Notes under the pieces: model-generated | Databases searched by the model: none | Told to the model about the DNA's origin: nothing | The model's input: only the letters and a program-made list of their open reading frames with translations | Part shown: piece by piece, positions 1 to 53,686 of the stretch | How the letters are laid out: every line of letters begins with the position of its first letter | Numbering within the stretch: the first letter of the stretch is position 1 | DNA from: Thermofilum sp. NZ13 | GTDB lineage: Archaea; Thermoproteota; Thermoprotei; Thermofilales; Thermofilaceae | NCBI GenBank assembly: GCA_002855745.1 | Contig: NDWX01000011.1 | Span: forward strand, 1-53,686 | Direction: 5' to 3' | Length of the DNA stretch: 53,686 nucleotides | Program-made: the position numbers and the translations under genes

Positions 1-609
1 ATCGGCGAGGCTCATCGCCTCGGCCTGGTCGTGCGTCACGTAGATCGTGGTGATGCCCAGCTCCCTCTGAAGCCTCTTCAGCTCCGCCCTCACCTCGATT
101 CTTATCTTCGCGTCCAGGTTGCTCAGGGGCTCGTCCATGAGGAAGAGCTGGGGTTGCTTCACTATCGCGCGGGCGAGGGCTACGCGCTGTTGCTGCCCGC
201 CGCTGAGTTGCGACGGCTTCCTGTCGAGGAGGTCGTCTATCCTGAGCATAGCGGCGACCTCTCTAACCCTAGCGTCGATCTCCTGCTTCGGTAGCTTCTT
301 CAGCCTCAGCGGGAAAGCTATGTTCTCGTACACCGTCATGTGGGGGTAGAGGGCGTAGCTCTGGAACACCATTCCTATGTTCCTGTCCTTGGGCTCCAGG
401 TCGTTCACTATCGTGTCGTCGAAGTAGATGTAGCCTGTCGTGGGCTTGTAGACGCCTGCTATCATGAGCAGGGTTGTCGTTTTCCCGCAGCCGCTGGGAC
501 CTAGCAGGACGACGAACTCCTTGTCCTTCACCTCGAGGTTCAGGTTTTTGATCGCGTCTACTCCGCCCCGGAACGTTTTCGATACGTTCTCCAGCCTAAC
601 CCTAACCAC
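1..609 (-). CDS. Carbohydrate ABC transporter ATP-binding protein, MalK type (C-terminus cut by window edge)
   Basis: This is the energy-coupling ATPase of a sugar importer on the cytoplasmic face of the membrane. The visible N-terminal ~203 residues contain the Walker A GPSGCGKTT, the Q-loop (GMVFQSYALYPH), the signature LSGGQQQR, Walker B LFLMDEP with the D-loop SNLDAK, and the switch histidine in VTHDQAEAM. These match the MalK/UgpC subfamily; the C-terminal regulatory domain lies outside the window. I chose the GTG at 609, six bases after the upstream permease stop, with GGTGAG just in front of it. It is the last visible gene of the binding protein-permease-permease-ATPase operon that starts at 3935. 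Its sugar cannot be told from sequence. Confidence 0.93.
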   Translation of the reverse strand, partial: MVRVRLENVSKTFRGGVDAIKNLNLEVKDKEFVVLLGPSGCGKTTTLLMIAGVYKPTTGYIYFDDTIVNDLEPKDRNIGMVFQSYALYPHMTVYENIAFPLRLKKLPKQEIDARVREVAAMLRIDDLLDRKPSQLSGGQQQRVALARAIVKQPQLFLMDEPLSNLDAKIRIEVRAELKRLQRELGITTIYVTHDQAEAMSLAD

Positions 610-615
610 GCATGC

Positions 616-1458
616 TCACCCCTTGACACCACCTATCGTGACTCTAACCAGGTACTTCTCGCCCACAACGAACAGCACGATGACCGGGATTAAATAGAAT
701 ACCGATAGGGCGGCTATCAGCGAGAGGTTTATCCCACCCATCTCGCCGATGAGGCTTCGTATAAGCAAGGAGAAAGTCCAGTTCGTCTGCGACTGTATGA
801 ACGTGTACACGAAGATGTACTCGCCCCACCCACTTAGGAATGAGAAGAGGGCAACGGCGAAAATCCCAGGCTTAACCAGCGGCAGCATAACCCTGTAGAA
901 GGCCCCAAGTCTGCTGGTGCCGTCAACCATGCTCGCTATTTCCAGGTCCCAGGGGATGCTGTCGTAGAAGCCCTTGAGAACCCACACCCCCAAGGGTAGG
1001 TCGACGGACATCCTTACGAGCACCACACCGAGGATCGTGTTCAGGAGCTTCATTTCCCGAAGCATGAAGTAGAGGGCTATCAGTAGCACCGACGCGGGAA
1101 CGCCGTGGATCACGAGGAAAGCTCCCAGTATGGCGCTACGGCCCCTGAAGCTGTAGCGCGAGATGACGTAGCCCGCCATGGAGGAGATGAACACAACGAG
1201 GAGCATGTTCCCGAGGGCGAGTATAAGCGTGTTGAAAGCGACGCCGTAAACGTTGGGGTAGAGCTTGCTGTAGACCGGGTCGTTCTCGAAGAGCACGCCT
1301 TTCCTGAGGTAGCTGAAGTTCTCGAGCGTAAAGCCTTTAATCGTAACGGGGCTCTCGCTGAACGCTAGGCCTAGGAGAAGCAGTATCGGAATCGTGATTA
1401 CGACTATTAGAATCGCAGCGACGACATAAAGGAGGATTGTCGATACTTTTACCCTCAT
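616..1458 (-). CDS. Carbohydrate ABC transporter permease, MalG type
   Basis: Inner (second) permease subunit of a CUT1-type sugar importer. About six hydrophobic segments are visible, beginning at residues ~8-30. The cytoplasmic EAA loop that docks the ATPase is near residues 174-193 (EIASMVDGTSRLGAFYRVML, then PLVKPG). At 280 residues it has normal length for MalG-like proteins. It begins with ATG 10 bases after the other permease, and its stop is 6 bases before the ATPase start, so the genes are clearly co-transcribed. Substrate specificity is not visible. Confidence 0.93.
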   Translation of the reverse strand: MRVKVSTILLYVVAAILIVVITIPILLLLGLAFSESPVTIKGFTLENFSYLRKGVLFENDPVYSKLYPNVYGVAFNTLILALGNMLLVVFISSMAGYVISRYSFRGRSAILGAFLVIHGVPASVLLIALYFMLREMKLLNTILGVVLVRMSVDLPLGVWVLKGFYDSIPWDLEIASMVDGTSRLGAFYRVMLPLVKPGIFAVALFSFLSGWGEYIFVYTFIQSQTNWTFSLLIRSLIGEMGGINLSLIAALSVFYLIPVIVLFVVGEKYLVRVTIGGVKG

Positions 1459-1468
1459 CTTCCACCAC

Positions 1469-2380
1469 CTACTCCATTTTCGGCTCAGCCATTAGCTCGC
1501 GCAGTCTGAACACTCTCCAGTAGACTATCGAGAGAACCAGCCCGATGACGAGCAGTATGGTGACGAAGACTGCCGCGTAGCCGTAGCGCATCGATGCCAG
1601 GTATTGCCCGAACGCCAGGTGGTACGCCTGGAGTATCATAACCTCCGTCGAGTAGTAGCCTGGGCCTCCATCGAGTGTGAGGAGTATGTACTCGAAGGAG
1701 GCTAGCAGCGAGAGGGTTTGGTACGCCACGACGAAGGCTATCTGCCACTTGATGAGCGGCAGTATAATGCGCCTGATTATCGTGAGCTGTGACGCGCCGT
1801 CGACCTTCGCGGCTATGATGTAGTCCTGCGGTATGGCCTTTATGGCCGAGCTGAAGATAACCATTCCGAAGCTACAGCCAATGAAGCCGTTCACGATGAA
1901 GAGGAACGGCCAGTAGTACTGGAAGGTCCAGGGTACGGGTTCCCCGCCGAGCGCCTTCAGCAAGGTGTTCAGGAAGCCTGTGTCCATGGGTGAGAAGATC
2001 CACATCATTATGAAAGCGTATATCACCGAGGGCATGACCCTCGGCAGGTACCACAGCGCCCGCATAAGCGTACCCAGGGTGTCATGTATGTGCGTGGAGA
2101 CGAGGGCTAAGAAGAGCCCCATGCCCACGTTGAAGGTGAGGGTTCCCGCGACGTAGATTATCGTGTTCCTCACGAAGATAGGGGTGTTGATGTCGGAGAT
2201 GAACTTCTGGTAGTTCGCCAGCCCCACCCACTCCCAGATGAACCTGTAGTCAAGGTTAGTGAATGACATGAGTATCGTTATTATTGCCGGCACTATCATG
2301 AAGGCTACGATAACAGCTGTGGCGGGGGCGAGCATGAGGGTAATTACGGCGAGCTTCAACAGACGCCTCCTTGAGGTCAA
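1469..2380 (-). CDS. Carbohydrate ABC transporter permease, MalF type
   Basis: First permease subunit of the same importer. It has a long N-terminal hydrophobic segment (residues ~10-35) and about six membrane spans. Its EAA loop near residues 192-211 (AAKVDGASQLTIIRRIILPL) binds the ATPase. The start is a TTG preceded by GGTGGT five bases upstream, which reads as a good ribosome binding site. No ATG gives a better N-terminus. The 303-residue length suits the short MalF proteins that lack the large periplasmic loop of E. coli MalF. It lies between the binding-protein gene and the MalG-type permease in one operon. Confidence 0.92.
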   Translation of the reverse strand: MTSRRRLLKLAVITLMLAPATAVIVAFMIVPAIITILMSFTNLDYRFIWEWVGLANYQKFISDINTPIFVRNTIIYVAGTLTFNVGMGLFLALVSTHIHDTLGTLMRALWYLPRVMPSVIYAFIMMWIFSPMDTGFLNTLLKALGGEPVPWTFQYYWPFLFIVNGFIGCSFGMVIFSSAIKAIPQDYIIAAKVDGASQLTIIRRIILPLIKWQIAFVVAYQTLSLLASFEYILLTLDGGPGYYSTEVMILQAYHLAFGQYLASMRYGYAAVFVTILLVIGLVLSIVYWRVFRLRELMAEPKME

Positions 2381-2423
2381 ATTAGACCACCTGGGAGAAA
2401 AAACTCTTATTCAAGCTGTTCCC

Positions 2424-3935
2424 TTACTCTCGGATTATTACCTGGTCTCCCAGCGTGCTTTGCAGGTTCTGCCTGAACACTTGGAGAGCCTGGTCAGAGT
2501 TGAACTGCCCTGTCTCGATGCCCTTGATCACGTTGAAGATTATTGTGTTATAGTCACTCCACTTCGGGTGCAAGGGCTGATACTTAGCGTACTCGACCAT
2601 GTAGCCCGTCGCGGCGAGGAACTTGTCCTGGGTGTAAATAGGGTCGGAGAGCTGGTCGTATAGGATGGCTAAATGGGCGCTCTTCACAGCGTGCAGGGAG
2701 TTGAGGTAGGGGTCGGTCGCCAATGTGATTATCAGGAATGCGACCTCTGGGTACTTGCAAGTCTTGGATATGAAGTAGGCTTGCGGTTGCGACAGCGTCA
2801 CGGGCTTTAAACCAGGCTCACCCGCAGGGTAGAGGGCAAAGCCGAACATCTGCCAGAATTTCTCCTCAGTAAGGTTGAATGACCCTATCCACTGGCCCTT
2901 GTGCCACGTGCCACCGAGCCAGAACAGGACTTTCCCTGATACAACCGTCGGGTGAACGTCGCGGTTGAAGTCGAGGGATGTTATCTTGTCGGAGATAACT
3001 TTACCCTTATGCATCGAAGCCTCGTAGTACCAGTCGAAAACCTTCTTCCAAACCTTCATGTCGGCAACAAGCTTACCCGATGAGGGGTCTTGAAGCGTGC
3101 CTCCGAAAGCAAGGTAGACGATAGGCCAATCTGGGCCAGCGTTGGGCCTGTGCCAGATACCGTAGCCTGGTTGCACAACTCCCTTGTCCACGGCTTCCTC
3201 TGCGACTTTCAGCATGTCCCAGAGAGTGAACTCACCTCTCCTGATCTTCTCGGGGAGCGCGTTGATCTGATCATCTGTCCAGCCCAGTTGCTTGAGCAGC
3301 AGTTTATTGAAGTAGACAGGCCTGGCCTCCGTGTCCTGAGGTATACCCCAGATGTGCCCCTTGTATGTCACGGAGTCCCAGAGCCCGCTTATAACGTCGT
3401 AGTAGGTCCAGTTCCAGTACTTCTTCACGTAGTCGTCAAGCGGTATGATCCACCCGTTCTCGCTGAGGAGCGCCGCGTAGTGGTGCTCCATCTGGAATAT
3501 GCAGGGACCCGTGCCTCCCTGTAGCGCGAGGAACACCTTGTTCCTGTAGTCGGTCCACGATGCCGTGGAGAAATCTCCCTCAAGCTTCACAGTGGCGGGT
3601 ACGCCTATCGCCTTGAATATCGCGTTGAGCCTGTTAGCCGCCTCAACGAGGTTTAGCTGCCTGTAGATGGACTCCCTCTCAGGGCCCTGCGTCCAGGCTG
3701 TGATCACGATTTCCACCGGCTTGCCGCCTGCCTGCTGCTGGAGCTGCTGAAGCTGCGCCTTTAGGCTCTGGAGCTCGGAGGCTAGCTTATCGTACTCCGA
3801 CTTAGGCACGTACTCCCCAGCCGGGGCTGTCGGCGCAGTCGCCCAGTGCACTAAATACCCTGCAATGAAGCCGATAACGAGCGTAACTATCAGAAGCAGT
3901 GCGGTGGTCTTTTGCAGCGTTTTACTCGTGCTCAT
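2424..3935 (-). CDS. Extracellular solute-binding protein of the sugar ABC importer (family 1)
   Basis: Captures the sugar outside the cell for the two permeases that follow. Residues ~9-31 form one hydrophobic segment that probably anchors the protein in the membrane as an uncleaved signal. Residues ~45-72 form a Gln/Leu-rich coiled coil (LASELQSLKAQLQQLQQQ). The remaining ~430 residues resemble family-1 sugar-binding proteins, with aromatic-rich segments such as PVYFNKLLLKQLGW. Stalk-plus-coiled-coil binding proteins are common in archaea; the second importer (26665-28017) has the same design. The ATG start sits 46 bases after a TATA box, so this gene opens the operon. Ligand unknown. Confidence 0.9.
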   Translation of the reverse strand: MSTSKTLQKTTALLLIVTLVIGFIAGYLVHWATAPTAPAGEYVPKSEYDKLASELQSLKAQLQQLQQQAGGKPVEIVITAWTQGPERESIYRQLNLVEAANRLNAIFKAIGVPATVKLEGDFSTASWTDYRNKVFLALQGGTGPCIFQMEHHYAALLSENGWIIPLDDYVKKYWNWTYYDVISGLWDSVTYKGHIWGIPQDTEARPVYFNKLLLKQLGWTDDQINALPEKIRRGEFTLWDMLKVAEEAVDKGVVQPGYGIWHRPNAGPDWPIVYLAFGGTLQDPSSGKLVADMKVWKKVFDWYYEASMHKGKVISDKITSLDFNRDVHPTVVSGKVLFWLGGTWHKGQWIGSFNLTEEKFWQMFGFALYPAGEPGLKPVTLSQPQAYFISKTCKYPEVAFLIITLATDPYLNSLHAVKSAHLAILYDQLSDPIYTQDKFLAATGYMVEYAKYQPLHPKWSDYNTIIFNVIKGIETGQFNSDQALQVFRQNLQSTLGDQVIIRE

Positions 3936-3980
3936 CGTGATGTGTCTGCAAGATAACTATTTATCTGTTTTTCTGGGAAG

Positions 3981-3990
3981 CTTTAAATAT
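3981..3990 (-). promoter_or_regulatory. TATA box of the first sugar importer operon
   Basis: On the minus strand this reads ATATTTAAAG. Its centre lies about 50 bases upstream of the ATG at 3935, giving a predicted transcription start near 3959 and a leader of ~23 bases. The surrounding 120-base gap (3936-4055) is very AT-rich and also contains T-runs on the minus strand that could terminate the exporter operon upstream. Inferred from motif and spacing only. Confidence 0.5.
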
Positions 3991-4055
3991 TCTCGTAAAA
4001 TAAAAATATATACTCTATACTTTTTGAGGTAAAATTAAGGAAATAGATTACTGAG

Positions 4056-5375
4056 CTACGGCTTTCTCTTGAATCTAGATAGAGCTCTTTCGACGCTGTA
4101 CTGGACCCGCGACAGGGTTTCCAGGGAGATCAGGCTCGAGGTGAGGTACACGAGGCCCAGCGTCACGAGCACCGAGAGAAGGATGTAAACGGGAGCTTCG
4201 AGTGGGGGCTGCGAGGCGACGATGTCCCTTGCCAGGATCGTGGGCTGCGTCATCGGGAATACGTAGAGGGCTGCTTTCACAGCGGGGCCGACCATGCTCG
4301 AGGGGGCGAAGACGACGAAGTAGCCGGGAATCACTATGAGCAGGCCCAGCGGGCTCATGATCGTGTTAGCTATGCGCACGTCTCTGCTGAGCGCGCCCAC
4401 GATCACTCCTAGGGCCGCGGCGAAGAAGAGTGATACGAGGAGGCTGGGGGCCAGCAGTAGGAGGTCGTGGGGGGAGAGCAGGCTCGCCTGGCTCGGTATG
4501 TTCAGCGTGAGCGCCTCCTGCCCCGAGACTCCCGGCATCGAGCCGAGAAAGGTCGCAAAGTATATCGCGAAGTAGAGCGCCATGCCGGCCAGCTCAAGCG
4601 CCGAGCCCACAAGGGACACGACGAACATTCCCAGCAGCTTGGCTGTCAGGATCTCGTGCGGGGGCACAGGCATCGTCAGGAGGGTCTCGAGGGTTCTCTC
4701 CTCGTTCTCCACAGCCATGGAGGTCGCCGACATCTGCATGACCACTAGGGATATCGACATGACGATCAAGGGGACCAGGAGCGCGGCCATCAGCAGCCCT
4801 GCCAGCGAGCCCGGGTCCGCGGGCAGGAACGCTTTCTTGCTCGCAATGTAGGTCTGGGGTGTGGAGTGAACCGGGTTAAGGAGCACGCGCGGGCTTACAC
4901 CAGTCTTGTTCGCGACGTGCTCTAGGTAGAAGCTCTTAACCTGCTCCACTACGGGGGCTGTCTCCACGCCTGAGAACACGGATATCTCGTCGACCACCGA
5001 GAGAACGGTGATGTTCGCAACATCTCCCACGGTGAGCGAGCGGGAAAACGTCTCAGGGAGGATGAGCACGACGCGTACGCCTCTCCTCGAGGCCTCCAGC
5101 GATATTTCCTCAGGGTTTCCCTGAGGGAGCTTAGTCACGTTGAAGCCCCTCCCGGCCAGCCACGAGATGAGCTTCTCGGAGTAGGGGCCTTTGTCGTAGC
5201 TCACCACGCCTATGTTCTGCGCGCCTCGCATTGCCTCCTCGACGGCTGTCTTCATGGGAACCGATATGACCAGCGCTATAACGGGCATGATTAGGGCGCT
5301 CAGTATGAACGGGACCAGGATCCTCGGGTCTCTGAGCAGGTCCTTAACCTCCTTCGCGAGGAGCGGGGCGATCAC
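4056..5375 (-). CDS. ABC-2 type exporter permease (NatB/DrrB-like)
   Basis: Membrane subunit of an ATP-driven exporter. The 439 residues show the classic ABC-2 layout: one span at ~20-42, a large soluble extracytoplasmic domain (~45-190), then about five spans from ~193 to the C-terminus. The N-terminal IAPLLAKEVKDLLRDPRILV is typical of the family. The GTG start overlaps the stop of the upstream ATPase gene (GTGA), indicating translational coupling. Exported substrate unknown; candidates for such pairs include ions, lipids and drugs. Confidence 0.88.
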   Translation of the reverse strand: MIAPLLAKEVKDLLRDPRILVPFILSALIMPVIALVISVPMKTAVEEAMRGAQNIGVVSYDKGPYSEKLISWLAGRGFNVTKLPQGNPEEISLEASRRGVRVVLILPETFSRSLTVGDVANITVLSVVDEISVFSGVETAPVVEQVKSFYLEHVANKTGVSPRVLLNPVHSTPQTYIASKKAFLPADPGSLAGLLMAALLVPLIVMSISLVVMQMSATSMAVENEERTLETLLTMPVPPHEILTAKLLGMFVVSLVGSALELAGMALYFAIYFATFLGSMPGVSGQEALTLNIPSQASLLSPHDLLLLAPSLLVSLFFAAALGVIVGALSRDVRIANTIMSPLGLLIVIPGYFVVFAPSSMVGPAVKAALYVFPMTQPTILARDIVASQPPLEAPVYILLSVLVTLGLVYLTSSLISLETLSRVQYSVERALSRFKRKP

Positions 5376-6100
5376 TTCCCACCACCCCTCACAACAGTGA
5401 AGAACACCTCCTCCAGGTTGCGGGCGCCGTACTTCGAGACGAGCTCCTTGATGGGGCCCTCCTCGAGAATCCTGCCCTTATCAATCAGCGCAACGCGGGT
5501 GCAGATATCCTCGACTTCAAGCATGTTGTGGCTCGAGACAAGGACGGTTGCCCCTAGGCTCTGGGCGTACTCCTTGACTAGGTCGCGTATCTCCTTGGCC
5601 TGAACGACGTCGAGCCCCGAGGTAGGCTCGTCGAGTATGGCCAGCTTGGGCTTAACCATGAGGGCTCTGGCAACCTGGACCCTGCGCTTCATTCCCTTGC
5701 TGTAGGACTTCATCTTCTCGTGGATCTTCTCGCCCAGCCCCGCTATCTTCACCCCCATCTCGAGCGCCTCCTCAGCCTCCCTTGTCTTCCCGTAGTAGAG
5801 CTCGGCCACCAGGCGGAGGAACTCGTAGCCCGTGATGTTCCTGTACGTCCCAGCGTCCTCCGGCAGGTACGATACCATCTTCTTGACCTTTAGGGAGCCG
5901 GGCTTCTCGCCCAGGACGAGCACCTCGCCGCTGGTCGGTGACAGTAGGCCGGCGAGTATCCTGAACGTGGTCGTCTTTCCGGCGCCGTTCGGCCCTATGA
6001 GCCCGAAAACCTCGCCCTCCTCAACGGTGAAGCTCACGCCGCTGAGCGCCCTGAAGCCTCCGAAATCCTTAACCAGGTTTTTAACGACCACAGCAGGCAT
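5372..6100 (-). CDS. ABC exporter ATP-binding protein
   Basis: ATPase partner of the ABC-2 permease that overlaps its 3' end. Motifs seen: Walker A GPNGAGKTT, signature YSKGMKRRVQVARAL, Walker B LAILDEPTSGLD, and the switch histidine in LVSSHNMLEVE. The frame is open up to 6142, but I chose the ATG at 6100 (MPAVVVKNLVKDFGG). It matches normal family N-termini and lies ~29 bases after a TATA-like box at 6126-6133, so the mRNA would be leaderless. Length 242 residues is normal. Confidence 0.92.
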   Translation of the reverse strand: MPAVVVKNLVKDFGGFRALSGVSFTVEEGEVFGLIGPNGAGKTTTFRILAGLLSPTSGEVLVLGEKPGSLKVKKMVSYLPEDAGTYRNITGYEFLRLVAELYYGKTREAEEALEMGVKIAGLGEKIHEKMKSYSKGMKRRVQVARALMVKPKLAILDEPTSGLDVVQAKEIRDLVKEYAQSLGATVLVSSHNMLEVEDICTRVALIDKGRILEEGPIKELVSKYGARNLEEVFFTVVRGGGK

Positions 6101-6125
6101 TGCAAAAAATAAATCTTTGATCACG

Positions 6126-6133
6126 TAAATAAA
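6126..6133. promoter_or_regulatory. Shared TATA-like element between divergent exporter operon and 6154 gene
   Basis: The + strand reads TAAATAAA (minus strand TTTATTTA). It is centred ~29 bases from the ATG at 6100 on the minus strand and ~24 bases from the GTG at 6154 on the plus strand. One short AT element could therefore place leaderless starts in both directions. A second AT-rich patch at ~6104-6116 could serve the plus strand instead. Confidence 0.45.
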
Positions 6134-6153
6134 CGTTTGCAAAAGGAAAACAG

Positions 6154-6927
6154 GTGGTCTCGTTGGAGGACCCTTCCCGATACTGCGAAAACATGCCGCT
6201 GTGCCTTGTCTCGACGCTAGCCGCCACGGTGGTAGCCTTCTACGTCGGCCTTCTCCTAGCTAAGGCTAACCCGCTTCTCCTCCCGCTGTGCCTAACACTC
6301 GCCGTGTACCCTGGCTTCCTGAAGATGGTCTCGGCGAACAGGCTGTGGGCCGCGCAGGCGCTAGTCTACGGCTGGGCGCTATTGTCGACGATGCTCGTAG
6401 CCTACTATTCATACACGCAGGGAATGCAAGCTGGAGGCATGATCGCAAAGGGAGAGAGCTACGTGAGGGAGATGTTCGACTGGATTAGAACCGGTAGGGG
6501 CGCTGAGGGAGACCCCTCCCTCTTCGTCCTCCCGAAGATCGTCGAGGTGACGGTTTTCTCGGTGGCGACGCTCCTCACGGTCGGTTTCGCGGGGTTGTTC
6601 ATGGGAGCCTACCTGCTCGACTACATGAACTTCTACGTGGGTGTGCTGCTCACCTTCGCGAAGCCGGAGCACGTCCTCGAGGTGGCTCTTCTCTCCTGGC
6701 CCGTGTACGCCGTGCTCCGCGTCGTGGGGTACGTCATGCTCGGGACTGCCCTCTCAAGGGTTTCATGGCTACTGCTAAGGGAGCACAGGCTTAGGCTGGA
6801 GGACGGCGCGAGGAGGATTCTCGTTTACTCCCTCGTCTTCATAGCCCTCGACTTCCTCCTGAAGGCCACAGTGGCAAACGCGGTATACCAGCCACTCCTA
6901 AAAGCTTACACCACGATCGCTCCTTAA
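6154..6927 (+). CDS. Integral membrane protein, possibly SpoIIM (DUF95)-like
   Basis: A 257-residue membrane protein with about six hydrophobic segments (roughly residues 14-34, 36-54, 64-84, 127-155, 173-200 and 222-240). The C-terminal half has a pattern recalling SpoIIM/DUF95 proteins: a Gly-rich helix with small residues (VGFAGLFMGAYLLDY), then PEHVLEVALLSWP resembling the family's PHG-x-xE-x-P element, then a final hydrophobic helix. This is a weak resemblance and is inferred. The GTG at 6154 begins the frame. It is divergent from the ABC-2 exporter operon and shares its promoter region; SpoIIM-like proteins are often encoded beside such exporters, which modestly supports the idea. Confidence 0.6.
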   Translation: MVSLEDPSRYCENMPLCLVSTLAATVVAFYVGLLLAKANPLLLPLCLTLAVYPGFLKMVSANRLWAAQALVYGWALLSTMLVAYYSYTQGMQAGGMIAKGESYVREMFDWIRTGRGAEGDPSLFVLPKIVEVTVFSVATLLTVGFAGLFMGAYLLDYMNFYVGVLLTFAKPEHVLEVALLSWPVYAVLRVVGYVMLGTALSRVSWLLLREHRLRLEDGARRILVYSLVFIALDFLLKATVANAVYQPLLKAYTTIAP

Positions 6928-6967
6928 AGAAATTTTATATATCGCTCTATTAATAGTGGTAGGCGAT

Positions 6968-7399
6968 ATGACAGAGGTTTACGCTCAGCCCGGACCCGGC
7001 ACACCGAACGGCTTGTACGTCTACTCGAGGGAGAAGAGGGGGTGGGTTCTCCTAGACAGGTTCTGGCTAGGCGACAACGGCGTGCACGTCATATACTTCG
7101 ACAACACGTTTTGCCCAGCGTGCAGGCGCTTTGACAAGGCATGGTTCACCTTCGTCGAGAAGAGCGCGGATCGGGCTGACAACACGTACTTCATGATAGC
7201 CTTGTGTGACTGGTTCGCCAGGCAGTGCAGCTCAGAGCACTCCAAGAGGCTCTTCGAGATATTCGACGTGCACGTCTCGCCGACGATACTCTTCCTCCTC
7301 CGGGAAAACGGGAAAATCAAGAGGAGCCTGAAGAACGAGGGGTCCATGACGCTGGACAGGCTCACCCTGACTTACGCGCTTTTCACCGCTACCCTCTGA
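6968..7399 (+). CDS. Thioredoxin-fold protein with CPAC active site
   Basis: A small cytoplasmic-looking protein (no signal peptide). The redox motif FCPACRRF sits at residues ~48-55 after a strand VHVIYFDN, and a likely cis-proline loop (VSPTILFLL) follows about 60 residues later. This is the thioredoxin arrangement, so a disulfide reductase/oxidase or peroxide-linked role is likely. An additional Cys pair (residues ~81 and ~88) is present. I chose the ATG at 6968 because a TATA box (TTTTATAT, 6933-6940) lies ~31 bases upstream; an in-frame GTG exists at 6956. The 3' end overlaps the convergent epimerase gene by 11 bases. Confidence 0.8.
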   Translation: MTEVYAQPGPGTPNGLYVYSREKRGWVLLDRFWLGDNGVHVIYFDNTFCPACRRFDKAWFTFVEKSADRADNTYFMIALCDWFARQCSSEHSKRLFEIFDVHVSPTILFLLRENGKIKRSLKNEGSMTLDRLTLTYALFTATL

Positions 7400-8339
7400 G
7401 CTCCTCGAGGGCGCTCTCCGCGGCCTTCCTCACGGCTTCGCGGCTACTGTACCTGGGCCTCCAGCCGAGGGACTTAAGCTTTGAGATGTCGAGATGCATG
7501 TACTTCACGTCGCCCACCCATCCCCTCCCGCCGTCGACGCCACCCGTGAACCTGTACTGCACACCGCTGAGCCCCATCACCTCCACGACTATGTCCGCGA
7601 CCTCCACCACCGTGATCGAGTCCTCGCTTCCCACGTTGTAGGCCTCGAAGCCGCCCCGCGTACCGCGCCACGCGAGCAGCGTGGCCTCGACGGCGTCCTC
7701 GACCCACACGTAGCTCTTCCTCTGGGTTCCGTCCCCGAGGATCTCGAGCTCCCGGGGGTTGTTGAGCAGCTTCAGGACGAAGTCCCTGACGACACCCCTC
7801 TTGGCCCTGGGCCCGACAACGTTCGCGTACCTCAGGGCCACGGCCTTGAACCGGAACGTGTAAGCGTAGGAGGAGATGAGGGCCTCGCAGGAGAGCTTCG
7901 AGGCCCCGTACAGGGATATCGGCTTCATCGGGCCGTAGTCCTCGGGTGTGGGGAGCTTCGAGGCCTCGCCGTACACCGTGCTCGTCGAGGCGAACACGAG
8001 GTCCCTAACGCCGCGCCTCCTCATCTCCTCAAGCAGGTTGTACGTAGCGAGGATGTTGTTCTCGAAGTGCTCCTGGGGGTCCCCGACCCGCACCTCCGGG
8101 TTGGCCGCGAAGTGGAACACCGCGTCGACGCCTCCGGCGAAGGCCCGCTCAAGGTCGCTGCGCGAACGAAGGTCTCCCTTCACGACGTCCACATCGCGTA
8201 GGATTCTCGACAGGTTCTCGATCTTTCCTGATGAGAAGTTGTCGAAGACCACGACGCTGTGCCCCTCCTTGACGAGCCTCTCCGCGAGGTGGCTGCCTAT
8301 GAAGCCAGCCCCGCCGGTTAGCAGGATCCTCATCGCCAC
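7389..8339 (-). CDS. NAD-dependent sugar-nucleotide epimerase/dehydratase (GalE-like)
   Basis: Extended short-chain dehydrogenase/reductase acting on NDP-sugars, probably a UDP-glucose/galactose 4-epimerase. The Rossmann motif GGAGFIGSHLAE is at residues ~9-20. The catalytic serine/threonine region is FASTSTVYGE and the catalytic YxxxK is YGASK. The binding segment LRYANVVGPR is typical of GalE-like archaeal proteins. 316 residues is the usual length. It could feed surface polysaccharide or lipid glycosylation, but the exact sugar cannot be assigned from sequence. Its stop is followed four bases later on the same strand by the small unknown gene at 8343-8729 upstream, so the two may be one transcript. 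Confidence 0.88.
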   Translation of the reverse strand: MAMRILLTGGAGFIGSHLAERLVKEGHSVVVFDNFSSGKIENLSRILRDVDVVKGDLRSRSDLERAFAGGVDAVFHFAANPEVRVGDPQEHFENNILATYNLLEEMRRRGVRDLVFASTSTVYGEASKLPTPEDYGPMKPISLYGASKLSCEALISSYAYTFRFKAVALRYANVVGPRAKRGVVRDFVLKLLNNPRELEILGDGTQRKSYVWVEDAVEATLLAWRGTRGGFEAYNVGSEDSITVVEVADIVVEVMGLSGVQYRFTGGVDGGRGWVGDVKYMHLDISKLKSLGWRPRYSSREAVRKAAESALEELRG

Positions 8340-8342
8340 CGC

Positions 8343-8729
8343 CTACGCGATCCCGATCATCCTGGCTTTAGGGAGCTTGAGGCCTGGCATCAGCGCGTCG
8401 AAGAGCTTCACGAGAATGTCGAAGTGCTCCTCCGCGCCCGTGTTCGAGAAGCTCCTAGCTGAGGTAGGGTAGATCTCCAAGCTGAAGTCGCTGCCGTCTT
8501 CGAGCTCCGCCCTAACGTAGATCATCAGCAACAATTCACCCTTGTAGTCCATGACGCCTGAGGCGAGGCTCAGCGATGCGAGCGGCGAGCCGAGCCTCCT
8601 CCCGAGCTCCTCCTTCAGCGCCGTGGGACTACTCTTCGCTACCCCTTCGAGAACGCTCTCCCCCTCCTCGAACTCAACAATGCCGTAGCTGTAGGTGCCG
8701 TCACCCACGGAGAAAACGCTCAGCTTCAC
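8343..8729 (-). CDS. Conserved-looking hypothetical protein
   Basis: I do not recognise this protein. It is about 128 residues, soluble and acidic, without signal peptide or Cys pairs, and has alternating strand/helix character (VKLSVFSVGDGTYSYGIVEF and a C-terminal helical part). I placed the start at the GTG at 8729, because a TATA box (CTTTATTTGA on the minus strand, 8751-8760) is centred exactly ~26 bases upstream, which fits a leaderless mRNA. The longer frame from GTG 8747 would start too close to that box. It is followed by the epimerase gene after only three bases and is probably co-transcribed with it. Confidence 0.65.
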   Translation of the reverse strand: MKLSVFSVGDGTYSYGIVEFEEGESVLEGVAKSSPTALKEELGRRLGSPLASLSLASGVMDYKGELLLMIYVRAELEDGSDFSLEIYPTSARSFSNTGAEEHFDILVKLFDALMPGLKLPKARMIGIA

Positions 8730-8750
8730 GATACCTAAGGGACACACCCT

Positions 8751-8760
8751 TCAAATAAAG
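8751..8760 (-). promoter_or_regulatory. TATA box deciding the start of the 8343-8729 gene
   Basis: Minus strand CTTTATTTGA, centre 8755.5, 26-27 bases upstream of the GTG at 8729. This spacing matches the leaderless pattern seen at 9580, 11680, 12414, 22447 and 31696, so it decides between the two GTG candidates. Confidence 0.55.
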
Positions 8761-8767
8761 GTATCAC

Positions 8768-9580
8768 TTAGCGCCTCCTGATTACGAACTCGCAGTACGG
8801 ATCCCCCCTCTTGATGCACTTTGTCTCCTCGGGCAGAACACCCTTGATGCTTTGACCCCAGCTTGCGGCGACCATTCCGGCTAGCAACCCCCTGATCATC
8901 ATGCTCTCAGCCTCCTCTATCTCCTTCAGCGCCTGGCACTCAAAGTTGTCGTACACGCGCGCCACGAAGCTACCGTCACCCCACTCGAGGATCTTGAGGA
9001 CGCCGTATCCCATCAGTGTGAAAGCCCTCTCCGCCAGCACAGCTACGCTACGCCTATCCTTCAGCAGCTTCGAGTAGAAGTCCCTGTAAAGGCTGGCGCC
9101 CGCCTCGAAGAACGTGTAGTAGAGTATTGAGCCGAAGCCCGTCCCGAGCTGCGACCAACCCGACACCAGGAAATTTCTTAAGGCCTCTCCCCGCAGAATG
9201 ATAGCCCTCTCGCCCCCGAGCAGAGGAGGATAGCCCCACGGGTCTGCGGCGACACCGTTGCTCACCGGTGGAGTGTAGTCCACGCTCTCCACCATACTCA
9301 CCTGACCCAAGCATTCAGCTACCCTCTTTGCGGTTGCCGGGTCCCGGATCCCCGCCACTATGAAGGCCCAGAGGTCTCGGGACCTGTCGCTCCAGGACAC
9401 GTGAAGTGAGAGCACCGGCGCGTCGGCCCTAGAGAAGCACTCCAAGCAGCGGGCCAGCACCCCTTTCGCGGTCAAGGCTTCTTCGCGGAAAACAACCCTG
9501 AACATGTAAGCGGACGTCGAGCTCAGGGCCACCACGCGCCCAAGCTCGTAGGGCTTGTGGTGGTCGATGTTCCGAGACAC
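8768..9580 (-). CDS. V4R-domain protein (4-vinyl reductase / small-molecule-binding domain)
   Basis: The C-terminal ~90 residues match the V4R domain: a Gly/Leu-rich helix (MMIRGLLAGMVAASWGQ) followed by a Cys-bearing end in which the segment ETKCIKRGDPYCEFVI carries the characteristic K-C-x-x-x-G-D-x-x-C-x-F pattern. V4R domains bind hydrophobic ligands or metals and often act as sensors. The N-terminal ~100 residues look like an ACT-type regulatory fold (RVVFREEALTAKGVLARCLE), so a ligand-responsive regulator is a reasonable guess. No DNA-binding motif is visible. The GTG at 9580 lies ~26 bases after TATA box CTTATAAGGA (9602-9609). Confidence 0.75.
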   Translation of the reverse strand: MSRNIDHHKPYELGRVVALSSTSAYMFRVVFREEALTAKGVLARCLECFSRADAPVLSLHVSWSDRSRDLWAFIVAGIRDPATAKRVAECLGQVSMVESVDYTPPVSNGVAADPWGYPPLLGGERAIILRGEALRNFLVSGWSQLGTGFGSILYYTFFEAGASLYRDFYSKLLKDRRSVAVLAERAFTLMGYGVLKILEWGDGSFVARVYDNFECQALKEIEEAESMMIRGLLAGMVAASWGQSIKGVLPEETKCIKRGDPYCEFVIRRR

Positions 9581-9721
9581 GCTTTATACATTGAAACACT
9601 TCCTTATAAGGTTTTGTGGCGATTTTTCGGTCAGATACGGCCGCAGTCTTCACGCTTCAGCAAGCCCTCCGGTTGCTCGTCATCCCGTTGAAGAGGCGTG
9701 GGGCCTAGAAATATGCTTTTC

Positions 9722-11680
9722 CTAACCCGGCCGCTTGCGCCTAGCCTGTATGAGAACCGCGCAGAGGGACGTGAGCAGAAGTATCGCCGCGTAAAGTTCC
9801 TGAGGTGGGCCGGGGGTGACCTCGATGTACGCCTGGGCTGGCTCGTAACCCTCCTCGTCTGAGGAGACACGCACCCTCACCCGGCACGGCAAGAGAGGAG
9901 TAGCTTGGAAGCTGGCGAGGCCGTCCTCTCCGGTCCTCAGCGCGAAAACCTTCCTTGTCGCGCAGTCCTCGTAGACTACGGATAGGTTTATCCCGGGCGC
10001 CGGGGGACGCGTCTCCACAGTGAACACCGCGCTCTTAAAGAGGAGTACATCCCCAGTGCTTACTGAGAGGCTGAGAGGCCTTGGCGAAACGGTGAAGTTG
10101 ACCCTCTCGTAGGCGGGTACGAGCTCGGGGTTTGCGGCGAAGACCTCGACCCGCCACACGCCTGTCTTGTCAGCCTTGAGCTCGAAGGAGCAGGGGCAGT
10201 CCCGGGTAAACACGTACTGCGACCCGTCCGGCTTTGTGACCGAGACCTCGCACTTTGTCCCTGGCTGTGTCTCTATTGAGAACTTCTCGGTGTCTCCGAA
10301 GAGCACTTGGGGGTTGTACGAGATAACCAGGCTCACCCCGCCGCGGAATTTTTCAAGCGATGTCTGCTTGTACGAGTAGCTCTGCTCTACCTCGACGCTT
10401 CCCGTGTACTCGTAGTACAGGAACGCCTGCGGAATGCTCCCGGCTTTCCCACCGAGGCCCGCCACGAGGCGTATGTAGCCCGGCCCCGGGGGGCTCACCC
10501 CAACCCTGCTGCCAGGCTTCTGCGGCTCGACGGGTAGCCAGCCGTAGCCGGGTACGTAGATCTCGGCCCAGGCGTGGAGGTACTCGCGGTCCTCGCCCCC
10601 GGGCGGGAGCGCCAGCAGGCCCCCGACAACCCTAGCTGGGATGCCGGAGGCCCTGGCCAACGCCACGAAGAGCCTGGAGTACTGCAGGCAGACGCCCTGC
10701 CGGGAGTGGAGCGTCCATAAAGCCCCCAGGCTCCACGAAAGGGAGATCGTGCCGAGAGCGGGGTTGTACTGTATCTGCGTGGAGGTGTAGTCGGCTATCC
10801 TCCTAACCGCCTCGAGCACTGTTCTCGAGCCGGCGGTCAGGCTGCGGGACAGGGCTCTGATCTCCGGAGAGTCGGACTCGATGTACTCCTCAGGGCTTAG
10901 AAACGGTTTGACCGAGTCGGGGAGGTGAGTGAGGGAGCTTACCGGCGCGTCTCCAGGTGCGTAGGCCACGGTCTCTAGCGCCGCGAAGCGGACCGTTATC
11001 TTGAATGGCTCGGGGCTAACGCGGACTCCAGTGTAGACGGCGTAGAGGTTGCCCTGCTCGTCGCGTTGCAGGGATCTCGGAGCTGGCGTCACCATCGGGC
11101 CGGCTACTATGGTTGTTGTGGACGTGTTGGTTGGCAGTGCCAGGTAGAGCATCTTGACTTCGCCCATCCCCGTAAGCTGGACCGTGTACGTCACCTCGTA
11201 GACGTTTCTGGTGGACGCGTAGGACTCGATGAAGAAGTCGAGCCTCCTGGACGACACCAAGCCTCCAGCACTAGCCGTGACCCGGAGAGTGTAGTACCCA
11301 GTGATGAGATCAGGGGTCACGTTGTAGGCAAACGTGAAAACCCACTCCTCGCTTCCCCCCGCTAGCCTGGCAGACCTGCTCGAGTTGCTGGTAGCCAGGA
11401 CGGCTCCCAGCGGGTCCCGAACCTCAACTGCAAGGGAGAGGGTGTACAGGGTTCCGGGGCTGGCGGAAACCACGACGTTGACTCGAACAGCCAGGGTCTC
11501 GCCGACCCGGAAGGTCCTGCTGGGGCGGGGGAGGAAGGCGCCCTGCTCGATGGTGCCGAACACCGCCTCCTTCACCTCCACGCTCGAAACGCCAGGGCCT
11601 GCTTTGGGCGCGTTGAGGGTGAGCGTGTAGCCAGCTAATAGGGCTAGAGCCAGTAGCGCAAACGCCTTTACGCGGCGCAC
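9722..11680 (-). CDS. Secreted/membrane-anchored transglutaminase-like protein
   Basis: A 652-residue protein of the transglutaminase-like (papain-fold) superfamily. It has an N-terminal signal/anchor (AFALLALALLAGYTLTL), β-sandwich-type repeats, then the catalytic domain with Cys in QGVCLQYSRLFVALAR (near residue 330) and His in YLHAWAEIYVPGYGW. The third catalytic position reads VEP rather than the usual VDP. A C-terminal hydrophobic helix (YAAILLLTSLCAVLI) ends with a basic tail, consistent with an extracellular protein anchored at the C-terminus. The frame is open much further upstream into the neighbouring gene; I chose GTG 11680 because a TATA-like box (GTTATAGGCC, 11701-11710) is ~26 bases upstream and the signal peptide follows at once. 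Substrate unknown. Confidence 0.85.
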   Translation of the reverse strand: MRRVKAFALLALALLAGYTLTLNAPKAGPGVSSVEVKEAVFGTIEQGAFLPRPSRTFRVGETLAVRVNVVVSASPGTLYTLSLAVEVRDPLGAVLATSNSSRSARLAGGSEEWVFTFAYNVTPDLITGYYTLRVTASAGGLVSSRRLDFFIESYASTRNVYEVTYTVQLTGMGEVKMLYLALPTNTSTTTIVAGPMVTPAPRSLQRDEQGNLYAVYTGVRVSPEPFKITVRFAALETVAYAPGDAPVSSLTHLPDSVKPFLSPEEYIESDSPEIRALSRSLTAGSRTVLEAVRRIADYTSTQIQYNPALGTISLSWSLGALWTLHSRQGVCLQYSRLFVALARASGIPARVVGGLLALPPGGEDREYLHAWAEIYVPGYGWLPVEPQKPGSRVGVSPPGPGYIRLVAGLGGKAGSIPQAFLYYEYTGSVEVEQSYSYKQTSLEKFRGGVSLVISYNPQVLFGDTEKFSIETQPGTKCEVSVTKPDGSQYVFTRDCPCSFELKADKTGVWRVEVFAANPELVPAYERVNFTVSPRPLSLSVSTGDVLLFKSAVFTVETRPPAPGINLSVVYEDCATRKVFALRTGEDGLASFQATPLLPCRVRVRVSSDEEGYEPAQAYIEVTPGPPQELYAAILLLTSLCAVLIQARRKRPG

Positions 11681-11703
11681 GCCAAATGATTGGAAAAACA
11701 GGC

Positions 11704-12414
11704 CTATAACGCTGCTTTCTCTCTGATGGGCTTCAAGAGGCAGGGGTTGTCGGTGATTATGCCGTCCACCCCCATTTCTACAAGCCTCTCCGCCTCCTCG
11801 AGGCTGTTCACGGTCCACGTGATCACGCTGTAGCCTTCCCGCTTGATCTTCGCGACGAGGTCCCTCGTCAGGATCTCGTGCGACGGCAGGATGGCGACGG
11901 CTCCGAGCCTGCGGGCTATGTCCAGGTACTCGTCGTCCCACTCCTCGACGAGGACACCGATGTCCAGCTGGGGCTCGAGCTTCCTCAGCTTCTCAAGCGG
12001 GGCTGGGAGAAACGACGTCACGAGCGCCTCGTCGAGCATGTCGAGCTCTCGGAGCGCCTCGGCGACCTCTTCCTCGACTCCCTGAACCTTGATCTCGATG
12101 TCGACGTATAGCCTGCCTTTAGCTAGCGCGAGCACCTCCCTTAGTGTCGGAACCCTTGCTAAGCCCCCGACCCGCACCTTCTGCAGGTCGCTGTATCTGG
12201 ATTCGCTCACCTTGAGGTTTACCCCCGCGACGCGGTCAAGCTCGTCGTCGTGGGCGATGACGGCCACTCCGTCGAGGGTCCTGCGCACGTCGAACTCGAT
12301 GCCCGTCGCGCCGCACTCCAGGGCCTTGAGGAAGCTCGGGAGGGTGTTCTCGGGAGCTAGGGCCTCGGCGCCCCTGTGGCCCGTCAGGATGAATTTTCGC
12401 TTCAGCTGGGTCAC
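11704..12414 (-). CDS. Glycerophosphodiester phosphodiesterase
   Basis: Hydrolyses glycerophosphodiesters to glycerol-phosphate and an alcohol, probably in lipid headgroup turnover. The family motifs are clear: GHRGAEALAPENTLPSF at residues ~12-28 with the catalytic His-Arg, GIEFDVRRTLDGVAV with the metal-binding Glu and Asp, and VIAHDDELDR with the second catalytic His. Later strands LYVDIEIK and IITDN complete the TIM barrel. No signal peptide is seen, so it acts in the cytoplasm. GTG 12414 lies ~26 bases from a TATA-like box (GCTTATTACG, centre ~12440). The 236-residue length is typical. Confidence 0.93.
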   Translation of the reverse strand: MTQLKRKFILTGHRGAEALAPENTLPSFLKALECGATGIEFDVRRTLDGVAVIAHDDELDRVAGVNLKVSESRYSDLQKVRVGGLARVPTLREVLALAKGRLYVDIEIKVQGVEEEVAEALRELDMLDEALVTSFLPAPLEKLRKLEPQLDIGVLVEEWDDEYLDIARRLGAVAILPSHEILTRDLVAKIKREGYSVITWTVNSLEEAERLVEMGVDGIITDNPCLLKPIREKAAL

Positions 12415-12503
12415 ACGTCTCAGTTGTAGCGTTGCGTAATAAGCTTTGCTGCAAAGAGTGAAAAAGCTTAAACGCCAGCTCTTACTTTGCTTTTTCGGTA
12501 GGC

Positions 12504-12863
12504 ATGGGTTACATACCTAAGGCCCTCCTCAGGAGGCTTTACGTGAAGGGTAGCATGCGGGCGACCGGCGAGGAGCTGTCCTTCAAGCTCAGGAACACGC
12601 TGGCGACAGCTCAGGTCGACGCCCCTGTTAAAGTTCAGGTGGACGGCAACCCCGTCAAGCAGGAAGACGTGCAACTCCTGCTCAACGGGCAACCCTACAC
12701 TAGCCAGCCGTCCCCCTCGCAGCCGCTGGAGGTCCCCGTCGGCGCGGAGCTAGAACTCCGCGTTAAGGGCCCCTACTCGAAGGGCAAGCACAAGGTCAGC
12801 GTGGAGGTTTCTATCAGGGGCTACGGGACTGGAGTGATAGAGTTCGAGGACGAGGCCCAGTAA
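12504..12863 (+). CDS. Hypothetical small protein, probably β-rich
   Basis: A 119-residue soluble protein I do not recognise. The N-terminus (MGYIPKALLRRLYVKGSMR) is basic, followed by strands and a Pro/Ser/Gln linker (YTSQPSPSQPLEVPVG) that separates two halves, the second with alternating valines (KHKVSVEVSIRGYGTGVIEF). Codon use and frame quality are like neighbouring genes. The ATG follows GGTAGGC and sits ~36 bases after a TATA-like GCTTAAAC (12465-12472). It is divergent from the glycerophosphodiesterase and convergent with the pyr operon, ending 6 bases from the pyrK stop. Confidence 0.65.
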   Translation: MGYIPKALLRRLYVKGSMRATGEELSFKLRNTLATAQVDAPVKVQVDGNPVKQEDVQLLLNGQPYTSQPSPSQPLEVPVGAELELRVKGPYSKGKHKVSVEVSIRGYGTGVIEFEDEAQ

Positions 12864-12869
12864 AGAACT

Positions 12870-13637
12870 CTATTTCCAGTAAAGAATTCTATTTTTGAAA
12901 AACACTTTAGAGAGAACTTCTCCCCCGAAGACAGGCCCGTCCCTGCAAACCCGCAACCCGACGGGCTCCAGGACGCACGAGCCGCATACTCCTACAGCGC
13001 ACCTCATGTACCTCTCCATCGAGGCCTCGAAGCGAACCCCCCTCTCCAGGGCAAGCGAGAGCGCTTTCTCGATGAGCGGCTCCGGCCCGCAGGCGTACAC
13101 CGCGTCAACGGGCCCCTCCGAGATGAGGCGCGAGGCCTCGTCGGAGGCAAGCCCCTTAACACCCAGGCTGCCGTCGTCTGTGGTGAGCACCACCCGGCAG
13201 TAGCGCTGGAATGAGTCGGCGAGGAAGACCTCTCTCGCCGTCCTGAAGCCTAGGACGGCGCTGCACGAGGCCCCGGCTTCTCTTGAGACGCGAGCGAGGA
13301 AGTGCAGGGGGGCCACCCCGCTCCCGCCCCCTACCAGGAGCACCCTGGATCCGCTCGGTGGCACCGTGAACGGGACGCCGTAGGGGCCTCTCACGTGGAG
13401 CACTGACCCGCTGTGCACGGCGTCGTATATGTAGCCCGTCACCTTACCCTTCCTGGTGATGGCGAGCAGGAGCTCCCCGTCGCTGTAGTCCGCGACGCTT
13501 AGCGGTATCTCGCCGACACCGGGCACCCAGAGCATGACGAACTGTCCGGGCTTCGGTGTGGCCAGCTCGACGGACAGCTTTAGGATCGTTGTGCTCCCGG
13601 CTCTCCTCGCCTCCTTGACGGGCGCCCGCAGGTACAC
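12870..13637 (-). CDS. pyrK: Dihydroorotate dehydrogenase electron-transfer subunit (PyrK-like)
   Basis: Iron-sulfur flavoprotein that passes electrons from class 1B dihydroorotate dehydrogenase to NAD(P). Residues ~25-90 form the FAD-binding barrel (PGQFVMLWVPG ... IPLSVAD), residues ~100-210 the nucleotide-binding part (VLLVGGGSGVAPLHFLA), and the C-terminus carries four cysteines (MRCAVGVCGSCVLEP then VCRDGP) for a 2Fe-2S cluster. The frame is open further upstream; I chose the GTG at 13637, which shares its G with the pyrI stop (TAGTG). This makes 255 residues, the normal size. Its catalytic partner pyrD is at 32936-33859. Confidence 0.9.
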   Translation of the reverse strand: MYLRAPVKEARRAGSTTILKLSVELATPKPGQFVMLWVPGVGEIPLSVADYSDGELLLAITRKGKVTGYIYDAVHSGSVLHVRGPYGVPFTVPPSGSRVLLVGGGSGVAPLHFLARVSREAGASCSAVLGFRTAREVFLADSFQRYCRVVLTTDDGSLGVKGLASDEASRLISEGPVDAVYACGPEPLIEKALSLALERGVRFEASMERYMRCAVGVCGSCVLEPVGLRVCRDGPVFGGEVLSKVFFKNRILYWK

Positions 13638-14107
13638 TACTGAGACACCAGCTGGGACAGCGCCTCCTCTCCGAACTCCTCGTCGCAGTAGGCGCACCTG
13701 AGCTTGAGGGGCTGACGGGAGACCACGATTATCCTTGGCGTGATGGGCTCGCGAGGCGAGTTCGAGACGCAGAGGGGGTTGACGCACCTCAGGATGCCCA
13801 CGATCTCCTCCGGGACGCTGACCCTCCTCTTCTCCACGACCTGGTAGTCGCGAACGATGTTGATCGTGGCTGTCGGAGCGATGAGGGCGATCTTGTCGAC
13901 CTCTTCGGGCTTGAGGAACCTGTCCTCTATCTTCACGATGTCCTTTCTGCCCAGCTTCCTGCTCTCCACGTGCATCACCAGGGCTACAGTTGCGCCCTCC
14001 CTCCCTGAGATGCCGAGGATCTTCAGGACGTCGAGGGACCTTCCAGCCGGGATGTGGTCTATGACCGTCCCGTTTCTGATCTTACGCACGATCAGCCTGT
14101 CCTCCAC
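13637..14107 (-). CDS. pyrI: Aspartate carbamoyltransferase regulatory subunit
   Basis: Regulatory chain that binds nucleotide effectors and clasps the PyrB catalytic trimers. The N-terminal allosteric domain starts with [20 protein letters not shown], and the C-terminal zinc domain carries four cysteines (CVNPLCVSN and later CAYCDEEF), as in the E. coli protein. 156 residues is the standard length. The ATG lies 4 bases after the pyrB stop and the stop overlaps the pyrK start, so the genes are translationally coupled. PyrI implies feedback control of this step by CTP/ATP. Confidence 0.96.
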
Positions 14108-14111
14108 ATTC

Positions 14112-15029
14112 TCACCCCTTAAGTATCAGCTTGAGCAACGCCATCCTCACCCAAACCCCCAGCTTCGCCTGCTCGAAGTAGTACGCGTGCCTCGTCCGGT
14201 CCACGTCGAACGCGATCTCATCCACCCTAGGCAAGGGGTGCATGACCACCAGGTCTTCCTTGGCCCTGGCGAGGCTCTTAGAGGTCACGACGTAGCTGCC
14301 CTTCACCTTCTCGTACTCCGCCGGGTCGGGGAAGCGCTCCTTCTGCACCCGCGTGACGTAGAGGACGTCAAGCTCCGGCAGAACACTCTCGAGGTCCGAC
14401 ACCTCCTCGTAGCTGACGCCCGCCTTCTCCAAGACCTCCACAACCTCCGGCCTGGCTCTGAGGAGAGGGGGAGAGACCAGGTAAACCTTCCTAGGCCTGA
14501 ACTTCGAGAGGGCTAGGATGAAGCTGGCCGCCGCGCGCCCGAACCTCAGGTCGCCGAGCACTCCGTAGGTCAGCCCGTCGACCCTTCCCTTGGCGCTCCT
14601 CACGGTGTAGAGGTCGAGCATAGCCTGGGTTGGGTGGTGCTTCCTCCCGTCGCCCGCGTTGATCACCGGGGCCTCGGCTATCTCCGCCGCGTACCTCGCC
14701 GCCCCCTCAAGCCTGTGCCTCACGACAATCACGTCGGCGTAGGAGTCGAGCATCCTTATCGTGTCGGCGAAGTTCTCCCCCTTGGCCACCGAGCTCCTCT
14801 CCAGCTCACCGAGGTCTATGTAGGAGCCTCCCAGCTTCAGCATCGCGGACTGAAAGCTCAGCCTCGTCCGCGTGCTGGGCTCGAAGAAGGCGGTCGCCAT
14901 GATGAAGCCCGAGAGAGCACCCGCGTACGCCGCGGGGTTCGACCTCACGCGGTCGGTCTCGGCGAACAGCTCCTCCAGCTCCTCGCGGCTGAAGTCCAGG
15001 ATTGAGAGGACGTCCCTGCCCCTAAGCAC
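14112..15029 (-). CDS. pyrB: Aspartate carbamoyltransferase catalytic subunit
   Basis: Condenses carbamoyl phosphate with aspartate to carbamoyl aspartate. The carbamoyl-phosphate signature [15 protein letters not shown] is at residues ~50-64, the mobile Ser/Lys loop ([12 protein letters not shown]) at ~81-92, and [18 protein letters not shown] and [10 protein letters not shown] follow in order. 305 residues. Its 5' end overlaps the end of pyrE by 8 bases. Carbamoyl-phosphate synthetase genes are not in this window. Confidence 0.97.
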
Positions 15030-15552
15030 GCGGCTCCACCTCGAGGAGCTTCCTCAGCGTCGTCAGGCTTACTAGCTTGACCCCCTCGGCCTCGAGCGCT
15101 TCGCGGGCGCCCTCCTCCCTGTCCACCACGACTAGAGCGGTGTCTTCGACGAGCCCGTGGGCTCTAGCCACGCGGAGCGCCTCGAGAAGGGAACCGCCGG
15201 TCGTGGCGACGTCGTCGAGCAGGAGAACCTTAGCGCCGGGCTCAAAGTCCCCCTCGAGCTGCCTCTGCGTGCCGTGGTCCTTCCTGTCCCTCCGAACGTA
15301 GACCAGCGGCTTCGAGAGAGCTAGAGCGACCCCCGTTGCGAGGGGCAGACCCCCCACAGCGATGCCGCAGACGGCGTCGAACCTGTGCTTGAGCGCCTCG
15401 CGGGCCATCTCGTCTATCAGGAGCTTGAACTCCCTTGGGTGGGACGGGAGCTTCCTCAAGTCGACGTAAACGTTGCTAACCTTCCCCGAGGACAGCTTGA
15501 AAACGCCCCGCTGCACGGCGCCAACGCTCCAAAGCAGCTCCTCAACCCCCAT
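15022..15552 (-). CDS. pyrE: Orotate phosphoribosyltransferase
   Basis: Transfers phosphoribose from PRPP to orotate to give OMP. The PRPP-binding motif [17 protein letters not shown] is at residues ~108-124, preceded by the purine/orotate-side segment [20 protein letters not shown] and the flexible [11 protein letters not shown] loop. I used the ATG at 15552 (MGVEELLW), not the longer open frame, because it matches family N-termini. The gene overlaps pyrF by 11 bases and pyrB by 8 bases. Confidence 0.95.
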
Positions 15553-16228
15553 GCAAAACCACCCTTTGAGCCTCAACTATCCTCTCGAGCTCGCCCAGGG
15601 GGTCTTCGGCCAGGACGACAGACCTCCCTACGATCTCGAAATCAGCTCCAGCGCGCAGCGCGGAGGCCGGAGGCGCGCCCTGAACCCCCACGCCGGGCGA
15701 GAGGATGACCGCCTCCCTCAGCCTCTCCCTGGCGGCGCGTATCGTGCTCGGCTTGGTGGCCGCGACGACGAGGCCTCTAAGCCCGAGCTCAGACGCGTAG
15801 TCCAGCAACTCCTGGAAGTGCGCGTCGACAAGGCTGTTGGGGCAGGTCATGGAGGCGAGCCCGAATACGTCCAGCGAGACCGCGGGCACCTTGCTGAGGC
15901 AGCGCGGGAAGAGGTGGACTATGGCCCCGTCGAAGCCGAGGGCCTCCAGCAGGGAAAGCTCCTCGGAGACGATGTCTCCTATGTCTGCTAGCTTGAAGTC
16001 GGCGAGGAAGTAGAGGTCTTCGCGGTAGCCCTCGATGAGCCTCGCCACGCCAGTAGGTCCCGCTCTAATGAAAGCTGGGAGGCCGATCTTAACCCCGGCT
16101 AGCAGGTGCGCGGTTCTGCCGAGAAGGTGAGTCCAGTAGGCTAGCGGGTCTTCCCCTTTGAAGTAGTCGAGCGCCAGTATGACCCGAGACTCCTTCCGCT
16201 TACCAACGTGCTCCAGCTTCCAGGGCAA
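15542..16228 (-). CDS. pyrF: Orotidine 5'-phosphate decarboxylase
   Basis: Decarboxylates OMP to UMP. The core catalytic segment FLADFKLADIGDIV holds the Asp-Lys-Asp network of the TIM barrel, and VILALDY near residue 17 begins the barrel. Ligand-phosphate contacts are in SPGVGVQG. The start is inferred as TTG 16228, since no ATG or GTG fits before VILALDY; a TATA box (minus AGATTTATTAGG, centre ~16261) would place transcription ~6 bases upstream. It is the first gene of the pyrFEBIK operon. Confidence 0.93.
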   Translation of the reverse strand: MPWKLEHVGKRKESRVILALDYFKGEDPLAYWTHLLGRTAHLLAGVKIGLPAFIRAGPTGVARLIEGYREDLYFLADFKLADIGDIVSEELSLLEALGFDGAIVHLFPRCLSKVPAVSLDVFGLASMTCPNSLVDAHFQELLDYASELGLRGLVVAATKPSTIRAARERLREAVILSPGVGVQGAPPASALRAGADFEIVGRSVVLAEDPLGELERIVEAQRVVLHGG

Positions 16229-16254
16229 ACGCCCGCCTCGACAACTCCTCCTGA

Positions 16255-16264
16255 CCTAATAAAT
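16255..16264 (-). promoter_or_regulatory. TATA box of the pyrFEBIK operon
   Basis: Minus strand ATTTATTAGG. Predicted transcription start near 16234, a few bases before the TTG of pyrF. A purine-rich GGAGGAG lies between box and start and would fall outside the transcript, so it is not obviously a ribosome binding site. Confidence 0.5.
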
Positions 16265-16305
16265 CTATCCTTCAGGGAGAAGCAGATTTAAGCCCCCATC
16301 CGCAA

Positions 16306-16413
16306 CGGGTAGTCCTCGCGTTGCTCGGCTACAGCCTCGAGGAGCTGGCATGCGGCGAGCAGGCGCTCAAGCTCATCCGGCGCGGAGCCGGAGCTGCCTC
16401 CGGTATAGCATGA
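16306..16413 (+). pseudogene. Truncated 3' end of a repeated unknown gene (copy of the gene at the right edge)
   Basis: An open segment of 34 codons ends in LIRRGAGAASGIA and a TGA at 16411-16413. It aligns with the C-terminus of the frame at 53529-53686 (minus) with conservative changes: LLGYSLEELACGEQALKLIRR here against LLGYSLDEVACGEAALRLIRR there. The 5' part is missing: similarity stops around 16305, next to the pyrF promoter. It overlaps the SWIM pseudogene's 3' end by 41 bases on the other strand, exactly as at the right edge. Function unknown. Confidence 0.55.
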
Positions 16414-16895
16414 CCGTCGCTATATGCGTGTATATCCTGGCCTTGCGGACGTAGCCGTATGCTGGAGAAGCAGTCGCACCTGTATTTTCCCCGTGGATCC
16501 ACACGTTGTACCAGGGGTACGTGTCTCCCAGCTCCGCTAGCCCTTTGACAAGCCAGTGCTCCACGCCAACCCTCTCAACCTTCCCGGCGAGGAGCCTGTA
16601 CACGGCGCGGTAGAGCCACTCCGCGGGCTTATCGGGGAAAGATGATTACGGCTCACCTAAAGCCTCGAGCAGGTCCCCATGATTCTCAGTTAGCTTTTCG
16701 TCGCAGTGGCCGTAGAGGGCGCACCTCACCAGCGCCCAGGCCAGCCTGCCCTCACTGCTCTTTACTCTCGCCAACTGCCAGCACCCACAGTGCCTTCTCA
16801 TTAACGGGGACGGTGACGCCTGCGGGGTGCGGGCTTCTCCTCGGGTAGCCGTGGTCGATAAGCCTCACGTGGTCGCCAGCTCCGCCGCCCTGAGC
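16373..16895 (-). pseudogene. Broken SWIM zinc-finger domain protein (left copy)
   Basis: The C-terminal half is open from 16603 (YRLLAGKVERVGVEHWLVKG, then ELGDTYPWYNVWIHG, ending HIATVMLYRRQLRLR). Read one frame over, the bases just after WIHG give KYRCDC, and the C-terminal segment then gives IxTHIATVM. Together these form a SWIM motif C-x-C-x(n)-C-x-H, in which the third Cys is here Tyr (RIYTHIA). Upstream pieces in other frames (GVTVPVNEKALWVLAV; RLAWALVRCALYGHC) complete a ~175-residue protein. Several indels and stops separate them. The right-hand copy at 53056-53569 supports every piece. SWIM domains bind DNA or proteins; the exact role is unknown. Confidence 0.65.
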
Positions 16896-17548
16896 CACAC
16901 TCCCAGAGAGGGTGTAGCGAGTGGCTTCACTTTCAGCCTACACTCCGAAAGGGAGATAAACCTCCTCAACGCCACGCACGACGGTAGAGCAGTTGGCCGC
17001 CGCTGCCGCTGAGGCGTGGCGGCCGCCGGCTGCTCCTCCCCGGAAGCCCCCGAGAGGGGCAGGCCCACTGGGCGATGCGTCGCCCCCGTGGGGCAACCCC
17101 GAGGCCGAAGAAAAATGACGAGGAGTTAAGGGGGCCAGTGGGGGCAGTTAAAGGGGGAGCGTGGAGGGGCACTTCTACTTCGAAAAGGACTATACTAGGC
17201 TCATCGGGTTCAACCTGAAAGTGTTTTGAGAAACTCAAGTCCTGTAGCTCTGCTAGCCCCCGGAACTCTGGCCTCTGGTGGTACTCCAGGGCGATAGTCA
17301 TTCTCTCGTTTTCCCCTGTTTTCCCTGTTCGTCTCATACTTTCCCTAAACAACCGAGAAATGAAGAGAAGTTAAAGGAAGTACCCTAAAGGCGATGAATG
17401 GTGAGCAGCTGTCAGGCTCATGCGACATCGTGCATCCCTGGCACCTTCGAGACAATGGAGCATAAACCGGTGCTGAGCTCAGGTAAGTGCCGCGAGGTGA
17501 TGTTGACTTCACTAGTAAAGCGAGGCGTCAGGACTTGAGCAGAGACCT
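16896..17548. other. Gene-poor stretch, no confident gene
   Basis: No frame here looks convincingly coding. It holds a GC-rich hairpin array (separate entry, 16995-17090), a short plus-strand tail ending FEKDYTRLIGFNLKVF at 17229 that could be the end of a lost gene, and a minus-strand frame 16966-17352 whose composition becomes Pro/Arg-rich after ~70 residues. The segment 17350-17548 shows nothing I can name. Together with the broken SWIM gene it looks like a site of past insertion and decay. Confidence 0.4.
16995..17090. other. GC-rich array of inverted repeats
   Basis: Three perfect stems follow one another: GGCCGCC/GGCGGCC (16995-17001 with 17018-17024), GCCCC/GGGGC (17046-17050 with 17056-17060) and GGGCGA/TCGCCC around a TGCG loop (17070-17085). 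Further C-runs and G-runs follow. It resembles in style the hairpin array at the 3' end of tnpB (51324-51455), which suggests a structured RNA or a relict transposon end. No sequence identity beyond composition was established. Confidence 0.4.
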
Positions 17549-17965
17549 TCAGGTGATTTCGGAGTTAGAGCCCAGCGCCTCCAGGAGGCTTCTCACGTTG
17601 ATAGACTCGGGAAACCGAAGCAGATCCCGGTCTTCCGTGACGAGCCTCATCCGGCGAGCTCTGGCCGAGTAGAGATAGGCTGCATCGTAGAAAGTTAGGT
17701 TCTCACTGTACGCGAGCTTTAAGACCTCCGAAATCCCAGGGAAGTTAAGCACTGTTACATAGCTGAGCGCACTCTCGAAGAGCCTAAGGGCGGCGTCGAG
17801 GTCCCGGATACTGCCCTTCCTATACTCTTTCAGCAACGCATTTCCCACCTCATACGCTGTTAGGTCGAGCACGGCAAACAGCCTCGCGTGATCCACGAAC
17901 TCCTCTTTAAGAGTGGCTACGAGCGGGTAAACGGCTGAAGCGTCCAGCAGAAACCTGGGGGCCAT
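17549..17965 (-). CDS. vapC: PIN-domain toxin, VapC family
   Basis: Predicted Mg-dependent endoribonuclease toxin. PIN-domain acidic residues are visible in order: Asp8 (FLLDASAVY), Glu39 (LTAYEVGNAL), an Asp in TFYDAAYLY and another in VTEDRDLLRF. 138 residues is a usual length. The ATG lies 3 bases after the stop of the small gene upstream that encodes its antitoxin. Which RNA it cuts is unknown. Confidence 0.9.
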   Translation of the reverse strand: MAPRFLLDASAVYPLVATLKEEFVDHARLFAVLDLTAYEVGNALLKEYRKGSIRDLDAALRLFESALSYVTVLNFPGISEVLKLAYSENLTFYDAAYLYSARARRMRLVTEDRDLLRFPESINVRSLLEALGSNSEIT

Positions 17966-17968
17966 ACC

Positions 17969-18202
17969 CTACCTCTCGAGCCTCGACTCCTTAACCGCGG
18001 AAGCCCACTCCTCGAAACCTACGTCCATGGATCTCAGGGCCTCCTCAACGAGCGCCTTGAACCTCTCCCTTTTAACCTTGCGAACCTCCTCCTCGAGGGC
18101 TCTCTCAACGACCTCCCTTACGTCTATCCCCAGCTTCGCAGCCTCCTCCTTAAGACCCCGCCGCACTCTGACAGAAATTACATCGGAGGGCACTTCTCCC
18201 AC
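17969..18202 (-). CDS. vapB: VapB-type antitoxin
   Basis: A 77-residue charged protein directly upstream of VapC. The N-terminus (DVISVRVRRGLKEEAAKLG) looks like a ribbon-helix-helix DNA-binding domain, followed by a Glu/Arg-rich helix (VVERALEEEVRKVKRERFKAL) that would clamp the toxin; the end FEEWASAVKESRLER is typical of crenarchaeal VapB. The start is GTG 18202. Two GTATAC palindromes (18204-18209 and 18220-18225, 16 bp apart) sit at the promoter and could be its autoregulatory operator. Confidence 0.82.
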   Translation of the reverse strand: MGEVPSDVISVRVRRGLKEEAAKLGIDVREVVERALEEEVRKVKRERFKALVEEALRSMDVGFEEWASAVKESRLER

Positions 18203-18570
18203 CGTATACCCTTACTCTTGTATACTGCTAAGCGGTAAATAAAGTTGGCGCTCTCACAGCGCGTTATTCAGCGCCGGGAAAGCGTCGCTAGTTTCGCGGC
18301 ACCTAGCAAGGTCAAGCTTGCAAGCATAGAACACATTTTATGGAACCCCGGTTCTCGATGCGCCCCTCCCCTTTCTCATGCCTCTAGAAAGCTACTGGGG
18401 TTCGATGGCAATAGGTCGAGAGTTCTGCGCATCACATAGTGTGTGGCGGCTTACACGTCGCTCTGTGCCTGCGGATCTTCGCTCTGTGTAAGTAGCAATA
18501 CAGAGGTTTTTTGCAAAAGTGAAAAGTAAAAATTAAAGGTAAAAAAGAATTATTTTGTTAGACTTTGTCC
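18203..18570. other. Intergenic region between vapB promoter and psr operon end
   Basis: No convincing gene in 368 bases. It contains the vapB promoter (GTATAC repeats) at its left end and a 43-base inverted repeat at 18450-18492 (separate entry). A 64-codon plus-strand frame at 18245-18439 has no recognisable protein character. Confidence 0.4.
18450..18492. repeat. Inverted repeat CTTACAC/GTGTAAG enclosing a direct repeat
   Basis: Outer arms CTTACAC (18450-18456) and GTGTAAG (18486-18492) are perfect complements. Inside, TCGCTCTGTG occurs twice (18458-18467 and 18479-18488), 21 bp apart, about two helical turns. A T6 run follows on the plus strand at ~18506. It could be an operator, a small structured RNA or a terminator; nothing decides. 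Confidence 0.45.
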
Positions 18571-19449
18571 TTAGAGACCTAGCACTTCGAATATTCCCGC
18601 TTGTATCACGAGGGTCCTTAGCACCAAGGCTCCGAGCAGGCCCAGGATAGCGGCCGCGAGGGCCAGCCTTCGGTCCTCCTTCTTCAGGAGGAGGAGGCCG
18701 AGGGCTAGCGGCGCTAGGACGCCGAGGAGCACTAGGCCGATCCAGAAGGCCGCCGCGAGCTCGCCGACGAGTAGCGCTTCGGCGCTCATCTTCGCGGCGA
18801 CGTTGCCGGAGTAGAGGGCGACGTTGATCAGTGCTGCCAGGGCCGCAAGCTCGGCCACGTCCAGGGCTAGGCCGCTCGTGGTGAGGAACCTCGTAACCCT
18901 CTCGTCGTGAACCAGTATTTTGAGGATAGCGACCGCGCATATCGAGGCGCTGATCAGCCACAGTATTGGTATCAGCGAGGTGTTCCAGAACGGTACGCCG
19001 GGCGCCGAGGAGATGAGGAAGCCGCTGTAGAGCGTAACGAGCAGGCCGATCAGGGCTAGCACTGCCAGGAAGTACTTGTTGTCGGTGATCTTAGCCATCG
19101 CCGGCAGGGCCGTGTGCCTGAGCGCTACGGCTAGGGTGGCGAGGAGCAGGAGGAAAAGCAGGCTGATACCGAGGGTCATCCAGGAGACGGCCAGCTTCGC
19201 TAGGAACACTCCGCTCGCCAGCGAGCCCAGGATGGCTAGGGGCATGTTGGCCGGCCGGGAGAGGTCGGCGACGACGAACAGCAGTGCCAGCACAACGCTC
19301 CCGAAGACAGTGAGCGAGAGCTCGCGCAGCTTCTCCTCCACTTTCGCGAAGCGCATCAGCGCGTACGCCACGCTACCCATCCCTGCTATCCCTGCAAACC
19401 ACAGGAAAGGCCCTATCAGGAACGGAGACCAAACCTCCTGGAAGCTCAT
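18571..19449 (-). CDS. Membrane anchor subunit of molybdopterin oxidoreductase (NrfD/PsrC-like)
   Basis: Quinone-interacting membrane subunit. The 292 residues contain about eight hydrophobic segments, with the early FLWFAGIAGMGSVAYALMRF and the VADLSRP turn typical of the NrfD family. The gene overlaps the 3' end of the Fe-S subunit gene by 4 bases (ATGA). It would accept electrons from the quinone pool and pass them through the Fe-S subunit to the catalytic subunit at 20006-22447. T. pendens-type organisms need sulfur, so a polysulfide or thiosulfate reductase is likely, but other electron acceptors are possible. Confidence 0.87.
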   Translation of the reverse strand: MSFQEVWSPFLIGPFLWFAGIAGMGSVAYALMRFAKVEEKLRELSLTVFGSVVLALLFVVADLSRPANMPLAILGSLASGVFLAKLAVSWMTLGISLLFLLLLATLAVALRHTALPAMAKITDNKYFLAVLALIGLLVTLYSGFLISSAPGVPFWNTSLIPILWLISASICAVAILKILVHDERVTRFLTTSGLALDVAELAALAALINVALYSGNVAAKMSAEALLVGELAAAFWIGLVLLGVLAPLALGLLLLKKEDRRLALAAAILGLLGALVLRTLVIQAGIFEVLGL

Positions 19450-20009
19450 GGTCCCACCCTTACGAAGAACTTGGGCTCAGTGCCCTTATACTCGAGCAAC
19501 CTGATTATGCGGCCTGAAGCCAGCCTCTTGCTGATCTCGCTGTTGGGATCGTCGATGTCGCCGAAGGCCCTGGCGCCGGCCGGGCACACCGCCACGCAGA
19601 CGGGCTCGAGGCCCGCGGCCACCCTGCTCTGGCACTCCTCCCCCATGCATTTCTCTGGTAGGCCGGTCTCGTCGTCCAGCCACCTGGCCCCGTAGGGGCA
19701 CGCGGTCATGCAGTACTTGCACCCGATGCACAGCGCGGGGTTGATCTTGACCAGGCCGTCCTTGTCCTTGTAGCTCGCGCCCGTGGGGCAGACGGCGACG
19801 CAGGGGGCGTTGTCGCAGTGCTGGCACTGCACGAGAAGCATGTAAGGCTTCGCCTTGAGGTCGAAGTTGATCCTCCTGATGTTGCTCCTGATCCAGCCCC
19901 ACGTCCTGTTCTCCCTGGTGCTGGAGCCGTAGTTAGCCGCGTTGCAGGCGGCTATGCAGGCGCCGCACCCTATGCATGTGGACTGGTCCCAGAGGTGCGC
20001 CAGCCTCAT
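19446..20009 (-). CDS. 4Fe-4S electron-transfer subunit (PsrB/PhsB-like)
   Basis: 187-residue ferredoxin-type subunit with four cysteine clusters: CIGCGACIAAC near the N-terminus, CQHCDNAPCVAVCP, CIGCKYCMTACPYG, and CMGEECQSR with CVAVCPAGA. This is the pattern of DmsB/PsrB subunits. One oddity is the C-x4-C spacing in KCMGEEC where family members usually have C-x2-C. No signal peptide: it would be carried out with the Tat-exported catalytic subunit. The start ATG overlaps the upstream gene's stop. Confidence 0.92.
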   Translation of the reverse strand: MRLAHLWDQSTCIGCGACIAACNAANYGSSTRENRTWGWIRSNIRRINFDLKAKPYMLLVQCQHCDNAPCVAVCPTGASYKDKDGLVKINPALCIGCKYCMTACPYGARWLDDETGLPEKCMGEECQSRVAAGLEPVCVAVCPAGARAFGDIDDPNSEISKRLASGRIIRLLEYKGTEPKFFVRVGP

Positions 20010-22447
20010 GCTCCCACCCTCATGACCCTAACGGTAGAGTTAAGACCAGTTGAACCGTTCAGGGGCTCGAGCCAGCTTAGAGTGAACTTGTTGGGGTTGA
20101 TGCCCTCCTTCATGACCTCGTACTCCCCGCTTATCAGCTTCGACGTCCTGCCTCCGGCTCTGTTGTAGACGAATAGGACGCCCTCGCGGACGCGGTTCGT
20201 CACCCTAACGCGCGCCCTCTGCTTGACTCCGTTGTCGAGGCCCTCGAGCTCGATCAGGTCCCCGTCCCTTATACCCAGGCGCTCGGCGTCCTTCGGGTTC
20301 ATCCAGACCCTCCTGTCGGCGAGGAAGATAATGTTCTTCGTCCAAACCGCGTGCACGGTCACGAACTGGTCCCGGCCGTTCACGAGGTAGAACTCGTTGG
20401 GGGCTGTGGGCTTCTTGTAGGGCGGAGGCTTCCACTTCGGCAGCGGGTCGTCCTTGTACTGGAGGGCGCGGAGGCTGTAAATCTCCACGAGACCGCTGGG
20501 TGTACCGAGCGTCCCGGGCCCGGCCTTCGGCGTCCACTGCTTGAACACGTAGAAGCCCTTCGTCTCCAGGGCTTTCTCGATCTCCTCCACCGGCACGTTC
20601 CAGCCCTTGGACAGGCTCTCCAGGACCTTCTTCTTCACCAGGATCTCGAACTCCTCGAAGTTGTGATAGTCAGCGTACTTCTCCGTGTAGCCGACCGCTG
20701 CCGCCCTGTCGGGGACTGTGCGCCTGACGATCTCCATCATGATCCAGAAGCCGTTCCTTGCGTCGACTCCGGGCGGCGGGTCGAGAACCTTGTGGGAGAG
20801 CTGTATGGCGGCATGCGGCGTCCACTTCACCGTCGCCAGCTCCTCGCGCTCGAGGTAGATGTTGTCGGGGAGCACGTAGTCCGCCCAGTCGACGCTGTCG
20901 TTTGGCACGACGTCTATCACAACGACGAGGTCGAGCTTCTTCAGCGCCTCGATGAGCTTCTGGGTGTTCACGTCCCGGGTGAAGGGCTCCGTGCCGACGA
21001 TGAAGAGGGCCTTGACGGGGTACGGCTGGCTGGTCAGCACCGCGTCTAGAACGGCGTCGAAGACGTGCGGGACGGCGGGGTACTTCAGCGTGTCGATCCT
21101 CTTCGCCGTGATCGGGGGCAGCGTGCCGCCCGTGATCGTTGTCACCTTGTCGGCCGCCGCTGTGGCTGAGGCGGGGAACTTCGCGCCCAGCTGGATGTAG
21201 AGGCCTCCCCTCGTCTCTATGCTTCCGACGAGCGCGTTCAGGGTGAGCGCTGCCCTGAATGCGTCGGAGTCGTTGGCGTTCTTCGAACTCCACCAGCCGT
21301 CCTCCACGACGCCCTTCGCTGTAGCGAACTCCCGGGCGATCCTCCTGATCGTCTCGGCGGGCACGCCGGTGATCTTCTCGGCCTCCTCGGGCGGGTACTG
21401 CGCGGCCCTCTCCTTAAGCAGGGTGAAGGCGGTCCTGACCTTGCCGACGCCAGGGGCCTCGCCCTCCCACTCGAGCGCCGGGTTCTTGGCCGCCTTGTAG
21501 CTCACGAAGTCCTTCGCGTCGAGGTCGTACACCATGAAGTCGGAGGTGTCCTTCCCGATGTCCTTCCCGGTGAGCGCGGAGCCGTCGGGCTTTATGAGGA
21601 GGCAGGCGTTCGTGTACTTCTTGACCCAGGGCTCGTCGTAGAGCTTCTCCTGGATGATCACGTGTATCATGGAGAGCAGGAAGGCGGCGTCGGTCCCGGG
21701 TATGATCGGGACCCACTCGGCCTCGGACATCGCGGCGTTGCCCATCCTCGGGTCAACGAACACCAACTTCACGCCCCTCTCGCGGGCCTTCTGAAGCCTC
21801 TGAACCATCCCCATCGCGGCGTTCAGGACCCTGCCGACGAACACTATGTAGCGGGCGTTCTCGTAGTCGGGGTCCACGGCGGGCGGGCCTCCGGCGGCGA
21901 GCACGAGCTGCCGGGCGTAGGTGGAGGCGTTGTGGCAACAGGAGGCGTGCTGGATTATGTTGGGGGTGCCTAGAGTGTAGGCTATGAGCGGCAGGTGCCA
22001 CGCGTAGAAGTCGTGGTACGTGAACACGACGCTCTCGGGCCCGTACTTGGATATTATCTCCTTCAGCTTCTGCGTGATCTCGTTGAGGGCGGTGTCCCAG
22101 TCGACCTCCTGGAACTTAGCCTCGCCCCTCTCGCCGACCCTCTTAAGCGGCTTCTTCAGCCGGAGGGGGTGGTTCCAGAGCTGGATGGACGAGGCCGCCC
22201 TAGCGCAGAGGCCCGGCTGGGGGTGCTCCGGGTTGGGCTCAAAGTACATGGTCCCGTTCCTCTTGACGAAGTACAGCCCGCAACCGGCGCCGCACATGTT
22301 GCACATCACGGGGGCTTTCTCCTCAGCCGCGAGGCTCTGGGGCTGGCTTGGAGGCTTCACGACAAGGCTTACGGGCCACTTAACGGCCGTGGCCGCGGCG
22401 AGGAAGGCGCCGAGCTTGATGGCGTCCCTCCTTGTGATCTCCGTCAT
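20006..22447 (-). CDS. Molybdopterin oxidoreductase catalytic subunit (sulfur/polysulfide/thiosulfate reductase type)
   Basis: 813-residue member of the DMSO reductase superfamily. A Tat signal opens the protein (RRDAIKLGAFLAAATA), so it acts outside the cytoplasmic membrane. A 4Fe-4S site follows (CNMCGAGC ... LCARAA, residues ~48-83), then ASCCHNAS near residue 172, where the molybdenum-binding Cys is expected in Psr/Phs/Fdh-type enzymes. The C-terminal domain has RRVWMNPKDAERLGIRDGD, the typical pterin-binding barrel. With the Fe-S and NrfD genes it forms a PsrABC-like complex. A TATA box ~28 bases upstream makes a leaderless start at ATG 22447. The physiological acceptor is inferred, not seen. 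Confidence 0.9.
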   Translation of the reverse strand: MTEITRRDAIKLGAFLAAATAVKWPVSLVVKPPSQPQSLAAEEKAPVMCNMCGAGCGLYFVKRNGTMYFEPNPEHPQPGLCARAASSIQLWNHPLRLKKPLKRVGERGEAKFQEVDWDTALNEITQKLKEIISKYGPESVVFTYHDFYAWHLPLIAYTLGTPNIIQHASCCHNASTYARQLVLAAGGPPAVDPDYENARYIVFVGRVLNAAMGMVQRLQKARERGVKLVFVDPRMGNAAMSEAEWVPIIPGTDAAFLLSMIHVIIQEKLYDEPWVKKYTNACLLIKPDGSALTGKDIGKDTSDFMVYDLDAKDFVSYKAAKNPALEWEGEAPGVGKVRTAFTLLKERAAQYPPEEAEKITGVPAETIRRIAREFATAKGVVEDGWWSSKNANDSDAFRAALTLNALVGSIETRGGLYIQLGAKFPASATAAADKVTTITGGTLPPITAKRIDTLKYPAVPHVFDAVLDAVLTSQPYPVKALFIVGTEPFTRDVNTQKLIEALKKLDLVVVIDVVPNDSVDWADYVLPDNIYLEREELATVKWTPHAAIQLSHKVLDPPPGVDARNGFWIMMEIVRRTVPDRAAAVGYTEKYADYHNFEEFEILVKKKVLESLSKGWNVPVEEIEKALETKGFYVFKQWTPKAGPGTLGTPSGLVEIYSLRALQYKDDPLPKWKPPPYKKPTAPNEFYLVNGRDQFVTVHAVWTKNIIFLADRRVWMNPKDAERLGIRDGDLIELEGLDNGVKQRARVRVTNRVREGVLFVYNRAGGRTSKLISGEYEVMKEGINPNKFTLSWLEPLNGSTGLNSTVRVMRVGA

Positions 22448-22470
22448 ACGTTATTAAACACGTATCAAAA

Positions 22471-22480
22471 CATATATAAA
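22471..22480 (-). promoter_or_regulatory. TATA box of the sulfur-reductase operon
   Basis: Minus strand TTTATATATG, centred ~28 bases from the ATG at 22447, giving a leaderless mRNA. The adjoining AT-rich segment up to 22530 separates it from the treT 3' end. Confidence 0.6.
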
Positions 22481-22538
22481 ACCTTATGTACAGCTCTCGA
22501 TATTTTCATGTAAAAATATCGATATGTATGCGTATATG

Positions 22539-23777
22539 CTAATAACCGCATAGAAGGCTGGAGAAGAAGGCCAAGTACCTTTGAACGTGCCGAGTGATGA
22601 CGAAGTTCTCGAGCACGTGCTCCCTGCCCGCTTCCCCGAGCCTTGCCCTCGTGCCGGGTTCGCTCAGGAGCCTGGCCGCCTTTTCGGCCAGCTCGGGCAC
22701 ACTCCATCCCGTGAGCCCAGTACGCCCATCTATCACCTGCAGCTTGACCCCTCCCACGGGCCTAGCAACCACTGGCACGCTCTTCCACAGGAACTCTGTT
22801 ACCGCGAGCCCGAAGCCCTCCCTGATCGCCGTGTGGAGGCCAACGGTAGTTACGCGCTGCAGCGCGTTAACCTCTAGGTCGTGGACGCCCTGCTGGTCTG
22901 TGAGCATATGGATGTTTTCGTCGCCGGCCACGTAGTCCCGGACTTTCTCGTAGAACAACGCCCCCTCTGGGTCGTCGCGCGCCATGGAGGAGATTAGGAG
23001 GAGCTGCGTCCCCGGGTGGCTCCTGGCAACAACTCTGTAGACGTCGACGGCCGAGAAGACGTCCTTCCAGGGGTCGAACCTCGCCACCTTCGCGAGGATG
23101 GGTTTTGAGGTGTCAACCCCGAACTTCCCAGCGATGTTCTCAATGAGGCTTGAGTCGAGCGGCCTGTTCTTGTCGCTCAAGGGGTCTATGCTCGGCGGGG
23201 AGACGAGGGCGCGGTCCGCGAATTCTGGTTTCACGTAATCCTTTGTGTGTACGATGACGCCCTCGTAGAGGGGTAGCAGCTGAGAGATAAGACCATAGAC
23301 TTTTTGGTTTGGTGTGGAGACATCTATGTGGCACCGCCAAACCCATATTCTCCCCCTCTTTTTCGCGAAAAGAGGTATAGCCATTGGCTGTGGGTCGTGT
23401 ACGAGCACGATGTCAGCGTCGAGGTCTAGTGTTTCGGCGTTGTACTGGTTCCACTTCATGTAGGTTTTCCACTCCTCCTCTGTTAGCTCAACCTGCGTGT
23501 TGCCCTGCAGGGCGTTGTGGATCTTCTTTGTCACCTGGAAGAAGTCTGGCTCAGCCTCAAGAACCTGCCAGTCAGCGTCGATGCCTAGTGATCTCATGAG
23601 GGGGACCATGCTGTGGAGTATTTCAGCCACACCTCCGCCGTAGCTCGTCGAGTTTACGTGGACGACTCGCTTCCCCTCAAGCCTCGCTGCGACCTGTAGG
23701 AGCTCGTTGTAGGCGCCGTCGCCGATAATGCTCCTGTAGTCCTCAGCCCTTCTCGCGTACTTTGGCTTCGCTCTCAT
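22539..23777 (-). CDS. treT: Trehalose synthase TreT (trehalose glycosyltransferring synthase)
   Basis: GT4-family glycosyltransferase that joins NDP-glucose and glucose to trehalose (reversible in some archaea). Recognised from the N-terminus: VVHVNSTSYGGGVAEILHSM, then LGIDADWQVLEA and DADIVLVHDPQPMAIP. The retaining-transferase motif EGFGLAVTEFLWKSVPVVAR is near residues 320-340, with VARFDPWKD upstream. 412 residues is the family length. It is divergent from a trmB-type gene and next to a sugar importer, as in the Thermococcus trehalose/maltose island. A predicted operator (23781-23803) covers its transcription start. Confidence 0.93.
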   Translation of the reverse strand: MRAKPKYARRAEDYRSIIGDGAYNELLQVAARLEGKRVVHVNSTSYGGGVAEILHSMVPLMRSLGIDADWQVLEAEPDFFQVTKKIHNALQGNTQVELTEEEWKTYMKWNQYNAETLDLDADIVLVHDPQPMAIPLFAKKRGRIWVWRCHIDVSTPNQKVYGLISQLLPLYEGVIVHTKDYVKPEFADRALVSPPSIDPLSDKNRPLDSSLIENIAGKFGVDTSKPILAKVARFDPWKDVFSAVDVYRVVARSHPGTQLLLISSMARDDPEGALFYEKVRDYVAGDENIHMLTDQQGVHDLEVNALQRVTTVGLHTAIREGFGLAVTEFLWKSVPVVARPVGGVKLQVIDGRTGLTGWSVPELAEKAARLLSEPGTRARLGEAGREHVLENFVITRHVQRYLAFFSSLLCGY

Positions 23778-23780
23778 TTC

Positions 23781-23803
23781 ACTACCACTTTAAGGTAGTA
23801 GTT
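23781..23803. promoter_or_regulatory. Predicted TrmB operator between treT and trmB
   Basis: Inverted repeat ACTACC-N7-GGTAGT followed by AGTT. The same 23-bp element, identical at 19 of 23 positions, lies upstream of the importer operon at 28056-28078. It covers the predicted treT start site (TATA centre ~23815, start ~23789), where binding would repress; for the divergent trmB it lies upstream of the TATA box. Recognition by TrmB is inferred from neighbourhood. Confidence 0.65.
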
Positions 23804-23810
23804 GATGGAT

Positions 23811-23820
23811 TAAATATATT
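23811..23820. promoter_or_regulatory. TATA element shared by treT and trmB
   Basis: Reads TAAATATATT on the plus strand and AATATATTTA on the minus strand. It is ~38 bases from the treT ATG (short leader) and ~35 bases from the trmB ATG. AT symmetry allows use in both directions. Confidence 0.45.
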
Positions 23821-23849
23821 TTTATTTACGCAGGTATCTATGCGGGAGG

Positions 23850-24881
23850 ATGTCGGAGAGAGTGTACAGGCTGTTGAGGCAGGTGGGTCTCAAGCCGTAC
23901 GAGGCTAAGGTCCTAGCGGTCTTACTCGATGGGGTGCCTAGAACAGCTGGTGAAATCTCAGCTACCACCGGCGTCCCCCAACCTCGCGTGTACAGCGTCC
24001 TCGATTCGCTCAGCGCAATGGGTCTTGTGGACATTAAACTGGGTAAACCTAAGAAGTACCGGGTGACAGACCCGCTTTCCTCGATCGAACGTGTGGTAAG
24101 CTCCAAGATGGGTGAGCTGGCGTCTCTAAAATCTCAGATCCAGGAGGAGCTGAAGGAGCTGAGAGGTAGCACCTTCACCACTGAGCCTCCTGACGTCTGG
24201 GTCATCAAAAATAGGGAGGAGGCTTTAACGCGTATAAGGAGAGCTATTGAAAGCGCAAACTACGAGGTCGCAACCGGGCTAAACCTGGAGACTTTCACCG
24301 CTCTCAGCGGCAGCTTGAGCGCTCTAGCCAGCGAATCCGGGGGCGCGTCACTAGCAATCACCCTATACGGAGACTTCCTAAAGAGCGGGTTTGATAGTTC
24401 CCTCGCAAAGGGGAACTGCGAGATCAGGGTAAGACGTATCCCAATAACCCCCCTTGTAATCATAGACTCCTCGAGGGCTTTTATCCTTGAGAGAACGTAC
24501 ATCCTCGAGATAACGGAGGAGGGGCTTCTCCGGATGCTGTCAGACTTCTACTACCACTCGGTGTGGAGGGTGGGGGACATAGTCAAAGGATTTCAGCCGG
24601 CGCCAGGAAGGGTGGTGAGCTTCACAGATGTATGGCTGGCTGCAGGGTTCGTGAGGAGGTGCATGGAGGAGTCGCACACGGCTAGAGTTGTGGTGGAGGG
24701 CTTCAGCAGGCAGGGGGTAAGGGGTGTTCTAGAGGGTGAGGTTATAGACCTTATTGAGAACGGGAATGGTGTGCAGATCTCTCTTATCCTCAACACCGCC
24801 GCGGGCAGAGTGAGTGTGGGTGGTCGCGGAGCGACGCTCGAGGAGTTCGAGGGTAGAGTGTTCAGGATAACCCCGCTCTAG
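23850..24881 (+). CDS. trmB: TrmB-family sugar-responsive transcription regulator
   Basis: A winged-helix protein: residues ~5-70 carry the TrmB DNA-binding domain (GLKPYEAKVLAVLLDGVPRT, recognition helix PQPRVYSVLDSLSAMGLVDI), then a dimerising coiled coil (~75-105), then a sugar-binding domain to residue 343, including the phospholipase-D-like segment seen in TrmB. In Thermococcales TrmB controls trehalose/maltose transport and glycolysis. Here it is divergent from treT and adjacent to an importer whose promoter carries the same inverted repeat. An AGGAGG-type site overlaps the start region; ATG 23850 gives the best N-terminus. Confidence 0.9.
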   Translation: MSERVYRLLRQVGLKPYEAKVLAVLLDGVPRTAGEISATTGVPQPRVYSVLDSLSAMGLVDIKLGKPKKYRVTDPLSSIERVVSSKMGELASLKSQIQEELKELRGSTFTTEPPDVWVIKNREEALTRIRRAIESANYEVATGLNLETFTALSGSLSALASESGGASLAITLYGDFLKSGFDSSLAKGNCEIRVRRIPITPLVIIDSSRAFILERTYILEITEEGLLRMLSDFYYHSVWRVGDIVKGFQPAPGRVVSFTDVWLAAGFVRRCMEESHTARVVVEGFSRQGVRGVLEGEVIDLIENGNGVQISLILNTAAGRVSVGGRGATLEEFEGRVFRITPL

Positions 24882-24890
24882 AGAAAAGTC

Positions 24891-25730
24891 TTAGCCTTTT
24901 ATGGCCCAACCCGCGAAGCCCCTCACGTAGTATCTTCTGAAAGCCGTGTATATCAGGAGCGGCGGGATCAGCGCAAGTATAGCTCCGGCGCTTAGAAGAC
25001 CCCAGTCGATGTGGTACTCCCCTTTTAGGAGCGCGATCCGCTGGGTTATGACCCAGTTGTCCGGAGACGCTAGGAACACCATCGCGTAGAAAAAGTCTCC
25101 CCACACCCACGTGAACTGTATCGCGGAGGCCGCTATTACAGCGGGCACAACTACAGGAAGGAGGACTTTGAGCAAGATCGTTGCCTCAGATGCCCCGTCC
25201 ACACGGGCCGATTCAACGAGGCTACTCGGGATCAGCCTCAGGTAGTTTCTCATGAAGAACGTTATCCACGGAACGCCCCAAGCTGAGTGGAGGAGTATGA
25301 GGCCTATCAGCTTGTCCAGCAACCCCACCCTTGCATAGAGTAGGTAAAGCGGGATCACCACCATCTGCTGGGGGACTGACATCATGAACAGGATTGAAAC
25401 GAAGAGCAGGGTCTTGCCTCTAAAGCTCAGGTAGGTGAGGGAGTACGCCAGAAGGGATGCAAGGAGAACGGGCAGGAGCGTGCTAGCGGTTGCGACGACC
25501 AGCGAGTTCCTGAAACCTGCTAGGAGGTTGTAGGACGGGTTTTGGAGCGCCTCGAAATAGTTCTTGAGGCTGTACGTGCCGCCGATGCTCCACCAGCCCT
25601 GAAGTATGACCTCGGAGTAGGGCTTCAGGGAAGTCACGACTAATCCTACGAACGGGAGGGACCACAGCGCAGCGAAAACCAGGAGTGCCGATGAGATGGC
25701 GACTTTCTTGACGCTAACACGCCTCCTCAC
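24891..25730 (-). CDS. Trehalose/maltose-type ABC importer permease, MalG type
   Basis: Second permease of the importer beside treT. 279 residues with about six spans; the EAA docking loop is VESARVDGASEATILLKVLL then PVVVPAV (near residues 173-200). The GTG start overlaps the previous permease's stop (GTGA). It ends 9 bases from the convergent trmB gene. The neighbourhood suggests trehalose/maltose as substrate. No ATPase gene is present in this operon; the orphan MalK-type gene at 38592 is a candidate partner. Confidence 0.92.
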   Translation of the reverse strand: MRRRVSVKKVAISSALLVFAALWSLPFVGLVVTSLKPYSEVILQGWWSIGGTYSLKNYFEALQNPSYNLLAGFRNSLVVATASTLLPVLLASLLAYSLTYLSFRGKTLLFVSILFMMSVPQQMVVIPLYLLYARVGLLDKLIGLILLHSAWGVPWITFFMRNYLRLIPSSLVESARVDGASEATILLKVLLPVVVPAVIAASAIQFTWVWGDFFYAMVFLASPDNWVITQRIALLKGEYHIDWGLLSAGAILALIPPLLIYTAFRRYYVRGFAGWAIKG

Positions 25731-26611
25731 TGTTTCTCACCCGAGAGGACGCTCTTAACGTACATGGTGGCGGGTACTAGCGTGAGCAGGGCGAGGATCG
25801 TGGCTACAGCCGCAGCCTTGTTGTACTCGAGGGCACTGGCGAAGTAGTTGTACATTATAAGGGCGAGAACTGTGGAAGAGCCCCCGGGACCACCTCCTGT
25901 AGCCACGTAGACGATGTCGAATATCTTGAGTATCCACATTATGGTCATTAGCGCCACAACCAGCGTTACGGGCCTAAGCTGCGGAAGCACCACCTTGAAG
26001 AAAACCTGCACAGGAGAAGCGCCGTCGATCACAGCGGCCTCAATGGTCGTTCTCGGTATCGCGTCAAGCCCCGCCGAGAATATCGTCACGCTGAAGCCCA
26101 GCCAGAGCCACACGGAGCCCAGGATTAGGGCGAAGAGCGCGGTTTGAGGGTATATTGTCCAAGTCCTCGCCAGCTCCTGTACGCCAAGCAGGGAGAACAC
26201 TCTGGGGAAGACGCCTATGTCTGCGTCGAACATGAACCTTATGACCAGACCGCTCACAACGCCCGGTAGGACCATTCCTAGGAATATTATGCTTCTGACG
26301 ACGCTGCTACCGTATGTCTCACGGAGCAGGTAGGCAAGAACGACGCCCAGGAATAAGACTAAAGGCAAGCCGATAGCTATCCAGAGGGCATTGTGGATCA
26401 GAGCACCCCAAGGAGGATAGGGTCCAGGCTCGGGGTAGATTAAGGCTTTGAGCGGTGATTTTTCGAATATAACATCGACGTAGTTACTGAAAGATAGACC
26501 TGCCTGAGTGGTGAAGCTGAGAACCACAGTGGCCAGTATGGGGTACACGACCCAAACCCCCAGCACCGCTAGGGGTAATAGCAGGAAAATCAAAAAATCG
26601 CCTGCCCTCAT
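25727..26611 (-). CDS. Trehalose/maltose-type ABC importer permease, MalF type
   Basis: First permease of the same importer. Hydrophobic segments begin at residues ~5-30 (FLIFLLLPLAVLGVWVVYPI); the EAA loop is EAAVIDGASPVQVFFKVVL. The open frame extends to 26662 but I chose the ATG at 26611 (MRAGDFLIF), preceded by GGGGAGAGGTG. It gives 294 residues, a typical length without a long periplasmic loop. The binding-protein gene ends 53 bases upstream. Confidence 0.9.
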   Translation of the reverse strand: MRAGDFLIFLLLPLAVLGVWVVYPILATVVLSFTTQAGLSFSNYVDVIFEKSPLKALIYPEPGPYPPWGALIHNALWIAIGLPLVLFLGVVLAYLLRETYGSSVVRSIIFLGMVLPGVVSGLVIRFMFDADIGVFPRVFSLLGVQELARTWTIYPQTALFALILGSVWLWLGFSVTIFSAGLDAIPRTTIEAAVIDGASPVQVFFKVVLPQLRPVTLVVALMTIMWILKIFDIVYVATGGGPGGSSTVLALIMYNYFASALEYNKAAAVATILALLTLVPATMYVKSVLSGEKQ

Positions 26612-26664
26612 CACCTCTCCCCAGAGAAAAAACATGAAACATGTTTTTATCGTTACATTCAACC

Positions 26665-28017
26665 CTACGGTTTAGGCTGAGACGCTTCGAGCGTCTTCAG
26701 CACGCTATCAAGCGCGCCCGGGTTAACCCAGAGGAGCTTCAGCTGGTCCCAGAAGAGCTTCTGCCAGTCTCCACCGATCGAGTCGTCGAGGTCAGGCAGG
26801 ATGCTCATCCCCTTTCCGGCAATCTTCTTGTAGACTGACTGCATTGGGGGCCACAGGGATTCAACCGGCGCTTTCTTCCACGTGGGAATCTTGCCGGAAG
26901 GCACGCTGACGTGGACGACCTGACCCTCGGTTGCTAGGAACTTCAAGAAGTCGAGCGCAGCGTCAAGGTTCTTGGTGTACTTCGGCACGAAGGCGTAGTC
27001 AGCTCCTCCTACAACCCCTTTCGACTCAGGGAGTGGGAAGAAGTCCAGGTCATTGGGATCGTCGACCATGCCTGTGATCCAGGTCCCCATGAAGTAAAGG
27101 CCGTGCTCCCCCGCCCACCACTTCGTAACCGCTGTTGTCCACTCGATGGGCTCGCTGAAGTACCCTTTGGAGATCAGGGGTACAAGCTTGTTAGCGAAAA
27201 CATCCCTTACCTTAGGGTCAGTGAACCTCACCTTCCCGCTTATCAGGTCCAGCTGGAGCTGGGGGCCGCCGTAGGCTATGAGAAAGTGCTCCACGATATC
27301 GCTCTCGGGCCAGCCAACACCGTCACCAGTTGCGATCGGGTTTTTGATGCCAGGTATTCCCCTAATCTTCTCAAGGAGGCTGACGAACTCATCGTAGCTC
27401 TTCGGCTCGCTGAGCCCATACTTCTGGAAGAACGACTTCCTGTACCAGAACCCAGGCTTAAGCCACATCGTGAACGGGACACCGTAGATCTTGCTACCGT
27501 CCTTCACCTGGTCTACGATGCCGGAAACGTAGTCGTTCTCGTTTATGATACCGCTCACGTCGACGACATGCCCCTCTTTACCCATTTTAACTATCCACCA
27601 TGCCCACCCGAAGATCACGTCGCCCGGAGCAATACCGGCGGCGAACTGGACAGGCATAACAGCTGCGACGTCCTCAGCCCTCATAGTCCTGTACTCTATC
27701 TCCACGTTAGGGTGCGTCTTCTTGTAGGCATCTATGACGGCTTGGAAGTACTCGGCCTCCTTACCGGACCACGGCCCAATAACCACCAGCCTAACAGGAG
27801 CTGCTGGCGCCGGCGCCTGCGCGGCCCCCTCGAGTTTCCCGACTCGCGAGGAAAGCTGGTCGACTGTGGACTTAAGCTGAGACACCGATGACTGCAAGTC
27901 CGAGATTGAGGCTGAGATAGACTGCAGGACTAGCACCGCGTAGCCGCTGAGGAGAATCGATATGACTGCTAGAGCCAGGGCTATTGTAGTCAATCTTTTT
28001 TCTTGCTGGCTCATCAT
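26665..28017 (-). CDS. Sugar-binding protein of the trehalose/maltose-type importer
   Basis: Extracellular ligand receptor for the importer. An N-terminal hydrophobic anchor (IALALAVISILLSGYAVLVL) is followed by a predicted coiled coil (SDLQSSVSQLKSTVDQLSSR) and an Ala/Pro linker (AAQAPAPAAP), then a family-1 sugar-binding domain starting VRLVVIGPWSG. The design matches the binding protein at 2424-3935. The ATG is ~26 bases from a TATA box (28037-28047) and the TrmB-type operator lies just upstream of that box. The ligand is probably trehalose or maltose, from context only. Confidence 0.9.
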   Translation of the reverse strand: MMSQQEKRLTTIALALAVISILLSGYAVLVLQSISASISDLQSSVSQLKSTVDQLSSRVGKLEGAAQAPAPAAPVRLVVIGPWSGKEAEYFQAVIDAYKKTHPNVEIEYRTMRAEDVAAVMPVQFAAGIAPGDVIFGWAWWIVKMGKEGHVVDVSGIINENDYVSGIVDQVKDGSKIYGVPFTMWLKPGFWYRKSFFQKYGLSEPKSYDEFVSLLEKIRGIPGIKNPIATGDGVGWPESDIVEHFLIAYGGPQLQLDLISGKVRFTDPKVRDVFANKLVPLISKGYFSEPIEWTTAVTKWWAGEHGLYFMGTWITGMVDDPNDLDFFPLPESKGVVGGADYAFVPKYTKNLDAALDFLKFLATEGQVVHVSVPSGKIPTWKKAPVESLWPPMQSVYKKIAGKGMSILPDLDDSIGGDWQKLFWDQLKLLWVNPGALDSVLKTLEASQPKP

Positions 28018-28036
28018 GCTTTAAGCAACACCAGAT

Positions 28037-28047
28037 ATATTTATATG
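28037..28047 (-). promoter_or_regulatory. TATA box of the trehalose/maltose-type importer operon
   Basis: Minus strand ACATATAAATA/ATATAAATATA segment; centre ~28043, 26 bases from the ATG at 28017, giving a leaderless mRNA. Confidence 0.55.
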
Positions 28048-28055
28048 TTTCCATT

Positions 28056-28078
28056 ACTACCACAACTAGGTAGTAGTT
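28056..28078. promoter_or_regulatory. Predicted TrmB operator upstream of the importer operon
   Basis: Inverted repeat ACTACC-N7-GGTAGT followed by AGTT, matching the treT/trmB element at 19 of 23 positions. Here it lies upstream of the TATA box (about -40 to -61), a place typical of archaeal activators, in contrast to its position at treT. Confidence 0.65.
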
Positions 28079-28152
28079 ATATTTAGGACAAAAACCTAAG
28101 GATAAAAAATCATCATAAAAATTAAAACCCTTTACCGAGTACTAGAAACTTT

Positions 28153-28331
28153 TCATGCGATTTCACTAGGCTTAGTTCCCTTGTCTAATTCCTCGTGTAG
28201 AGGAATAGTTAGGATTTGCGTAGGAATTCTTTTTAGTTTAACAGGCCCCTCTTCTGAGAGGCTACCGTAAATCCGAATCTGGAGAATATTTTAACTAAGT
28301 CTCTCCCACTTAGTACTTTAAGCTTCGGCAT
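28153..28331 (-). pseudogene. Frameshifted HicA toxin
   Basis: HicA is a small double-stranded-RNA-binding-fold ribonuclease toxin. The 5' part from ATG 28331 reads MPKLKVLSGRDLVKIFSRFG then FTVASQKRG and hits a stop. Shifted one frame, it resumes as PVKLKRIPTQILTIPLHEEL and ends at 28153. Between the halves the family has a Gly-Ser-His with the catalytic His; here the bases coding Ser-His are gone, consistent with a 4-base deletion. It overlaps the hicB stop by 14 bases. The toxin is therefore very likely dead. Confidence 0.75.
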
Positions 28332-28545
28332 AGGAGGGGACTTCTATGCTTACTAGGATAGAAAAGTCTGGGTGAATATCCCATTCGCTTAAATCTTCTC
28401 CTTCAAGATGAAGATGTATAGCTTCCCATATGTTTTCTACTGCTTTGTCTAGAGTCTTACCCTGGCTGACAACTGGGAGATCAAGGCACTCTGTAACGTA
28501 ATACTTTTCTCCCTTGTAAATCCTTACGTGGATAATTTTCTTCAT
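28318..28545 (-). CDS. hicB: HicB-family antitoxin
   Basis: A 75-residue HicB-like protein (partial RNase-H-like fold): MKKIIHVRIYKGEKYYVTEC, then LDLPVVSQGKTLDKAVENI and the acidic end. It neutralises HicA. The frame opens at 28578 (TTG) but ATG 28545 gives the standard N-terminus. It has no visible DNA-binding tail. The gene is intact although its toxin partner is frameshifted. A tandem TTTACTCTAG repeat lies at its promoter. Confidence 0.82.
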   Translation of the reverse strand: MKKIIHVRIYKGEKYYVTECLDLPVVSQGKTLDKAVENIWEAIHLHLEGEDLSEWDIHPDFSILVSIEVPSYAEA

Positions 28546-28580
28546 AATAATGTGTAAGGGTGTACTCAGCTTTTTCAACT

Positions 28581-28600
28581 TTTACTCTAGTTTACTCTAG
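28581..28600. repeat. Tandem 10-bp repeat at the hicB promoter
   Basis: TTTACTCTAG occurs twice head to tail. A TATA box (CTTTATAA on plus, 28607-28614) puts the hicB transcription start near 28584, so the repeat covers the start site and could be the operator for autoregulation by a HicB/HicA complex. Confidence 0.5.
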
Positions 28601-28632
28601 AGAACACTTTATAATACTAACCATTAGTTGAA

Positions 28633-29360
28633 TTATTTACGCATCCCCCATGTACAAGCCAAAGCCAGAACTTTTTGCAATGCACATAGAAGACCTATCA
28701 CATGATATGTCTGTGGCGTGAGGGGGGCATGTAGCATTATTATGTCTGACTCCTTGAGAAGAGTTTCTAAGTCTACTAGCTGTGCACCAATCCTGGCGGC
28801 TCCTTCCGGTTTCACGTAGGGGTCAAAGGTCAGCACTCGAGCGTTAAAGCCCTTGGCAAATATCTCAGCCACACGCCCCCTATGTTGCCGATCCCTATAA
28901 CTCCCACAGTTTTTGTACGGATGTTGAAGCCGATGATCTTTCCGCACTCAGACCACTTCCCCTGCTTTACGAGGGTGTAAGAGTAGCATACCTTGCGTAC
29001 AACGTTGAGGCACAGAGCAACTGCGAGTTCGGCAACGGCGTCTCGCTCCTTGAAGCCAGGCACCCTGGTTACGATGACCCCTTCCTCGGTTGCGGCTTTC
29101 ACGTCAACATTGTCCACACCTATACCGTGCCTGGCGAGCAGGAGGACATCCTTGTTGGTCCTGAAGAACTCCTCATCGTAAGTGGGTGTGACGCTTGCTA
29201 TGATAAAGTGGTAACCTCTGAGCCTCTCGGCGAGTTCTCTGCCCCTAAGCTTTTTATCGACCTCTATAAAGTCGACTTGAGCTTGCTTCCTTAACTCGTC
29301 AAGGAGTTCTGGGGCGTTAACGCCGAAAGAGCGCGAATTGACGACAGCGACTTTGTACAT
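28633..29360 (-). pseudogene. Broken D-2-hydroxyacid dehydrogenase
   Basis: Related to glyoxylate/hydroxypyruvate and phosphoglycerate dehydrogenases. The first frame (29360 to 28830) covers the substrate domain with LARHGIGVDNVDVKAATEEG and starts the NAD-binding Rossmann fold (VGVIGIGNIG). It then slips at a run of five Gs (28876-28880); the next frame continues RVAEIFAKGFNARVLTFDPY ... LHAPLTPQTYHVI. One extra G would restore the fold. The similarity then ends, so ~100 C-terminal residues including the catalytic Glu and His are lost. It is divergent from the intact aldolase at 29445, with which it may once have worked. Confidence 0.85.
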
Positions 29361-29444
29361 TGCCTCCTCGGGTTAACGATGGAGAGAGTGTTAGATATAC
29401 GTAAGTGTCCAAACAGGTTAGGCGAATTTCAAATAACTTGACTA

Positions 29445-30242
29445 ATGTTAAAAGCTCGATACAAAATGTTCGGCAAGCTACCCGGACTCATTAAGCAGAA
29501 ACAGGTGAGCTTCGGCGCATGGGTGACTATAGCAAACCCGGAGGTTCCTGAAATGCTCTCCCTGCTCGGCTTTGACTGGCTCCTCTTTGACCTGGAGCAC
29601 GCGCCGATCGACTACCAGCACCTCGAGCACATGCTTATGGGTGTTAGGAGCGACGCGACGCCGCTCGTGCGGGTGCCTTTCAACGACCCCGTTTACGTGA
29701 AACGGGTACTTGACTTAGGTGTGGCAGGCGTTCTTTTCCCGCTCATCAACAGGAAGGAGGATGCCGAGCTTGCGGTGAAGTCGGTGAGGTACCCGCCTGA
29801 GGGTATAAGGGGGGTTGGACCTAGAAGAGCGGCGTCCTGGGGGCTCAGGACAGAGGAGTACTTCAGGGAGGCTCGTAACATTCTCGTCATCGTGCAGATT
29901 GAAACTCGTGAGGCTGTTGAGAGAGCTGAAGAGATCCTGGCGGTTGAAGGGGTGAGCGCATTCTTCATTGGGCCAAACGACCTTTCATTCTCGTACGGTA
30001 AGAGGTCCTGGAAGGACGAGGTTGTGAGGAAAGCCGTCGAGAGACTAGCGGAGGTCTCAGAGCAGACAGGCGTGCCCGGTGGCATGTACTGCTCCGACAA
30101 CGAGTCTCTCGAGTTCGCTCTGAGGAGCGGCTTCAAGCTAATCGCTCTCGGTAGCGACTATCGCTTTCTGGTTGCGGGGGCACGCGAGAGGCTGGCGCGT
30201 GCAAGAGAACTCTTGCAAGCCTCCTCGACGCTTCAACGCTAG
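29445..30242 (+). CDS. HpcH/HpaI-family aldolase (2-keto-3-deoxy-sugar-acid or HHED-type)
   Basis: Class II, metal-dependent aldolase that splits 2-keto-4-hydroxy acids to pyruvate and an aldehyde. Family motifs: FGAWVTIANPEVPEMLSLLG, LLFDLEHAP (metal/base region), VRVPFNDP, FPLINRKEDAE, and the metal-binding Glu in VQIETREAVE with FFIGPNDLSFSYG. 265 residues is typical. The exact substrate is not visible (candidates: 2-keto-3-deoxy-rhamnonate/galactarate type). ATG 29445 begins the frame; ATG 29466 is an alternative. The broken hydroxyacid dehydrogenase next door suggests a former 2-keto-acid pathway. Confidence 0.88.
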   Translation: MLKARYKMFGKLPGLIKQKQVSFGAWVTIANPEVPEMLSLLGFDWLLFDLEHAPIDYQHLEHMLMGVRSDATPLVRVPFNDPVYVKRVLDLGVAGVLFPLINRKEDAELAVKSVRYPPEGIRGVGPRRAASWGLRTEEYFREARNILVIVQIETREAVERAEEILAVEGVSAFFIGPNDLSFSYGKRSWKDEVVRKAVERLAEVSEQTGVPGGMYCSDNESLEFALRSGFKLIALGSDYRFLVAGARERLARARELLQASSTLQR

Positions 30243-30383
30243 TGCAGACAGCTCCTGTGTTGCCGGCGCGATGCCTCATTTTTAGGGGCAAAGGCTCCTC
30301 TGAGAGCTGCGCTGTCAAGCTCGCGTTTCTCGGTTTTAAAGTTTATCTACGTCTTGCTGTGTAATATCAAGGGGGATAGTTTG

Positions 30384-30751
30384 ATGGGCTTCGTTAGGGT
30401 TAGGTCAGGATATACAACCCCGCGGACAGGTCGAGGTTCGCCGACGTGGAGGGAGTGGTGGACACGGGGGCTATATACACTGTGGTCAGCAGGAGGCTTC
30501 TGGAGTCCATAGGCATTGCCCCCGTCGAGAAGAGGGTCTTCAAGGCCTTCGGCGGGGAGGTTGTCAGGGAGGTGGGGGTTGCCGAGGTAGAGCTTATGGG
30601 GAGGAGGGGCGGAGTAACCCTCATCTTCGGCGAAGACGGTGAATCTGCTATCCTGGGCGCCACAGCGCTCGAGTCGCTGGGGCTTGAAGTGGACCCTATT
30701 AAGAACACACTCAAGGAGGCGCAACTCCTCATGTTGCCGGGTATGTCTTAA
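30384..30751 (+). pseudogene. Retropepsin-like (clan AA) aspartic protease with 5' frameshift
   Basis: The body from GTG 30446 carries the catalytic motif VVDTGAIYTVVSRRLLESIG, then hydrophobic strands and the second GATALESLGLEVDP signature of crenarchaeal single-domain retropepsin-like proteins. The expected N-terminal strand is coded in the wrong frame: ATG 30384 gives MGFVRVR, while the frame of the motif reads VRIYNPADRSRFADVEG after an in-frame stop at 30401. One missing G in GTTAGGTCAGG (AGGTC instead of AGGGTC) explains it. It may still be translated from 30446 without that strand. The end overlaps the HepT-MntA gene by 4 bases. Confidence 0.7.
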
Positions 30752-31608
30752 CGGCTCTCGTTCCTCGGCTTTCCAGGCTGGAGTCGTGCCTGGAGCCTCC
30801 TGTAGTAGATGTCCATGAGGTCCTCCTCGTCCAGGACTCGCGAGTACTCGCGTGCAGCCCAGGACCTGAACCAGCGCTCGTCCTCCACGTAGAGGGGGAC
30901 AGCGTCCCTGAGAACCTTGTATAGCAGCTCGTTCGGGGCCTCGCTTAAGTCCACGATATCGACCTCCGCGCCGCCCCAGAGCCGTGAGAGCTCGCCCGCT
31001 ATCGCGTCCAGCTCCCGGAGGCTCAGCTGCCGCCCTGCGAGAACGGCAACGTCGTAGTCGCTCGCCTCGCTGTAGTCGCCCCTAGCCCTTGACCCGAAGA
31101 GCAGGAGGGCCTTGACGCCGTAGCTTCTAAGCAGAGCGAGGAGGCTCTCCGGTAGAGGTGGCGGGTCAACGCCTCTCTCCTCGGTTATGCGGAGGAGGAG
31201 TCCCGCGAGGCGCGGGACGCGGTCCCGTGCCTGAAGGTAAACCTCCCTGAGCTCGGTTAAGTCCAGGAGCCTATAGGCGTGTGCTAGCCTGTTCCTGTTC
31301 CTCGCCAGTAGGGAGATGAGCTCAGCGTCCCCTGAACCTATGAGGCCGTTCTCAGCGAGTACATGGCCGATACCCGCGTAGGTTGGCGGCTTCCTGAGCC
31401 CTAGCTCCGCTACGAGCGCCGCCAGGGCGTCGAGCAGGTCCTGGTGAGCCTCGTAGAGGAACCACCGCAGCGACGCTTCCCCGTAGGCGTCCAGCGAGGT
31501 TTTGTTCGCCAGCTCCCCGGCCTTGCTCAAGGCCTCGACGGCTCTGGAAACCAGTGATCTTATTTCCACAAAGTTGACTTTGGCTAACCGAGAGATAAGC
31601 CTTTGCAC
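30748..31608 (-). CDS. Fused HEPN (HepT) and minimal nucleotidyltransferase (MntA) protein
   Basis: A 286-residue chain joining the two halves of a HepT-MntA toxin-antitoxin system. Residues ~15-140 are HEPN-like with the RX4HXY motif (Arg105, His110, Tyr112 in RNRLAHAY). Residues ~150-250 are a minimal nucleotidyltransferase with GSX10DXD (Gly172, Ser173, Asp184, Asp186 in FGSRARGDYSEASDYDV). In known pairs the antitoxin adenylylates the tyrosine of RX4HXY to silence the RNase. The protein continues to 286 with an acidic tail. In-frame fusion with all motifs intact suggests self-modification in cis or between subunits. Confidence 0.85.
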   Translation of the reverse strand: MQRLISRLAKVNFVEIRSLVSRAVEALSKAGELANKTSLDAYGEASLRWFLYEAHQDLLDALAALVAELGLRKPPTYAGIGHVLAENGLIGSGDAELISLLARNRNRLAHAYRLLDLTELREVYLQARDRVPRLAGLLLRITEERGVDPPPLPESLLALLRSYGVKALLLFGSRARGDYSEASDYDVAVLAGRQLSLRELDAIAGELSRLWGGAEVDIVDLSEAPNELLYKVLRDAVPLYVEDERWFRSWAAREYSRVLDEEDLMDIYYRRLQARLQPGKPRNESR

Positions 31609-31665
31609 GGCTCCCCGCTACTTGCTCACCAGCTGGTCTTCCGCCGGGCCCCTCGTTTAGCCAAG

Positions 31666-31673
31666 CTTAATAG
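31666..31673 (+). promoter_or_regulatory. TATA box of pyrCD
   Basis: CTTAATAG, centre 31669.5, 26-27 bases upstream of the ATG at 31696; leaderless mRNA predicted. Confidence 0.5.
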
Positions 31674-31695
31674 ATACGGTTCTGCATAAGATTGG

Positions 31696-32988
31696 ATGAC
31701 CGTAGACCTAGTTGTCATCGGGAAGGCCTACCTGGGTGGCCGCTTCGAGGAGGTGGCTATAGCCGTTGACGGCGGCGTTATAGTCGGCGTCACGAAGCCC
31801 CCTCTAGCCCCGCCCAGCGACGCGAGGGTGGAGTTCGGCGAGAAGTTCCTTGTCCTCCCCGGGATGGTTGACCTCCACGTCCACATGCGGGAGCCGGGGT
31901 TGGAGTACAAGGAGGATTGGCGCTCGGGGTCGAGGGCTGCGGTCAAGGGGGGCGTCACGCTCGTGGTGGACATGCCGAACAACAGGCCGCCTTCTAATAG
32001 CTGCGATAGGCTTCGCGAGAAGCTCCAACGGGCCTCCGAGAAGTCATTGGTGGACTTCGCTTTCTACGCGGGCTTCAACCCGAGGCTAGAAAAGCTGGAG
32101 GATTGCGGGGAGCTCTACGTGGGCTTAAAGCTGTACCCCGAGGATCTCTTCGCTCAGGATGCCGTGAGCGTCTTCAGGCGCGCGGCCAGCGTAGGTAAGC
32201 CCGTCGTGGTCCACGCCGAGGACCCCTCGTTCTTCAGGAAGTCGCGGAGGCACAGCGAGGCCCGGCCCCCAGTGGCCGAGAGGGCTGGGATCCTGAGGGC
32301 CTTAGACCTCGCAGAGGCTACAGGTGCGTGGCTCCACGTCACCCACCTGAGCACGGAGATAGGGTTGCTCGAGGTGCTGCGGGCGAAGGTGTCTGCACGT
32401 CATCGCGTGACGTTCGACGTAACCCCTCACCACGCTCTTTTGAGCGAGGCCCTCTACTCCTCCCCCCTCTCCAAGGTCGCCGTTGTCAACCCCCCTCTCC
32501 GCAGCGAGGGAGACGTGAGGGCCGTGTACGCTAGCCTGAGGAGCGGCCTCGCCGACGCCCTCGTCACGGACCACGCGCCGCACAGCCTCGAGGAGAAGCT
32601 CGCCGACAATCCTGCGCCCGGTTTCCCGGGGCTGGAGCTGGCGCTCCACCTCCTGCTCGACGAGATCCTCTCGGGGAGGCTGGGTCTACCTGCACTCGAG
32701 CTGTACTGCAGGAGGCCTGCGGAGCTCATGGGCTTCAGCAAGGGCTTGATAGCGCCGGGCTTCGACGAAGACCTCGTGGTGGTGGCGAAGGAGGAGTGGA
32801 GGGTGAGGGGGGAGGAGCTCGAGTCGAGGGCCAAGTACACCCCCTTCGAGGGGCGGGTGCTTCGGACGAAGACCCACGCCGTGTACGTCCGGGGGATAGA
32901 GGTATATACTGCCGGCTACTTTATGGTCGAGAAGGGTGGGAGGCTTGCCGTCCCTCGAGGTCGAGCTAGCGGGTTTGAGGCTCCGTAA
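31696..32988 (+). CDS. pyrC: Dihydroorotase
   Basis: Zinc amidohydrolase that closes carbamoyl aspartate to dihydroorotate. Motifs: DLHVHMREPGLEYKEDW (metal-binding His pair), GLKLYPEDLF (the Lys that becomes carboxylated), VVHAEDPSFF, LHVTHLST and TDHAPHSLEEK (catalytic Asp). 430 residues, type I. Its 3' end overlaps pyrD by 53 bases. It is 15 kb away from the pyrFEBIK operon. Confidence 0.96.
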   Translation: MTVDLVVIGKAYLGGRFEEVAIAVDGGVIVGVTKPPLAPPSDARVEFGEKFLVLPGMVDLHVHMREPGLEYKEDWRSGSRAAVKGGVTLVVDMPNNRPPSNSCDRLREKLQRASEKSLVDFAFYAGFNPRLEKLEDCGELYVGLKLYPEDLFAQDAVSVFRRAASVGKPVVVHAEDPSFFRKSRRHSEARPPVAERAGILRALDLAEATGAWLHVTHLSTEIGLLEVLRAKVSARHRVTFDVTPHHALLSEALYSSPLSKVAVVNPPLRSEGDVRAVYASLRSGLADALVTDHAPHSLEEKLADNPAPGFPGLELALHLLLDEILSGRLGLPALELYCRRPAELMGFSKGLIAPGFDEDLVVVAKEEWRVRGEELESRAKYTPFEGRVLRTKTHAVYVRGIEVYTAGYFMVEKGGRLAVPRGRASGFEAP

Positions 32989-33859
32989 CCCCACCGTCCT
33001 CGCATCCGGCATCCTGGGGACCAGCGCGAGCCTGGCGAGGAGGGTTGAGGAGGCCGGGGCCGGGGCTTTCACGACGAAGACTATAACCCCCGAGCCCAGG
33101 AGGGGCTACGAGAACCCGATCTTCGTCGAGCTGGAGCACGGCTTCCTCAACGCCATAGGGCTCGCCAACCCCGGGATCGAGGCGTTCTGCTCGGAGCTCA
33201 GAGCGATGAGGGAAACCCTATCTATACCCGTCATCCTCAGCGCGGGAGGGGGGAGGCTGGAGGACTTCGTGGAGGTGGCTGCAAGGGGCGTGGAGTGCGG
33301 TGCTCAGGCGGTCGAGCTGAACGTCTCGTGCCCACACGTCAAGGGCATGGGCGCTGAGGTTGGGGACAACCCTGAGGTTGTGGCCCGGATAGTGGCGGAG
33401 CTCAGCGGCTCCGTTGAGGCTCCGGTGCTCGTCAAGCTCTCCCCTCACCACGACTACTTGAGGGTGGCTGAGAAGGCTATCGGGGCGGGCGCCTCGGGCT
33501 TGACGGCGATAAACACCATCCGCGGAATGGCTATAGACATCTACGCCCGTAGGCCCGTGCTCAGCAACAGGTACGGCGGGTACTCGGGTCCGGGGATAAG
33601 GCCTGTGGCCGTCAAGGTAGTGTACGACCTTTACGAGAGGTTCGGCGACGTGCCGATCATCGGCGTCGGGGGTGTTGACTCCTGGCAGGCCGCCGTCGAG
33701 ATGATTCTCGCGGGCGCCTCGGCTGTGGGTGTTGGCTCCAGCATAGCGAAGAAGGACCTCGCGCTCTTCAGCGAGATAGCGAGGGGGCTGTCTAAGTACC
33801 TGGAGGACGAGGGCTTCGCCTCCGTGAAGGAGATCGTGGGCCTAGCCCACAAGTTTTAA
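32936..33859 (+). CDS. pyrD: Dihydroorotate dehydrogenase, class 1B catalytic subunit
   Basis: FMN enzyme oxidising dihydroorotate to orotate. TIM-barrel motifs: NPTVLASGILGTS, ELNVSCPHVKG (the class 1 catalytic Cys in NVSCPH), INTIRGMAID, and the FMN-phosphate segment IIGVGGVDSWQAAVEMILAG with AVGVGSS. The Cys base and the presence of pyrK identify class 1B. The GTG at 32936 starts inside pyrC, which implies coupled translation; TTG 32945 is possible. 307 residues. Confidence 0.95.
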   Translation: MGGLPSLEVELAGLRLRNPTVLASGILGTSASLARRVEEAGAGAFTTKTITPEPRRGYENPIFVELEHGFLNAIGLANPGIEAFCSELRAMRETLSIPVILSAGGGRLEDFVEVAARGVECGAQAVELNVSCPHVKGMGAEVGDNPEVVARIVAELSGSVEAPVLVKLSPHHDYLRVAEKAIGAGASGLTAINTIRGMAIDIYARRPVLSNRYGGYSGPGIRPVAVKVVYDLYERFGDVPIIGVGGVDSWQAAVEMILAGASAVGVGSSIAKKDLALFSEIARGLSKYLEDEGFASVKEIVGLAHKF

Positions 33860-33879
33860 AGCCTGCTCCACGTGGAGAC

Positions 33880-34452
33880 GTGCGTGAGCGCGTGCTGAGG
33901 GAGGTTGTGCTTTCGAGGCCGCTCAACGACTTCGATAGGCTTGCCTTCGAGTTCGTCGAGGCCATCGAGGGGGCCGTTAGGAGCTACGTCGTAGTGGCAG
34001 GCTACGTCGCTATACTCTTCGGTAGGCCAAGGACGACGGACGATGTTGACGTGATAGCTGAGGCGGACAGCGCCCTATCCCTTTACAGCGCTCTCAAGAG
34101 GAGGGGCTTCGAGGTGTTGACGCTCGAGTCCAGCATAGAGGAGGACTACAGAGAGCGCTCAGTCAGGTTCTATAAGCCGCCGAGCATTCTGCCGAACTTC
34201 GAGGTTAAGGCTCCCAGGAACGAGTTCCACCGCTATGCTCTCGAGAACAGGGTGAAGGTCTTGCTGGGTGGGCGCGTGATCTACATCTCCCCGATCGAGC
34301 TCCAGATCGCGTACAAGGTCCACCTCGGGTCCATGAAGGACCTTGAGGACGCCAAGTACCTGTACGAATCGTTCAGGGAGAGGCTTGACCGAGGTGAGCT
34401 GGAGAGGTGGGCGAGAAGGCTCAGTATAGACGTCTCGATCCTGGAGACGTAG
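33880..34452 (+). CDS. Nucleotidyltransferase-fold protein (AbiEii/DUF6036-like), candidate toxin
   Basis: 190 residues. The segment VVVAGYVAILFGRPRTTDDVDVIAE matches the nucleotidyltransferase core of AbiEii-like and DUF6036 proteins: Gly-x-x-Ala before the helix, FGR-x-R-TT and the metal-binding D-V-D. Members are often toxins or relatives that nucleotidylate RNA. The GTG at 33880 sits ~22 bases after TTTTAAAG (33854-33861). It overlaps the next small gene by 46 bases, a hallmark of paired genes. Function here is inferred. Confidence 0.7.
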   Translation: MRERVLREVVLSRPLNDFDRLAFEFVEAIEGAVRSYVVVAGYVAILFGRPRTTDDVDVIAEADSALSLYSALKRRGFEVLTLESSIEEDYRERSVRFYKPPSILPNFEVKAPRNEFHRYALENRVKVLLGGRVIYISPIELQIAYKVHLGSMKDLEDAKYLYESFRERLDRGELERWARRLSIDVSILET

Positions 34453-34631
34453 AGGCCAACCTGAGGGCGATGAAGCTCTTCGCCCAGATGGCCAGGAGCA
34501 ACCCTCAGTACTGGGTTTGGTTCAACGAGTTCATAAACAAGTCCCTCGAGATCATCCGAGAGGCCCACCGGGACGAGAGGCTTCGGGAAATCTACCTGAA
34601 GGTTCTCAGGAGCAGGCCTGTAAGGGACTAA
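34407..34631 (+). CDS. Small helical protein paired with the nucleotidyltransferase gene
   Basis: A 74-residue protein I do not recognise. It starts at GTG 34407 inside the previous gene or at ATG 34470; the C-terminal 53 residues look real and helical (SNPQYWVWFNEFINKSLEII and HRDERLREIYLKVL). Its overlap and order with the nucleotidyltransferase suggest a cognate partner, perhaps an antitoxin. No DNA-binding motif is visible. Confidence 0.55.
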   Translation: MGEKAQYRRLDPGDVEANLRAMKLFAQMARSNPQYWVWFNEFINKSLEIIREAHRDERLREIYLKVLRSRPVRD

Positions 34632-34666
34632 GTAAAAGGTTAATACCCGGCCGAGTCTGATAGCCT

Positions 34667-36334
34667 ATGCAGACTCGCTACGTATTCGTAACAGGCGGCG
34701 TGGTCAGCGGCTTGGGGAAGGGCGTGGTCGCGGCCTCCATCGGGAAGATTTTCCAGATGAGGGGGCTCAGGGTCGACGTTATTAAGGCGGATCCCTACCT
34801 CAACGTGGACCCCGGCACGCTGAACCCCGTCGAGCACGGGGAGGTCTTCGTCTGCGAGGAAGTGTGGGAGTTCGAGCCCGCGCCCGGCTACAGGTTCACG
34901 ATCGCCGAGATAGACCAGGACTTCGGGACCTACGAGCGGTTCCTCGACGTCAACATGCACCCCTCCAACAACATAACCTCCGGGCAGGTCTACCTCTCCG
35001 TCATTCTCCGCGAGAGAGCCGGCACGTACCTGGGCAGGACCATACAGGTCATACCGCACATCACGGATGAAATCAAGAGGAGGATAAGGAGCGTTGCCGA
35101 GCGCAGCAAGCCCGATGTGCTCATAGTGGAGATCGGCGGCACGGTGGGGGATATCGAGGCGATGCCCTTCCTCGAGGCCGTTAGGCAGTTCAGGCTCGAG
35201 CAACCACCCGGGACCACGGCGCTCGTCCACGTGACCCTCGTGCCCTTCCTCTCGACGCTGGGGCAGCTGAAGACGAAGCCCACCCAGCACAGCGTTAAGG
35301 AGCTGCAGAGCATGGGCCTGCAGCCGGACTTGATCATCGGCAGGTCGGACAGGCCGCTGCCGGAGGACGTCAGGAGGAAGATAAGCCTCTACTGCAACGT
35401 TCCGCCTGAGGCGGTGTTCTCCGACCCGGACCTCGAGACGGTGTACGAGCTCCCGCTGGTTCTCGAGAGGCAGGGCCTCGGAACCTACCTCAGCAAACTG
35501 CTAAACCTGCCCCTGGAGCCTGACCCCGACAGGAAGGCGGAGTGGGAGAGGACCGTGGACGCGTTCCTGAACACCAGGGAGGAGGTCGTCATCGCGATGC
35601 CCGGGAAGTACACGATGATCCAGGACAGCTACATCAGCATAAACGAGGCTCTGAACCACGCGGGGGCTTCGGTGGGCGTGAGGGTGAGGCGCGTGTACAT
35701 AGAGGCTGAGGACTTCGAGCGGGAGCCCAGCAGGGTTGAGGAGCTCCTGGGCCAGGCGGACGGTATCCTGCTCACACCGGGCTTCGGCGCTCGAGGAGTT
35801 GAGGGGATGATCCACGCAGCCCGCTACGCCCTGCAGAGCGGGAAGCCGTTCCTGGGTATATGCTTCGGCGCCCAGCTCCTCTTCGTGGCTTTCATGCGCT
35901 ACGTCGCCGGCCTCGAGAAAGCCCACTCCACGGAGATAGACCCCGAGACACCCCACCCCGTCGTGGACCTCCTGCCCGAGCAGAGGAAAGCTGTTCTGAA
36001 GGGTGGGACCATGAGGCTGGGCGCTCACCCCGTCAAGATAAAGGCCGGGACCAAGCTCCACGCAGCCTATGGAAGCGAGCTCGTGTACGAGAGGTTCAGG
36101 CACAGGTACCACATAAACCCCGACTACCTGAAGCTAGCTGAGGAGAAGGGCATGATCGCGTCCTCCACTGACCCCTCGGGGCGGATAATCAACTCCATAG
36201 AGGTGGTGGGTCAGAGCTGGATCGTCGGCGTGCAGTTCCACCCGGAGTTCAAGAGCAGGCCCGGCAGACCATCCCCTGTCTACAGGGCTTTCTTGGAAGC
36301 CGTTCTGAGGGAGAGCAGGCGTAACCGTTCGTGA
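34667..36334 (+). CDS. pyrG: CTP synthase
   Basis: Aminates UTP to CTP with glutamine. The N-terminal synthetase domain begins FVTGGVVSGLGKGVVAASIG (P-loop), with KADPYLNVDPGTLNP and HGEVFV. The C-terminal class I amidotransferase domain has the Cys nucleophile in GICFGAQLL and the His-Glu in VQFHPEFKSRPGRPSP. 555 residues is slightly longer than E. coli PyrG. It stands as a single gene, with a possible TATA box at ~34634-34646. Confidence 0.97.
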   Translation: MQTRYVFVTGGVVSGLGKGVVAASIGKIFQMRGLRVDVIKADPYLNVDPGTLNPVEHGEVFVCEEVWEFEPAPGYRFTIAEIDQDFGTYERFLDVNMHPSNNITSGQVYLSVILRERAGTYLGRTIQVIPHITDEIKRRIRSVAERSKPDVLIVEIGGTVGDIEAMPFLEAVRQFRLEQPPGTTALVHVTLVPFLSTLGQLKTKPTQHSVKELQSMGLQPDLIIGRSDRPLPEDVRRKISLYCNVPPEAVFSDPDLETVYELPLVLERQGLGTYLSKLLNLPLEPDPDRKAEWERTVDAFLNTREEVVIAMPGKYTMIQDSYISINEALNHAGASVGVRVRRVYIEAEDFEREPSRVEELLGQADGILLTPGFGARGVEGMIHAARYALQSGKPFLGICFGAQLLFVAFMRYVAGLEKAHSTEIDPETPHPVVDLLPEQRKAVLKGGTMRLGAHPVKIKAGTKLHAAYGSELVYERFRHRYHINPDYLKLAEEKGMIASSTDPSGRIINSIEVVGQSWIVGVQFHPEFKSRPGRPSPVYRAFLEAVLRESRRNRS

Positions 36335-36386
36335 ATATAAGCCTTAGCGCTGAACTATAAATGCGGTTTTAATCGCAACAAGCCGC

Positions 36387-38537
36387 GTGAGGGTGGAAGA
36401 GAGCACAGCTAAGATGATATTCCAACGCGAGCACCTCCCCGAAGCACCACCCGTCTCAGACCACTCCTCCCTCGCCGTCTTCGCCGCGCTGAGGGGGTAC
36501 CCCGACCTCGGTGCCGACAACCTTCTCAACCCCCTAACGTCGACCCGCTACTCGGAGATCGTCGGGCAGCTCACCAGGAAGGCACACCTCACCGTGCTCC
36601 AGGCTCTCTCATCTGAGGAGGCTCTCAAGGCATTGAGGACGTACGCGCTGGTCGCCGAGGTGGCGTTGAACACTGCGGGGCTGGAGATGCTGTGGGCTAG
36701 GGTTCCCGAGGTCGAGAGGCAGAAGGCCTTCGGCTTCGCGGTCGAGGAGCTCAGGAGCCTCGAGGACGAGGAGAGGAGTAAGCTCGGAGCACCACTCCTC
36801 TCCAAAGCTGTCGTAGACTACTACCTAGGGGACATGAGGAAGGTGATGTCCAGCAACCCGAAGGCTAAGAGCATGCTTGCCTGGATGGCCGACGAAGCAA
36901 CGAAGCTCATCGACGGGGAGCACCCGCTTTCCAGCTTCGTGACCGCTATGAGGAAACTCTTCGAGTCAAACGCCTACTACCGCATGACCCTCCAGGGCCT
37001 GTGCAGGTTCGGGAACGACTACGCCCTGGGCTTGAGGTGGCTCAGGAGGCTGGGCTTCGTCCAGGTCTCAACGAACCCCGTCCTCGCCGCTGAAGCGTAC
37101 AGGGACGACCCCTCTCTCTGGGACAGGTTCAGGGAGTACCTGAAGTCGCGCCGGGACCTGCTCGCGGACCTCGAGGGCAAGGGGGATGAGCTCGCCATGG
37201 CAGCCACACTGCTAGCCCTCATACCCAACATGGAGGTGTTCAGGCCGGTGGCGTTTCTCCTTGACTTCAAGGACGGCGTGGTCAGCTACCAGCTCAACCC
37301 GAACGTCGCCGATAGCGTGGAGGGAAGCGTTAAGGATGCTTTGAGGATATACGCGATGGCTGAGGAGTACTTCACTAGGTACGACGCGTACCTCCTCTGG
37401 GGGTGGCCCAGCTACATGGAGAGGGGGAGGCCCAACATCGTGTTCAAGGTGGCGGGGAGCAGCGGTGCTTCCATCGAGATAACGAGGGTGCTCGAGAGCC
37501 TTGGGATAGGGACGAACAACACCGTGACGTTCTCCGTGTCGCAGGAGGTGAGCCTGATCCTCGCGAAGATCGAGGGGAGGGCTTCTGCGGTCAGGAGGGG
37601 CGTCAGGCTCACGAAGGTCTACGAGACCAACATGGGTGGGAGGCTGGAGGCCCACCTGCGCGAGGTTAAAGCCTGTGAGCTCATCAAGACAGCCCTGAAG
37701 CTTTACGACGACCCCGAGGCGGCTCTCTCGCAGCTTGCCCAGAGGCTCGGCGTCCCGGAGGCCAAGCCGGGCGGCGTCTGGAGGGGGCAGAGCGGCTGGG
37801 GGTACGGGCTCGAAGCCAGGACCTTGGAGGAGAAGGCGGAGCTCGTATCGAGCCAAGCCTACATAAGATCGCTGGTTAACGACGCCTTGATCGACTTCCT
37901 CGCCGGCGCAGGCGTCTGCGGCGCTACGCGGGAGGAGGTGAGGGCTTGCCTGGAGGCGTGGGAGCGGGCCATCTCGCTGAGCGGGACGTTCGTTGCGCAG
38001 AGGGTGTGGGGGATATTCTTCAGCGAGGGGAACCGCAGGCTGTGGCTGAGCTACATAGTGAGGAAGTACGGCCTCGCACCCGAGCAGGCTGAGGAGGTTC
38101 TAGACGGCATAGACGTTTTGCCGGCGTCAAAGCGCAAGCCCGCCGACACCTACTGCACGCTCGCCGCTAGGAATATGACGAACACGGAGTTCCCAAACCA
38201 CCAGCTGAACGTGCACCTAGAGTACCTCCACGGTAGAGTCCGGCTGGAAGACTACATGATGGCTGTGGCGGTGAATTGGGGGCCCAGCGAGCTCGACCTG
38301 CTTCTAAAGTGGGCCGAGTTCAGGAAAGCCTACGACCTAACCCCCGAGCTTAAGCGCGCCCTGAAGGAGGCGGGCCTAGATGTTGACGGCTACGGTGAGA
38401 GCGGGGTTAGGGTGGAGGAGTGGGCGTCCTTCGGGCCCAGAGTGAAGACGATGAGGGGGTTCACCGAGGCGTACAACAGGTTCAGGGAGGAGTGCTTGAA
38501 GGTTGCGAGGGGCGTTGTTATTCACGCTGATAGTTAG
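36387..38537 (+). CDS. Large transaldolase-superfamily protein
   Basis: A 716-residue protein whose middle matches transaldolase: VSTNPVLAAEAY (residues ~227-238, Asn230) corresponds to the TTNPSL strand; NIVFKVAGSSGASIE holds Lys354 where the Schiff-base lysine is expected; and GTNNTVTFSVSQEVSLILAK corresponds to the CNLTLLFSFAQ segment. Ordinary transaldolases have 210-380 residues, so long N- and C-terminal extensions and insertions are present. A sugar-phosphate carbon-transfer role in the pentose phosphate network is likely, but activity is not proven. The start is GTG 36387, ~28 bases after CTATAAAT. Confidence 0.7.
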   Translation: MRVEESTAKMIFQREHLPEAPPVSDHSSLAVFAALRGYPDLGADNLLNPLTSTRYSEIVGQLTRKAHLTVLQALSSEEALKALRTYALVAEVALNTAGLEMLWARVPEVERQKAFGFAVEELRSLEDEERSKLGAPLLSKAVVDYYLGDMRKVMSSNPKAKSMLAWMADEATKLIDGEHPLSSFVTAMRKLFESNAYYRMTLQGLCRFGNDYALGLRWLRRLGFVQVSTNPVLAAEAYRDDPSLWDRFREYLKSRRDLLADLEGKGDELAMAATLLALIPNMEVFRPVAFLLDFKDGVVSYQLNPNVADSVEGSVKDALRIYAMAEEYFTRYDAYLLWGWPSYMERGRPNIVFKVAGSSGASIEITRVLESLGIGTNNTVTFSVSQEVSLILAKIEGRASAVRRGVRLTKVYETNMGGRLEAHLREVKACELIKTALKLYDDPEAALSQLAQRLGVPEAKPGGVWRGQSGWGYGLEARTLEEKAELVSSQAYIRSLVNDALIDFLAGAGVCGATREEVRACLEAWERAISLSGTFVAQRVWGIFFSEGNRRLWLSYIVRKYGLAPEQAEEVLDGIDVLPASKRKPADTYCTLAARNMTNTEFPNHQLNVHLEYLHGRVRLEDYMMAVAVNWGPSELDLLLKWAEFRKAYDLTPELKRALKEAGLDVDGYGESGVRVEEWASFGPRVKTMRGFTEAYNRFREECLKVARGVVIHADS

Positions 38538-38543
38538 GGTTAA

Positions 38544-38554
38544 CTTATATATAG
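38544..38554 (+). promoter_or_regulatory. TATA box of the orphan MalK-type gene
   Basis: CTTATATATAG; predicted start ~38575, leader ~17 bases containing GGTGGGGG as a ribosome binding site before ATG 38592. Confidence 0.55.
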
Positions 38555-38591
38555 TCTTGCACAGAAATGTCTATGTAGGTGGGGGAATGGA

Positions 38592-39683
38592 ATGGCTCGG
38601 GTAGCTGTCAAAGAGCTGGTGAAGAGGTTCGGGAAGGTTGTCGCCGTCGACCACGTGTCCTTCGAGGCCAGGGACGGCGAGTTCCTCGTACTGCTCGGGC
38701 CCAGCGGGTGCGGTAAAACCACCACTCTCAGGATGATAGCTGGCCTCGAGACGCCGGACGAGGGGGAGATTTACATAGGAGACAGGCTTGTGAACGACCT
38801 CCCGCCTAAGGACAGGGATGTGGCCATGGTCTTCCAGAACTACGCGCTATACCCGCACATGAAGGTCTACGACAACATCGCCTTCCCGCTTAGGGTGCGC
38901 AAGGTCCCGAGAGATGAGATAGATAGGAGGGTCAGAGAGGTCGCGAAGCTGCTCAGGATAGAGGACCTCCTCGACAGGTACCCGCGGCAGCTGAGCGGGG
39001 GGCAGCAGCAGCGAGTCGCGCTCGGGAGGGCGCTCGTTAGGCAACCACAGGTGTTCCTAATGGACGAGCCCCTGAGCAACCTCGACGCTAAGCTCAGGGT
39101 CTACATGAGGGCCGAGCTGAAGAGGCTTCAGAGGGAGCTGGACATCACCACGATCTACGTGACGCACGACCAGGCTGAGGCCATGACGATGGCAGACAGA
39201 GTTGCCGTCATGAACGAGGGGAAGATCATGCAGCTCGCGGAGCCAGCGGAGCTCTACTACAGGCCGTCAAACACCTTCGTCGCAGGCTTCATAGGTGCTC
39301 CGGCTATGAACTTCATCGACGCCTCCGTTAAGCAGAGAGACAGCACAGTGTACCTCGACACAGGCGTTTTCACGATAGAGCTACCGGGGGACGTCGGGAA
39401 AGTGCTCCTCGAGGCAGGCGCCCCGTCGGAGGTGATATTCGGGATAAGGCCCGAGCACATAGAGCTGAGCAAGCAGGAGCTACCCGGCGGCTACCAAGTC
39501 GAGGTGTTCGTCACCGAGCCCCTGGGGGCCGAGACCATCGTAGACTTCAAGCACGGCGACGCCCTCGTGAAAGCCAAGTACCCCGGGCACTTCGAAGCCG
39601 CACCAGGAGAAAAAGTGTGGATACGCTTCAAGCTTGAGTACGTGCACGTATTCGACAAGAAAACCGGGAGGGCAATTATTTAG
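38592..39683 (+). CDS. Orphan carbohydrate ABC transporter ATPase, MalK/MsiK type
   Basis: 363 residues. ATPase motifs: GPSGCGKTTT (Walker A), MVFQNYALYPHMKVYDNI (Q-loop), LSGGQQQRVALGRAL (signature), VFLMDEPLSNLDAKL (Walker B) and VTHDQAEAMTMAD. The C-terminal ~120 residues form the OB-fold regulatory domain (IFGIRPEHIELSK). No permease or binding protein is adjacent. The importer at 24891-28017 lacks an ATPase, so this subunit probably serves it and perhaps others, as shared MsiK/MsmX ATPases do in bacteria. Confidence 0.92.
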   Translation: MARVAVKELVKRFGKVVAVDHVSFEARDGEFLVLLGPSGCGKTTTLRMIAGLETPDEGEIYIGDRLVNDLPPKDRDVAMVFQNYALYPHMKVYDNIAFPLRVRKVPRDEIDRRVREVAKLLRIEDLLDRYPRQLSGGQQQRVALGRALVRQPQVFLMDEPLSNLDAKLRVYMRAELKRLQRELDITTIYVTHDQAEAMTMADRVAVMNEGKIMQLAEPAELYYRPSNTFVAGFIGAPAMNFIDASVKQRDSTVYLDTGVFTIELPGDVGKVLLEAGAPSEVIFGIRPEHIELSKQELPGGYQVEVFVTEPLGAETIVDFKHGDALVKAKYPGHFEAAPGEKVWIRFKLEYVHVFDKKTGRAII

Positions 39684-39791
39684 CACGAGTGGGTTATTTA
39701 GTATTAAGAGGTTTTTCCTCTCCTTCTCTCGGACTAAACCTAGCATACAGGGGAGTGGGATTTTCCCTGAATTTCAAAAATTTGTGTTCAG

Positions 39792-40253
39792 CTAGGCAAG
39801 GAGCTCCCTTATCTTCACTAGGATTTCTTCCTCTGTTTGAGCTTCCCGGATTTTCGTTAAAAACTCTTCCCCTTTTTCAGAGAGAAGCATTGCCAGCTCT
39901 TGAAGTACTTTTATGTGTGAGTGCTTGTCGGGCGATGAAAATGCTATTAGCACATATACTGGGTCATTAGGAGACCCAAACTCTACCCCCTTCTTAATCA
40001 CAAGTAGAGATAAGCAGACCCTCTTAGCCCCGTCCTCAGGCCGAGCATGCGGTATAGCTACTCCAGGTGCTATAACAACATAGGGTCCTAGCTCCTTACA
40101 TGTGGATACCATCTTGCTCACATACTCTTCATCGATACATTCTCCTTTTCGCAGGAGACGCCCCACCCTCCTAACAGCATTTTCCCACCCCTCGATTTCT
40201 TCGATCACCTCTACCCGCGCGTCGAGGGCCTCTAGCATGTAGATCTGCGACAT
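39792..40253 (-). CDS. PTS IIA component (fructose/ascorbate-type EIIA)
   Basis: Phosphocarrier domain that takes phosphate from HPr and passes it to IIB. The active-site His69 is in PGVAIPHARPEDGAKR, the classical EIIA-type-2 signature, followed by KKGVEFGSPNDPVYVLIAFSSPD. 153 residues, single domain, cytosolic. TATA box TATATAATTG at 40271-40280 places a leaderless start at ATG 40253. It is divergent from the IIB frame. No EI or HPr gene is in the window. Confidence 0.9.
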   Translation of the reverse strand: MSQIYMLEALDARVEVIEEIEGWENAVRRVGRLLRKGECIDEEYVSKMVSTCKELGPYVVIAPGVAIPHARPEDGAKRVCLSLLVIKKGVEFGSPNDPVYVLIAFSSPDKHSHIKVLQELAMLLSEKGEEFLTKIREAQTEEEILVKIRELLA

Positions 40254-40270
40254 CGATGACCAGTAGTCAT

Positions 40271-40280
40271 CAATTATATA
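40271..40280 (-). promoter_or_regulatory. TATA box of the PTS IIA gene
   Basis: Minus strand TATATAATTG, centre ~40276, ~23-26 bases from the ATG at 40253. Confidence 0.5.
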
Positions 40281-40411
40281 TGAGAATTAAATAGATTCTC
40301 CCCAACTCCTTACATGCGTTCTAGTACGGGGAAAAAGAAATATCGAGGCATGCCGTAGCGTAACAGGGTGAAAACATTAGCCAGAAATACATTTACAAGC
40401 TCGGCCGACCG

Positions 40412-40702
40412 TTAAAAGTTCTAACGGTTTGCGGTGTGGGACAGGGAAGCTCTCTCATAATGAAGATGTTTGTCGAGGAGGTTTTTAAAGAGCTAGGTGT
40501 TCCTGCTAGGGTTGAACCTACGGAATTACTGACAGCTAAAGCAGGAGGGGCGGACGTTACAGTCGCCTCTGTGTTGCATGAGCCAGAACTGAGAGGCTCG
40601 GCTAGCGTGGTTATAGGATTGAAGAGCCTAGTTGATAAAAAAGAGATGCGGGAAAAGATCACCTCTGCACTGAAAAACATTGGTTGGATAGAAGAAACCT
40701 AG
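40412..40702 (+). CDS. PTS IIB component (lactose/ascorbate-type), start codon unclear
   Basis: Carries the phospho-cysteine that receives phosphate from IIA: VLTVCGVGQGSSLIMKMFVE is the P-loop-like active site. The rest (VPARVEPTELLTAKAGGADV) is a ~95-residue IIB fold. The family N-terminus should begin about six residues before the Cys, at the TTA 40412-40414. No ATG, GTG or TTG occurs in frame between an upstream stop (40361-40363) and the Cys; the first canonical start is GTG 40436, after the active site. The gene may use a non-standard start, or a mutated start or small frameshift may have disabled it. Confidence 0.75.
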   Translation, partial: LKVLTVCGVGQGSSLIMKMFVEEVFKELGVPARVEPTELLTAKAGGADVTVASVLHEPELRGSASVVIGLKSLVDKKEMREKITSALKNIGWIEET

Positions 40703-40747
40703 TTTTTACTTTAGATGTTGAAAATATAAAAATTCTTGTTTTATTTT

Positions 40748-42040
40748 TTATCTACCAAGTATCGGACTTAACAGGGCTTTTAATAGCCAGATTATCACGT
40801 ACCAATCTGGGTCAGCTAACGTCGCTAGCTCTGGACCGTAAGTTAGAGCTGGAAGCGTGAGCGCTTGGCCTATTGCTAGGATTAATCCGTTAATCGCGCC
40901 ACCGAGTATTGCTCCTTTCCATCCGCCTGTCCTATTGCCGAAAACTGCTGCAGCACCTCCAGGGAAGAAGAGCATAATCATCGGAGGCACGATTATAGCG
41001 AATCCAGTTGCCAAGAAGATCGCTTCGAACATGAGGAAAACTATCAGGCCGCTGACGAAGCCGATAACGACAGCCGTGGGGGCCTGCGGGAATACTACTG
41101 GGCAGTCTAGCGCGGGTCTGCTCTTGGGGATTATCTTCTCTGCGAAGCCCTTGAAAGCGGGGACTATTTCGGCTATGAACATCCTTACACCCGTTAGCAA
41201 TACCACGATTGAGACAGCGAAGTAGATGCCCCTCAAGAAGGCCCAGATTACTGGATTAAGTGTTCCCGCGAGCTTTGCGACGACATCAGGTTTAAGAACG
41301 TATCCTGCAATCGCGGAGATTATCATTATCAAGCCCAGGATAACTGCTGTGCTTACAGCATAGTCTTTAAGGAAGGCCAGAGCTTTAGGAAATGTCACCT
41401 TCTCAGTGCTCTCCTCAGGTTTACCAACGTACTTCCCAAGGTGGTAAGCGAGGAAGGCGGCTAGCGAGCTGGTGTGACCATATGCAATTTCATCGGAGCC
41501 CATTACCTCGCGCATGGCAGCGTGGATGTATGCGGGCTGAATGCTCCAGTAAAGGGCCATCACAACCGTTCCTATTCCTATAACCTCAATAGGTGAGGCA
41601 TTCGGCTTTATCGTCAACAGGGTAGCTACGACGGTCAGAGAGACCCACCACATTAAGTGGCCTGTGAGGTAGACGAACTTTAATGGCGTAAACCTGGCTA
41701 TGAGCAGATGCACGATAAAGGCGAAAAACATGATGAGAGCGGCGTAGCTACCCGCCTTAGCTATAAGGTCGTTTAACGGCACATAGCCTGGTGGATACTT
41801 CGGAGAAATCCCCGCTACGCCGCCTACGAGGTTCTGGAAGTTTACGAGCTCGTTAACGAAAAGTGACGCTCCGGCGATCATCATCGTCACACCAATCATT
41901 ATCTTGAACGTGCTCATTACGAGTTCGTCAAGAGGTTTCTTCTGGACCCACAATCCTACAAGACCGACAAGACCCAGAAGAATTGGTGGTTGCCCTAGAA
42001 TGTTGTTAGCTATCCAAGCAAGAATCTCAATTAGGTCCAT
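40748..42040 (-). CDS. PTS IIC component, ascorbate (UlaA/SgaT) type
   Basis: Sugar-translocating membrane subunit. About 430 residues with ~11 hydrophobic segments; the early LLGLVGLVGLWVQKKPLDEL and the Gly-Phe/Trp-rich loops (NRTGGWKGAILGGAINGLIL) are family features. I used the ATG at 42040 (MDLIEILAWIANNILGQPP) rather than the longer open frame, as GGTGAGGGC precedes it and TATA box CTTTTATATG (42070-42079) is ~35 bases upstream. Its stop is 46 bases from the convergent IIB gene. UlaA-type IIC proteins carry ascorbate or pentose/hexose acids; the archaeal substrate is unknown. Confidence 0.9.
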   Translation of the reverse strand: MDLIEILAWIANNILGQPPILLGLVGLVGLWVQKKPLDELVMSTFKIMIGVTMMIAGASLFVNELVNFQNLVGGVAGISPKYPPGYVPLNDLIAKAGSYAALIMFFAFIVHLLIARFTPLKFVYLTGHLMWWVSLTVVATLLTIKPNASPIEVIGIGTVVMALYWSIQPAYIHAAMREVMGSDEIAYGHTSSLAAFLAYHLGKYVGKPEESTEKVTFPKALAFLKDYAVSTAVILGLIMIISAIAGYVLKPDVVAKLAGTLNPVIWAFLRGIYFAVSIVVLLTGVRMFIAEIVPAFKGFAEKIIPKSRPALDCPVVFPQAPTAVVIGFVSGLIVFLMFEAIFLATGFAIIVPPMIMLFFPGGAAAVFGNRTGGWKGAILGGAINGLILAIGQALTLPALTYGPELATLADPDWYVIIWLLKALLSPILGR

Positions 42041-42092
42041 GCCCTCACCGGAAGAACATACATATTTCGCATATAAAAGCTTTTTGCCAAAC

Positions 42093-42276
42093 ATGAGTAT
42101 TTCAGAAGATACGAAGGTTGTTATCGCTCTTCTCGAAAAATATAAGCCTTGTGCATGTTCTTTGAGGAATGGAGCTACGCAGAGAGTGTACTGATATTCT
42201 TCCCGTAGATCTGCCCTCTCTCGTCAAGTTTATTTTTGAAGAGGTTACGCGCATTAGGAGTACTCTGTTAGGCTAA
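42093..42276 (+). pseudogene. Small frame-broken reading frame upstream of the HAD gene
   Basis: Starts MSISEDTKVVIALLEKYKPC then ACSLR in one frame from ATG 42093, and continues one frame over as LRRECTDILPVDLPSLVKF followed by IFEEVTRIRSTLLG, ending at TAA 42274-42276. Each half has protein-like character, and a one-base shift near 42165-42180 would join them into ~57 residues. I do not recognise it. Internal ATG 42169 could start the second half alone. It overlaps the start region of the PTS IIC gene on the other strand. Confidence 0.4.
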
Positions 42277-42353
42277 AGGCGACTTTAATAAGGCGCGCAA
42301 AAGCCGAAGAGATAACCTTTATCCCTTTGTAAAACGTAACGCTAGGGAAATTC

Positions 42354-42986
42354 ATGAAACAGGTATCAATAGTGAGCTTTGACCTCGACGGTACGCTTGT
42401 AACGCGCGAGTACGTGGACTACTTTTGGTTGGAGCTGGTCCCGAGGCTTTATGCTGAGAGGCACAGCCTGGGGCTTGAGGAGGCAAAGAGGATTGTGTAC
42501 GCTTCGTATGACGAGGTGGGACCGGGGGACGTGAGGTGGTACATGCCGGGCTACTGGTTTAGGAGGTTTGGGATAGAGGACAGACTTGAGGACGCGTTGC
42601 GGGAGGCCGCGGAGAGGATTAGGCCCTACCCCGACGCGCTCGAGGTTGTGGAATTGCTGAGAGGTAGGTGCACGCTGGTCATATGCACGAGCGCTGCGAG
42701 GGAGTTCGTCAACCTGGTTCTGTCCAGGATCCCGCTGTACCGGAGCTCGTTCAAGCACGTGTTCTCATCCTCCTCCGACTTCGGCTTCCCCGGCAAGCCG
42801 CCCGCGTTCTTCCAGAGAGTCTCGGAGCTTCTAGGCGTCAGCCCGCAGGAGATACTCCACGTCGGAGACGACGAGGAGAACGACTTCGCGAACGCTAGGC
42901 GGGCTGGAGTCAAAGCTGTCTACGTCGATAGGGGTAGCGGGGAGTCCCTTAGGGAGGTCCTCGAGAGGGAGCTCGGAGACCCCTAA
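42354..42986 (+). CDS. HAD-superfamily hydrolase (phosphatase)
   Basis: 210 residues. Motif I FDLDGTLV (nucleophile and acid/base Asp), motif II ICTSAAREF, motif III near GKPPAFF, and motif IV HVGDDEENDFANARRAGVKAVYVD. The helical cap (residues ~17-90) makes it a subfamily-I HAD like phosphoglycolate phosphatase. Substrate unknown. No neighbour in the same direction suggests a pathway. Confidence 0.88.
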   Translation: MKQVSIVSFDLDGTLVTREYVDYFWLELVPRLYAERHSLGLEEAKRIVYASYDEVGPGDVRWYMPGYWFRRFGIEDRLEDALREAAERIRPYPDALEVVELLRGRCTLVICTSAAREFVNLVLSRIPLYRSSFKHVFSSSSDFGFPGKPPAFFQRVSELLGVSPQEILHVGDDEENDFANARRAGVKAVYVDRGSGESLREVLERELGDP

Positions 42987-43013
42987 CCTCGAAGCGCGCT
43001 CGTCTTGACGGCG

Positions 43014-43901
43014 CTAGACTTCCACTGCTAGAACCTCGCGTTTTTTCGGGTTCGCGGCCCTAGCCAGGTAGCCTGAGCCGTCGCTCGTCATGCTAGCCTT
43101 TGCTACGATACTGCTGATGCCCTCGAACTCGAGGCCCACGATTCTACCGACGGCCATGGGATTTACACCGTACTTGAGGGAATCAAACCTCTGAACCATG
43201 TACCAGGCGCTGTTCCTCCACTCCTCCTCTAGCCTCTCGTCCCACGGCTCGGGGTTTGCGGAGGGCTGTGCGAGCACATCGGCCCCCTGGGAGGCGAGGC
43301 GTGAGACGATGTCCTCCTTGAATGAGTCTAGGCAGATGGCTACGCCGAGCCTCCCGTAAGGAGTCTCACAAACTGTGACATCGCTTATCGACCCGGGTGA
43401 TACGCCTAGCTGGAGCTCAGGGGTGTCGAGGTGCACCTTCACCTGCCTGCACTTCGCGCGGCCATCGCTGTCGAAGACGTACGAGACATTTTGGATCGCT
43501 CTCGGGGAAGTGGGCTCGAGCAGGGAGCCTGCGACTATAACGGCCTTGTACTTCGACGCTAGCCTGCTGAATGCGGTGAAGTAGGCTTCTCTGATGCGCT
43601 TCCACTTCAGCGACAGCAGCGCGCCCCTAGGGTTCAGGGAGCGCAGGGTCTCAAGCAGGAAGCGGGGTAGGTTTCTGAGGGCTAGCTTAGCTAGCGCTTC
43701 CTCGAGCGTCTCGGCGCGAACTCTCTCGCCCAGGAATATGAGGAAGGTCCCAATGTGCTCGGGGTAGACCACTATGGCTCCCTGGAGGCCGCCGAGTGCG
43801 AACTCCGCCTCGAGAAGCGGGTGCTCGATGGAGTCATAGAAAGCGCTTGCGTTCTCGTAGCTCTCGCAGTTAAACTCGTACTGGACTGCGACGAGCTTCA
43901 C
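43014..43901 (-). CDS. Carbon-nitrogen hydrolase (nitrilase superfamily)
   Basis: Amidase/nitrilase-fold enzyme. The catalytic triad is in place: Glu48 (VYPEHI), Lys155 (CRQVKVHLD) and Cys190 (LGVAICLDSFKED). 295 residues. The Glu-side insertion and long helix ~60-115 differ from short amidases, so the substrate is unclear. Starts at GTG 43901, ~29 bases from a TATA-like TTTAAAG (43925-43931). Divergent from the flavin reductase gene. Confidence 0.87.
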   Translation of the reverse strand: MKLVAVQYEFNCESYENASAFYDSIEHPLLEAEFALGGLQGAIVVYPEHIGTFLIFLGERVRAETLEEALAKLALRNLPRFLLETLRSLNPRGALLSLKWKRIREAYFTAFSRLASKYKAVIVAGSLLEPTSPRAIQNVSYVFDSDGRAKCRQVKVHLDTPELQLGVSPGSISDVTVCETPYGRLGVAICLDSFKEDIVSRLASQGADVLAQPSANPEPWDERLEEEWRNSAWYMVQRFDSLKYGVNPMAVGRIVGLEFEGISSIVAKASMTSDGSGYLARAANPKKREVLAVEV

Positions 43902-43924
43902 GCTGACCTTCTTTGGTTCGGGGA

Positions 43925-43942
43925 CTTTAAAGGTTTATATTT
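43925..43942. promoter_or_regulatory. Back-to-back TATA boxes of the divergent nitrilase and flavin-reductase genes
   Basis: TTTAAAG (43925-43931) serves the minus-strand GTG 43901; TTTATATTT (43934-43942) lies 26 bases from the plus-strand GTG 43964. Both predict leaderless starts. Confidence 0.5.
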
Positions 43943-43963
43943 GCTCGAACCGCAGGAGTATAC

Positions 43964-44515
43964 GTGTCTAAGAGTGTATATGTCGAGGTTCCGCTCAGCA
44001 GGCACACAAGGCTACTTCACCCTAAGCTCGTCACGCTGGTCGTCACATCGTCTGGAGACGGAAAGGTGAACGTGATGCCCGCGAGCTGGGCTATGCCGGC
44101 GAGCGTAAACCCTCCCCTAATCACCGTGGCTATTTCACCGAAGCGCTTCAGCTACGAGCTCCTCCAGGCCAGGGAGGAGTTCACGGTGAACCCTGTCCCG
44201 GTTGAGATGAGGAGCGTGGTCGAGCTCACGGGCTCCACGTCCGGGAGGGAGGTGGACAAAGTGAAGGAATCCGGAATCCAGCTCCTCCCCGCCGAGAGGG
44301 GTTCAGTGCCGTGCATTGATGGCGCGCTGGCCTGCCTCGAGTGCCGCGTGTGGGCGCAGTACCCGACGGGGGACCACGCTCTTGTGGTGAGCAGGGTTGT
44401 GTGGGCCAGAGCACGAGCGGACGCCTGGGATGGGGCGACCTACGACCTGAGAAGGGCTAGGCCTTTACTCCACCTCGGAGGAGACAGGTACGCTAGCCCT
44501 GTGGGGGAAGCCTAG
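43964..44515 (+). CDS. Flavin reductase-like (FMN-binding split-barrel) protein
   Basis: 183 residues. The FMN-binding pattern is VTLVVTSSGDGKVNVMPASW, then NPPLITVAISPKRFSYELL and a glycine in FTVNPVP, as in flavin reductase-like domains of hydroxylases and archaeal FMN reductases. It may reduce FMN or act as an NADH-flavin oxidoreductase. GTG start 43964. It ends 20 bases before the convergent ABC permease gene. Confidence 0.85.
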   Translation: MSKSVYVEVPLSRHTRLLHPKLVTLVVTSSGDGKVNVMPASWAMPASVNPPLITVAISPKRFSYELLQAREEFTVNPVPVEMRSVVELTGSTSGREVDKVKESGIQLLPAERGSVPCIDGALACLECRVWAQYPTGDHALVVSRVVWARARADAWDGATYDLRRARPLLHLGGDRYASPVGEA

Positions 44516-44535
44516 CATCTACACGCGCGGCGAAA

Positions 44536-45342
44536 CTACTGGAACACTACTGCTTTGAAGCCTCTCCCCCTAACGTGCTCGAGGGTTTTCCGCGAGTAAA
44601 GCAGGGCAGCGGCCGCTAGGAGCAGCGTGGAAAGAGTTGTAGGCGCGAGGAGGGTCCAGCCGGCACCCTTAGCGACAGCAAGCCTAGTGATGTATCCCGG
44701 CCCGAGCAACGGTACAAGCGCTAGGACATGGTGGTTGATCGGTGGGAGGGGGGCTAGCAGAAGCCCCAGGTAGGTTAGAGCGGCGATGTCGAGCAGGGCT
44801 GCCGGTATACTTGTTCTAAGGACGGTGGCGGCCAGGATTGCGCCGTAAGCCGTGCCTTGAGCCCACAGCAGCAGGAGCGAGGCAAGGGCTACTCCCGGTG
44901 ACTTTACGTTAAGCGCGTCTATTCCCATGCTGTAGGAGAGAGTCAGCACCAGCAGAGACGAGATCGACACTGGCACGGCGATGACAAGGCTCCTGCCGGA
45001 CGCGGCTGCGACCGGCGACACGCCTGAGAACTCCAGCGGCTCCAGCAACCCGAGCTCGGTCAGGTAATCCACCCACCCTCCGATCATCCAGCCAGCGTTA
45101 GCGATCACAGCCCAGGCTACGAGCGCCCAGTATGTCTCTCTAGCGAACTCGGGGCCCTGGGAGGAGTAAGCCCCGAAGAGGAATATGGACATCCAGAGGG
45201 CGTCGGTCAGCGATCCGGACACTGTGCTCAGGAAGTAGCGCTTTGTTCTCAAAGCGTGCAGCCAGAGGAGGGCTTTGAGCTTCCTCACGGATAGTGTCGA
45301 TGCCGTTTTTGGCTTTTTTCCACAGCGTAAGCGCCGGCTCAT
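44536..45342 (-). CDS. ABC-2 type exporter permease, second membrane subunit
   Basis: About 268 residues with six hydrophobic segments. The frame is open upstream into the previous gene; I chose ATG 45342, whose ATG overlaps the stop of the preceding permease (ATGA), followed by a basic N-terminus (KLKALLWLHALRTKRYFL). It belongs to a three-gene exporter with the permease at 45339 and ATPase at 46127. Substrate unknown. Confidence 0.83.
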   Translation of the reverse strand: MSRRLRCGKKPKTASTLSVRKLKALLWLHALRTKRYFLSTVSGSLTDALWMSIFLFGAYSSQGPEFARETYWALVAWAVIANAGWMIGGWVDYLTELGLLEPLEFSGVSPVAAASGRSLVIAVPVSISSLLVLTLSYSMGIDALNVKSPGVALASLLLLWAQGTAYGAILAATVLRTSIPAALLDIAALTYLGLLLAPLPPINHHVLALVPLLGPGYITRLAVAKGAGWTLLAPTTLSTLLLAAAALLYSRKTLEHVRGRGFKAVVFQ

Positions 45343-46124
45343 ACGTGTATCCCCCTCCTGAGCAGTTCGGACTCGCCCTTGGACACTAGGAATTGGAGGA
45401 TGCTGTTGAAGAGTAGACTCGTCGTCAGGTAGACGAGCGCCACCGCTGTGATTGCGTCGCCGGCGAGGCCCCCCTCTGTGAGGGCGTGGACGAGCTCGAA
45501 GAGGTAGGTGGTCGGCAGGAGCTTCGCGACGGCCTGGACCCATGGGGGTAGGATTGAGATAGGGTAGATTGCGCCGGAGACGAGGAGTATTAGGGGGGCG
45601 AGCCAGTCGAGCCAGACGGTCTCCTCCTTAGATGCGAGAACTGAGTAAGCTACGAGCGAGCTGAGGCCAAGCAGGGGCAGAGCGGCCAGAAGCGAGAGCA
45701 GGAATATGAGAGAAACATTCAGGAGCGCGGGGGCAAAACCTACGAAGAGGGCGAGCAAGGGGAGGAACTCCGCTGCCTTGAGGAGCGACTCGATCAGGTA
45801 CCTCGGGATGTAGCTCAGCACCAGAGCGATAGACGGGCTAGACGGCGCCACGGCTATGTATGGTAGAACCCCCAGGAAGCGGAGGGACAGGGCGTTGCCC
45901 GCCAGGTCCCAAACTATGTCTATCGATGAGACCACCAGGACGCTGATCATAACGTCTTTGAGCAGTTTCGTGGGGGTTGTTTCCTGGCTGATCGCCGTGA
46001 GCGCGAGAAGGACCAGGTAGGGCCGCAGCAGGAGGACTGCTATGAGAGCTGGGCTGTGCCTGTAGAAGGCCAACCACAGGTGAAACCCCGCCTTCAGCTG
46101 GGCGATGAAGACCCTGGTGTTCAC
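45339..46124 (-). CDS. ABC-2 type exporter permease, first membrane subunit
   Basis: 261 residues, six predicted spans; N-terminus VFIAQLKAGFHLWLAFYRHS is typical of ABC-2 membrane subunits, with the late LLPTTYLFELVHALTEGG loop. It starts at GTG 46124, two bases after the ATPase stop, and its stop overlaps the next permease's start. Confidence 0.86.
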   Translation of the reverse strand: MNTRVFIAQLKAGFHLWLAFYRHSPALIAVLLLRPYLVLLALTAISQETTPTKLLKDVMISVLVVSSIDIVWDLAGNALSLRFLGVLPYIAVAPSSPSIALVLSYIPRYLIESLLKAAEFLPLLALFVGFAPALLNVSLIFLLSLLAALPLLGLSSLVAYSVLASKEETVWLDWLAPLILLVSGAIYPISILPPWVQAVAKLLPTTYLFELVHALTEGGLAGDAITAVALVYLTTSLLFNSILQFLVSKGESELLRRGIHV

Positions 46125-46126
46125 GG

Positions 46127-47125
46127 CTAGCCACCCCTCTTAGCCGTCAAAGCCACGAACACGTCCTCAAGGGTTGGCTCCTTGACTGAGACTCCGCGCA
46201 CTTTCAGCCCGCTGGCTCTGAAGCTGTGCACGAGGGATTCTAGGGCCTCGTCCGCCTTGCTCGCAGGAACGGCGACTGTGAGCTTCTCTACGTTCCCGTG
46301 GGCGTGGTGGGTGCTGAGCCTTGCGCCCTCCACCAACTGGAGGGCCTTCACAACCGCTTCGTGCGGGACTCCTGACACTCTCACCTCGATGAACACGGAG
46401 TCGGCTATGCTCCTCTTGAGTGACTCAACGCTGTCTACGGCGACGATCCTCCCATCAACCAGTATCGCCACCCTGTCCAGGAGGGTCTCAGCCTCGAACA
46501 TGTTGTGTGTCGTTAGGAGCACCGTTCTGCCCTGCTTGTGGGCGAGGTCCAGTAGGAGCCCGCGTATCCTCCTTGCGGAGACGGGGTCCAACCCGAGCGT
46601 GGGCTCGTCCAGTATTAGGACTTCAGGGTTGCTTAGTAGTGCTCTGGCGATGCTGAGCCTAGCCCTCATACCGAGGCTCATATCCTCGTACGTTTTGTCC
46701 GCGTGCTTGTGGAGGCCCACCTCGCGGAGAACCTCCTCGACTCTGCTGTTGAGCCTCGAGCCGTTGAGGCCGTAGAGCATCCCGAAGTACTTCAGGTTCT
46801 CCCTGGCCGTCAGCTTGTAGAAGAAGCCTTTCTCGACGCTCAGAGATATGCCTATGTGCTTCCTCACCTCATCTCGATCTTTCACCACATCGAATCCAAG
46901 GATGCTGGCTTCACCTCCGTCGGGGAGGAGCAGGGTCGACAGTATCTTGACGAGTGTTGATTTCCCCGCGCCGTTAGGGCCGAGTATCCCGAATAGCTCT
47001 CCCCTCCGCACGCTGAAGCTAACGCCTCTAAGAGCCTCGACTACGCTTGTCTCCCAGCGGAGGAAACCCCGCCGGGTCCGGGAGACGTACCTCTTCCTAA
47101 GATCCCTAACCTCCACAGCTAGCAT
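46127..47125 (-). CDS. ABC exporter ATP-binding protein (with C-terminal extension)
   Basis: 332 residues. Walker A GPNGAGKSTL, signature MSLGMRARLSIARAL, Walker B VLILDEPTLGLD and TTHNMFEAE. The ~110-residue C-terminal extension resembles that of drug/lipid/Na exporter ATPases. The frame starts at GTG 47134, but ATG 47125 with GGGTGAGCGGT in front is a better start. First gene of the exporter operon. Confidence 0.9.
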   Translation of the reverse strand: MLAVEVRDLRKRYVSRTRRGFLRWETSVVEALRGVSFSVRRGELFGILGPNGAGKSTLVKILSTLLLPDGGEASILGFDVVKDRDEVRKHIGISLSVEKGFFYKLTARENLKYFGMLYGLNGSRLNSRVEEVLREVGLHKHADKTYEDMSLGMRARLSIARALLSNPEVLILDEPTLGLDPVSARRIRGLLLDLAHKQGRTVLLTTHNMFEAETLLDRVAILVDGRIVAVDSVESLKRSIADSVFIEVRVSGVPHEAVVKALQLVEGARLSTHHAHGNVEKLTVAVPASKADEALESLVHSFRASGLKVRGVSVKEPTLEDVFVALTAKRGG

Positions 47126-47185
47126 ACCGCTCACCCTCTGGCTGCAGGGTGAGAAGAGCGCGGAGGAATGTACCCTAGTTAAATT

Positions 47186-48901
47186 TCATTTAGCCTTAGA
47201 TAAACCTTTCCCTCCTGACAGGAAGTGGGGCAACAGCTTCTCTGTAAGCTTGTCGGCTGAGATCACTCCCAGGAGTCTCCCTTGGGCGTCTATGACGAAG
47301 GCGTGGGTTTCACACTCCTCAACCATTAGCTCTGCGAGGCTCCCGATAGGCTCTGAGGGTTGTACCGTCAGAGGCCTCCTGATCGGGAGCGCCTCGACGC
47401 TGAGGCTTGGGTTTGATAGGTTGAAGCTGAGAACATCCGTTAGCGTCAGGTAGCCTATGAGCTTGCTGTCATTCGTCACGACGGGGAAAACTTCCGCCTC
47501 GCGCTTCGCAGCGATAGCGAGCAACTGCTCGAGTCGAGTACTTAGCGTTATGGCGAATGGCTTCTCCGCGAACTCAGCGACACGGTACTTTTCGAGGACC
47601 TCCGGTTTCTGCTGCTTGAGGATTGAGTAGACCTCTGCGAGAGTGTAGGTCTCTAAGGGTGGCCGTCTGAGAAGCTGGTCCTCGTAGAAGGTCTCGTGCC
47701 CCGAGAGGAAGTAGGCTATTACGGACGCTAGTGATGCGGGCACTATGGCTCCTCCGCCGTAAAGCTCCGCGACGAACACCACGGGCATGATGGCGGTTTT
47801 CGTCGTAGAGGCGAGGACAGCTGACATGAAAACGGGGGTGTATCGGGGGTCGAGCCCGAAGAGTCTCGTGTAAGCTAGGCCCATCACAGCGCCGACGTAG
47901 AGCGAGGGTATGAAGAGGCCGCCCGAGCCTCCGGAGCTCAGCGTGAGTGAGGTTGCAACTATCTTCAGCAAGAGAAGGGCGTCGAGGAGACCTATGCTTG
48001 CGTTGAGCTCGTTCCGGAGAGCCGCTTCTATAACTCCGTACCCAGTGCCCGAGACCTCCGGGAAAAGGGCCACGAGAGTGCCCAGAATGGCTCCGCCTAG
48101 AGCGATCCTCTGTGCAAGCCTAAGTCGGGCGAGCCTGCTCTGCACCAGCTTGTAAAACCTGACGAACAAGAGGCCCACAGCCGCCGATGCAACCCCGGCC
48201 AAGACCACGTGCAGAGGCTCAACGGTCATCGAGTACTGAGCGAGAAATGGGTAGGCCAGGGTCTCGCCACCGCTCAATGTTAGTACAACGAGGGACGATG
48301 CTGCTGATGCCAGGAGCGCTGGCAGGAACACTTCTTTCTCGATATCGAACAGGTACGGGATCTCCAGGGCGAAGAGCGTGCCCGAGAGAGGGGCTCTGAA
48401 GATCGCGCTCAGGCCTGCGGCAGCTCCTGCTATCATCAGCCTCCTTCTATCCCCGGCCTCCAAGCGGAAGAGCCTGGAGGCGAGGGATCCTATCCCTCCG
48501 CCGAGGTGTAGGCCCGGGCTCTCGAGTCCCGCGCTCCCACCAAGGCTTATCGTTAGGATGGACGACGCGGCGTCGGCGAGTGTTTCCCTGGCTTTTATCT
48601 CCCCACCCCTGAAATGGTAGGCGTAGATCACGTTGTGAGTCCCAAGGTGCCTTGCGTAGCCTGTAAGCAGGAGCAGTACTAGCGACGACGTGGCTAGCCC
48701 GACCATAGGTAGGGCGGCACGCGCGAACACACTTGCCGAGCTCAGTCTTTGGGCTACGCTCGAGAGAGTGTTGAAGAGCCCGAGATAAGCTAGGCTAAAA
48801 ACCCCTACGAGCAAGCCCGTCGCTACCGAGTAGGTGAGAAAGAGGAGCTCTTGCGAGTCAACTTCTAAAACCTTTGACAAACCCTGCATCGCCACTTTCA
48901 T
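47186..48901 (-). CDS. CLC-family chloride channel/antiporter with CBS domains
   Basis: 571 residues. The gating-glutamate motif is GLESPGLHLGGG (Glu127, replacing the usual GREGP), and the later GSGGLFIPSLYVGA matches the GxFxP anion site. About 10-12 helices span residues ~20-430, followed by two CBS domains (~445-571, e.g. EVFPVVTNDSKLIGYLTLTD) that sense nucleotides. The gating Glu suggests an H+/Cl- exchanger. ATG 48901. Confidence 0.93.
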   Translation of the reverse strand: MKVAMQGLSKVLEVDSQELLFLTYSVATGLLVGVFSLAYLGLFNTLSSVAQRLSSASVFARAALPMVGLATSSLVLLLLTGYARHLGTHNVIYAYHFRGGEIKARETLADAASSILTISLGGSAGLESPGLHLGGGIGSLASRLFRLEAGDRRRLMIAGAAAGLSAIFRAPLSGTLFALEIPYLFDIEKEVFLPALLASAASSLVVLTLSGGETLAYPFLAQYSMTVEPLHVVLAGVASAAVGLLFVRFYKLVQSRLARLRLAQRIALGGAILGTLVALFPEVSGTGYGVIEAALRNELNASIGLLDALLLLKIVATSLTLSSGGSGGLFIPSLYVGAVMGLAYTRLFGLDPRYTPVFMSAVLASTTKTAIMPVVFVAELYGGGAIVPASLASVIAYFLSGHETFYEDQLLRRPPLETYTLAEVYSILKQQKPEVLEKYRVAEFAEKPFAITLSTRLEQLLAIAAKREAEVFPVVTNDSKLIGYLTLTDVLSFNLSNPSLSVEALPIRRPLTVQPSEPIGSLAELMVEECETHAFVIDAQGRLLGVISADKLTEKLLPHFLSGGKGLSKAK

Positions 48902-48969
48902 ACCGCCGCAACCAGCTTGTACTAAACAGAGGTAGCTCTAGAGCCCCGGGCCCAGCGGGCCGGCCAGGA

Positions 48970-50082
48970 CTAATAATTTCTGTCTCGCGTCTTCGAATGT
49001 CTAGTTGCATTAAAGCTTTTCATGCTTAGGCTCGCTGACAGCGAGGTTGCCAACGCTAGGACGCTCGCAAACGATATTGGCTCGAAGCCGAAAGCGGCGT
49101 TTGCGGCTCCGCTGAGGGGTGGAGCCGCGGCGTAGCCTAAACCTATGAAGGCCTCGAACAGAGAGGTCGCCTTCTCGATTCCACCGCCTCGGCTGAAGAC
49201 GAGGTCGAGCGCGGTCGCGTAGATCACCCCTTGAGCGTACCCTATGAGGCCAGAGATCAGCGCCACAAGTATGGGGTTTGCGGTTGAGGTTAAGCCGAGG
49301 CCAGCTAGAAAACCCAGCATAGCCAGCAGAGGGTTCCTGAGCGATCTAGGGGCTTTATCGTAGAAGAAGAATGTGGCTGTCCTCGTCAGGAGCATTGTGA
49401 AGTTGACGAGCGAGATGTAGTCGCGTGACAAGCTCCTGCTCTCAACGAACAGAGGATAGAATGTGAAAACCCCGCTAGACGAGGCGGAGTAGGCTATGCA
49501 GTACGCCCAGGGGGCCCAGAGCAGGAGCAGATCCCTCGTGCCCGCATCCCCAGCATGTCTATACACGCTCGAACTGCTGCCCTTAATCCTGAGCCCTAAC
49601 GCAGATTGAGAGATAGAGAGAGCGGTGTATGCAACGAAGAGTAGCTTTAAGTCGAGCTTGAGGAGGGTGGAGGTGAGGAGGGCTCCGACGAGCGAGCCGG
49701 AGCTCCACGAGAATGAAAACTTAGACACCGACGACCCGCTACGAGATAGGTGTGCTTCAACCGCCGGCCAAAAGAGCCCGAAGCCCAGCAAGACGAGGCT
49801 GGAGGAAGCCAGTATCCCCGTGAATGTTTTAGAGAACAACAGCGCGGCGAAGCCTGCTGACATTACGCCGAAAGACAAGGCGATGATCTTAGAGCCGGAT
49901 AAGCGGTTGTGAGCCGCCGAAGACGTCAATGATCCGGCCACGTACACGAACGACGCGACGCCCGAGATCACGCTGATCTGAAGCTCGTCGAGTGAGAGGC
50001 TGTAGGCGTAGAGGACGAGGGCTGGAGTGAAGACCGCCTGCAGGAAGGAGGCCATGAAGGACAGGATGTAGGCTGGCTCCAA
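48970..50082 (-). CDS. Major facilitator superfamily transporter
   Basis: 370 residues, about 11-12 hydrophobic segments, Ser-rich. No sugar- or drug-specific motif is clear, so the cargo is unknown. The likely start is TTG 50082 (MEPAYILSFMASFLQAVF); ATG further in is possible. A long intergenic region with a hairpin lies upstream. Confidence 0.8.
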   Translation of the reverse strand: MEPAYILSFMASFLQAVFTPALVLYAYSLSLDELQISVISGVASFVYVAGSLTSSAAHNRLSGSKIIALSFGVMSAGFAALLFSKTFTGILASSSLVLLGFGLFWPAVEAHLSRSGSSVSKFSFSWSSGSLVGALLTSTLLKLDLKLLFVAYTALSISQSALGLRIKGSSSSVYRHAGDAGTRDLLLLWAPWAYCIAYSASSSGVFTFYPLFVESRSLSRDYISLVNFTMLLTRTATFFFYDKAPRSLRNPLLAMLGFLAGLGLTSTANPILVALISGLIGYAQGVIYATALDLVFSRGGGIEKATSLFEAFIGLGYAAAPPLSGAANAAFGFEPISFASVLALATSLSASLSMKSFNATRHSKTRDRNY

Positions 50083-50317
50083 GCGCGTTCCGCTTTGGGT
50101 CTAGCCGGCTCTTAGAAAAACTTTCCGCACCGCCAGGCCTGAAGCGGTGCCTAAGGGGCAGGCAACGTTAACGAGTATCACAACAAGAGCTCGATCGCTT
50201 GGCCTTCCACTCGTATCGATAAGGCGCCGGCGCCGCTGCTACCTTCCACAGCTACCTGAAAAACCTCCCTAATTGGACGTGAGCACCGTTTAATGAAGTG
50301 GGTGATAGTGATTGATT
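50083..50317. other. Intergenic region between MFS and LysO-like genes
   Basis: 235 bases with no convincing gene; contains the hairpin at 50127-50150. Confidence 0.4.
50127..50150 (-). terminator. Hairpin followed by T-run, candidate terminator of the LysO-like gene
   Basis: Minus strand stem GCACCGC/GCGGTGC around a 10-base loop containing the palindrome CAGGCCTG, followed a few bases later by GTTTTTC. It lies ~170 bases past the stop of the 50318 gene. Archaeal termination needs mainly the T-run, so assignment is tentative. Confidence 0.4.
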
Positions 50318-51184
50318 CTACAGGCTTACGACGAGGCTCTCGAGGAAAGGTGTTAGTAGCGTCAGCAGGAAGCCGTGAATAATGCTCGGGATGGAGGCCT
50401 CCTCTCCGTAAGTGTAGACGTATACTGGCAGCGTGTTGTCCATGGTAGTGGCTCCACCGAGGCTGATCATAGACGCCCTGGGTTTCCTGAGAGTGGGCAC
50501 GAGGATGAACGTCAGCTGCTCCCTCAGCACGTTCGTGAGGAATGCTGTGAAGCCCCAAGCCGGGCCGTAAACCTGCGCCACAAACGGGCCCGCGAAGCTG
50601 TACCACCCTAGGCCGAGCATCGTAGCCAGAGACGCTTCTAGGGGCACCGCTAGGGTTAGCGAGGCGAGGAAACCCGTAGCCAGCGCAGAAACTATGCTCA
50701 AACCGGTCGCCTTCATGGCTACCGCTCCGCCTTTCCTAACAGCGTCCACGGTCACGGCGTCAGCGGTTGTGAGCCCAGTGGCAATTATCACAGCGTAGAC
50801 CTCTAAAGTTACAGCGGAGCTGATTAAGCTGGACAGGCGTTCGCCAACTAAGAGGCCCGCTACCCAGCCCCCCGCGATTGAAAGGAGCAACACCGGGTCG
50901 GCTCTTCCCCTAGCTTTCCCACCGGGGTTTCCAGAGGAGCCCCTGTCGATCATCATTCCGAGAAGTAGCGTGACGGCTGTCAGCAAAGCTAGCATCACAG
51001 CGGATGTCGCAAGGCTTTGTAAGAGCACCGCGGCGCCGTGCGTCGAGGCCCAGAGCGAGATAGTGAACACCAGAGTGGCTACGACGAGCTTGAAGGCGGC
51101 TTCGGGGATCTTAACCTTGAGGAGTCTTCCAAGAGCTATGGACGCCACGAAGGCGAGTAGGATGCCCGCTGAGCTCAGCTCCAT
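50318..51184 (-). CDS. Lysine exporter LysO family (DUF340) protein
   Basis: ~288 residues, about 8 spans. The family signature is clear in the second half: GLGWYSFAGPFVAQVYGPAW, then AFLTNVLREQLTFILVPTL, and LGGATTMDNTLPVYV. E. coli LysO exports lysine; the archaeal substrate may differ. I chose ATG 51184 near a predicted transcription start (TATA ATTTAAAAAC, 51216-51225); TTG 51196 is possible. Confidence 0.87.
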   Translation of the reverse strand: MELSSAGILLAFVASIALGRLLKVKIPEAAFKLVVATLVFTISLWASTHGAAVLLQSLATSAVMLALLTAVTLLLGMMIDRGSSGNPGGKARGRADPVLLLSIAGGWVAGLLVGERLSSLISSAVTLEVYAVIIATGLTTADAVTVDAVRKGGAVAMKATGLSIVSALATGFLASLTLAVPLEASLATMLGLGWYSFAGPFVAQVYGPAWGFTAFLTNVLREQLTFILVPTLRKPRASMISLGGATTMDNTLPVYVYTYGEEASIPSIIHGFLLTLLTPFLESLVVSL

Positions 51185-51323
51185 GCAAATGTCCAACTCA
51201 TCGTAGGTGTAATGTTTTTAAATTTTCGTAGTAATGAGCTGGAAGGGTTTAGGTGCAGACGCTGAAGACAGCCTTGGTTACGGCCGCGCCTGGCTCATCT
51301 GCCCCCTTCACTTTTCTGAGGGC

Positions 51324-51455
51324 CCCCTTGCGGGGTCATGGGTCGCCCCTTTCCGGGGCGGGCCGCCCTGGCTGGGCGGCCTTCAGCCCGCGTCGCCGCG
51401 GGCACATCCCCTCCTCGCGCCGCGCGCGGCACCCGCTAGTCCCCCAGGTGGGGGA
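51324..51455 (-). ncRNA. Candidate omega-RNA / structured RNA at the tnpB 3' end
   Basis: Perfect stems in series: TCCCCC/GGGGGA around ACCT (51440-51455), GCCCGC/GCGGGC (51386-51403, just at the tnpB stop), GGCCGCCC/GGGCGGCC (51361-51381), CGCCCC/GGGGCG (51344-51360), CCCC/GGGG around a GCAA tetraloop on the minus strand (51324-51335). TnpB guide RNAs are encoded at and after the 3' end of tnpB; this fits in place and strand, but transcription is inferred. Confidence 0.45.
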
Positions 51456-52012
51456 GCTGCGGGAACTGTGGCTGGGGCCTGCTGGCCTGTCTCTGGAGCC
51501 GTGGGTCGTGGCATGTAGTACCTCTTCGCCAGTGCTCGTGGGTGGCTCTGTAGCCAGCTCTGCAGCGCCTGGAGGTGCTTTTCGGCTGTGCATGCTTTTA
51601 GGAAGAGCTTGGCGGCGTTGAACGCCGCGGCCCAGTCTCTCCCCCAGACCAGGCCGCAGCCCGTGCACTTGTAATACCTCCTCTGAACCTCTACCCCCTC
51701 TTTCCCGCAGAGGGGGCACCGCCTGCCCGAGACATTGTTGTCAGGCTTGAGCCACCTGACGCCCTCGTAGAGGGCGAGGTTCTCCAGCCGCTTTGCTATT
51801 CTCAGCAGCGTCCTCTGCAGCTGCGAGCCCCTGAGGGACTCGGCCTGGGGCACGTCGACGACAACGACGACTGTGTAGCCTTGATCCCGTAGCTTTCTTA
51901 TCAACGCTCTCAGCTCTCTGAGCACGCTACGAATCCAGCCGTCGTTGAGCTTTCGAATCTTCCTGAGGGCCTGCCTAGCTATTCTCTCAGCCCTCTCCGG
52001 CGTCAGGTTCAT
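51383..52012 (-). CDS. tnpB: TnpB C-terminal half (RuvC-II, zinc ribbon, RuvC-III)
   Basis: 209 residues from ATG 52012: zinc ribbon CPLCGKEG ... CTGCG (Cys 99, 102, 116, 119), RuvC-III Asp126 in GRDWAAAFNAAK. The RuvC-II strand reads VVVVVDVPQAES, with Asp53 where other TnpB proteins have Glu. The last ~50 residues are Pro/Ala/Arg-rich and overlap the hairpin array. The 5' end overlaps the N-terminal half by 26 bases in another frame. Confidence 0.75.
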   Translation of the reverse strand: MNLTPERAERIARQALRKIRKLNDGWIRSVLRELRALIRKLRDQGYTVVVVVDVPQAESLRGSQLQRTLLRIAKRLENLALYEGVRWLKPDNNVSGRRCPLCGKEGVEVQRRYYKCTGCGLVWGRDWAAAFNAAKLFLKACTAEKHLQALQSWLQSHPRALAKRYYMPRPTAPETGQQAPATVPAAPPPGGLAGAARGARRGCARGDAG

Positions 52013-52955
52013 TTTTCGCTCTCAGTTTCTCCGCCAGCCTCAAGGCCTCCTCCACCGCGCAGCCCCTCCCCTCTCTCCGCAGCTTTTCGACGTCCCTCCT
52101 CTCCTCGAATCTCTCTACGGCCTCACTCCAGAACTTAACCTTGGAGTAGCTGTGCATAATGGCCGCGAGCAGCCTCAGCATGGTGGTGTTAGGCGGCTTA
52201 AACACGCGTTGCACCACCAGCTTGGCTTCGCTATTGAAGGTGAAAGCCATTACGTAGAGGCCGTGGCTACTGTTCACGTCCACCGCTATGACAGCCAGCT
52301 TGCCGTCGCCGTCCCACCATGTAGCTTTAACCTCGCGGTGCGCCACTAGGCGAAGCCTCCCCCTAGCTGTTAGCTGCAACGTCAGCTTCAAATCTGGGAA
52401 ACGCTCAACGTCCTCGAGCACCGCCCTAATCAGCGATGGCTTCAGCCTCACCGCGACGCCAGCGCTGGGCACGCGTAGTTCTTTTCCGTCGACGTTAAGG
52501 ACTGCTACAGCGTTGCCCTTGCCGTGAAGCCTCTCACCACTGTTGACCACCTTGACGAGTAGCGGTACTGGAGGCGGAGTGAACCCGTTGCGCCTCTTAG
52601 ACTTCCTCCTGGCCTCGGCAACCATGCTCCGCCACTCTATAGCGTACCAGAAGAGGCCCTTCGGCAGTCCCGCTGTCTTCGAAGCCTCCCCAGCCAGCTC
52701 CTCGCTGAACCTCTCCGGCTCCCTCCTGAACGCGTCGCCGTGCCCCTTCCTGAGCTCCTTGCAGGCCTGCTTAACTGCGCTGGACAGCCTCACGTACAGC
52801 CGTTGCAGTCTTTGCCTCTTTTCCCTGTTGGTCTTGACCTCCCAGACCCTGTAGGCGTCGACGCGCCCCTTGCCGTTTCCCCTGCCCTCCCAGCTCACGC
52901 TCCCACCTCCAGGGAACTGTTGCGGCCCCGAGCCCTTTCTGCGCTTCAGCCCCAC
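51987..52955 (-). CDS. tnpB: TnpB N-terminal half (RuvC-I)
   Basis: 322 residues, beginning at GTG 52955 (~25 bases from the TATA box at 52974-52984) or GTG 52898, which has GGAGGTGGGA in front. Residues ~30-200 are the DNA/RNA-binding region; Asp226 in AVIAVDVNSS is the RuvC-I Asp. It ends at a run of five As (GCGAAAAATGAAC); one base fewer would fuse it to the C-terminal half. So the gene is either frameshifted, slips at the A-run, or makes two coupled polypeptides. Confidence 0.75.
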   Translation of the reverse strand: MGLKRRKGSGPQQFPGGGSVSWEGRGNGKGRVDAYRVWEVKTNREKRQRLQRLYVRLSSAVKQACKELRKGHGDAFRREPERFSEELAGEASKTAGLPKGLFWYAIEWRSMVAEARRKSKRRNGFTPPPVPLLVKVVNSGERLHGKGNAVAVLNVDGKELRVPSAGVAVRLKPSLIRAVLEDVERFPDLKLTLQLTARGRLRLVAHREVKATWWDGDGKLAVIAVDVNSSHGLYVMAFTFNSEAKLVVQRVFKPPNTTMLRLLAAIMHSYSKVKFWSEAVERFEERRDVEKLRREGRGCAVEEALRLAEKLRAKNEPDAGEG

Positions 52956-52973
52956 ATTACACTGCGCTACGCG

Positions 52974-52984
52974 GCCTTATATCC
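52974..52984 (-). promoter_or_regulatory. TATA box of tnpB
   Basis: Minus strand GGGATATAAGG, centre 52979, ~25 bases upstream of GTG 52955. Confidence 0.5.
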
Positions 52985-53055
52985 CTGCGCCGAAAATAAA
53001 CGCCGAAACTGAAAACGCAACAAACAGGGAAGTATCTATGCCGGCTCAGACCAGC

Positions 53056-53569
53056 TAAGCTGGAGGACCGCCTGAGGCTACTGGACTACGGCTCACTGAA
53101 AAAGCGTCGCACCCAGCCGGTGTGACGGTCTCTCTCACGGAGAAGGCGCTGTGGGTGCTCTCGCTTGAGGGTTAAAAGGGAGGAGAGCAGGCTGGCCTGG
53201 GCGCTTGTGAGGTGCGCGCTCTTCGGCTACTGCAGCGATAGCAGGGTGGTCGAGGAGCAAGGTGACCTTTTGGAGGCTTTAGGCGAGCTGCAAGCATCTT
53301 TTTCCAGATAAGCCTGCGAAGTGGTTCTACCGCGCGACCTACAGGCTCCTCGCCGGGAAGGTCGTGAGGGTCGGCGCGGAGCACTGGCTCATCAAGGGGC
53401 TGCCGGAGCTGGGCGACACGTACCCGTGGTACAACGTCTGGGTGAGCGGGGGAGGTACAGGTGCGATTGCTTCTTCAGGACCTACGGCTACGTGCGCAAA
53501 GCAAGAATATGTACGCACATCGCCACGGTTATGCTGTACCGGAGGCAGCTCCGGCTGCGCGTCGAATAA
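53056..53569 (+). pseudogene. Broken SWIM zinc-finger domain protein (right copy)
   Basis: Second copy of the unit at 16373-16895, in opposite orientation. Pieces in different frames: KLEDRLRLLDYGSLKKR, then GVTVSLTEKALWVLSLEG, then RLAWALVRCALFGYC, then PDKPAKWFYRATYRLLAG with EHWLIKGLPELGDTYPWYNVW. The final part in the next frame reads RCDCFFRTYGYVRKARICTH, i.e. a complete SWIM motif C-x-C-x13-C-x-H, ending at TAA 53567. At least three frame breaks make it a pseudogene or decayed copy. Function unknown. Confidence 0.65.
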
Positions 53570-53686
53570 GCCTCAATGCTGCCTCGCCGCACGCCACCTC
53601 ATCGAGGCTATAGCCGAGCAGAGCGAGGAGGCTGCAGGCCCTCCCCGTCAGGTAGACGTACCTCACGTCGCCGACCACAGCCTCCC
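53529..53686 (-). CDS. C-terminus of an unknown gene convergent with the SWIM gene (5' end outside window)
   Basis: An uninterrupted minus-strand frame running from the window edge to TAA 53529: AVVGDVRYVYLTGRACSLLA then LLGYSLDEVACGEAALRLIR, ending AAGAASGTA. The same peptide, with conservative changes, occurs at 16306-16413. It overlaps the SWIM 3' end by 41 bases. I do not recognise the family. Confidence 0.6.
   Translation of the reverse strand, partial: EAVVGDVRYVYLTGRACSLLALLGYSLDEVACGEAALRLIRRAAGAASGTA

Follow-up and report, generated by a model that had tools for sequence, protein, structure and literature searches.

The TrmB of Thermococcales binds TACT-N3-AGTA, and TrmBL1/Tgr recognises TATCAC-N5-GTGATA, the Thermococcales glycolytic motif (TGM); the motif of Halobacterium TrmB is TACT-N7-8-GAGTA, and that of Sulfolobus MalR consists of two ATAATACT repeats (PMC4158304). 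The effect of TrmBL1 follows the position of its site: downstream sites led to repression on nine of nine templates and upstream sites to activation on two of three (PMC4706686). The same position rule was proposed for Halobacterium TrmB (PMC4158304). According to a review of 2014, it is not known what the TrmB proteins of Thermofilum do (PMC4158304), and a literature search, made mostly without subscription papers, did not bring up any operator described for a Thermofilum TrmB.

Genes and inverted repeats of the trehalose island

The window (the whole stretch of 53,686 nucleotides analysed here, from Thermofilum sp. NZ13) carries treT, encoding a trehalose glycosyltransferring synthase (22539..23777, minus strand; 189 bits to Pfam TreT_GT1, and 463 bits to NCBIfam TreT_Thcocales, under the cut-off of 775). 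The adjacent trmB (23850..24881, plus strand) encodes a two-domain sugar-sensing regulator that we propose as the binder of both operators described below. It passes the cut-offs of the winged-HTH domain PF01978 (67.5 bits, cut-off 25.6) and of the C-terminal sugar-binding domain PF11495 (117.5 bits, cut-off 22.2). It does not reach those of the NCBIfam equivalogs of Thermococcales TrmB (NF040851, 70.1 bits for a cut-off of 600) and TrmBL1 (NF047390, 70.6 bits for 650), and with about 70 bits against cut-offs of 600–650 it is therefore a member of the TrmB family that is neither of the two. The importer genes lie on the minus strand, with malE, for a sugar-binding protein, as the first gene of the operon (26665..28017; Pfam SBP_bac_1, 145 bits), together with the malF-like (25727..26662) and malG-like (24891..25730) ABC permease genes; the true start of the malF-like gene is probably downstream of the listed TTG. 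No ABC ATPase gene adjoining malEFG was recognised in window positions 22000–30500; in one order-level relative (G017), an ATPase-like gene (L109 3773–4858) follows malG. The minus strand also holds an ORF resembling a HicB antitoxin (28318–28578; 19.5 bits, under the Pfam cut-off of 27), with no ORF of at least 40 codons listed just 3' of it, the expected place of a HicA partner, and a 2-hydroxyacid dehydrogenase gene (28633–29360) read in two frames (28830–29360 and 28633–28947), apparently because of a frameshift.

The initial annotation had described a 23-bp element, ACTACC-N7-GGTAGT-AGTT, at 23781–23803, repeated with 19 of 23 identical bases at 28056–28078 and seen nowhere else in the window. 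A direct count gave the same identity at the same coordinates, and a scan allowing up to three mismatches found only the two sites and the reverse reading of the 28056–28078 copy. Dinucleotide-shuffled windows contained on average 0.26 matches at this threshold, and none of the 100 shuffles reached three. The genome-wide motif search that the annotation had suggested located ACTACC-N7-GGTAGT at these two places only in the whole 1,881,421-base genome, and the more degenerate TAYYAC-N6-GTRRTA likewise matched nothing beyond operators 1 and 2. Operator 1, ACTACCAC-TTTAAG-GTAGTAGT (23781..23802, no strand assigned), lies between treT and trmB, 3 bp 5' of the treT ATG and 3' of the treT TATA-like box. 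Operator 2, ACTACCAC-AACTAG-GTAGTAGT (28056..28077, no strand assigned), lies 5' of malE, 10 bp upstream of its TATA-like box. The central six bases of the two are unlike.

Conservation of the element among relatives

Four further members of the genus (G005, G003, G004 and G002) have the treT/trmB/malEFG gene set. The element stands in front of both treT and malE in the window genome (G000) and in three of them, with the treT and malE promoter sites reading ACTACCACTTTTCAGTGGTAGT and ACTACCACAAATAAGTAGTAGT in G005, ACTACTACTTTTCGGTGGTAAC and ACTACCACCTTTAAGTAGTAGC in G003, and ACTACTACTTAATTGTGGTAGC and ACTACCACTTTAAAGTGGTAGT (perfect palindrome) in G004; G002 has a single degraded copy, TCTACCACCTTTCTGTGAAAGT, common to the divergent treT and malE. 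We scored each site with a matrix trained on other genomes only (leave-clade-out) against 20,000 dinucleotide shuffles of its region. Eight of the nine sites were equalled in 0/20000 shuffles and the ninth, the G002 copy, in 1/20000. The element is kept where the flanking sequence varies.

These sites place the conserved unit in another register than the one originally given. All sites of the genus align without gaps to those of the window as a 22-bp unit with inverted half-sites, ACTACYAC-N6-GTRGTAGT, of which the former AGTT tail is the end of the right half. The ACTACC-N7-GGTAGT register matches none of the genus relatives, both G005 sites being incompatible with it, and the N6 register fits them. 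Two registers can be read from the window alone because of an internal repeat in GTAGTAGT(T), the source of both GGTAGT and AGTT. Across the 18 symmetrised half-sites, T3, A7 and C8 never vary, and C2, A4 and C5 are each present in 17 of 18.

Absence of the element coincides with absence of the linked regulator. A genome of the same species in a single contig (G101) has no match to TAYYAC-N6-GTRRTA and no ortholog of the linked trmB: the 5.1 kb equivalent to window positions 23030–28173, i.e., the N-terminal part of treT, trmB, malGFE and both operators, are missing and 429 bp stand in their place (L108 5279–5707), between flanks that are 95% and 86% identical; a C-terminal remnant of treT is retained. 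Another genome (G001, 81% complete) is without treT, a close trmB and an exact 22-bp operator. Within the genus, the 22-mer with two mismatches has 12 other matches, and since all of these sit inside frames open for 68–538 codons, we accepted no further regulon target. The same two-mismatch scan over 101 genomes gave matches in 85 and was set aside as too permissive, and a scan of named genomes based on the TrmB alignment gave one weak match, in a MAG.

Four order-level relatives (G006, G016, G017 and G022) have trmB and treT paired and divergent from malEFG, with a site in the malE–trmB gap (TATCACCGATCGGTGATA, TATCACCAAATAGTGATA, TACCACCCGCCAGTGATA and TATCACTAATCGGTGATA, respectively) of the form TAYCAC-N6-GTGATA, the left half being TATCAC or TACCAC. 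The TATCAC half-site occurs in G006, G016 and G022, and the G017 site combines one half of each type. A spacer of six was found in 4/4 of these gaps, and no match with spacers of 3–5 or 7–9. The TrmBs of these four genomes form a separate, fully supported group of the tree, and their recognition helix reads PHSR(V/I)YD, versus PQPR(V/I)Y[SE] in the genus of the window, where PQPR(V/I)Y is invariant. The nearest TrmB of the tree outside the genus belongs to a genome (G100) in which the 13 kb read contained no treT-like or importer-like gene and no site.

It is thus as a shared operator that the initial reading is sustained by comparison: the element is present in five species, absent without the linked trmB, and almost without other occurrences; the unit and the motif chosen for comparison are what had to be replaced. 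We conclude that this is a real conserved element, which from sequence comparison has strong support as a putative TrmB operator whose sequence is a new variation on the TrmBL1-type motif. The linked TrmB very probably binds it. Binding by another regulator, such as a further TrmB paralog, is improbable. Other TrmB-like genes are indeed present in the genome, and one (C1:49357, 117 bits to the TrmBL1 model) has a similar helix, PQPRVYD; G101 and G001, however, keep distant TrmB paralogs without having the linked trmB or the sites, whereas site and linked trmB occur together in nine genomes, and the type of half-site follows the groups of linked TrmBs in the tree.

Promoter positions and proposed regulation

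TATA boxes and start sites were predicted from a simple scan and by visual inspection. For the divergent treT and trmB promoters, the predicted TATA elements fall in an A/T-rich box at 23808..23826 (no strand assigned), and for malE the predicted element, ATATAAATATAT on the minus strand, is at 28034..28046. In the treT promoter, the operator follows the TATA-like box and precedes the start codon, or else overlaps a GTG start, in 5/5 genus members. For malE, it is upstream of the predicted TATA, separated from it by 10 bp in four genomes and by 9–11 bp in the fifth; the scan listed no TATA-like octamer for malE of G003 and G004, for which CTTAAATC was read by eye. The operator is upstream of the predicted TATA also in the trmB promoters of G000, G005, G003 and G004. 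That it occupies opposite sides of the TATA in the treT and malE promoters is a point absent from the initial annotation. The treT GTG start of G003 and G002 (L040 7136 and L041 3280) is apparently inside the operator (GTGGTA), an arrangement that would couple the sequence of the operator to that of the opening codons of the gene.

We propose that a TrmB dimer reads the inverted ACTACYAC half-sites (core TACYAC) across their six-base spacer. Bound in the treT promoter, this dimer would lie over the start site, 3' of the TATA and 5' of the start codon, and obstruct RNA polymerase. In the malE promoter, and in that of trmB, it would sit just 5' of the BRE/TATA, the place where TrmBL1-type regulators activate. 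Together with these positions, the rule reported for TrmBL1 and proposed for Halobacterium TrmB predicts that bound TrmB represses treT, which we regard as probable, and activates malE, for which the odds seem to us even. The ligand is presumably a sugar, and a single sugar signal would then switch the expression of treT and MalEFG in opposite directions. We give a probability of roughly 0.7 to the reading in which the element is the operator of the linked TrmB and in which trehalose synthesis and sugar import are reciprocally controlled. In a weak alignment block of about 9 bits, two of the sugar contacts of P. furiosus TrmB, G320 and E326, face identical residues, and a third, N305, faces a residue other than Asn, which would speak against this reading.

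Further points stand against the reciprocal reading. The TATA predictions were partly made by eye, and a second A/T-rich box, CCTAAATATAAC, lies 5' of operator 2 at about 28077–28088; were it used as a promoter element, operator 2 would be a downstream (repressor) site in G000. Moreover, in P. furiosus the counterpart of this operon is under TrmB repression, exerted at malE from a site over the BRE/TATA (PMC4158304). The linked TrmB could repress both promoters as the Thermococcales protein does, a dimer beside the BRE hindering TFB/TBP at malE: only about 4 bp separate the end of operator 2 from the predicted BRE, and the site of the order-level relatives lies against the start codon of malE, which is a repressor position. 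We hold this to be unlikely given the constant 10-bp gap upstream of the malE TATA in four genomes, the downstream position at the treT TATA in five, and the activation by upstream TrmBL1 sites on 2/3 templates (PMC4706686). The inverted repeat adjoins the start codon of treT, which might also suggest an RNA hairpin, a reading that we rejected from the position of the element relative to the TATA: at malE the element is upstream and so untranscribed from the predicted promoter. This explanation, like chance or recombination, is highly improbable, as the central six bases differ between copies and the element persists amid varying flanks.

Across the order, control may tentatively be viewed as reversed, with the operator next to the start codon of the importer in the group with TATCAC-N6-GTGATA and next to that of treT in the group with ACTACYAC-N6-GTRGTAGT, half-site and helix changing together. 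If so, the same kind of sensor would repress import in the first of these groups and trehalose synthesis in the second. Under the reciprocal control proposed for the genus, TreT should serve synthesis, as is reported for Thermoproteus tenax, and not trehalose breakdown; the TreT of that species is reported to be unidirectional (PMC7688234), a property that would agree with synthesis and import being reciprocally controlled. A related TrmB can thereby be assigned a putative operator with two or three target promoters, and a predicted direction of control that is open to test. The series TATCAC-N5, TATCAC-N6, TACCAC-N6 and TACYAC-N6, with the matching helices, is useful for the rules by which TrmB reads DNA.

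Comparison with described TrmB systems

The element had been set apart from TATCAC-N5-GTGATA, taken as the Thermococcales TrmB motif. Half-site and spacer do differ, but that motif is the TGM of TrmBL1/Tgr. Nor are the two unrelated: in the correct register, the element contains TACCAC-N6-GTGGTA, close to the TGM, and TATCAC-N6-GTGATA is found in the order-level relatives. This makes the genus operator a relative of the TATCAC motif that departs from it in one half-site base and the outer extension and, from the Thermococcales form, in spacing as well.

The likeness to the TGM includes the inverted half-sites (TACYAC here versus TATCAC, the ChIP-seq motif of the TGM also permitting ACCAC), sites both upstream and downstream of the BRE/TATA, sugar uptake genes, and regulators of the same protein family. 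The half-site TATCAC itself is not that of the two window sites, which have TACCAC and TACTAC instead, and the spacer has six bases, not five, in the genus and in the four order-level relatives. The outer AC/GT extension is another difference, as are the two sites in this genome in place of a global regulon and the 71 bits of the regulator against the TrmBL1 cut-off of 650. With the trehalose/maltose operon of Thermococcales, the locus shares the gene set malE, malF, malG, treT and trmB; the half-site and spacing of the Thermococcales TrmB operator are nevertheless unlike those of the element (TACT-N3-AGTA is in neither 22-mer), and treT, which is inside the malE operon there, is served here by a separate promoter and a separate operator. 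Halobacterium TrmB and Sulfolobus MalR are likewise TrmB-family regulators of sugar metabolism, and the former represses or activates according to the position of its site, but their sites have other sequences and other spacings, those of MalR being about 100–140 bp upstream.
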